In this document: in pieces, positions 1 through 28,956 of the stretch
Numbering within the stretch: the stretch's first letter is position 1
Layout of the letters: each line of letters starts with the position of its first letter
DNA from: a virus
Reading direction: 5' to 3' (one strand)
Virus record (IMG/VR): IMGVR_UViG_3300023174_000512
Coordinates: 1-28,956 of that record
DNA length: 28,956 nt
Notes under the pieces: model-generated
Database searches by the model: none
What the model was told of the DNA's origin: nothing
What the model saw: the letters and a program-made list of their open reading frames with translations, nothing else
Translations under genes and position numbers: made by a program

Positions 1-711
1 GTACTTCCCGATAACGTTGTTATCGTAGCGGCAGGTAATCGTGATAGTGACAAAGGTGTTACATATCGTATGCCGATGCCTCTCGCTAATCGTTTCTTAC
101 ACTTAGAAATGCGAGCAGATTTTACAGCATGGCAAAACTGGGCTGTGAACAAAGGTATTCACAAAGACGTTGTGGGTTACCTGTCATTCGCTAAACAAGA
201 TTTGTATGATTTTGATAGTAAATCTAGTTCACGTGCGTTTGCTACACCTCGTTCATGGTGTTTCGTTAGTGACTTGTTGAATGATGAAGATGACACCGAT
301 ACTGATACATTGTTCAATTTGATTTCAGGTGCTGTTGGTGAAGGTCTTGCTGTTAAGTTTGCGGCACATCGCAAAGTTGCAGGACGCATGCCAGAACCCT
401 CTGATATCTTGTCAGGTAAAGTTAAAGACCTTGCTGTTAAGGAAATCTCTGCAATGTACTCATTGACAATTTCAATGTGCTATGAATTGCGTGATGCACT
501 TGAAACAAAGAAAGTTTCTAGTAAAGAGTTTCACACAATGGCTGATAATTTCTTTAGTTATATTATGGCAAACTTTGAAACTGAGTTGGTTGTAATGGGT
601 GCTAAGATTGCACTTAAAACATATAAGTTGCCGATTGAACCCTCACAGTTGAAAAACTTTGATGAGTTTCACAAGAAATACGGCAAGTATATTGTAGAAG
701 CAGGTAATTAA
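1..711 (+). CDS. MoxR-like AAA+ ATPase, C-terminal part (5' truncated)
   Basis: The reading frame is open from base 1, so the gene begins outside the window. About 236 residues are visible. The first residues contain VIVAAGN, matching the sensor-1 strand of AAA+ ATPases, followed about 12 residues later by MPLANRFLHLEM, the usual MoxR segment with the arginine finger. The rest is the helical lid and a C-terminal extension. MoxR ATPases act as chaperones that remodel partners carrying VWA domains, and a VWA/metallopeptidase-like gene lies downstream at 981, which fits this pairing. Walker A and B must lie upstream and cannot be checked. The frame ends in TAA just before a hairpin terminator. 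The family call is secure; the substrate is unknown. Confidence 0.8.
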   Translation, partial: VLPDNVVIVAAGNRDSDKGVTYRMPMPLANRFLHLEMRADFTAWQNWAVNKGIHKDVVGYLSFAKQDLYDFDSKSSSRAFATPRSWCFVSDLLNDEDDTDTDTLFNLISGAVGEGLAVKFAAHRKVAGRMPEPSDILSGKVKDLAVKEISAMYSLTISMCYELRDALETKKVSSKEFHTMADNFFSYIMANFETELVVMGAKIALKTYKLPIEPSQLKNFDEFHKKYGKYIVEAGN

Positions 712-724
712 TTTTAGAGTTTTT

Positions 725-756
725 GGGTGAGTATAGTGTGAATATATTCACCCTTT
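725..756 (+). terminator. Hairpin terminator after the MoxR-like gene
   Basis: An 11-bp stem (725-735 with 743-753, one G-U pair) with a 7-nt loop is followed by TTTATTA. It lies 14 bases after the stop codon and separates the ATPase gene from the small ORF at 774. The U-tract is short, so termination may be partial. Confidence 0.6.
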
Positions 757-773
757 ATTAATAAAGGAATAAT

Positions 774-923
774 ATGTCAGGTAAAAAATATTTTTATGCT
801 TTGGGTCAAAGTTGCCGTGATCGTGGATTGACTAAAAGTCAAGCTGAGGACCTTTACCTTAAAGGAGCCTTAGATTATGCAAGGATTTACTTTGATAAAG
901 GTTATCGTAAATTATCAATGTAA
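774..923 (+). CDS. Small hypothetical protein, 49 aa
   Basis: An ATG is preceded by AAAGGA at good spacing and opens a 49-codon frame starting MSGKKYFYALGQS and ending in YRKLSM. It is basic, contains a CRDRG turn and a helix around residues 20-40, and has no signal peptide or membrane segment. It lies between the MoxR-like ATPase and the VWA protein, and its stop is immediately followed by the promoter that reads into the VWA gene. I do not recognise the family. The RBS and position support a real gene, but the length leaves some doubt. Confidence 0.6.
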   Translation: MSGKKYFYALGQSCRDRGLTKSQAEDLYLKGALDYARIYFDKGYRKLSM

Positions 924-925
924 TT

Positions 926-954
926 TTGACAATTAATACATTCTCTGTTACAAT
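926..954 (+). promoter_or_regulatory. Sigma70-type promoter for the VWA gene
   Basis: TTGACA (926-931), a 17-bp spacer and TACAAT (949-954) sit right after the stop of the 49-aa ORF. The predicted start near 961 gives a leader of about 20 nt with AAAGGA before the ATG at 981. The stretch TTGACAATTAATA resembles the three promoters between 23.9 and 24.7 kb. Confidence 0.85.
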
Positions 955-980
955 AGAGACTTATACAATAAAGGACCAAT

Positions 981-2258
981 ATGAGTGAAGTAATTAATCC
1001 CAGCAAAAAACGTAGTCATAGTAAGAAATTTGATAATCTTGTAGGACCTACAGATAGTAAAATTGATCACCAAGCACGTGAACGTTTGGTAACAGCACGT
1101 ATTGGTTTGTTGTTACGTCATAGTTTTTTCGGTAATCTTGCTACACGTATGCAACTTATCAATGCAGATGAATGGTGTAGTACAGCGGCAACAGATGGAT
1201 TGAAATTCTATTATAACAGTCGTTTTATTATGATGCTGAAACCCAAAGAAGTTGAATTCTTAGTTGGGCATGAAGTGTTACACGTTGTATATGACCATAT
1301 GGGTCGTAGAGGTACACGTGATCCGCAAATGTGGAATATTGCTGATGACTATGCTGTTAATGCAGATTTGAAACGTCATAAAGTAGGTGAGTTTATTAAG
1401 ACTGTACCTTGCTTGTATGAAACAAAGTATGACGGCAAAGCCGCTGAAGAAATCTATGATGATTTGATGAAGAATGTTCAGAAAATCTCTATTGATGATT
1501 TACTTGACCAGATGATTGATGATCACATGGATGGTGAAGGTGATAGTGACGGTGATACTGAAGGTGAAGGTAACAAAAAAGGTAAACGTCCCACAATGAG
1601 TCCCGAAGAACGTGAACGTGTTCGTCAGGAAGTTAAACAAGCAATTATCAATGCGGCTAGTACAGCAGAAGCCGGACAGTTGCCAGCTAACGTTGAACGA
1701 ATGATTCGTCAACATACTAATCCAGTTATGCCTTGGCGTGAACTGATTCAGACAAATTTGACTAGTGCTATTCGTTCAGATTATAGTTGGATGCGCCCTT
1801 CACGTAGAGGTTGGCATATGGATGCAATTATGCCCGGTATGAATCCCGGTGAAGAAATTGATGTAGTAGTAGCACTTGACATGTCAGGTAGTATTAGCAA
1901 CAGTCAAGCACAGGCATTCTTAGGCGAGATCGGTGGCATGATGAATAGTTTTGATGGATACAAGGTCCATGTATTCTGTTTTGATACTGAGACATATAAT
2001 CCAAAAGACTTCAGTAGCGAGAATATGGATTTGATTGAAGAATATGAGCCAATGGGCGGTGGTGGTACTGACTTTGATTGTATCTTTACATACTTGAAAG
2101 AAAATGCAATTAATCCGAAACGTTTGATTGTATTTACAGATGGATATCCTTTTGGTAGTTGGGGTGATCCAGACTATTGTGATACAACATGGATAATTCA
2201 CGGTGATAAGAATCCCAATCCCCCTTTCGGTACTTATGCTTTGTATGATGAAAAATAA
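981..2258 (+). CDS. Metallopeptidase-like / VWA domain protein (DUF2201 type)
   Basis: A 425-residue protein in two parts. Residues about 35-180 form a putative metallopeptidase domain with GHEVLH (H97, E98, H101), an exact HEXXH zinc motif. An acidic Asp/Gly/Glu-rich linker follows (about 181-200). The C-terminal VWA domain has a MIDAS site: DMSGS (D300, S302, S304), a GGTD threonine near 363 and FTDG with D387. This order matches the DUF2201_N plus VWA-like family that often pairs with MoxR-type AAA+ ATPases, and one lies just upstream. Known MoxR/VWA pairs assemble or mature metal-dependent complexes; the phage role is not known. It has its own promoter at 926. Whether the HEXXH site is catalytic cannot be decided from sequence. 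Confidence 0.88.
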   Translation: MSEVINPSKKRSHSKKFDNLVGPTDSKIDHQARERLVTARIGLLLRHSFFGNLATRMQLINADEWCSTAATDGLKFYYNSRFIMMLKPKEVEFLVGHEVLHVVYDHMGRRGTRDPQMWNIADDYAVNADLKRHKVGEFIKTVPCLYETKYDGKAAEEIYDDLMKNVQKISIDDLLDQMIDDHMDGEGDSDGDTEGEGNKKGKRPTMSPEERERVRQEVKQAIINAASTAEAGQLPANVERMIRQHTNPVMPWRELIQTNLTSAIRSDYSWMRPSRRGWHMDAIMPGMNPGEEIDVVVALDMSGSISNSQAQAFLGEIGGMMNSFDGYKVHVFCFDTETYNPKDFSSENMDLIEEYEPMGGGGTDFDCIFTYLKENAINPKRLIVFTDGYPFGSWGDPDYCDTTWIIHGDKNPNPPFGTYALYDEK

Positions 2259-2368
2259 TGAGCTGGCTTGATTATATTATAATTTCAATACTTATATTGA
2301 TATTGATCTGGCTTTTTGTTATTACCTTAATTAGATTTTTGGGAATGATAAAAGATGTCGATGATTAA
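2258..2368 (+). CDS. 36-aa single-pass membrane peptide
   Basis: The ATG overlaps the stop of the VWA gene (TAATG), and the frame runs 36 codons into the next gene, overlapping its start at 2355. After MSWLDY comes an uninterrupted stretch of about 20 Ile/Leu/Val/Phe/Trp residues, a clear transmembrane helix, then a charged tail ending KDVDD. The double overlap suggests translational coupling in one operon. It could be a small membrane partner of the VWA protein or a lysis-related peptide; neither is shown. Its shortness is the main doubt. Confidence 0.55.
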   Translation: MSWLDYIIISILILILIWLFVITLIRFLGMIKDVDD

Positions 2369-2600
2369 ATCTTGTGAAGAAATAATCATTTATGAAAGCC
2401 CGGACGGTGGTAAGACGGTCTACTCACGTAAGAGTGGGTCGTCTGACCAACATATGCTTAAAGAAGATACAGATAAATATCACGTTACTAAATGGTATGA
2501 GTGGAAAGAAATTCTTAAGTTAGCAGAAACAGAACCTTCATTAGCAAACGCAATTAACAAAGCAGAGATGTTATATGTCCTCCTCAAGAAAGAAAACTAA
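2355..2600 (+). CDS. Hypothetical protein, 81 aa
   Basis: An 81-residue soluble protein starting MSMIKSCEEII and ending LLKKEN. It has an N-terminal beta-like part with YESPDGGKTVYSRK and a helical C-terminal half. It overlaps the membrane peptide upstream and the next gene downstream by 26 nt. I do not recognise the family. The tight overlaps on both sides and the phage-like codon use support a real gene. Confidence 0.7.
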   Translation: MSMIKSCEEIIIYESPDGGKTVYSRKSGSSDQHMLKEDTDKYHVTKWYEWKEILKLAETEPSLANAINKAEMLYVLLKKEN

Positions 2601-2946
2601 ACACTATCTCGCAATGTGGCATTCACAAGGTCTTGAATGTTTATTTGATGTTGAATACTACATGGATAGATACAATGAATGGGAAAAGCAAAAGGTTGTA
2701 GCTATTCTGAAAGAAGCACGTATCCCCGATCAGCCTATAGGTATCCCATTGCAAATGCTAATCCTTCGTGCTAGAGCAAATAGCCAAAGAGCGTATGAGA
2801 TTTATGAATTCAATAGTACTTTAAAGTATAAAGAATTTACAGAAGCATTTAATGATAATCCTCAACCCATTGTTGAATGGATTAGAGAAAACGGTAAAAA
2901 AGTCTATAGTGACTATGTTAAACAAGATAAGAAGATGATTGTATGA
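2575..2946 (+). CDS. Hypothetical protein, 123 aa
   Basis: A 123-residue, largely helical protein with a lysine-rich start (SSSRKKTK), aromatic-rich first third (MWHSQGLECLFDVEYY) and a basic end (KKMIV). An alternative start is the Met at residue 14 (MWHSQG). It overlaps the preceding gene by 26 nt and the following gene by 4 nt (ATGA). The look is that of small conserved proteins in marine T4-like phages, but I cannot name it and assign no function. Confidence 0.75.
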   Translation: MSSSRKKTKHYLAMWHSQGLECLFDVEYYMDRYNEWEKQKVVAILKEARIPDQPIGIPLQMLILRARANSQRAYEIYEFNSTLKYKEFTEAFNDNPQPIVEWIRENGKKVYSDYVKQDKKMIV

Positions 2947-3365
2947 TGTATATTGGTACGAGCCTCGGTGGATGTTTACTTAGCTTGATGGCAAACGAAG
3001 TGTCCGAGGATGATGTTATGTTCATTGTAACACGCACAATGTGTCCTACTTTTGACTCTTTTATGAATGTCGTAAAGCAGTATTACTCCGAAGGGAATCC
3101 TTATGCCCGTAATCCTGCACTATATGGATTAGGTACTTATCCGTTAGATGGTGTAGTTGAGCTAGCTACTAGGTTGTACTATGCAGGTAAAATTCATCAA
3201 CCCAGAGTTTATGCTGAAGCAGGTGGTTTTGGTGTTGCATATTCTCATCCTACAAAATATGGACATGGTTTGTGGTTGCAGATTGTTCCTACTAATGATA
3301 ACTCTACTCCTGCAGTAGTTGAAGCATACGAAAAGTATAAAATGTTGGATAACTTAACAAAATGA
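2943..3365 (+). CDS. Conserved phage hypothetical protein, 140 aa
   Basis: A 140-residue protein starting MMYIGTSLGG, with the acidic segment EVSEDDVMFIVTRT and a Gly/Tyr-rich C-terminal half (GGFGVAYSHPTKYGHG). The double ATG leaves the exact start open by one codon; the first makes the ATGA overlap with the upstream stop. It also overlaps the downstream gene by 4 nt. The first 30 residues recall a conserved unknown protein of T4-like cyanophages, but I cannot verify this here. No catalytic motif is evident. Confidence 0.75.
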   Translation: MMYIGTSLGGCLLSLMANEVSEDDVMFIVTRTMCPTFDSFMNVVKQYYSEGNPYARNPALYGLGTYPLDGVVELATRLYYAGKIHQPRVYAEAGGFGVAYSHPTKYGHGLWLQIVPTNDNSTPAVVEAYEKYKMLDNLTK

Positions 3366-3619
3366 TTGACTATCAATTAGACCCTATTACATGGTTTAGT
3401 GAAAGAGAACTGACATATACTCCTAAACATTTTGTAGTAACATCACAACCTTGCACAGATGAATCTAAACAATGGGTATTAGATAAATTAAGTGGTAGAT
3501 TTTGTATAACATATCCTACATTAAGTAATAACAATAATCTAATTGAATTACTTACCCCTAGTTGTATAGCGTTTGAAGATCCACAAGAAGCAGTATTTTA
3601 CGAACTTAAATGGTCATAA
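3362..3619 (+). CDS. Hypothetical protein, 85 aa
   Basis: An 85-residue soluble protein that starts inside the previous stop (ATGA). It contains two cysteines (QPCTDES, RFCITYP), an Asn run (LSNNNNL) and an acidic C-terminal helix (FEDPQEAVFYELKWS). No domain is recognised. It is the last member of a chain of overlapping small genes starting at 2258; a 74-nt gap follows before the next gene, which has a strong RBS of its own. Confidence 0.7.
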   Translation: MIDYQLDPITWFSERELTYTPKHFVVTSQPCTDESKQWVLDKLSGRFCITYPTLSNNNNLIELLTPSCIAFEDPQEAVFYELKWS

Positions 3620-3693
3620 ATGGGTAGATGGAAATTTTGTAAACAACAAATTTCTTATTAAATAACTTTAGCATATTACAAGGAGAACATAAT

Positions 3694-4404
3694 ATGAGTT
3701 TTACAAGACATGTAGGGAAACACGGAGACAGAAAAGTAGCTGTAATTTTCCGAGAAGTACCAGGCGAGCCTCATATGTGCTTGGTTACATATACCGAAAC
3801 AATTAATAAAAATATACATGATTCACTAATTAGATGTATTGAGAGTGATATTGGTCAAAGTAGTGAGAATTTAGCCGATGCATTGAATAGAAACTATACG
3901 CAAGACGGGCGTCCAATTTTACAAGTTTTGCACATTGAAGGTCAATTAAAGAAGGTTAATACAGAACAAATTGTAATGACCCCGGCACCCAACACACGTA
4001 TTAAATTAAATGAACTTAATAAAATACTTGACGAGATGAAAATGGGTGAAGATGCAGTTAAGCGTATGGCTGAATTAGATAGTAGTCGTGGGTTACAGGA
4101 TCCAGCTGATGTTGCACGTAGAATGCGTGGCCCACAAACAAATTCACCAATCGTAGCATCAAATGACTTGTTAGGTGATGCATCGTTGGCTAAACAACGG
4201 TTAGAGCAAGCACAAAAAATGGAACGGGAAGCTAAAGGCTTGTTAGCTGAAGCACAACGTTTAACTACAGAAGCACAATCTTTAGATCCATCACTAGCTC
4301 CTAAACCAGTCAAAGCAACCAAAACTAAAAAGGCAGAGGTTGTACAAGAAGTAATTGCTCCGGCAAAAAGAAAATATACTAAAAAAGTAACTAATGTCGC
4401 CTGA
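3694..4404 (+). CDS. Conserved phage protein with basic tail, 236 aa
   Basis: An AAGGAG ribosome site 9 nt upstream fixes the start MSFTRHVGKHGDRK. Residues 1-90 form a mixed alpha/beta domain (KVAVIFREVPGEPH). Residues 95-130 are helical. Residues about 160-195 look like a coiled coil (KQRLEQAQKMEREAKGL). The end is a Lys/Ala/Pro-rich tail (KPVKATKTKKAE, KRKYTKK) like histone-type nucleic-acid-binding tails. The N-terminal domain looks like a family conserved in marine T4-like phages without a known role. It overlaps the next gene by 11 nt. A DNA- or RNA-contacting role is inference from the tail alone. Confidence 0.75.
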   Translation: MSFTRHVGKHGDRKVAVIFREVPGEPHMCLVTYTETINKNIHDSLIRCIESDIGQSSENLADALNRNYTQDGRPILQVLHIEGQLKKVNTEQIVMTPAPNTRIKLNELNKILDEMKMGEDAVKRMAELDSSRGLQDPADVARRMRGPQTNSPIVASNDLLGDASLAKQRLEQAQKMEREAKGLLAEAQRLTTEAQSLDPSLAPKPVKATKTKKAEVVQEVIAPAKRKYTKKVTNVA

Positions 4405-4690
4405 TTTTATTGATAAATGGGAACACATCCTTGAAGATATTGAGAAGAATAAAATACCAGTTGAATTTATTAAAAAATTAATTATTAAATTAGAAGGTAA
4501 AAAGCAACAAACGATTAATATTCAGAAGTTGCTACAACAGGGGTTAGATCCAGATCAAGTAGAGGATGCAGTAAGTAGAAAACTAAACGAACTAGAAGAT
4601 TTAATAGTGAGTGTAGAATTTATACTTAATGTACAAAGTATTGCAGAAACAGTACAACCTGAAACAGATAGGCTTTTAGGTAAACTTTAA
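4394..4690 (+). CDS. Small helical phage protein, 98 aa
   Basis: A 98-residue, all-helical protein starting MSPDFIDKWEHILEDIEK and ending in TDRLLGKL. The central region KLEGKKQQTINIQKLLQQG is followed by an acidic heptad-like helix (VEDAVSRKLNELEDLIV). It overlaps the upstream gene by 11 nt and is followed by a strong terminator, so it closes the transcription unit. The pattern matches a conserved unknown protein of T4-like phages. It resembles a small dimeric coiled coil but is not UvsY, which is at 21164. Confidence 0.75.
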   Translation: MSPDFIDKWEHILEDIEKNKIPVEFIKKLIIKLEGKKQQTINIQKLLQQGLDPDQVEDAVSRKLNELEDLIVSVEFILNVQSIAETVQPETDRLLGKL

Positions 4691-4698
4691 TACAACTA

Positions 4699-4727
4699 AA
4701 AAGCCCTGATTGCTCGGGGCTTTTCTT
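4699..4727 (+). terminator. Rho-independent terminator
   Basis: An 8-bp stem AAAAGCCC (4699-4706) with GGGCTTTT (4717-4724) and a 10-nt loop, ending in a U-rich run. It separates the small-gene operon from thyA. Confidence 0.85.
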
Positions 4728-4734
4728 ATTAATG

Positions 4735-4743
4735 TGATATAAT
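4735..4743 (+). promoter_or_regulatory. Extended -10 promoter of thyA
   Basis: TGATATAAT is a perfect extended -10 element (TGnTATAAT) with no clear -35 box. The thyA ATG starts 6 nt after its last base, so transcription should start at or within a base of the start codon. No ribosome-binding sequence fits between them. Confidence 0.7.
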
Positions 4744-4748
4744 AATTT

Positions 4749-5648
4749 ATGAAACAATATTTAGAATTACTACAAGATATATTAGATAACGGAGAAATTA
4801 AAGATGATAGAACCGGTGTTGGCACTCATAGTGTTTTTGGACGTCATATTCGCTTTGATTTGCGTAGGGGCTTTCCCGCAATCACTACTAAAAAACTTGC
4901 ATGGAAAGCTTGTGTCGGTGAACTTCTCTGGTTTATTGAGGGCAGTGGTGATGAACGTAGACTGGCAGAACTTACCCACGGCACAGCAGAAGGAAAGGTT
5001 ACTATCTGGACGCCAAATGCATTATCGCCGTATTGGAAACCAAAAGCGAAATTTGAAGGCGATCTCGGCAGGGTCTATGGAGTACAATGGCGTCATTGGA
5101 ACAAATATCGTACAGAAAAAGACATGGGCGCGGCACACAAAGGTGGCACACGCCTCGCTGTTGACAAAACAGAAGTTGACCAATTGGCAAATCTCATTAA
5201 AGGATTAATTGAAGATCCTAATGGGCGCAGACATATATTAAGTGCCTGGAACGTGAGCGAGTTAGACGAAATGGCATTGCCCCCTTGTCACGTTATGAGT
5301 CAATATTATATTAACAAAAATAAAGAACTATCTTGTCATATGTATCAAAGATCGGTGGATGTTTTTTTAGGCCTGCCCTTTAATATTGCTAGTTACGCAT
5401 TACTTACTCATCTATTGGCACATCATTGCGGTCTGAAAGTAGGAGAACTTGTAATCAGTACAGGTGATACACATATCTATAAAGACCACGTTGAACAAGT
5501 TAAAGAACAATTAACACGTGAACCATATCCATTGCCGACATTAATGTTAAATGCAGAAAAGAATAACATCTTTGAAATGACAATGGAAGATATACATTTA
5601 GAGAACTATCAAAGTCATGGCCCTATCAAAGCAACAATGGCAGTCTGA
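4749..5648 (+). CDS. thyA: Thymidylate synthase
   Basis: The 299-residue product converts dUMP to dTMP using methylenetetrahydrofolate, supplying thymidine for phage DNA. It is full-length for the ThyA family. Visible landmarks: DDRTGVGT (19-26, phosphate-binding arginine), the WFIEGS segment near 61, the catalytic cysteine in LPPCHVMSQ (C180), the QRSVDVFLGLPFN phosphate/base-binding loop (200-211) and HIYKDH (242-247). The Asn in LPFNIASY (N212) is the dUMP-specific residue; dCMP hydroxymethylases carry Asp there, so this should be an ordinary dTMP synthase. An insertion-like region lies near 120-140. It has its own promoter with almost no 5' leader, and the downstream gene starts within its last 32 nt. 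Confidence 0.97.
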   Translation: MKQYLELLQDILDNGEIKDDRTGVGTHSVFGRHIRFDLRRGFPAITTKKLAWKACVGELLWFIEGSGDERRLAELTHGTAEGKVTIWTPNALSPYWKPKAKFEGDLGRVYGVQWRHWNKYRTEKDMGAAHKGGTRLAVDKTEVDQLANLIKGLIEDPNGRRHILSAWNVSELDEMALPPCHVMSQYYINKNKELSCHMYQRSVDVFLGLPFNIASYALLTHLLAHHCGLKVGELVISTGDTHIYKDHVEQVKEQLTREPYPLPTLMLNAEKNNIFEMTMEDIHLENYQSHGPIKATMAV

Positions 5649-5946
5649 TACTGGACTTAGACCTAAATATCAGGTACATATATCTGATACAGGAGAAGAG
5701 TCAGTATCTATTGCTCACGTAGTTCATACTATTAGAATGGGTGATGTTGAAGATCCTGATTTGTTTGCAGCACAGCCTATATATGAATGGCAACACACAG
5801 AAGCTGGTAAGTGGATAATGGAAAACTCTAATCCTAAACCCAGTTGGCATCGTCAAGTAGATTATACTACTTATGGACAACTATATCTGATTAGAGCATA
5901 TCTAACACATAAACAATTAACATTTTGGAAGTTGAAATACGAATGA
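5617..5946 (+). CDS. Hypothetical protein, 109 aa
   Basis: A 109-residue protein starting inside the thyA 3' end and ending in an ATGA overlap with the epimerase gene. It has an N-terminal beta-rich part (KYQVHISDTGEESVSIAHVVH) and a C-terminal part rich in Trp and Tyr (ENSNPKPSWHRQVDYTTYGQ). No family recognised. The overlaps on both sides place it in the thyA-epimerase-aminotransferase operon. The phrase with W-x-M-E-N-S resembles phage proteins that measure or bind rather than catalyse, but no function is assigned. Confidence 0.75.
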   Translation: MALSKQQWQSDTGLRPKYQVHISDTGEESVSIAHVVHTIRMGDVEDPDLFAAQPIYEWQHTEAGKWIMENSNPKPSWHRQVDYTTYGQLYLIRAYLTHKQLTFWKLKYE

Positions 5947-6914
5947 AAATATTAGTGACAGGTGGTCTCGGCCTTATCGGACATCACGCAGTTAATAAAT
6001 TAGAATCGTTAGGACATGATGTAGTTATTACTGACACTCGCACTACATATGGCATTATTCCTCAATCTGAAATTGACTATCTTATGGGTGAACGTCTTAA
6101 GAAAATTAAGACAAACTACATATACAATATTGATATCAGCACAGCAGATAGCATTGATTGGTTGATACAAAAACATCAGCCTGCAATTATTATTCACATG
6201 GCTAGTTTCCCTCGTCAGAAAGTTGTTAACAGTAATCCAGCAATGGGTGCAAGAACAATGATGGAAGGATTAATGAATTTATGCGAATCAGCAAAGAAAC
6301 ATAATGTATGTAAATTTATTTATATCAGTAGTTCTATGGTCTACGGTGATTTTACTGATGATGTCACAGAAGATTACAATTGTAAACCACAAGGTCAATA
6401 TGGTATTATGAAACTATCAGGCGAGCATATTGTTAAAGACTATAGCCGTCGTAATTGTTTCAGTCACACTATCATTCGTCCAAGTGCAGTATACGGACCA
6501 CTTGATGTAGAAGATAGAGTTATCGCTAAGTTCATGTTAACTGCAATGCGTGGTGGCACACTTAAAGTTAATGGTGCAAGTGAAACATTAGACTTTACTT
6601 ACGTAGAAGATGCCGCAGATGGTATCGTAGCAGCCGCATTAAGCTCCAACACAAACAATAAAACATATAACATTACAAAGAGCCATAGTCGTAGTTTATT
6701 AGATGCCGCAAACTTAGCAGTTAGTATTGCTGGCAAAGGTAATATTGAAGTCAAAGACAAAGATGCTGACTTCCCAAGTCGCGGTGCATTAAACATTGAT
6801 CAGGCACGTAGAGATTTTGGATATGATCCACAAGTAGATGTAGAAGAAGGATTTCAAAAGTATTATGACTGGCTTAGTAATAGCCCATTTTGGTCTCAAA
6901 AGACAATACAGTAA
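5943..6914 (+). CDS. NAD-dependent sugar epimerase/dehydratase (extended SDR)
   Basis: I take the ATG at 5943, giving MKILVTGGLGLIGHH, over an upstream in-frame ATG at 5925 because it overlaps the previous stop (ATGA) and places the Rossmann motif at the usual N-terminal position. The product is 323 aa. The NAD-binding motif GGLGLIG is at 7-13; the catalytic site has SSSMVYG (about 129-135) and Y153-x3-K157 (YGIMK). RPSAVYGP and TYVEDAADGIV follow, as in nucleotide-sugar epimerases and dehydratases. It probably acts on a nucleotide-activated hexose. The downstream DegT-type aminotransferase overlaps it by 50 nt, suggesting a two-step route to an amino sugar. The exact substrate cannot be told. 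Confidence 0.92.
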   Translation: MKILVTGGLGLIGHHAVNKLESLGHDVVITDTRTTYGIIPQSEIDYLMGERLKKIKTNYIYNIDISTADSIDWLIQKHQPAIIIHMASFPRQKVVNSNPAMGARTMMEGLMNLCESAKKHNVCKFIYISSSMVYGDFTDDVTEDYNCKPQGQYGIMKLSGEHIVKDYSRRNCFSHTIIRPSAVYGPLDVEDRVIAKFMLTAMRGGTLKVNGASETLDFTYVEDAADGIVAAALSSNTNNKTYNITKSHSRSLLDAANLAVSIAGKGNIEVKDKDADFPSRGALNIDQARRDFGYDPQVDVEEGFQKYYDWLSNSPFWSQKTIQ

Positions 6915-7926
6915 TTTAAGAGATGAGTTACTAGACGCTACAGACCGTGCTCTTAAAGACGGACAACTTGTAGGAGGTCATTATACCCGTTCGTTTGAAG
7001 AATGGCTAAAACATCGTACTAAAACAAAATATGCTATTATTGTACATAGTGGTACACAAGCATTAGAGATTATTGCACGTTGGAAAAAGATTAAGCATAA
7101 TGAAGTTAGGGTAGAAAATCCAAAGATTAATATTCCTAATCTAACGTACCCGGCAACACTGAATGCATTCTTAACTGCTGGCTGGGATATAGAACTAGTT
7201 GATACTGATAAGAACGGTATTACTGAAATGGGAAACAGTGCCGGCGTGTATGATTGTTTGATGGGCTATGCAGGTCGTAAGCCATGGCCTAATGCTAGTT
7301 ACTCAACTGCATATGGAATAATAGTTGATGGTGCACAACATTGGTTAGTGGCAGACGGTGATGTAGGTGGTGGAATGTCAATTAGTTTTGACCCTACAAA
7401 GAACTTACCTAGTTCAGGTAACGGTGGTGCTATTGTAACCAATGATGAAAAGTTATATCTTTATGCTTCAAGTTACCGAGACAATAACAAACCTTATTTT
7501 TATGAGGTTGGAACTAACAGTAAGATGAGTGAACAAGATTGTGCTCAAATTTTAGTTAGAGCAAAGTATATTGATGAGTGGCAAAAGCGCAGAAGTGAGA
7601 TAGCAAAATATTGGTGTGACATATTTAGAGAGTTACCTTTAACTTGTCTATCAGATACCAAAGATCCACATGCTCATCAAAAGTTTGTAATGTATTTATC
7701 CGATAGAAATTCATTACATTCATATTTAAAAACAAATGGAATAGATAGTAAAGTTCACTATGAATATGTTTTGGGTGATCTCCCTACAGCAAAAAATCTT
7801 AGTAAACCTGACATGTTAAGCACTAGTGTAATGCTTTCTAGAGGTGTATTAAGTCTACCCATGTATCCGGAATTGACAGATATTGAAATACAATATATAG
7901 CGGATAAAGTAAAATCATTCTTTTGA
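6865..7926 (+). CDS. DegT/DnrJ/EryC1/StrS-type PLP aminotransferase
   Basis: The 353-residue product matches PLP enzymes that transfer an amino group to keto-sugars. HFGLKRQYSNLRDEL near the N-terminus corresponds to the family's usual opening and supports the ATG at 6865, even though this overlaps the epimerase by 50 nt. HSGTQAL (61-67) contacts the cofactor phosphate, VDGAQHW contains the pyridine-binding Asp (D155), and DPTKNLPSSGNGGAIVTND holds the Schiff-base lysine (K179). The C-terminal domain with SLPMYPELTDIEIQ is typical. Its likely partner is the upstream epimerase/dehydratase. It may alter host surface sugars or supply a sugar for virion or DNA decoration; the sequence does not decide which. 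Confidence 0.92.
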   Translation: MTGLVIAHFGLKRQYSNLRDELLDATDRALKDGQLVGGHYTRSFEEWLKHRTKTKYAIIVHSGTQALEIIARWKKIKHNEVRVENPKINIPNLTYPATLNAFLTAGWDIELVDTDKNGITEMGNSAGVYDCLMGYAGRKPWPNASYSTAYGIIVDGAQHWLVADGDVGGGMSISFDPTKNLPSSGNGGAIVTNDEKLYLYASSYRDNNKPYFYEVGTNSKMSEQDCAQILVRAKYIDEWQKRRSEIAKYWCDIFRELPLTCLSDTKDPHAHQKFVMYLSDRNSLHSYLKTNGIDSKVHYEYVLGDLPTAKNLSKPDMLSTSVMLSRGVLSLPMYPELTDIEIQYIADKVKSFF

Positions 7927-7928
7927 AG

Positions 7929-7936
7929 CATAAATA
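7929..7936 (+). promoter_or_regulatory. Late-promoter-like motif (CATAAATA)
   Basis: Seven of eight bases match the T4 late -10 element TATAAATA. It lies between the aminotransferase stop and the spanin-like start at 7945, just upstream of an AAGGG ribosome site. It is the first of six copies confined to the late region. Confidence 0.6.
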
Positions 7937-7944
7937 AGGGTACT

Positions 7945-8403
7945 ATGTGGATACTATCAATACTACCCGACGCCGCAATACATATAATCTTTATACTAGG
8001 TATTTTGGGCACAATAGCAGGATTCGTCCTAGGATTCATTCCCTTCATTAAAACCTACAAATTAGCAATACAAATAATTAGCTTACTTGTGTTAGTTCTT
8101 GGTGTATATCTTGAGGGGGGCTTAGCCGACTATAAAGAGTGGGAACTTAGAGTCAAAGAGATGGAAGCTAAAGTAGCACAAGCTGAAGCAAAATCAGCTA
8201 ATACAAATGTAGAAATACAGGAAAAGATTGTAGAAAAGACTAAAGTGATCCGTGAAAAAGGTCGTGACATTATACAGTACATTGACAAAGAAGTTGTCAA
8301 AAAAGAAGAAGTTATAAAATACGTTGAAAATTGTCCAGTTCCTAAAGATATAATTGATTTACATAACCAAGCCGCTGAATTGAATAAGGGAGCAAAGAAA
8401 TGA
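7945..8403 (+). CDS. Probable inner-membrane spanin (Rz-like)
   Basis: The 152-residue product has two hydrophobic stretches (about 12-36 and 41-57), then a long charged coiled-coil region (about 60-125, rich in KVAQAEAKS and KEEVIKYVE) and a single Cys near the C-terminus (VENCPVP). Inner spanins combine an N-terminal membrane anchor with a periplasmic coiled coil and work with an outer-membrane lipoprotein to fuse the two membranes at lysis. The next gene, overlapping by ATGA, encodes exactly such a lipoprotein. Two membrane segments instead of one are unusual and imply either an N-out topology or one segment that is not inserted. Confidence 0.7.
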   Translation: MWILSILPDAAIHIIFILGILGTIAGFVLGFIPFIKTYKLAIQIISLLVLVLGVYLEGGLADYKEWELRVKEMEAKVAQAEAKSANTNVEIQEKIVEKTKVIREKGRDIIQYIDKEVVKKEEVIKYVENCPVPKDIIDLHNQAAELNKGAKK

Positions 8404-8663
8404 GATATCTCTTAATTGCTCTATTATTAGCAGGATGCTCTACTACAGTTCCTGTCACTCAAAAGTTCCCTAATGCTACCCCTGAATTAATGAAAAAATG
8501 TGAAGACCTCAAAAAGATTGAGGGTGACAAAGTAGCTATTACTGAAATGCTGAAAGTAGTCGTACATAATTATTCATTATATTGGGAATGTTCAGCTAAA
8601 GTAGATGGTTGGCAAGATTGGTATAACGCACAAAAGAAAATCTATGATAACATTGCAAAATAG
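8400..8663 (+). CDS. Probable outer-membrane spanin lipoprotein (Rz1-like)
   Basis: An 87-residue protein with a classical lipoprotein signal: MRYLLIALLLAGCS, with the lipobox LLAGC and acylated Cys13, followed by Ser-Thr-Thr, which favours outer-membrane sorting. The mature part of about 75 residues is helical and charged, with two further cysteines (KKCEDL, WECSAK) that could form a disulfide or link subunits. It starts in an ATGA overlap with the inner-spanin-like gene. Together they form a two-component spanin. The pairing and gene order, rather than sequence similarity, carry the call. Confidence 0.7.
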   Translation: MRYLLIALLLAGCSTTVPVTQKFPNATPELMKKCEDLKKIEGDKVAITEMLKVVVHNYSLYWECSAKVDGWQDWYNAQKKIYDNIAK

Positions 8664-8919
8664 TAGCATATTATTGGTTTGTTTATTATTTGTTGGGTGT
8701 GCATCAAACGATCATTATTCTATATATGTAGAAGCTCAGAAGTCATTAAGTAGAGATGCTACAGTAGCAGAAGCCGCACGTATTGCTGCCTTAACAGAAT
8801 TATCTAAGAGTTCAGACAATGAAGTTAAGATACAAGCTATTAAAGCACTACAAGAAATACAGTATAATAAGCGTCAAATTATTATACAAAAGCCCAAGAG
8901 TTGGTTAGACTTTAGATAA
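8644..8919 (+). CDS. Second small lipoprotein
   Basis: I choose the ATG at 8644, overlapping the previous gene by 20 nt, because it gives a 91-residue protein with a clean lipoprotein signal: MITLQNSSILLVCLLF then VGCAS (lipobox FVGC). The next upstream in-frame ATG at 8605 would add 13 charged residues before the signal. The mature part is a helical, Ala/Glu-rich segment (VAEAARIAALTELSKSS, VKIQAIKALQEIQ) ending in KSWLDFR. It follows directly on the spanin pair and probably belongs to the lysis unit, perhaps as an accessory or alternative outer-membrane partner. Function unknown. Confidence 0.7.
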   Translation: MITLQNSSILLVCLLFVGCASNDHYSIYVEAQKSLSRDATVAEAARIAALTELSKSSDNEVKIQAIKALQEIQYNKRQIIIQKPKSWLDFR

Positions 8920-8922
8920 ATA
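8915..8922 (+). promoter_or_regulatory. Late-promoter-like motif (GATAAATA)
   Basis: GATAAATAC overlaps the lipoprotein stop codon (TAG-ATAAATAC becomes TTTAGATAAATAC). The start codon of the structural gene is at 8944, 21 nt downstream, with AGGATTT between, so a short leader with an RBS results. Confidence 0.65.
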
Positions 8923-8943
8923 CTATATAAATTAGGATTTATT

Positions 8944-9828
8944 ATGTCGCAAGAAAATATTGATACTGAAAGTTTACCATCTGGTGGTGATCCATTACGT
9001 ACTTCTTTTGACAACAGCAACCTTAAAAACTTATTTACGTTACCTATTTCTAATTCAGAAGCAACAAATGGAACGTTAGTTGAAGTAGTTAATACTACCC
9101 AACCTGTAGGAAATATTAATAATATTGGAAATGTATATATTACTAACAAATTTGATAGTAGAGCAAACAATCCGGTATTAATTAGACAAAAAGCTAAAGT
9201 AACCAAGCCTATAATAGCACAAGCTTCTACATTTACTGAAGTAGAATCATTAGAAACTAATACCAGTACTATAACAGTTGGACCATATCGTAATCAAGAA
9301 TATATTAACATTGGTGCAAGTCCCAATGATGGTAACGGAGATCCATTAAGAACTGCATTTAGTAAGATTAATAATAATTTTAGCAATTTATTTCTTACTA
9401 CTACAACTACATCTACTGCATATACTTTGGGAAATGCACAGGGTCAAGTTATATTTGAAGTGCCTGTAGTAGAATTTTATCAAGGTGAATTTCAAATACG
9501 ATCAAGTGATTCAGGAACACCTGACATGCAAAATATTACATTGACTGCAAGTATTACTAATAATCTAGCCGGTGTAAGATTCAGTGGACATTCAACATTA
9601 TTTAGAGGTAATGCTATTTGTAGATATAATATGGATGTATCAGCCGGTAATGTTAGAATTTTGATAAATCCATTAGCAGACATAGGAATAGAACATTTTA
9701 TAGCGGCATATATAACTTATCCAGATCAAGTAATTATATCAGGAATTGAGATTGCATTAAATGGATATGCTAATGGATATTTACTAGGCACCGAAAACAA
9801 TTTAATATTAACGACGGAATCACAATGA
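8944..9828 (+). CDS. Virion structural protein with repeated DPLRTAF motif
   Basis: The 294-residue product contains two copies of a motif seen in many tail and baseplate proteins of marine T4-like phages. The N-terminal copy is GGDPLRTSFDNSNLKNLF (about residues 14-31). The internal one is IGASPNDGNGDPLRTAFSKI (about 122-141), followed by NNNFSNLF. Between and after them are beta-rich, Thr/Asn/Ile-heavy segments typical of fibre or baseplate decoration. No signal peptide, no catalytic residues. A late-promoter-like motif stands 21 nt upstream. It is probably part of the virion; its exact location is not determinable. It ends in an ATGA overlap with the first CTS-bearing gene. Confidence 0.7.
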   Translation: MSQENIDTESLPSGGDPLRTSFDNSNLKNLFTLPISNSEATNGTLVEVVNTTQPVGNINNIGNVYITNKFDSRANNPVLIRQKAKVTKPIIAQASTFTEVESLETNTSTITVGPYRNQEYINIGASPNDGNGDPLRTAFSKINNNFSNLFLTTTTTSTAYTLGNAQGQVIFEVPVVEFYQGEFQIRSSDSGTPDMQNITLTASITNNLAGVRFSGHSTLFRGNAICRYNMDVSAGNVRILINPLADIGIEHFIAAYITYPDQVIISGIEIALNGYANGYLLGTENNLILTTESQ

Positions 9829-10226
9829 GAGCAAAAGAATTTATAACAGAACAAAGATTGGATCAAGTTCATGATGGCTTAGATATAGCATCTCCGGCTC
9901 TCCCCAATACGTATGTTATTCCAGAGTTAAAAAACAACGACTTCTATAATTTATATCGTTTCGGTGTAGCAATTGCCGCAGTAAGAGGTGAAAGCGGAGA
10001 CGATGATGTTCAAAATGGATTTAAACCTAACTTTAGAGCAGAAACTAGTTGGGGAGAACATCAGGTTGTTAGTTCATTTGATCCTAAGGTAGGAGAATTA
10101 ATTGACAAGGCACTTAAAAAAGTACATATATCTGGTAAGAAAATGGTAAGTACTCCGGGAAGTGAAGAAATGGATGACACCTTAACTCAGTCACCTATTA
10201 AAGGATTTAAAGGATATAAAAGATGA
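9825..10226 (+). CDS. Putative internal head protein with capsid-targeting N-terminus (paralogue 1)
   Basis: A 133-residue protein opening MRAKEFITEQ. This closely resembles the capsid-targeting sequence of T4 internal proteins (MKTYQEFIAE), which the prohead protease cuts after (I/L)xE; here the cut would fall after ITE (residue 9). The body has DFYNLYRFGVAIAAVRGE, ETSWGEHQVV and a helix GELIDKALKKV, and the end is TQSPIKGFKGYKR. The next gene shares the same N-terminus, the same block order and the same C-terminal FKGYKR, so the two are tandem paralogues. T4 internal proteins are packaged and injected with the DNA. The family is one I associate with marine T4-like phages, without a known function. 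Confidence 0.7.
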   Translation: MRAKEFITEQRLDQVHDGLDIASPALPNTYVIPELKNNDFYNLYRFGVAIAAVRGESGDDDVQNGFKPNFRAETSWGEHQVVSSFDPKVGELIDKALKKVHISGKKMVSTPGSEEMDDTLTQSPIKGFKGYKR

Positions 10227-10597
10227 GAGCAAATGAGTTTATATCCGAAGCTACGATCGGCAAAATAGGAAATAGAAAACAAATAGCTACAAAAGGTCTA
10301 CATAAGTTCCGTGATGAAAACTGCGCCGACCGCACATATGAGTTGAACAGGATCATGATGGCTGCAGCCGCAACTGATGGAACTTTTGTACCAGAAATAG
10401 ATGGCGAAAGTTGGGCTGGTAGATATAATATTGCAGTACCTTATACCCAACAAGAGCAAGATATGTTAATGATGGCATACAAAGCCGCAGGGTCAGATTA
10501 TCACGATTTAAATAAGGGTGATCTAAAAAGTAAAGAGTTAGATAGTACCAATACTCAAAGTACTGTAAAACCCTTTAAAGGTTACAAAAGAAAATAA
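10223..10597 (+). CDS. Putative internal head protein with capsid-targeting N-terminus (paralogue 2)
   Basis: A 124-residue protein opening MRANEFISEA, with a predicted prohead-protease site after ISE (residue 9). Blocks in order: KGLHKFRDENCADRTYELNR, MMAAAATDGT, GESWAGRYNIAVPYT, a helical QEQDMLMMAYKAAG, GDLKSKELDSTNTQS and the tail FKGYKRK. The E-x-SW-G block and the tail align with the upstream paralogue, while the middle has diverged strongly. Start and stop overlap by ATGA with its neighbour, and the first 30 nt of both genes are nearly alike, pointing to duplication. A structural or injected role is inferred from the N-terminal peptide and the position among late genes. Confidence 0.72.
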   Translation: MRANEFISEATIGKIGNRKQIATKGLHKFRDENCADRTYELNRIMMAAAATDGTFVPEIDGESWAGRYNIAVPYTQQEQDMLMMAYKAAGSDYHDLNKGDLKSKELDSTNTQSTVKPFKGYKRK

Positions 10598-10649
10598 TTC
10601 AGGGCATATCAATTAGAATAAGTAATAATATCAAATTACAGGATTCTAA

Positions 10650-11345
10650 ATGATTGATATTAACAACACGCTTGACTTATTAAAATTAAAGTTTTACAAC
10701 GAATGGCTTTACCAAGCCCATATATATGAAGAAGGTGACAGTCAGTTTCATAAACAACTTACTTCCCAAATCATTACACAATATATTGACCCGTTAAATA
10801 TTCCAAAAACTGCGAAAATCTTAGATTTGGGTTGTGGCCCTGGTTATTTCTTAGATGAAATGAAACAACGTGAATATACCGATCTTACTGGAATTACATT
10901 AAGTCCGGGTGATATTAAAATCTGTGAAGATAAAGGTCATACGATTAAAACATATGATTTAAGTTTCTTACCACAAAAAGACGGTTATTTTGATGAAAGT
11001 GTAGACTTTATCTTTTTACGTCATGCATTAGAACATAGTCCATATCCTATCTTTAGTTTGATGGAATATAATCGTGTATTGAAACAGGGTGGTAAACTTT
11101 ATATTGAGGTTCCTGCTCCTGATTGTGAGCGCAAACATGAATGGAATTTAAATCATTATAGTATTTTAGGTGAACAACAATTAGCTGCCTTATTAGACCG
11201 TACTGGTTTTGCAATTAATAAATTTGAAAACTTTGAATTTAGTTTAAATACACCCAATTCAGAAGATGCAGAAAAACCTGTATTAATGAAAGAAAAATAC
11301 TATTGTATTGTAGCTACTAAAGCTAGACCACTAGATATCAAATAA
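10650..11345 (+). CDS. Class I SAM-dependent methyltransferase
   Basis: The 231-residue product has motif I ILDLGCGPGYF at 57-67, binding S-adenosylmethionine. After it come an acidic loop, a motif-IV-like region FDESVDFIFLRHALEHSPYP and post-motif strands KQGGKLYIEVPAP. This is the type-11 fold used on small molecules, sugars or lipids. There is no DPPY or PC motif, so it is not a DNA methylase. The first 50 residues (NEWLYQAHIYEEGDSQFHKQ) resemble the opening of O-antigen and sugar methyltransferases. With the epimerase and aminotransferase 3-4 kb upstream it may belong to surface-sugar modification, though it sits among virion genes. A terminator follows directly. Confidence 0.88.
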   Translation: MIDINNTLDLLKLKFYNEWLYQAHIYEEGDSQFHKQLTSQIITQYIDPLNIPKTAKILDLGCGPGYFLDEMKQREYTDLTGITLSPGDIKICEDKGHTIKTYDLSFLPQKDGYFDESVDFIFLRHALEHSPYPIFSLMEYNRVLKQGGKLYIEVPAPDCERKHEWNLNHYSILGEQQLAALLDRTGFAINKFENFEFSLNTPNSEDAEKPVLMKEKYYCIVATKARPLDIK

Positions 11346-11349
11346 AAAC

Positions 11350-11357
11350 GATAAATA
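11350..11357 (+). promoter_or_regulatory. Late-promoter-like motif inside a terminator
   Basis: GATAAATA directly follows the methyltransferase stop. Its last four bases form the start of the terminator stem at 11353. A transcript from here would begin about 6-7 nt later, in or near the hairpin loop, leaving a leader of about 18 nt before the ATG at 11382. Confidence 0.6.
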
Positions 11358-11381
11358 CTCACTAACAGTGAGTATTTTTTT
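11353..11381 (+). terminator. Hairpin terminator abutting a start codon
   Basis: A perfect 10-bp stem (11353-11362 with 11368-11377), loop TAACA and a run of seven T residues (11375-11381) form a strong intrinsic terminator for the methyltransferase unit. The T-run ends directly against the ATG of the next gene. Confidence 0.85.
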
Positions 11382-13124
11382 ATGGCCTATCCAGAACCAA
11401 CAGAAGTAAGTCCTTGGTACTTACGCAATATAACACAAGCATTAGCACTTGATGAAGCATCCGGGAATGTTTATGTCCGTACCGGCTTTACCGGTAATAT
11501 TGTTATTGAGGGTAATGTTAATATTCCCGGCAATATAGATGCTCATATCTCAGAGATTGGTACATCCGGTAACTTAACTGTTCCTTATATGCCTATTGCA
11601 GGTAATATAACAATTGATACTGGGCAATCAGTTGGTATCAGTGGTAATGTTAATATTGGTACAATGCCTAACGTCAATGCGACCGTATCAGGAACAGTAG
11701 CAGTTAGTTCAATAACAGGTAATCTTGCTGGTATTACTGCAAACGTAACAGTAGTAGATGGCGGCGGAAGTATTACCGTAGATGGAAACGTGGGAATTAC
11801 AGGAAATGTCAACATCGGTACAATGCCAAATGTTAACGCAAACATCACAGGTGGCAATGTAACCGTAACTCAAGGCACAAGTCCATGGATTGTGTCAGGT
11901 AATGTAGGAGTAACTGGTACTGCTAATGTAGCATTTGGTGGCACACAGCTTGATGCATTTGGTCGTTTGCGTGTCTCAAATCCAGTAACATTATTTGACA
12001 GTCAAAATAGATATCTACCCGGAAAACAATTTAGTAATGTAACTGCTACGGGTGGAAATGTAGTATATGTATCAAATGAAAGCAGTTTTAATTTAAACGT
12101 TAGTACTGCCAATGGCAGTAGCGCAATTCAACAAAGTAGATTTGTACAACCATATCAACCAGGTAAAAGTATGTTGATAATGGAAAGTTTCTGTATGAGT
12201 ACATTAATTGCTAACTGCCGTCAGCGTGTTGGTTATTTTACTACAGAAAACGGAATATACTTTGAAGCAGACGGTACTACATTATATCTCGTTATTCGTA
12301 GCAGTGCATCAGGAGGTATTGTTGAAGAACGCATAGCACAATCTGCATGGAATGGTGATAGACTTAACGGTATACCCGGTGCAAACAATCCTAGTGGCAT
12401 AACACTAAACCCAGCATTGACAAACATATTTTGGTGTGATATTGAATGGCTGGGCGTAGGTAATGTAAGAGCCGGATTTGTTATTAACGGTCAGTTTATT
12501 TTATGTCACACATTCCAACATGCTAATCAATCAGGCAACACTAAGGTCTATATGACTACCGCAACGTTGAATCCAAGATATGAAATTACTAACACAGGTA
12601 CAACTGCAAGTAATTCAACATTCAAACAAATTTGTAGCACTGTTATTTCCGAAGGTGGATATACCCCTGCAACTACTGAAAATTATGTAAGTAGTGGAAT
12701 AACTCCTACTAGAGTGGCCACAGCCAATGTGTTTACTTCTATAGCAACTATTAGATTGAATCCAGCATATACTGATGCTGTAGTAAAACCTAGTCAATTA
12801 GATTTGTTACTAACAGATGTACAATATGGACAATACCAATTGGTGCTCAATGCCAGTAATGTTGCTGGTCTTACTTACGCAAACATTGCCAACAGTGTAG
12901 TTCAGGCTAATACCAGTGCAGTTCAAATTGGTGATGGTACAGTGTTGTTTGGTGGAGTTACCAGCAGTAGAGATACTTTTGCAATTAGTGAAGAAATTTC
13001 GTCAAGACTACAGTTGAGCAGACAGGCAAATGGAACCCCCGACACATTAACTTTGTGTGTGGGTTATGGCAACCCCAATGCTGATTTACTGTGGCGATTT
13101 GGCTGGATGGAAATTACAAACTAA
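11382..13124 (+). CDS. Large beta-repeat virion structural protein, 580 aa
   Basis: The N-terminal third (residues 35-185) is a low-complexity beta-rich array. GNVNIGTMPNVNA occurs exactly twice (88-100 and 141-153), with many GNV, GITGN and VSGNV units, as in trimeric beta-helical fibres. Residues about 187-210 (QLDAFGRLRVSNPVTLFDSQNRY) are a hallmark I associate with structural proteins of marine T4-like phages. The C-terminal two thirds look like a jelly-roll or lectin-like domain. No signal peptide or catalytic motif. It sits just before the terminase and just after a combined late promoter and terminator. Tail fibre or capsid decoration are both possible. No Shine-Dalgarno core is present before the ATG, only a weak GTGAG. 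Confidence 0.75.
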   Translation: MAYPEPTEVSPWYLRNITQALALDEASGNVYVRTGFTGNIVIEGNVNIPGNIDAHISEIGTSGNLTVPYMPIAGNITIDTGQSVGISGNVNIGTMPNVNATVSGTVAVSSITGNLAGITANVTVVDGGGSITVDGNVGITGNVNIGTMPNVNANITGGNVTVTQGTSPWIVSGNVGVTGTANVAFGGTQLDAFGRLRVSNPVTLFDSQNRYLPGKQFSNVTATGGNVVYVSNESSFNLNVSTANGSSAIQQSRFVQPYQPGKSMLIMESFCMSTLIANCRQRVGYFTTENGIYFEADGTTLYLVIRSSASGGIVEERIAQSAWNGDRLNGIPGANNPSGITLNPALTNIFWCDIEWLGVGNVRAGFVINGQFILCHTFQHANQSGNTKVYMTTATLNPRYEITNTGTTASNSTFKQICSTVISEGGYTPATTENYVSSGITPTRVATANVFTSIATIRLNPAYTDAVVKPSQLDLLLTDVQYGQYQLVLNASNVAGLTYANIANSVVQANTSAVQIGDGTVLFGGVTSSRDTFAISEEISSRLQLSRQANGTPDTLTLCVGYGNPNADLLWRFGWMEITN

Positions 13125-13134
13125 GTTTGTACCC

Positions 13135-13142
13135 AATAAATA
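13135..13142 (+). promoter_or_regulatory. Late-promoter-like motif of the terminase gene
   Basis: AATAAATA, with TACTCACT following as at 11355, ends 6 nt before the ATG at 13149. No ribosome-binding sequence lies between. A start at the usual distance would put the transcript's first base at or next to the ATG. Confidence 0.6.
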
Positions 13143-13148
13143 CTCACT

Positions 13149-14696
13149 ATGAGTAATGCACCATCGTTAGTAAAGAATCCTTATACTAAAACAGTTTTTA
13201 AAACTGATAAAGAACTACAGGATTTTATCAAATGTTGTGACCCAGATACAGGTTATCTATATTTTATGGATAACTTCTTCTATATACAACACCCTACAAA
13301 AGGTAGTATGGTCTATCACCCTTGGCCCTATCAAGAACGATTGATTGATACCTATCATAGATATCGCTATTCAATCAGTCTGATGCCTAGACAATCAGGT
13401 AAATCAACTTCAGCCGCCGGATACTTACTCTGGTACGCCATGTTTGTGCCAGATAGTACTATTTTAGTTGCGGCACATAAATATACAGGTGCTCAGGAGA
13501 TTATGCAACGTATTCGGTATGCATACGAAAATTGCCCCGATCATATCAAAGCAGGTGTAACAACATACAACAAAGGCTCATTAGATTTTGAGAATGGCAG
13601 TCGTATCGTTTCAGCAACAACTACTGAAAATACAGGTCGTGGTATGTCTATTACACTACTATACCTTGACGAGTTTGCATTCGTTCGTCCAAGTATCGCT
13701 AAAGAATTCTGGACAGCTATTACACCAACATTGTCAACTGGTGGTAAAGCAATTATCACAAGTACACCAAACAGTGATGAGGATCAATTCGCTTATATCT
13801 GGAAAGGTGCTAACAAGACTGAAGATGAGTTTGGTAACACAACTGAATTAGGTATTAATGGCTTTAGAGCTTATAGAGCACACTGGAGTGAACAGCCCGG
13901 ACGAGATGAACAATGGGCTACAGAAATGAAAGCACAACTCGGTGAGGATCGTTTCAACCGAGAGATTGGTTGTGAATTCATTATTGCTGATGAAACATTA
14001 ATCAATCCAAACACATTGATTGCAATGGAAGGTATGGAACCCATTAGTCGTATAGGGCAAGTGCGTTGGTATGAGAAACCAAAGAAGGGTAATATCTATT
14101 GTGTAGGATTAGACCCAAGCTTAGGTACCGGTGGTGACCCTGCTGCCATTCAAATCTTTGAAGCAAACACTACTACTCAAGTAGGTGAATGGAAGCACAA
14201 CAAAACTGATATCCCGAGTCAAATCAAACTATTGGCACAGATAAACAAATATATAGCGGAATGTACTAATGAACCCAATAACATCTATTACAGTATTGAA
14301 TGTAATGGTATAGGGGAAGCCGCTATCATATCATTAAGCGAATACGGGGAAAGTAATATCCCGGGTATCTTTATCAGTGAAGCGGGTAAAGGTCGTAGAG
14401 GATTCAATACTACAAATAAGAGTAAATTAGCAAGTTGCGCTAAGTTCAAAACACTAGTTGAAAGCAAGAAAATGACTGTAAATAGTCGTAGTCTTATTAG
14501 TGAAATGAAAGCATTTGTAGCACATGGTGGTAGTTATGCCGCTAAAATCGGTGATACTGATGACTTGATAATGGCTAGCTTATTAGTTACACGTATGTTA
14601 CAGCATTTAAGTGATTATCATGTTAATTTAGAGACACAGATGCGTGACCACGATGAATACATAGCACCTTTGCCCTTCTTTGCGGTCATAAGCTAA
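13149..14696 (+). CDS. 17: Terminase large subunit (T4 gp17 family)
   Basis: The ATPase/nuclease motor that packages DNA into proheads and cuts the concatemer. The 515-residue product is shorter than T4 gp17 (610). ATPase domain: Walker A PRQSGKST at 80-87, Walker B LLYLDEF with D174 and E175, coupling motif TSTPNS at 205-209. Nuclease domain (RNase H fold): GLDPSLGTGGD with D322, YSIECNG with E384 and GDTDDL with D471/D472, the expected Asp-Glu-Asp triad. Start chosen: MSNAPSLVKNPYTK, the only reasonable ATG. In T4 the sheath and tube genes follow gene 17; here a 721-residue protein follows instead. The start codon sits in a small palindrome and has no Shine-Dalgarno site. Confidence 0.97.
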   Translation: MSNAPSLVKNPYTKTVFKTDKELQDFIKCCDPDTGYLYFMDNFFYIQHPTKGSMVYHPWPYQERLIDTYHRYRYSISLMPRQSGKSTSAAGYLLWYAMFVPDSTILVAAHKYTGAQEIMQRIRYAYENCPDHIKAGVTTYNKGSLDFENGSRIVSATTTENTGRGMSITLLYLDEFAFVRPSIAKEFWTAITPTLSTGGKAIITSTPNSDEDQFAYIWKGANKTEDEFGNTTELGINGFRAYRAHWSEQPGRDEQWATEMKAQLGEDRFNREIGCEFIIADETLINPNTLIAMEGMEPISRIGQVRWYEKPKKGNIYCVGLDPSLGTGGDPAAIQIFEANTTTQVGEWKHNKTDIPSQIKLLAQINKYIAECTNEPNNIYYSIECNGIGEAAIISLSEYGESNIPGIFISEAGKGRRGFNTTNKSKLASCAKFKTLVESKKMTVNSRSLISEMKAFVAHGGSYAAKIGDTDDLIMASLLVTRMLQHLSDYHVNLETQMRDHDEYIAPLPFFAVIS

Positions 14697-14705
14697 GACA
14701 GAAAA

Positions 14706-14713
14706 GATAAATA
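14706..14713 (+). promoter_or_regulatory. Late-promoter-like motif (GATAAATA)
   Basis: GATAAATAC ends 4 nt before the ATG at 14718. No ribosome-binding sequence can fit, so a transcript from here would be leaderless or the gene is read from upstream. Confidence 0.6.
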
Positions 14714-14717
14714 CAAT

Positions 14718-16883
14718 ATGGCTAAAAATCAAGAATCAATCAACCGCTCATTATTTGAGCTATTACGTAGTAGAGGGTATGCCCCAACACTATTAGATAC
14801 TTCTGGTAAGGAAATTCCAGTACCAGAAGAAGCAGAAGTCTTTCAGTTTAAGTTTACTAAAGACGGAGAAGAATATGGCACAGTAACAGCATCTATAGAT
14901 GGATTACACAAATTAGTAATTTACTTTGGTGATGATGTTGCTAACAGTGAAAAAGAAAATAATGGTGGTGATGATTCTTGGTACAAATTATTAAATCATT
15001 TAAAGCGTTTTGCACAGCAACACCAATTAAGTTTTGAAGTTAAAAACAGAGACCATTTAAAATATGATATGGCAAAAAGGGAACATATGAAAAAGCAAGA
15101 AAGAATATCAGAAGGCTACTATCCAATGGGTAAAAAAGCTAGTTATAATGACAATATTCCAACAGTTAAGATTGTTATTGAACATAGTCGTCAAATTGAA
15201 GAAGGTGAACAACGATATCGTAATGTAAACCGTATTTTCTTAGAGAATACACAAGGCGAACGAATTCTTGCTCCTACAACTAAGCCAGGTATTGCTCAAA
15301 TATATGCCCGTCATCTAGCTGAAGGTGGTTTACCACATGATGACCGTTGGAATCATATTGGTAGTTTATGTGAAGAATATCAAAAGATGGCAGGATTCGT
15401 TCGTGCTACACGTAACAATCAATTCAACGAATCAGCACAACAGTTGGTTAATGAGGGTATTAACCATTATCAAAGTTTAAAAGAATCATTAAGCAAGATG
15501 CGTGGTTCACGTGGTTACAATAGTTATTTTGAATCATATACTCCTCCGTTAATGGAAGATGAAAGTGAAGAAAACAATTTGAACGAATTGTTTGTGCAAG
15601 AAACATTAGATCCACGTATTGAAAGTGTAATGCCAATATTAAGTAAGTTACATAAAAAAGTAGCTGAGATGAAAGAAGTTAATGAGTTAAGTGAATGGGC
15701 TGAAAGCTTAACTGAAGCGCCCGGCGCAGAAACATTAAAACACAATGATGATACTGAAGCTAGTAATCTAAAAGCATTTGATTTAGCTGAAGATGATAAT
15801 TTGCAAGAACCTGCCATTGATGAGTTAGATGAATCTGATACGCAATCTAGTAATCCAGGTGGTATTCCAGAAGATGATTTAGATGAAGGTATTTTAGATA
15901 CTGTTAAGAAAGTTGGAAGTAAAGTATTTGACAAATTAGGTGGTGGTAGCGAAGAAGACCTAATTAAAAAACTACAAAAATCAGCTGGTGTACCACAAAC
16001 TGGTAAGAAGCCTGAACCAAAAGATAAACCAGTTGGTGAAGGTCTAGACGATGCTCATCAAGCCGATCAGAAAATCAACACTCCTGCAGTACAACGTAAA
16101 GAAAAAGGTGGTGATTGGAAAGTTACTACACAAGATTTAGCCAAAGCTGATGAGAAGAACATGACCAGCCAAGCTGGTATGGCTGCGTTGAAGAAACGTA
16201 TGAACACTATTGAAGAAGTTGATATGGGTCAAGCTGATAGTTCATTAAGAAATAATCTAAAACAAAACAATGATAAAATGGATCACTTTACTGCGTTAGG
16301 TAAAGCATCAAAGAAAATGGGTCACGATCATTTTATGGATGTACCTGATGACAAACTTGAAGCACTTAAAGCAATGGTTAAGAGATTTAGATCCGGTGAA
16401 GAAGTTGATGAAAGTGCATTACAGGCATACTTGGGTGATAAGAAGTACGGTAAAGATGGTATGGATGCATTGCGTAAAGCAGGTCGTGATGATGCTAGTG
16501 AAAAGAAAATGCAAAACATTCGTGCCCATTATAGCGATAAAGAAGAACCTATATCTGAAGATGAATTTGCAGGTGACTATGCTACAGGTGAAGCAGGACA
16601 ATGGCGTAACAAAGGTCCTAAAGCAAATAAGCCAGCAACGATCGGTGATCTAGTTGGTGAAGGTGAAGAGAAAGATAATGATACTCTTGATCCATGGAAA
16701 CATGTAAATCCTAGAGTAGACAATCCTAAAATTAAGGGAACTGATAACCGTGCTAAATCTGCATATTATCCTACTCCTAAGCCCCCTGTTAAGAAATTAG
16801 ATACACCATATACTAAAGAGTCAGTAGCAGAAGGTTCTGATGATTTGGCAAGAATATTAAACATTGCTGGAATTAAAAAATGA
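14718..16883 (+). CDS. Large acidic virion- or head-associated protein, 721 aa
   Basis: Residues 1-115 form a compact alpha/beta domain (SLFELLRSRGYAPTLLD). Residues about 140-190 form a second folded piece (IPTVKIVIEHSRQIEEGEQRY). From residue 270 on the sequence is mostly acidic and disordered-looking, with short helices. Sites of the form (I/L)xE occur several times (ISEG at 131, LTEA near 331, ISED near 615). The last segment SVAEGSDDLARILNIAGIKK looks like a conserved C-terminal peptide. Such proteins in T4-like phages are core or scaffold proteins cut by the prohead protease, but homology to gp22 is not visible. The position after the terminase and a late-type promoter support a late virion role. 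The following gene overlaps by ATGA. Confidence 0.7.
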   Translation: MAKNQESINRSLFELLRSRGYAPTLLDTSGKEIPVPEEAEVFQFKFTKDGEEYGTVTASIDGLHKLVIYFGDDVANSEKENNGGDDSWYKLLNHLKRFAQQHQLSFEVKNRDHLKYDMAKREHMKKQERISEGYYPMGKKASYNDNIPTVKIVIEHSRQIEEGEQRYRNVNRIFLENTQGERILAPTTKPGIAQIYARHLAEGGLPHDDRWNHIGSLCEEYQKMAGFVRATRNNQFNESAQQLVNEGINHYQSLKESLSKMRGSRGYNSYFESYTPPLMEDESEENNLNELFVQETLDPRIESVMPILSKLHKKVAEMKEVNELSEWAESLTEAPGAETLKHNDDTEASNLKAFDLAEDDNLQEPAIDELDESDTQSSNPGGIPEDDLDEGILDTVKKVGSKVFDKLGGGSEEDLIKKLQKSAGVPQTGKKPEPKDKPVGEGLDDAHQADQKINTPAVQRKEKGGDWKVTTQDLAKADEKNMTSQAGMAALKKRMNTIEEVDMGQADSSLRNNLKQNNDKMDHFTALGKASKKMGHDHFMDVPDDKLEALKAMVKRFRSGEEVDESALQAYLGDKKYGKDGMDALRKAGRDDASEKKMQNIRAHYSDKEEPISEDEFAGDYATGEAGQWRNKGPKANKPATIGDLVGEGEEKDNDTLDPWKHVNPRVDNPKIKGTDNRAKSAYYPTPKPPVKKLDTPYTKESVAEGSDDLARILNIAGIKK

Positions 16884-18187
16884 AAATTTCATCATTATTA
16901 AATGAGGCTGAAAAAACTAATAGCAGTACCTCTATGGCTTTGCCAATTGATAAAGATTTAATATATAGAGCTAGAAATAAATATCCTGGTTATTCTGCAG
17001 AACAGGCAATGATATTGTTAATTGCAGATGAAATGAAGAATCAGGAAAAAACAGATTCAACACAAAATACATTGATAGATACTCAGAAACGGGAGAATGA
17101 ACGCTTAAGAGGATCTGTACAATCATTGAGCCAAGAATTACAAGATTTTGAACAACAATCAGTTGAAACCGATCGTGAAGTTGCTAGGTTGAAACAATTA
17201 AGTGGCATGTTAACTACTGGTGGTGCTAGTACACAGCAAAAAGCAAAAGTTAGTGCTGATGAATTAGAAAAACTTAACAAAGATTTGGAACAATTAAAAT
17301 CTAAGCCCGGCATGGATCCAAAAGTATACAATGAATTAAGTGATCAACTTAAAATATTAAGTACAAATAAATCAACAGAACAAGCTGATGTTAACCAATT
17401 AAAAAATATGGTAAAAGATATTGAAAATCAAGCATCGGTTAATTATAAATCTGTTGCTAAAGAACTTAATCAAACTAAACAAAGATTGTCAGATAAAGAA
17501 CAAAGATTTAAAGAATATAAAAGTAGTTTTAAAGATTATAAAAAAAGCACTACAGATAAACTTGAAAAATTTGGTCAAGAGATGAAGAACGAGTTAGACA
17601 TTTCAAGACAACTAAGAGCCGGTATTCAACAAGATGCAGAAGATATTAATAAAATGAAGGTTGAACTTAGTCAAAATCTGGATCTTATAAATAAAAATAT
17701 TGAAAAAATGAATATTGATTCATCAGATAAAAGTGTATCAGACATTCCATGGCTTGTTGGGCAAGACACACCTTATAAAAAACCACCAATAGCACAGAGT
17801 CCAAATAGTATACAAGAAAGTATAATTTATACAGAAGGATATAATGTTGTCCCATCTCGTCAATATCGTAACGCTAAATATAATGAATGGTTAATAAAAC
17901 ATTTACCTGGATTGTTTTCTATGTTTAAAGGAAGATATGCTGATGAATTAGCAGAAAAAGACTATACAGATAAACAAATAGTTGATACATTAGAAGAATA
18001 TGTTCCTATGTTATACAATTTGGGTGATGAAAAAACACCACTAACTGCTGAACAAGTTAAACTTTGGTTGGATAACGTTAAATTAAAATTATGGGAACAA
18101 CCAGTTCAACATGAATTGTTTAATGAAAGCCTAGAAAAAACATATGCACGTATGTTAGACAAAATAATTGGACTTCCCTACATCTAA
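16880..18187 (+). CDS. Coiled-coil protein with capsid-targeting-like N-terminus, 435 aa
   Basis: Opens MKISSLLNEAEK, a third peptide of the CTS type with a possible prohead-protease site after LNE (residue 9). Residues about 55-275 form a long coiled coil with heptads (ENERLRGSVQSLSQELQDFE, LKQLSGMLTTGG hinge, KELNQTKQRLSDKEQRFKEY). A globular C-terminal domain of about 125 residues follows (GYNVVPSRQYRNAKYNEWLI, EDYTDKQIVDTLEEY-like helices, ending MLDKIIGLPYI). Starts in an ATGA overlap with the acidic 721-aa protein, so both are likely co-expressed late. It may be an internal core or scaffold-like component, or a tape-like rod. No family recognised. Confidence 0.7.
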   Translation: MKISSLLNEAEKTNSSTSMALPIDKDLIYRARNKYPGYSAEQAMILLIADEMKNQEKTDSTQNTLIDTQKRENERLRGSVQSLSQELQDFEQQSVETDREVARLKQLSGMLTTGGASTQQKAKVSADELEKLNKDLEQLKSKPGMDPKVYNELSDQLKILSTNKSTEQADVNQLKNMVKDIENQASVNYKSVAKELNQTKQRLSDKEQRFKEYKSSFKDYKKSTTDKLEKFGQEMKNELDISRQLRAGIQQDAEDINKMKVELSQNLDLINKNIEKMNIDSSDKSVSDIPWLVGQDTPYKKPPIAQSPNSIQESIIYTEGYNVVPSRQYRNAKYNEWLIKHLPGLFSMFKGRYADELAEKDYTDKQIVDTLEEYVPMLYNLGDEKTPLTAEQVKLWLDNVKLKLWEQPVQHELFNESLEKTYARMLDKIIGLPYI

Positions 18188-18233
18188 AAAGGGTTAAAAA
18201 TCTATACAAAAAAATGTGTTTACCCATTAACGG

Positions 18234-18241
18234 GATAAATA
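18234..18241 (+). promoter_or_regulatory. Late-promoter-like motif upstream of gp32
   Basis: GATAAATAC lies 112 nt before the gp32 start and just ahead of a sigma70-type promoter. If used, its transcript carries both hairpins at 18255-18288. Confidence 0.5.
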
Positions 18242-18244
18242 CTA

Positions 18245-18273
18245 TCGACATTGAGAGTTAGACATGCTATACT
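18245..18273 (+). promoter_or_regulatory. Sigma70-type promoter of gp32
   Basis: TCGACA (18245-18250, one mismatch), a 17-bp spacer and TATACT (18268-18273). The start is expected near 18280, giving a leader of about 75 nt. The -10 box overlaps the palindrome GAGTTAG/CTAACTC. Confidence 0.65.
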
Positions 18274-18288
18274 AACTCTTGTGTTAGT
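18255..18288 (+). promoter_or_regulatory. Alternative hairpins or operator ahead of gp32
   Basis: GAGTTAG (18255-18261) pairs perfectly with CTAACTC (18272-18278). The segment ACTAAC (18271-18276) can instead pair with GTTAGT (18283-18288). The two structures share the middle arm, so only one can form. A third weak stem, TTCAC with GTGAA, follows at 18292-18310. T4 gene 32 mRNA is autoregulated through a folded leader; this may be the counterpart, or a DNA operator because the first arm overlaps the promoter spacer. Confidence 0.5.
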
Positions 18289-18353
18289 CGTTTCACAGGG
18301 AAGCGGTGAATATTAAAAAAAGAGACCATCTCAATTTATAAGGAAATAAAATC

Positions 18354-19358
18354 ATGGCATCATTAGCAGAGATTCGTGCCCGTATTGCGGCACAAGAAAA
18401 CAAATCAACATCTGGTTCAACACAGAAACAATCAGACAATTCTATCTATCCCCACTGGAATATGGACGAAGGCACAACAGCCACATTGCGTCTATTGCCT
18501 GATGCAGATAGCAACAACCCATACTTCTGGGTAGAACGACAAATTATTAAACTTCCATTCAATGGAGTTAAGGGTGATCCTAATGTTAAGCGTATTGAAG
18601 TTCAAGTACCTTGCGTTGAGATGTATGATCCAAAAGCTCAATGCCCAATCTTAACTGAGGTTCGTCCATGGTATAAAGATGAAACATTGAAAGAGTTAGC
18701 AAACAAATACTGGAAGAAACGCAGTTATTTGTTTCAAGGTTTTGTTCGTCAGAACCCAATTGGTGATGACAAGACACCAGCAAATCCAATTCGTAGATTC
18801 ATTATTAGTCCACAAATCTTTACAATTATTAAAGCAAGTTTGATGGATCCTGAGATGGAAGAATTGCCAACAGACTTTATGCGTGGTCTTGATTTGAATA
18901 TTAAGAAAACAAGTAAAGGTGGCTATGCTGATTATTCAACAAGTAATTGGGCACGTAAAGAGTCAGCATTGACAGAAGCAGAGCAAGCCGCTATTGAAGC
19001 ACATGGCTTGTACAATTTGGCAGAGTTCTTGCCAAAGCGTCCCGGTGAAGCAGAGTTGCGTGTAATCAAAGAAATGTTTGACGCAAGTGTAGACGGTCAA
19101 CCATATGACTTAGAGCGTTGGGGTAGTTACTATCGTCCTTGGGGACTAGAAGCACCTGCAGGAGCGACAGCGGATAAACAAACAGCTACTACTGAAACTA
19201 GAGCACCCGCAACAGCACCCGTAGCAGAAACTTCAGCACCATGGGAAGAAGATGCAATGGCAGCAGCCGAATCTATCAAGGTTCCTACAGCACAGCCGTC
19301 AAGTGACAAAGCACAAGACATTCTAGCAATGATTCGTGCTAGACAAACCAAGTCTTAA
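18354..19358 (+). CDS. 32: Single-stranded DNA-binding protein (T4 gp32 family)
   Basis: The 334-residue product coats single-stranded DNA in replication, recombination and repair and is the partner of UvsX and UvsY downstream. Residues 1-20 (MASLAEIRARIAAQE) are the basic helical N-terminus used for cooperative binding. The OB-fold core runs to about 250 with YWKKRSYLFQGFVRQNP, PIRRFIISPQIF and GGYADYSTSNWARKE, all typical of gp32 in T4-like phages. The acidic Pro/Ala-rich C-terminus (residues 270-334, with SAPWEEDAMAAAES) is the interaction tail. The T4 zinc site (His and three Cys) is only half present: VPCVEM and QCPIL give two Cys. AAGGA precedes the start; folded RNA or an operator lies upstream. 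Confidence 0.95.
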   Translation: MASLAEIRARIAAQENKSTSGSTQKQSDNSIYPHWNMDEGTTATLRLLPDADSNNPYFWVERQIIKLPFNGVKGDPNVKRIEVQVPCVEMYDPKAQCPILTEVRPWYKDETLKELANKYWKKRSYLFQGFVRQNPIGDDKTPANPIRRFIISPQIFTIIKASLMDPEMEELPTDFMRGLDLNIKKTSKGGYADYSTSNWARKESALTEAEQAAIEAHGLYNLAEFLPKRPGEAELRVIKEMFDASVDGQPYDLERWGSYYRPWGLEAPAGATADKQTATTETRAPATAPVAETSAPWEEDAMAAAESIKVPTAQPSSDKAQDILAMIRARQTKS

Positions 19359-19365
19359 CAGGTAA

Positions 19366-19385
19366 TAGGGAGCATTTGCTCCCTA
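19366..19385 (+). terminator. Strong hairpin after gp32 (no U-tract)
   Basis: TAGGGAGC (19366-19373), loop ATTT and GCTCCCTA (19378-19385) make a perfect 8-bp stem starting 7 nt after the gp32 stop. No T-run follows, so it may protect the gp32 mRNA 3' end or attenuate rather than terminate. An AAGGAG ribosome site for the next gene begins right after it. Confidence 0.6.
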
Positions 19386-19400
19386 CCTAAGGAGAACTCC

Positions 19401-19634
19401 ATGACAACAAGTGACGAAAGATACCGCGCCATAAAGCAAGGTAAAAAACTATTGGAAGAATTATGCGATCCAGGTAAAACCCCACGTGTTCCTAGTATTA
19501 TTAGAGATAGGGCTAGGGGAGCATTACGTCATTACCCAAATGATTGGGAATTAGAATCTATTGCAGAAAAATGTCCAGATATGCTAGACAAACAATCAGT
19601 AACTATGTATACTAACGGTATACATAAACAATAA
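19401..19634 (+). CDS. BPSL0761-like small protein, 77 aa
   Basis: A 77-residue protein starting MTTSDERYRAIKQGKK. The segment LEELCDPGKTPRVPSIIRDRARGALRHYP follows the pattern of the BPSL0761 family: an N-terminal helix, the D-P-x-K-T-P-R-V-P motif and a helix ending in LRHYP. The family is known to me as small proteins of unknown function common in Burkholderiales and related bacteria, and it is one of the few clues here to the host lineage. It sits between gp32 and uvsX behind an AAGGAGA ribosome site. Likely acquired from a host genome and kept in the recombination block. Function unknown. Confidence 0.75.
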   Translation: MTTSDERYRAIKQGKKLLEELCDPGKTPRVPSIIRDRARGALRHYPNDWELESIAEKCPDMLDKQSVTMYTNGIHKQ

Positions 19635-19645
19635 AGGAATATAAA

Positions 19646-19840
19646 ATGACTAAAAATTTAAACAAATTGTCAAAAGTAAATGAATCATTTACGGTTAATC
19701 GCTACGATAACGGCTTTATGATTGAAGTCGGTGGAAGAGACAAAGAGAATGATTGGAAAAACTGCAAAGTTATGTGCAGTAACGAAGCAGAACTTTTTGA
19801 AGTAATCAAAGAAGCACTAGCAATGGAAGTGGATAATTAA
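19646..19840 (+). CDS. Hypothetical protein, 64 aa
   Basis: An AAAGGAAT ribosome site precedes MTKNLNKLSKVNES. The 64-residue product has a beta-rich middle (FTVNRYDNGFMIEVGGRDKEND) and a C-terminal amphipathic helix (EAELFEVIKEALAMEV). No family recognised. It lies one base upstream of uvsX, suggesting co-translation. No membrane segment or signal. Confidence 0.7.
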   Translation: MTKNLNKLSKVNESFTVNRYDNGFMIEVGGRDKENDWKNCKVMCSNEAELFEVIKEALAMEVDN

Positions 19841-19841
19841 A

Positions 19842-20909
19842 ATGGGAAAACCTTTTGACATTAGTAAGTTCCGTAAGGACATTACAAAAAGTATTGAAGG
19901 TCTATCTATAGGATTTAACGATCCTACTGATTGGATTTCAACTGGTAACTATGCTCTCAATTATCTCATTAGTGGCGATTTTAATAAAGGCGTTCCTCTT
20001 GGTAAAGTTACTGTCTTTGCCGGAGAGTCAGGAGCAGGTAAATCATTCATCTGCTCAGGAAACCTCGTTAGACACGCACAAGAACAAGGAATTTTTGTAG
20101 TTCTTATTGACTCCGAGAACGCACTGGACGAAGCATGGCTACATGCGTTAGGTGTAAGCACAGACGAAAGTAAATTGCTTAAACTTAATATGGCTATGAT
20201 TGATGATGTGGGTAAAACTATTTCAACATTCGTTAAAGACTATAAAACTTTACCAGACGGTGAAAGACCTAAAGTACTATTTGTACTTGACAGTTTAGGT
20301 ATGTTGTTAACACCAACTGATGTGAATCAGTTTGAAGCAGGTGATATGAAAGGTGACATGGGTCGTAAGCCTAAAGCACTAACAGCACTTGTTCGTAATT
20401 GTGTTAACATGTTCGGTTCATTGAATATTGGTTTAGTTGCTACTAATCACACATATGCTAGTCAAGATATGTTTGATCCAGATGATAAAATCTCAGGCGG
20501 TCAAGGTTTCGTTTATGCATCAAGTATTGTTGTTGCTATGAAGAAATTGAAACTTAAAGAAGATGAAGATGGTAATAAGATTAGTGATGTGCGAGGTATT
20601 CGTGCCGCATGTAAGATTATGAAAACTCGTTATGCGAAACCATTTGAATCTGTTCAAGTTAAGATTCCTTATGAAACAGGTATGAGCCCTTACTCAGGAT
20701 TATTAGATATGATTGAGAAGGCTGAACTTGTTAAGAAAGAAGGCAACAGTTTAGTTTACACAACACTTGATGGTGAAATCATTAAGAAGTTTCGTAAAGC
20801 ATGGGAAGCAAACACTGATGGTTGCTTAGATAAAGTTATGAGTGAATATGGTCAAAAAGCAACAACAAAGATAAGTACTGTAACACCTGAGGAGGAGGGT
20901 ACAGAATGA
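19842..20909 (+). CDS. uvsX: RecA-like recombinase UvsX
   Basis: The 355-residue strand-exchange ATPase of T4-like phages, which forms filaments on single-stranded DNA with gp32 and UvsY and drives recombination-dependent replication. Walker A GESGAGKS at 61-68 follows LGKVTVFA. The DSENALDEAWLHALGV segment after residue 92 and the Walker B strand KVLFVLDSLGML near 143-154 are present. GLVATNHTY and the KISGGQGFVYASSIVV loop correspond to the DNA-binding and polymer regions of the family. Full length compared with T4 UvsX (about 390). The gene overlaps the next by ATGA after a GAGGAGGG ribosome site. Confidence 0.96.
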   Translation: MGKPFDISKFRKDITKSIEGLSIGFNDPTDWISTGNYALNYLISGDFNKGVPLGKVTVFAGESGAGKSFICSGNLVRHAQEQGIFVVLIDSENALDEAWLHALGVSTDESKLLKLNMAMIDDVGKTISTFVKDYKTLPDGERPKVLFVLDSLGMLLTPTDVNQFEAGDMKGDMGRKPKALTALVRNCVNMFGSLNIGLVATNHTYASQDMFDPDDKISGGQGFVYASSIVVAMKKLKLKEDEDGNKISDVRGIRAACKIMKTRYAKPFESVQVKIPYETGMSPYSGLLDMIEKAELVKKEGNSLVYTTLDGEIIKKFRKAWEANTDGCLDKVMSEYGQKATTKISTVTPEEEGTE

Positions 20910-21163
20910 GTTTAGATTTTGTTGCTGAAGTTTGGGATGCACTACGCACCCACATTGATTTCAATGACCGTGGTGATGCCGCAGATACATTAATCAATTT
21001 ATTGATTGACAACAACTACGAGACTGACGATATCAAAGATGCCTTCAGAAGTGACAAAGAAGTGCTTAGTGCATTGAAAGGTTACGCTGAACAACATGAT
21101 ATTGAAGATGACTACGAAGAATACGAAGAAGATGAAGATCAAGACCAAGACGAATGGAATTAA
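20906..21163 (+). CDS. Acidic small protein between uvsX and uvsY, 85 aa
   Basis: An 85-residue protein with a helical front part (DFVAEVWDALRTHIDFNDRGDAADTLINLLIDN) and an extremely acidic end (residues 65-85, mostly Asp and Glu). Such a protein occupies the same place between uvsX and uvsY in T4-like cyanophages, as far as I recall. The tail resembles single-stranded-DNA mimics and partner-binding tails such as that of gp32, so a modulator of UvsX, UvsY or gp32 is a reasonable guess, not a demonstrated role. Overlaps uvsX by 4 nt and abuts uvsY without a gap. Confidence 0.8.
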   Translation: MSLDFVAEVWDALRTHIDFNDRGDAADTLINLLIDNNYETDDIKDAFRSDKEVLSALKGYAEQHDIEDDYEEYEEDEDQDQDEWN

Positions 21164-21625
21164 ATGTCAAATTGGTATACAAGGATCACAACTAATTTAG
21201 CTGTGATACCCGATTTTATTTCACATTATGACAATGAAATAATTTCGGCAAAGAGTGATGTAAAGGTATACGGCAATGTTGAAAAGAACATTGCCGCATT
21301 ACCCGGAATTACAGAACATAGATTTAATCAACTACAAGAGATAGAAGCAGTATTGAACTATCTCAATATTCAATTACGGAAAATTCGCCGAAAACATTTT
21401 CAAAAATACTTAGAAGCGTATAATAGAGCATTAACAAGCCGTGATGCTGAAAAGTATGTTGATGGTGAAGATGAAGTAGTAGACTTTGAAACACTTATTA
21501 ATGAAGTGGCATTACTAAGAAATCGTTGGTTAGGTATAATGAAGGGTCTTGAAGCTAAACAATGGCAGATGGGCCATATCGTGCGTTTACGTACAGCTGG
21601 AATGGAAGATATCACAATTGGCTAA
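21164..21625 (+). CDS. uvsY: Recombination mediator UvsY
   Basis: A 153-residue helical protein whose central and C-terminal parts fit UvsY of T4-like phages: KHFQKYLEAYNRALTSRDAEKY (residues about 78-100), an acidic loop DGEDEVVDFE, then a long helix (INEVALLRNRWLGIMKGLEA) and KQWQMGHIVRLRTAGMEDITI. UvsY forms a hexamer that loads UvsX onto gp32-coated DNA. Its start directly follows the acidic protein's stop (TAAATG). Position downstream of uvsX and the length (T4: 137) agree. The final codons overlap a possible TTG start of the next gene. Confidence 0.85.
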   Translation: MSNWYTRITTNLAVIPDFISHYDNEIISAKSDVKVYGNVEKNIAALPGITEHRFNQLQEIEAVLNYLNIQLRKIRRKHFQKYLEAYNRALTSRDAEKYVDGEDEVVDFETLINEVALLRNRWLGIMKGLEAKQWQMGHIVRLRTAGMEDITIG

Positions 21626-22391
21626 TAACACAATAACTATAGCAGGCGCAATAGGAGGTATATCACCTCAATCATCTCTTACAATGGATGATACTTATCT
21701 TAATAATTTGTTTAAAAACATACACAGAAGTGACTATGTTAAACGTTATGAGGTAATTGAAACTACTGAAGATGTATTGGCACTAAGTGTTGCTTGGAAA
21801 CGTCTACGTGATACTAAAGATAGAGCTACACAATATATAAATATTTCTAGTCTGTTAGATGATAACTTGTTTAGACAGGTAGAAGAATCTGATAGAATAC
21901 GTGCTAATCAGATTAGAGATTATTTTAGCAAAAAAATTATGCTATGGTCTCTTAAAAATATTAAGTTATCAAAATATAGACAAGACCTAAATACATTTAT
22001 TCATGGTAATGATAAAAAAGTTACAGATGAAATGTTACCCATTGTTTTTAGATTACCTGAATTCTATGAGTATGATGTTAAATTTGATACATTTAAAAGA
22101 GAAATCAAATTAGAATTACCTACTTTTACATCACCTCCTATTAAACAAATCACTACATTAACACCAGTTGCAACTTTTTATAAAAGTAATAAACGCACAA
22201 AACAGTTTGAATATTGGTTAAAGAATAGTAATGGCAATGCACATATGATTGCTATTGAACCAAAAAACCCATTGAAACACATTTGGGATAAGATGTTTGC
22301 CAATGAGCATTTGCGTATTGAAGGAACATATTTCCCTAAACAGTTTGATGAGTTACAATACTATCAACTAGTAAATTGGAGTCTTGCATGA
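21618..22391 (+). CDS. Hypothetical protein after uvsY, about 257 aa
   Basis: Two starts are possible. TTG at 21618, overlapping the uvsY stop, adds an N-terminus reading ANNTITIAGAIGG. ATG at 21684 gives MDDTYLNNLFKNIH. An AGGAGG at 21653 suits neither well (26 nt from the ATG) and lies in a small hairpin. I give the longer form. The body is helical in front (TTEDVLALSVAWKRLRDTKD, ADRIRANQIRDYFSKKIMLW-like), then beta-rich. HWNP-like catalytic motifs are absent. It looks like a protein conserved in this place in T4-like cyanophages but I cannot name it. It ends in ATGA with the nuclease-like gene. Confidence 0.7.
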   Translation: MANNTITIAGAIGGISPQSSLTMDDTYLNNLFKNIHRSDYVKRYEVIETTEDVLALSVAWKRLRDTKDRATQYINISSLLDDNLFRQVEESDRIRANQIRDYFSKKIMLWSLKNIKLSKYRQDLNTFIHGNDKKVTDEMLPIVFRLPEFYEYDVKFDTFKREIKLELPTFTSPPIKQITTLTPVATFYKSNKRTKQFEYWLKNSNGNAHMIAIEPKNPLKHIWDKMFANEHLRIEGTYFPKQFDELQYYQLVNWSLA

Positions 22392-22960
22392 TGAAACTAG
22401 ATGAAGCTACTGCTATTAAAGTAGCAAATGACAAAACAATTGCTAATTGTTTGTTACCTGATCCTGATCCTTGGGATGTTACTTTCCTTAAGGGTTATGT
22501 CAATAAAAATAATAAAGTTAAGGGAAAAATTGGCGAGATATATGTTGAAAGGATGATGCTATACTTAGGTCACTTAGTTGCACCTGCAATAAATAAAGGT
22601 CACGATAGAATTATTAATGGTACTCTAACTGAGATTAAATTTGGTGCTGCCCATCGTAATCCAAAAAATAAGGGAATTACAATGACTGATGTGTTCTCAT
22701 TCAACCATTTTTCTGTTAGCAAAGATTGGCAACGTGCTATACTAGTTGGTATGAATATTGATTGCCAGCCATATGTAGTCTGGTTTTTTAAAGATAATTT
22801 TATAAATGAGGTATCTAAAAGTAATGCCGATCGTAAATACTTTAATAGACAACAAGCCGGGAAAAATGGCGGTAATGATGATTGGCTGTTTATGACAGAT
22901 CCTAATTCATGGCAAGAATTTATGAATGAACCTTGGGTAAGACCTATATCAGAATGGTAA
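22388..22960 (+). CDS. PD-(D/E)XK nuclease-like protein
   Basis: A 190-residue protein from the ATG that overlaps the upstream stop (ATGA). Residues 47-84 show GKIGEIYVERMMLYLG, then KGHDRIINGTLTEIKFG: a conserved Glu (E50), then D73, E82 and K84 in the D-x8-E-x-K order of the PD-(D/E)XK fold found in restriction enzymes and resolvases. The Asp lies in a GHDR hairpin like the typical (G/A)xD pattern. The gene overlaps the DNA methyltransferase by 7 nt, as expected for a restriction-modification pair, though a Holliday-junction or phage-repair nuclease is possible. The fold is inferred by motif only. Confidence 0.6.
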   Translation: MMKLDEATAIKVANDKTIANCLLPDPDPWDVTFLKGYVNKNNKVKGKIGEIYVERMMLYLGHLVAPAINKGHDRIINGTLTEIKFGAAHRNPKNKGITMTDVFSFNHFSVSKDWQRAILVGMNIDCQPYVVWFFKDNFINEVSKSNADRKYFNRQQAGKNGGNDDWLFMTDPNSWQEFMNEPWVRPISEW

Positions 22961-23952
22961 AATTAGCTGACATTCTAAATGTACGTTACTCAACACGTAA
23001 TCTATCAGATATAGACTTTGATGCCGCCGTTCCCAATCTGGCTAAAGAATTAGAACAATATAACTTCTTACCTCATTATACAGATGATGTACTGAAAAAA
23101 GACTGGCAACAACTATGCAAGTGGACTACTACTGATACAATAATTAGTAGTACATCACGATTGGGTATGAAACTAAGTGAACACTATTGCCCTAATTTTT
23201 ACGACATTGAAAGCAGTACTGGTACAAGTTTTAGAAGTTTGTGGGTTCAATCTAATTTAGAAAAAGTTCTTAGATGGAATCGTAAATGCCATAGCACACC
23301 ATATCTTAGTGAATTAAAACGTGGTATATACTTCTGCTGTAGTCTTACTAAAAATACAATGTATCGTCCACAAATGATGAAACTAGCTTGTATTAAATAT
23401 AAGCCAGAAGTTGTACTAGATCCTTGTGCAGGTTGGGGCGGAAGAATGCTAGGTGCAGTAAGTTATGGAGCACATTATATTGCTTTTGAACCTAACACTC
23501 AAACATATGATAATTTAATGAAGATTGTAAACTTTTTAGGTATACAAAACAGAGTCACATTGATATGTGATGATGCATTGAATATGAAACAATACAACTT
23601 ACCTAAATGTGATTTAGTATTGACAAGTCCACCATACTTTGATTTAGAAGTGTATACACATGAACCTACACAATCAATTACAAAGACACCTACATATCAG
23701 GATTGGGCTGATGGATTCTTACGTGAAATTATTAAGTTGGGTATAGAACATCTAAACCCAAATGGTGTTAGTTGTTGGAATGTAGGTAAGGTTCGTAATA
23801 GAGATATGGCCGATGATGTATTAAAATATCATACTGAGTTTGGATATAGCAAAATTGATATATTGTCGGTTCAAAGTAGCAAACGACAAAGCAATCAGAA
23901 TACGGTAAAAAATGCTAAAAGTAGTGATGATACCATAGTGTACAAAATTTGA
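22954..23952 (+). CDS. DNA N6-adenine/N4-cytosine methyltransferase
   Basis: I use the ATG at 22954 (MVKLADILNVRYSTR), which overlaps the nuclease stop; an upstream in-frame TTG at 22933 is less likely. The 332-residue product has the SAM-binding motif DPCAGWGGR (156-164), the FEPN acidic ribose-binding loop near 178 and the catalytic TSPPYFD (224-230). The order (SAM motif before SPPY) and the SPPY variant fit amino-methyltransferases of DNA. The N-terminal 150 residues may carry target recognition. Its target could be phage DNA, to evade host restriction, or the site cut by the neighbouring nuclease. Its stop codon lies within the -35 box of the next promoter. Confidence 0.88.
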   Translation: MVKLADILNVRYSTRNLSDIDFDAAVPNLAKELEQYNFLPHYTDDVLKKDWQQLCKWTTTDTIISSTSRLGMKLSEHYCPNFYDIESSTGTSFRSLWVQSNLEKVLRWNRKCHSTPYLSELKRGIYFCCSLTKNTMYRPQMMKLACIKYKPEVVLDPCAGWGGRMLGAVSYGAHYIAFEPNTQTYDNLMKIVNFLGIQNRVTLICDDALNMKQYNLPKCDLVLTSPPYFDLEVYTHEPTQSITKTPTYQDWADGFLREIIKLGIEHLNPNGVSCWNVGKVRNRDMADDVLKYHTEFGYSKIDILSVQSSKRQSNQNTVKNAKSSDDTIVYKI

Positions 23953-23977
23953 CATTAAATGGATTTGGCTATATAAT
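23949..23977 (+). promoter_or_regulatory. Strong sigma70-type promoter
   Basis: TTGACA (23949-23954), 17-bp spacer beginning TTAAATGG, TATAAT (23972-23977): a perfect consensus. The -35 box contains the methyltransferase stop TGA. Transcription should start near 23984, ahead of GAAAGGT and the ATG at 24005. Confidence 0.9.
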
Positions 23978-24004
23978 AGATTCTTATTCAGTTGAAAGGT
24001 GTGT

Positions 24005-24217
24005 ATGGGATATCGTGTTGTTGCTGACAAATATCAAATGGACGAAATGCGTACCAAATATGGTCCTAGAAACGGCTTAGAAGGTCCGTTCAATTTCTCC
24101 GGAAGAGTGTTGTATTATGACAACAAAGAAGGTCAATATTACGATCCTAGGACGGATTTCTACGTGGAACAGTCGGAAATGAATGAAATTCATGCTAGTT
24201 TGATAGCCAAAATTTGA
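24005..24217 (+). CDS. Hypothetical protein, 70 aa
   Basis: A 70-residue protein starting MGYRVVADKYQMDEM. An in-frame GTG at 23999 is closer to the ribosome site GAAAGGT but too near to it, so the ATG is preferred. The sequence has YGPRNGLEGPFNFSGRVLYYD and a Tyr/Asp-rich middle, with a C-terminal helix (EMNEIHASLIAKI). No family recognised. It forms a small cassette with its own consensus promoter upstream and the next promoter overlapping its stop. Confidence 0.75.
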   Translation: MGYRVVADKYQMDEMRTKYGPRNGLEGPFNFSGRVLYYDNKEGQYYDPRTDFYVEQSEMNEIHASLIAKI

Positions 24218-24242
24218 CAATAAATGGTATCCGTGATACAAT
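24214..24242 (+). promoter_or_regulatory. Strong sigma70-type promoter
   Basis: TTGACA (24214-24219), 17-bp spacer beginning ATAAATGG, TACAAT (24237-24242). The stop of the 70-aa ORF (TGA) lies inside the -35 box. The palindrome CAATAC-TT-GTATTG follows at 24239-24252. Confidence 0.9.
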
Positions 24243-24252
24243 ACTTGTATTG
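24239..24252 (+). repeat. Operator-like palindrome over the transcription start
   Basis: CAATAC, TT, GTATTG is a perfect inverted repeat overlapping the -10 box and the expected start of transcription. The same core AATACTTGTATT recurs at 24681-24692 in the same place of the next promoter. Confidence 0.6.
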
Positions 24253-24275
24253 AAACTGATAAAGAGGACTAGAAA

Positions 24276-24653
24276 ATGACTACAGAATTCAAATCTTGGG
24301 ACGAGTTGTCAGAGTTAGAACAGGCCCGTGAGATATATTGGGATATGCACAAAGATGCATATGGTGTTCGTCCACGTTGTATTGATACAAGTGCTTGGAC
24401 CATTGAAGATTTTGAAGCTGAGTTTGTCATTCTCGGTCAAGCTATTGAAGCTGAAGAAAAGGTCCGTATTGCGGCACAAGAAAACGCTATTTTCTCTTTT
24501 GAGAAAAGGGTTGATGACCTGATCTTTTCAGGTGCTAAGGACCGTGCAACAGCAATGCGCTGGATCCACGAAGCCGAGGACACTAATGGTGATGATGAGT
24601 ACTTGTGCTATACATTGGGCTTGCCTTATCAGTATTTCCGCAAGGTAGCGTAA
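24276..24653 (+). CDS. Conserved small phage protein, 125 aa
   Basis: GAGG lies 8-10 nt before the ATG. The 125-residue product starts MTTEFKSWDELSELEQ. Residues 18-40 read AREIYWDMHKDAYGVRPR, a pattern (DAYGxRPR) I know from small conserved phage proteins. A helical region (residues 45-78) and an acidic AEDTNGDDEYLCYTLGLPY near the end follow. Function unknown. It is expressed from its own promoter with an operator-like repeat and lies between two promoter copies, as a cassette. Confidence 0.8.
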   Translation: MTTEFKSWDELSELEQAREIYWDMHKDAYGVRPRCIDTSAWTIEDFEAEFVILGQAIEAEEKVRIAAQENAIFSFEKRVDDLIFSGAKDRATAMRWIHEAEDTNGDDEYLCYTLGLPYQYFRKVA

Positions 24654-24654
24654 T

Positions 24655-24683
24655 TTGACAATAAATGGGCATTGTGCTATAAT
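24655..24683 (+). promoter_or_regulatory. Strong sigma70-type promoter of the AAA+ gene
   Basis: TTGACA (24655-24660), 17-bp spacer beginning ATAAATGG, TATAAT (24678-24683), perfect consensus. It starts one base after the stop of the 125-aa gene and carries the AATACTTGTATT repeat at 24681-24692. CAGGAGA precedes the ATG at 24718. Confidence 0.92.
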
Positions 24684-24717
24684 ACTTGTATTGATTGATT
24701 AACACACAGGAGAAATT

Positions 24718-25749
24718 ATGTCTACTATTCGTATTTTGTCAGGTTCTTATCGCAATGAAGCAGTCAAAGGTGAAGTGTTTACACTTGTCAAGGGTTTTCA
24801 GACAGGTAAAAAAGGTAGTTATGTGACTGTTAAAAATGATGGTCAATTCCCAGGTCGTAGTGCTGAAATTAAAGTTTTAGTAGATACGATTGATAATATT
24901 GAATTTTTAAATGGAGATAAAGTTATGGCTAATGCTGTAGTAGAGTTTAAGAAAGAATCTGTTAAAGAAACAGAACAAGAAGCAATGGACCGTATTGCTA
25001 CACGTTTTGAGGTCCTTGATGAAATGTCACGTGCATGTATCAATGGTGATATTCGTGCTATGATTGTTTCAGGCCCGCCCGGTGTAGGCAAATCACATGG
25101 TGTTGAAACACAAATGGAAAAAGCAAGTATGTTTGACAAGCTTGCAGGCAAACGTGTGCGTTTTCAAATTGTTAAAGGTGCTATGACAGCACTAGGCTTG
25201 TACACTCAATTGTACAAATATTCTGACACAAAGAACGTATTGATTTTTGATGATTGTGATAGTGTTTTTACTGATGACTTGAGTTTGAACATTCTCAAGG
25301 CCGCACTTGATTCAGGCAAGACACGTAGAATTTGCTGGAATAGTGATTCACGTTTGTTGCGTGAAGAAGGTATTCCAAATACTTTCAACTTCAATGGTAG
25401 TGCTATCTTTATCACTAACTTGAAATTTGGCAATCTGAAATCTAAGAAATTGCAGGATCACTTAGAAGCATTGCAATCACGTTGTCACTTTCTGGACCTG
25501 ACAATTGACGGTGATCGTGACAAGATGTTGCGTATCAAACAGGTCCATCGTGATGCTGAAGGTGGTTTGTTCAAAGACTATGATTTTACTGAAGAACAAT
25601 CACAAACTGTGATTAGTTTTATGTGGGACAATCATACTAAATTGCGTGAAGTGTCCTTGCGTATGTGTTTGAAAATTGCAGACTTGGTTAAGATTAGCCC
25701 CAACAACTGGCAGAATCTTGCTAAGACAACTTGCATGAAGTCTGCATAA
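24718..25749 (+). CDS. AAA+ ATPase, 343 aa
   Basis: Residues 1-75 form a beta-rich N-terminal domain (IRILSGSYRNEAVKGEVFTLVKG, SYVTVKNDGQ) with a KOW-like look. Residues 95-300 are an AAA+ module: Walker A GPPGVGKS at 119-126, Walker B VLIFDDCDSV with D178/D179 and sensor-1-like FITNLKF. An arginine finger is likely in the SRC or RDK segment. The substrate is not known; the sequence is unlike the clamp loader gp44, the MoxR protein at the window start and UvsX. It has a perfect promoter and a strong terminator, so it is a monocistronic unit made early. Confidence 0.85.
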   Translation: MSTIRILSGSYRNEAVKGEVFTLVKGFQTGKKGSYVTVKNDGQFPGRSAEIKVLVDTIDNIEFLNGDKVMANAVVEFKKESVKETEQEAMDRIATRFEVLDEMSRACINGDIRAMIVSGPPGVGKSHGVETQMEKASMFDKLAGKRVRFQIVKGAMTALGLYTQLYKYSDTKNVLIFDDCDSVFTDDLSLNILKAALDSGKTRRICWNSDSRLLREEGIPNTFNFNGSAIFITNLKFGNLKSKKLQDHLEALQSRCHFLDLTIDGDRDKMLRIKQVHRDAEGGLFKDYDFTEEQSQTVISFMWDNHTKLREVSLRMCLKIADLVKISPNNWQNLAKTTCMKSA

Positions 25750-25766
25750 ACTTTCTATAGTACTTC

Positions 25767-25790
25767 GGGGAACTTAGGTTCCCCTTTTTT
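25767..25790 (+). terminator. Rho-independent terminator
   Basis: GGGGAAC (25767-25773), loop TTAG, GTTCCCC (25778-25784) and six T residues make a strong intrinsic terminator 17 nt after the AAA+ gene. Confidence 0.95.
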
Positions 25791-25800
25791 CCTTTATATA

Positions 25801-25829
25801 TTGCATTTATCTGTATATCATTGTATAAT
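25801..25829 (+). promoter_or_regulatory. Promoter with start codon at predicted +1
   Basis: TATAAT at 25824-25829 with a weak -35 (TTGCAT, 25801-25806) 17 bp upstream. The ATG at 25836 is 7 nt past the -10 box, exactly where transcription should begin. Confidence 0.65.
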
Positions 25830-25835
25830 TATTGA

Positions 25836-26861
25836 ATGGTTGAATTGAATAATAAAGAACAACTTATCTATTACATGGTAACAAACCTACGTTTAAGTAG
25901 GTATGACATTAGGTTCCTTCAAAACCTTGAAAAAATTATTGTTGATAAAAAACGTATTACTAGTAATCAAGTATTATTGGTTGAAAAACTTATAGCAAAA
26001 TATGAACGACAATTTATAAAAAATGAATTGTTCACTAGTAAATTGTTAGAACTACCATGGAAAATATCAATAGTAACAACCACTGAAGAATATACATCAC
26101 CACATATAGGTATTTTAGATGACAATATCATATTAAAAACACCTTATAATAAATCATTCATTAGTGCATTTAGGTCACTTAGTCAATCTAGCTATGTATG
26201 GGATAATGTTAATAAATACTATATCGCTGATTTGAGCACCTTTTCTTTAAAATTAGCAATCAACATGGCTTCAAAATTCTTTAATGAAGTTAGATATAGT
26301 GCTACAGTTAAAAAACTATTAGAACAATTATCTTCTTATGAAGAAATAACACATTGGAATCCCACTTTAGTCTGTGTTAACGGTAACTATTTAATAGCAT
26401 GTTCTAATAGTGCATTAGATGAAGCTATTAAACATATAGAGTTAAACAAACAATTAACTACATTAGCAGAACTAGTTAGATATGGAATAGAGATTGATAG
26501 TAGTATTTTATTAACAGATGAAGAACGATTCGCAGGATCATACAATCCTAAAGTAGAATTATCAAACATATGTGATATTGTGCCATGGTTACAAAACATT
26601 AATTGTGATTATGTTTCGGTATCAGGTATAGGATTGACATCTAGCATAAAGTTTAAAAATGAATTAAAACAATCATTAGCAAGTGTAGGTATTAAGTATA
26701 ATGATACAACAGTAATACATGATAATTTAAGCAAGTATAAATTTCCAGTTATGGTAAAATTTAAATTGGTTCGTGAAGAACATAACAAAGCGGCAAAAGT
26801 AATCAATATAGTAAATAGTCAACCAGTTAACTGGTTGTGGAAAAAGAATGAAACAATGTAA
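25836..26861 (+). CDS. HARP-like protein upstream of uvsW, 341 aa
   Basis: No ribosome site precedes the ATG, which lies at the predicted transcription start. The N-terminal 75 residues are helical and basic. Residues about 90-145 read like a HARP/SNF2-accessory module: SFISAFRSLSQSSYVWDNVN, then YYIADLSTF, the pattern in which an aromatic-tryptophan-aspartate core precedes a helix. The rest is mixed alpha/beta without motifs of catalysis. It overlaps uvsW by 14 nt, so the two are probably co-translated. A role as DNA-binding partner of UvsW is inferred. Base use is very AT-rich relative to uvsW. Confidence 0.65.
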   Translation: MVELNNKEQLIYYMVTNLRLSRYDIRFLQNLEKIIVDKKRITSNQVLLVEKLIAKYERQFIKNELFTSKLLELPWKISIVTTTEEYTSPHIGILDDNIILKTPYNKSFISAFRSLSQSSYVWDNVNKYYIADLSTFSLKLAINMASKFFNEVRYSATVKKLLEQLSSYEEITHWNPTLVCVNGNYLIACSNSALDEAIKHIELNKQLTTLAELVRYGIEIDSSILLTDEERFAGSYNPKVELSNICDIVPWLQNINCDYVSVSGIGLTSSIKFKNELKQSLASVGIKYNDTTVIHDNLSKYKFPVMVKFKLVREEHNKAAKVINIVNSQPVNWLWKKNETM

Positions 26862-28305
26862 AATAATCGTCAAAGACGAAGTGAATGTAAAAATAGAAGG
26901 TCTTGACCTATCAGAACGTAAAGCATTGATGAAAATGTTTGAATACGAAATACCCGGAGCACGTTACCTTCCTGCGGTACGTTTAGGTAGATGGAATGGT
27001 AAGGTAAGCTATTTCAGTTTAGCCGGCAGCACCTATATCAATTTACTTCCCGAAATACTTCCTTATTTAGACAATGCAGGATATGATATTGAACTAGATG
27101 ATTTAAGAGATTACACTACAACCTTTACTTTTGACAAAGTGTCCGAGGATACATTCAAACATAAGAATTGGCCTAAAGGTCATCCCAAAGAAGGTACGCC
27201 AGTAGAATTACGTGATTATCAAATTGAAATTGTAAACAACTTCTTAGAGAACCCGCAATCATTACAAGAAATTGCTACAGGTGCAGGTAAAACATTGATG
27301 ACTGCCGCACTTAGTTATAGCATTGAGAAGTATGGACGTAGTATCGTTATTGTTCCAAACAAAAGTCTAGTAACCCAAACAGAAGCAGATTACATTAATC
27401 TTGGATTAGACGTTGGTGTATACTTTGGTGATCGTAAAGAATACAATAAGACACATACAATTTGTACTTGGCAAAGTCTTAACAATATGCTTAAGAAAAC
27501 AAAGTCGGGTGAAGCTGAAGTAGAGATCGGTGATTTCATTGAAGGTGTAGTCTGTGTTATGGTTGATGAAGTACATATGGCCAAAGCAGATGCATTGAAA
27601 ACATTGCTTACTAGTGTATTCAGCAAAGTGCCCATTCGGTGGGGTTTAACAGGAACTATACCTAAAGCTAAGTACGAAGCACAAAGCATCTATGTAAGTT
27701 TGGGTAATGTGATTGGTAAACTCTCAGCTAGTGAATTGCAAGATCAGGGTGTATTAGCCCGTTGTCATGTGAACATTATGCAATTACAAGATGGTAAAGA
27801 ATTTACTAACTATCAAAGCGAGTTAAAACACTTGTTAGAAGATAGTGAACGATTGGATAAGATTGCTAGTTTAATCAGTGGTATTAATGATACTGGTAAT
27901 ACATTGATCCTTGTTGATAGGGTTAATGCAGGAAAAGAGATTGTTAACAGATTACCAGGTAGTGTATTTGTTAGCGGTGCTACTAATATGAATGAGCGTA
28001 AGGAAGAATATGACGAAGTTGCAACGAGTACGAACAAAATTATTGTGGCGACTTATGGTGTGGCTGCTGTTGGCATTAATATACCTCGTATTTTTAATCT
28101 GATTCTAATAGAGCCTGGAAAAAGCTTTGTAAGGGTTATCCAAAGTATTGGGCGTGGAATTCGCAAAGCAGAAGATAAAGACCATGTACAAATCTATGAC
28201 ATAACCAGTAGTTGTAAGTTTGCCAAAAGGCATTTGACTCAACGTAAAGCCTTTTATAAAGAAGCAAACTACCCGTTTGACGTAGAAAAGTTGACATATA
28301 GATAA
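26848..28305 (+). CDS. uvsW: DNA/RNA helicase UvsW (superfamily 2)
   Basis: The 485-residue helicase unwinds branched recombination intermediates and R-loops and helps switch origin-dependent to recombination-dependent replication in T4. Residues 1-100 form the UvsW N-terminal domain (EIPGARYLPAVRLGRWNGKVSYF). The helicase core has a Q-like ELRDYQ (about 120-125), Walker A ATGAGKT at 143-149, DEVH at 240-243 (motif II), LTGT at 267-270 (motif III) and QSIGRGIRK at 432-440 (motif VI). The length matches T4 UvsW (about 500). It overlaps the HARP-like gene by 14 nt. The promoter of the next gene lies inside its last 15 nt. Confidence 0.95.
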   Translation: MKQCKIIVKDEVNVKIEGLDLSERKALMKMFEYEIPGARYLPAVRLGRWNGKVSYFSLAGSTYINLLPEILPYLDNAGYDIELDDLRDYTTTFTFDKVSEDTFKHKNWPKGHPKEGTPVELRDYQIEIVNNFLENPQSLQEIATGAGKTLMTAALSYSIEKYGRSIVIVPNKSLVTQTEADYINLGLDVGVYFGDRKEYNKTHTICTWQSLNNMLKKTKSGEAEVEIGDFIEGVVCVMVDEVHMAKADALKTLLTSVFSKVPIRWGLTGTIPKAKYEAQSIYVSLGNVIGKLSASELQDQGVLARCHVNIMQLQDGKEFTNYQSELKHLLEDSERLDKIASLISGINDTGNTLILVDRVNAGKEIVNRLPGSVFVSGATNMNERKEEYDEVATSTNKIIVATYGVAAVGINIPRIFNLILIEPGKSFVRVIQSIGRGIRKAEDKDHVQIYDITSSCKFAKRHLTQRKAFYKEANYPFDVEKLTYR

Positions 28306-28319
28306 GAAAGTGTTATAAT
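28291..28319 (+). promoter_or_regulatory. Consensus promoter with start codon at predicted +1
   Basis: TTGACA (28291-28296), 17-bp spacer, TATAAT (28314-28319), perfect consensus overlapping the uvsW 3' end. The ATG at 28326 is 7 nt past the -10 box, so the transcript should begin with the start codon. Confidence 0.9.
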
Positions 28320-28325
28320 AACAAA

Positions 28326-28826
28326 ATGCGTATACTTACATTAGAAAATTCCTATTATAATCTTGAAACCCTTCCGGAAGAAATAGATGACCTTCGCTTT
28401 GCGATATTAGACAATAGTAATCCACAAAATGTGGATTATCATTATATCCCATTAATCTTTTTAGAATCATTTAACAGTCCTGCACTTGTATTAAAGATTG
28501 GAAATCAAACAATTAAAATGCCCGTTGATTGGCAAATATTAATTGGGGAACAAGAACACGGAGATTTAGAAACATTACCTTTAACTAGTATCAATGATAG
28601 AGGTTTCAATTCATTTGAATTTAATCCGTTAAGTAGTTTTAGTCCAAGTTTTTTACCAATTGAAATTGTAGACATTTATCACGATGTAACATGGTATGCA
28701 CCTAGATTAAAGAATGGTCAGTTCCTGTGTGTACCAATTGATGATGGACCTAAGCCAAGATGTGTATATTTTGTAAAAGAGATTAGTCGTAACTGTGAGA
28801 TTGTGGACTATTCCCAATCTTTTTAA
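28326..28826 (+). CDS. Conserved T4-like phage protein, 166 aa
   Basis: A 166-residue protein starting MRILTLENSYYNLETLPEEI. The segments FAILDNSNPQNVDYHYIPLI, DLETLPLTSINDRGFNSFEF, FNPLSSFSPSFLPIEIVDIY and the end KEISRNCEIVDY recall a family conserved in marine T4-like phages, so far as I remember without a known role. It is beta-rich with no catalytic motif. Its placement after uvsW and before another replication-module-like gene suggests a part in replication or its control. Its start codon has no ribosome site and lies at the predicted transcription start. Confidence 0.8.
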   Translation: MRILTLENSYYNLETLPEEIDDLRFAILDNSNPQNVDYHYIPLIFLESFNSPALVLKIGNQTIKMPVDWQILIGEQEHGDLETLPLTSINDRGFNSFEFNPLSSFSPSFLPIEIVDIYHDVTWYAPRLKNGQFLCVPIDDGPKPRCVYFVKEISRNCEIVDYSQSF

Positions 28827-28828
28827 AT

Positions 28829-28956
28829 ATGGCAACTAAAAAGAATACTCCTATTGATGAGAAATTTGTAGCACAAGACTTTGACTTGTTTGATGCTCTT
28901 ACAGCTATGGATAAAAAAGACTATGGTTATTATGATAGGTTAACAGAAGAACAACA
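28829..28956 (+). CDS. 5' end of a further gene, possibly clamp-loader-type (truncated)
   Basis: The ATG lies 2 nt after the previous stop and opens a frame that runs off the window (42 codons visible). The start MATKKNTPIDEKFVAQDFD and the segment DALTAMDKKDYGYYDRLTEE resemble the phage clamp-loader A subunit family, an identification from memory that the missing 3' part would have to confirm. If right it belongs to the replication module with uvsW. No ribosome site is visible; it is probably translated with the preceding gene. Confidence 0.55.
   Translation, partial: MATKKNTPIDEKFVAQDFDLFDALTAMDKKDYGYYDRLTEEQ

What the first reader, a model, noticed from the sequence alone, without database searches (positions are those of the whole stretch)
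9825..10597. Tandem paralogues with T4-like capsid-targeting peptides: candidate injected internal proteins
Both proteins open with MRA(K/N)EFI(T/S)E, nearly the T4 internal-protein capsid-targeting sequence MKTYQEFIAE, and both have the (I/L)xE prohead-protease site at the same place. They also share the block order, an E-x-SW-G motif and the C-terminal FKGYKR, while the middle has diverged strongly, as expected for effectors under diversifying selection. In T4 such proteins are packaged and injected and can block host restriction (IPI). Seen: peptides and shared blocks. Known: the T4 targeting sequence and gp21 cleavage after (I/L)xE. Inference: packaging and injection.
Basis: partly seen in the sequence, partly recalled or inferred. 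Interest (0 to 1): 0.85.

Follow-up and report, generated by a model that had tools for sequence, protein, structure and literature searches.

The report
Jumbo-phage capsid-cargo tag pair
Two neighbouring genes of an uncultivated giant virus of bacteria start with the same nine-residue label, and that label recurs on about thirty unrelated kinds of protein in related giant phages, so it is probably an address tag that loads proteins into the virus head for delivery into the bacterium.

Summary
Genes 9825-10226 (A) and 10223-10597 (B) are tandem paralogues (hhalign 99.4%) opening MRAKEFITE / MRANEFISE and ending FKGYKR(K). Homologues chosen on their bodies alone keep MRAxEF[ILV]xE almost invariantly. 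The conservation is at protein level (synonymous sites saturated). Four sequences with a 2-residue insertion still keep an (I/L)xE site.

The decisive evidence lies outside the window. In IMG/VR jumbo-phage contigs (up to 525 kb) the same tag heads about 30 mutually unrelated bodies: ART-PolyVal, ParB, GNAT, NUDIX, M48 peptidase, GH19 and tail lysozymes, superoxide dismutase, DUF6321 and others. These sit in tandem arrays and in mosaic polyproteins joined by VAE|G linkers. Relatives encode a T4-type prohead protease, scaffold and gp23.

Best reading: the tag is a T4-like capsid-targeting propeptide, probably cut after E9, and A/B are its most conserved cargo. Packaging is well supported by inference. 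Cleavage, injection and the function of A/B are untested. This is a new, large-scale variant of a known kind.

The parts
8916..8922 (+). ATAAATA, T4-type late-promoter-like site in front of the operon 8944-10597
   Evidence: similar ATAAATA sites lie 11-31 bp upstream of the ORF starts at 7945, 8944, 11382, 13149 and 14718 (consensus match only)
8944..9828 (+). T4 gp9/10-like baseplate/fibre-connector protein, first gene of the operon; overlaps A by 4 nt
   Evidence: phrog_677 9e-7; PF07880 weak
9825..9851 (+). Tag of protein A, MRAKEFITE; predicted cut after E9 (ITE|Q)
9852..10226 (+). Body of protein A (124 aa, 13.8 kDa, pI 5.9), no known family
10206..10223 (+). C-terminal FKGYKR of A
10223..10249 (+). 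Tag of protein B, MRANEFISE; predicted cut after E9 (ISE|A)
10250..10597 (+). Body of protein B (115 aa, 12.9 kDa, pI 9.0), mostly helical model, no known fold
10574..10591 (+). C-terminal FKGYKR of B (followed by K)
11382..13124 (+). Virion structural protein (phrog_1645, head and packaging), downstream context
   Evidence: E=3e-96
13149..14696 (+). Large terminase, T4 type, about 50% identical to jumbo phages PA5oct and Phosso
14718..16883 (+). Homologue of PA5oct gp278 (virion protein by mass spectrometry), with many [ILV]xE|G/A/S sites including SVAE|GS
   Evidence: E=2e-22

Best explanation
A and B are late-expressed internal head proteins of a T4-superclade jumbo phage. The first nine residues, MRAxEF[ILV]xE, are a capsid-targeting propeptide. 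They dock the protein on the scaffold core while the prohead assembles, and the gp21-type (Peptidase_S77) prohead protease then cuts after E9. The mature bodies stay in the head with the DNA and most likely enter the host with it. The tag is a general cargo address: the same phage clade puts it on ADP-ribosyltransferases, ParB-type domains, acetyltransferases, peptidases, lysozymes, NUDIX and superoxide dismutase, singly, in arrays and as polyproteins. A/B are the nearly universal, slowly evolving core cargo rather than a variable effector. Shown here: tag conservation and modularity, paralogy, purifying selection, operon context, and the protease/scaffold/gp23 genes of relatives. Inferred: late expression, packaging, cleavage, injection. 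What A/B do after packaging is not resolved; a DNA-associated role is a guess, and the basic pI fits it for B only.
For: N-terminus almost invariant in body-selected homologues, with a variable stretch right after E9. Protein-level constraint: tag pS 0.66-0.70 against pN 0.09-0.14. Insertion variants keep LNE/ISE. Same tag on unrelated bodies: 25 mosaic ORFs at one locus; 33 BLAST clusters, about 31 after removing two false internal hits; Pfam ART-PolyVal 6e-8, SOD 4e-23, NUDIX 1e-25, GH19 1e-16, Phage_lysozyme2 2e-13, M48 8e-9, GNAT 5e-5, ParB_N 2e-5, DUF6321 2e-12, Kinase-PolyVal 4e-4. In a 346,856-bp contig with a 134-bp terminal repeat, 6 tag-like N-termini against 0.4 expected, maximum 3 in 300 shuffles. 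Peptidase_S77 and gp23 in relatives; portal-core-protease-scaffold-gp23 order and a probable gp23 cut site of the same type, LLAE|STAG or YLKE|NAS. T4 cuts Alt at ITE and LTE (PMC5694885); T4 CTS residues 8 and 10 matter for processing (PMC9026906). T4 ipII/ipIII are likewise adjacent.
Against: No mass spectrometry of this clade. The tag lacks the T4 position-4 tyrosine that matters for targeting (A3-x4 here). PA5oct, the nearest isolate with virion mass-spectrometry annotations, has no A/B homologue and no MRAxEF tag; its looser CTS-like N-termini are only weakly linked to virion proteins (2 of 3, too few). A and B are conserved under purifying selection, unlike T4's variable internal proteins. 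AlphaFold models are poor (mean pLDDT 63 and 74), so the bodies give no functional hint.
Confidence: 0.77

Rival explanations
1. A and B are ordinary virion structural proteins of neck, tail or baseplate; the shared N-terminus is simply part of a fold inherited through duplication.
For: The pair sits in an operon after a gp9/10-like gene and near head genes, is nearly universal and is under purifying selection. Paralogy alone explains the similarity between A and B.
Against: The same nine residues head about 30 unrelated bodies including enzymes, so they are not part of the A/B fold. Conservation drops immediately after E9. The modelled N-terminus is of low confidence.
Confidence: 0.1
2. The tag is a docking or sorting helix that is not cleaved, or that addresses proteins to another place in the infected cell (replication compartment, membrane, tail) rather than to the prohead core.
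For: Only sequence is available. The T4 targeting residue at position 4 is not conserved. One tagged protein family has a TAT-like segment after the tag (PF10518 weak).
Against: Strict E9 with an aliphatic residue at position 7 is the T4 gp21 cut rule, and the probable gp23 cut site of the same phages matches it. Insertions preserve the site. Cargo domains match the known virion-packaged repertoire of polyvalent proteins (PMC5512222).
Confidence: 0.12
3. The conserved start is a nucleic-acid feature: a translation-initiation signature or recombination anchor that lets genes be swapped.
For: Codon 2 is mostly AGA (74/81 and 78/95), and cargo genes are clearly exchanged at a fixed upstream sequence.
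Against: Codons 3, 5, 6, 7 and 9 use several synonymous forms with synonymous sites saturated; the same peptide occurs with quite different codons. Recombination may use it, but it is not what conserves it.
Confidence: 0.03
4. A and B are packaged but are structural or scaffold-like internal proteins that are not injected, comparable to gp67/gp68 rather than to IPI.
For: Conserved, near-universal, purifying selection, no effector domain.
Against: Other tagged proteins in the same clade are enzymes, which points to delivery as the purpose of the tag. This concerns the last step only and overlaps with the best explanation up to packaging.
Confidence: 0.25

Closest known systems
T4 internal proteins IPI, IPII, IPIII and their capsid-targeting sequence (MKTYQEFIAE)
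   Same: Short N-terminal peptide rich in E-F-(I/L)-x-E, site for the gp21-type protease, unrelated bodies behind one tag, small proteins, tandem genes (ipII/ipIII).
   Different: Nine residues not ten, MRA in place of MKTY, no homology of the bodies. A/B are conserved and nearly universal, whereas T4 IPs are variable. The tag is used on far more and larger proteins, including polyproteins.
T4 Alt (injected ADP-ribosyltransferase, cut at ITE-6 and LTE-619)
   Same: Enzyme cargo led by a short propeptide ending in I/L-x-E. Tagged ART-PolyVal-like proteins occur in this clade.
   Different: Different ART family (PF18760 and unassigned ART-like sequences); A/B themselves have no ART domain.
Phage polyvalent proteins (Iyer et al. 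2017, PMC5512222)
   Same: Multidomain, late or virion-linked proteins with ParB, ART, kinase, peptidase and lysozyme domains, predicted to be packaged.
   Different: Processing there is proposed to come from their own peptidase domains. Here a T4-like address peptide leads and swappable modules are separated by VAE|G linkers that fit the prohead protease. A/B are single-domain.
phiKZ/SPN3US/201phi2-1 processed head and ejection proteins
   Same: Giant phages with N-terminal propeptides cut by a gp21-like protease.
   Different: Their propeptides are mostly much longer and the motif is S/A/G-x-E (PMC5694885). Here the propeptide is nine residues and the motif [I/L/V]-x-E, as in T4.

Membership tests
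T4-type capsid-targeting sequence / internal protein | Short N-terminal peptide (about 10 residues) with conserved aromatic and aliphatic residues ending in I/L-x-E | tested here: met
   MRAxEF[ILV]xE in 173/183 body-selected homologues; the other ten are explained
T4-type capsid-targeting sequence / internal protein | Residues 4 and 7 of MKTYQEFIAE, important for targeting | tested here: inconclusive
   F7 corresponds to F6 (invariant); no counterpart to Y4 (A3-x4)
T4-type capsid-targeting sequence / internal protein | Same tag on otherwise unrelated proteins of one phage | tested here: met
   G021, G022, G014: A/B plus unrelated tagged proteins on one contig
T4-type capsid-targeting sequence / internal protein | Phage encodes gp21-type protease, scaffold and gp23 with a matching cut site | tested here: met
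   Met in relatives G001, G003, G004, G021; the window fragment does not reach these genes
T4-type capsid-targeting sequence / internal protein | Homologous body to IPI/IPII/IPIII | tested here: not met
   No similarity in phages, Pfam, PHROGs or PDB; T-even IPs share only the targeting sequence (PMC3012670)
T4-type capsid-targeting sequence / internal protein | Present in the head, cut after the terminal E, injected | not testable with these tools
   Needs virion mass spectrometry and an infection assay
Phage polyvalent protein | Two or more distinct effector-type domains in one chain | tested here: not met
   A and B are single bodies of about 120 aa. Met by other tagged proteins: ParB+GNAT, M48+DUF6321, LysM+lysozyme

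The most novel reading that the evidence does not exclude
A widespread clade of uncultivated jumbo phages carries a modular delivery system: a nine-residue capsid address peptide placed on dozens of exchangeable host-directed enzymes, arranged as gene arrays and as mosaic polyproteins whose modules are freed inside the prohead by the head-maturation protease at VAE|G linkers, with the A/B pair as its conserved core cargo.
Probability: 0.5. Interest if true: 0.88.

Novelty: new variant of a known kind. Interest (0 to 1): 0.78.

Why it matters
If right, the injected proteome of a large group of uncultivated jumbo phages can be read from sequence: any ORF starting MRAxEF(I/L/V)xE is a candidate delivered protein. 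That points to many proteins of unknown function for host takeover and counter-defence. It also offers a second natural capsid-loading tag beside T4's, and suggests that the head protease may serve as a polyprotein processor.

Tried and rejected
Fold of A and B: AlphaFold mean pLDDT 63 (A) and 74 (B); Foldseek against PDB gave no match at E<1 for B, and against the viral library one weak hit to an uncharacterised phage protein (E=0.08, TM 0.34); nothing usable. Pfam/PHROG hits of B at E 0.03-0.09 (QueG, Nucleocapsid, phrog_19478) and PDB hits of A to GroEL at E 0.07 were rejected as chance. Diversifying selection was rejected. Finding A/B in PA5oct, Phosso and Atu_ph07 by profile gave nothing. 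PA5oct mass-spectrometry labels as a test of CTS-like N-termini: too few strict matches to conclude. [ILV]xEG is not enriched over its reverse in whole proteomes, so VAE|G linkers are a property of tagged cargo, not of the phage in general. Junction test: 22/145 shared-module starts lie within 12 residues of [ILVA]xEG against 7% at random, only about a twofold excess because many alignments begin inside modules. Host: no relative of B in GTDB genomes, so the host is unknown. The homology of window 16880-18187 with PA5oct gp279 and of 11382-13124 with gp281 was tested and not found.

Full report
What is there. The window is a 28,956-base virus record. ORF A (9825-10226, 133 aa) and ORF B (10223-10597, 124 aa) overlap each other and the upstream gene by ATGA. 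Upstream, 8944-9828 is a T4 gp9/10-like connector protein with a late-promoter-like ATAAATA at 8916. Downstream come a methyltransferase-like ORF, a virion structural protein (phrog_1645), the large terminase and a homologue of a PA5oct virion protein. The terminase places the phage nearest to the jumbo phages PA5oct and Phosso, at about 50% identity.

The tag is real and is kept at protein level. I selected homologues with residues 11 onward only, so the tag could not bias that choice (the loci themselves were fetched with full-length queries). Of 82 A and 101 B distinct sequences, 81 and 92 match MRA.[ED]F[ILVM].E. M1, R2, F6 and E9 are invariant or nearly so; positions 4 and 8 are free; position 7 is I, V or L. 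Four B sequences carry a 2-residue insertion and still keep LNE or ISE. Conservation falls sharply after E9. Within the tag, synonymous sites are saturated (pS 0.66-0.70) while pN is 0.09-0.14, so the constraint is on the peptide and not on DNA or RNA.

A and B are paralogues: hhalign 99.4%, E=6e-22. Gene order varies (AB, BA, ABB, AAB, ABA, and AxB or BxA with another tagged gene between). Neither body matches Pfam, PHROGs, the PDB or any cultured phage.

The tag is transferable. Scanning the fetched contigs showed the tag on a 177-aa protein lying between B and A (L132) and on a 293-aa protein in a contig that also carries the pair (G014). Following the latter led to a locus between a head-tail adaptor and a nucleotide kinase where 25 distinct ORFs start MRAxEF[IL]xE and continue with exchangeable modules: ParB-type, GNAT, ART-like and others, joined by QGVAEG, QAVAEG or VTEG. 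Of 111 distinct tagged ORFs, 109 begin at the tag (median 6 codons after an upstream stop), and the codon set that also encodes serine at position 2 gave serine only in the two internal hits. Control hits sit inside reading frames. The tagged bodies form 33 BLAST clusters, two of them the false internal hits; some of the rest may be distant relatives of one another. Pfam identifies ART-PolyVal, Kinase-PolyVal (weak), ParB_N, GNAT, NUDIX, peptidase M48, amidoligase, GH19, tail lysozyme with LysM, Fe/Mn superoxide dismutase, DUF6321 and DUF6267. Tagged genes also stand in arrays of up to five (L415, L409).

Whole-genome view. A 346,856-bp contig whose first and last 134 bases agree carries six tag-like N-termini among 427 predicted ORFs; shuffled N-termini give 0.4 on average and at most 3. 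Thirteen further large contigs, up to 524,565 bp, each hold one to six MRAxEF tags with none for the reversed pattern; PA5oct, Phosso and Atu_ph07 hold none.

Mechanism. Relatives encode a Peptidase_S77 prohead protease and gp23, in the order portal, small core protein, acidic core protein, protease, scaffold, gp23. The probable gp23 cut in this clade, by comparison with the T4 and PA5oct proteins, is LLAE|STAG or YLKE|NAS, the same L-x-E rule as the tag (inference). T4 Alt is cut at ITE-6 and LTE-619 (PMC5694885), T4 capsid targeting needs only the first ten IPIII residues, with positions 8 and 10 governing processing (PMC9026906), and T-even internal proteins are diverse defence proteins that share only the targeting sequence (PMC3012670). 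Hence the most economical reading is a capsid-targeting propeptide cut after E9. Packaging of polyvalent-type enzymes has been proposed on other grounds (PMC5512222). VAE|G linkers occur 30 times in 42,135 residues of tagged non-A/B proteins (not fully non-redundant), while five permutations of the same letters occur 0 times; that they are cut by the prohead protease is my inference.

What A and B do. They lack effector domains, are conserved and near-universal. The mature B is basic (median pI 8.95) and A mildly acidic (5.67). I favour constitutive internal proteins that travel with the DNA over variable anti-restriction effectors, but with low confidence. The AlphaFold models are too weak to help.

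Novelty. T4 capsid targeting and polyvalent proteins are both known. In the held literature I found no report joining them, nor this tag. I file it as a new variant of a known kind.

Noticed in passing
window 11345-11380: An ATAAATA late-promoter-like site overlaps a perfect hairpin (AATACTCAC-taaca-GTGAGTATT) followed by a T run, directly before the ATG at 11382: possibly a combined terminator and late promoter.
   Followed up: no
window 16880-18187: A 435-aa coiled-coil protein starts MKISSLLNEAE, another possible capsid-targeting N-terminus; it directly follows the homologue of PA5oct virion protein gp278.
   Followed up: partly
L361:4274-4882 (+) and L132:3965-4573: A conserved ~202-aa protein with a second tag type, MK(H/K)F(K/H)(E/Q)YLAE, homologous to PA5oct gp282, which is a virion protein by mass spectrometry (E=7e-12); the PA5oct copy has no E at the site.
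   Followed up: partly
L476:1943-2473: A Fe/Mn superoxide dismutase led by the capsid tag MRATEFLTE (PF02777 E=4e-23): a candidate antioxidant enzyme carried in a virion.
   Followed up: partly
L157 (14451, minus strand) and L160 (6453, minus strand), contig G001: Two solitary genes directly behind ATAAATACTA(A/G) late-promoter-like sites start MRYHQLLVE and MKITEIVVE, relaxed versions of the tag on unrelated bodies.
   Followed up: no
L351:3329-3901 (G021:43329-43901): A tagged 190-aa protein (MRANEFVTE ... RGYKK) is inserted between the two spanin-like genes of the 347-kb jumbo phage.
   Followed up: no
window 7945-8663: Spanin-like pair (inner and outer membrane subunits) a little upstream of the gp9/10-like gene that heads the A/B operon.
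   Followed up: no
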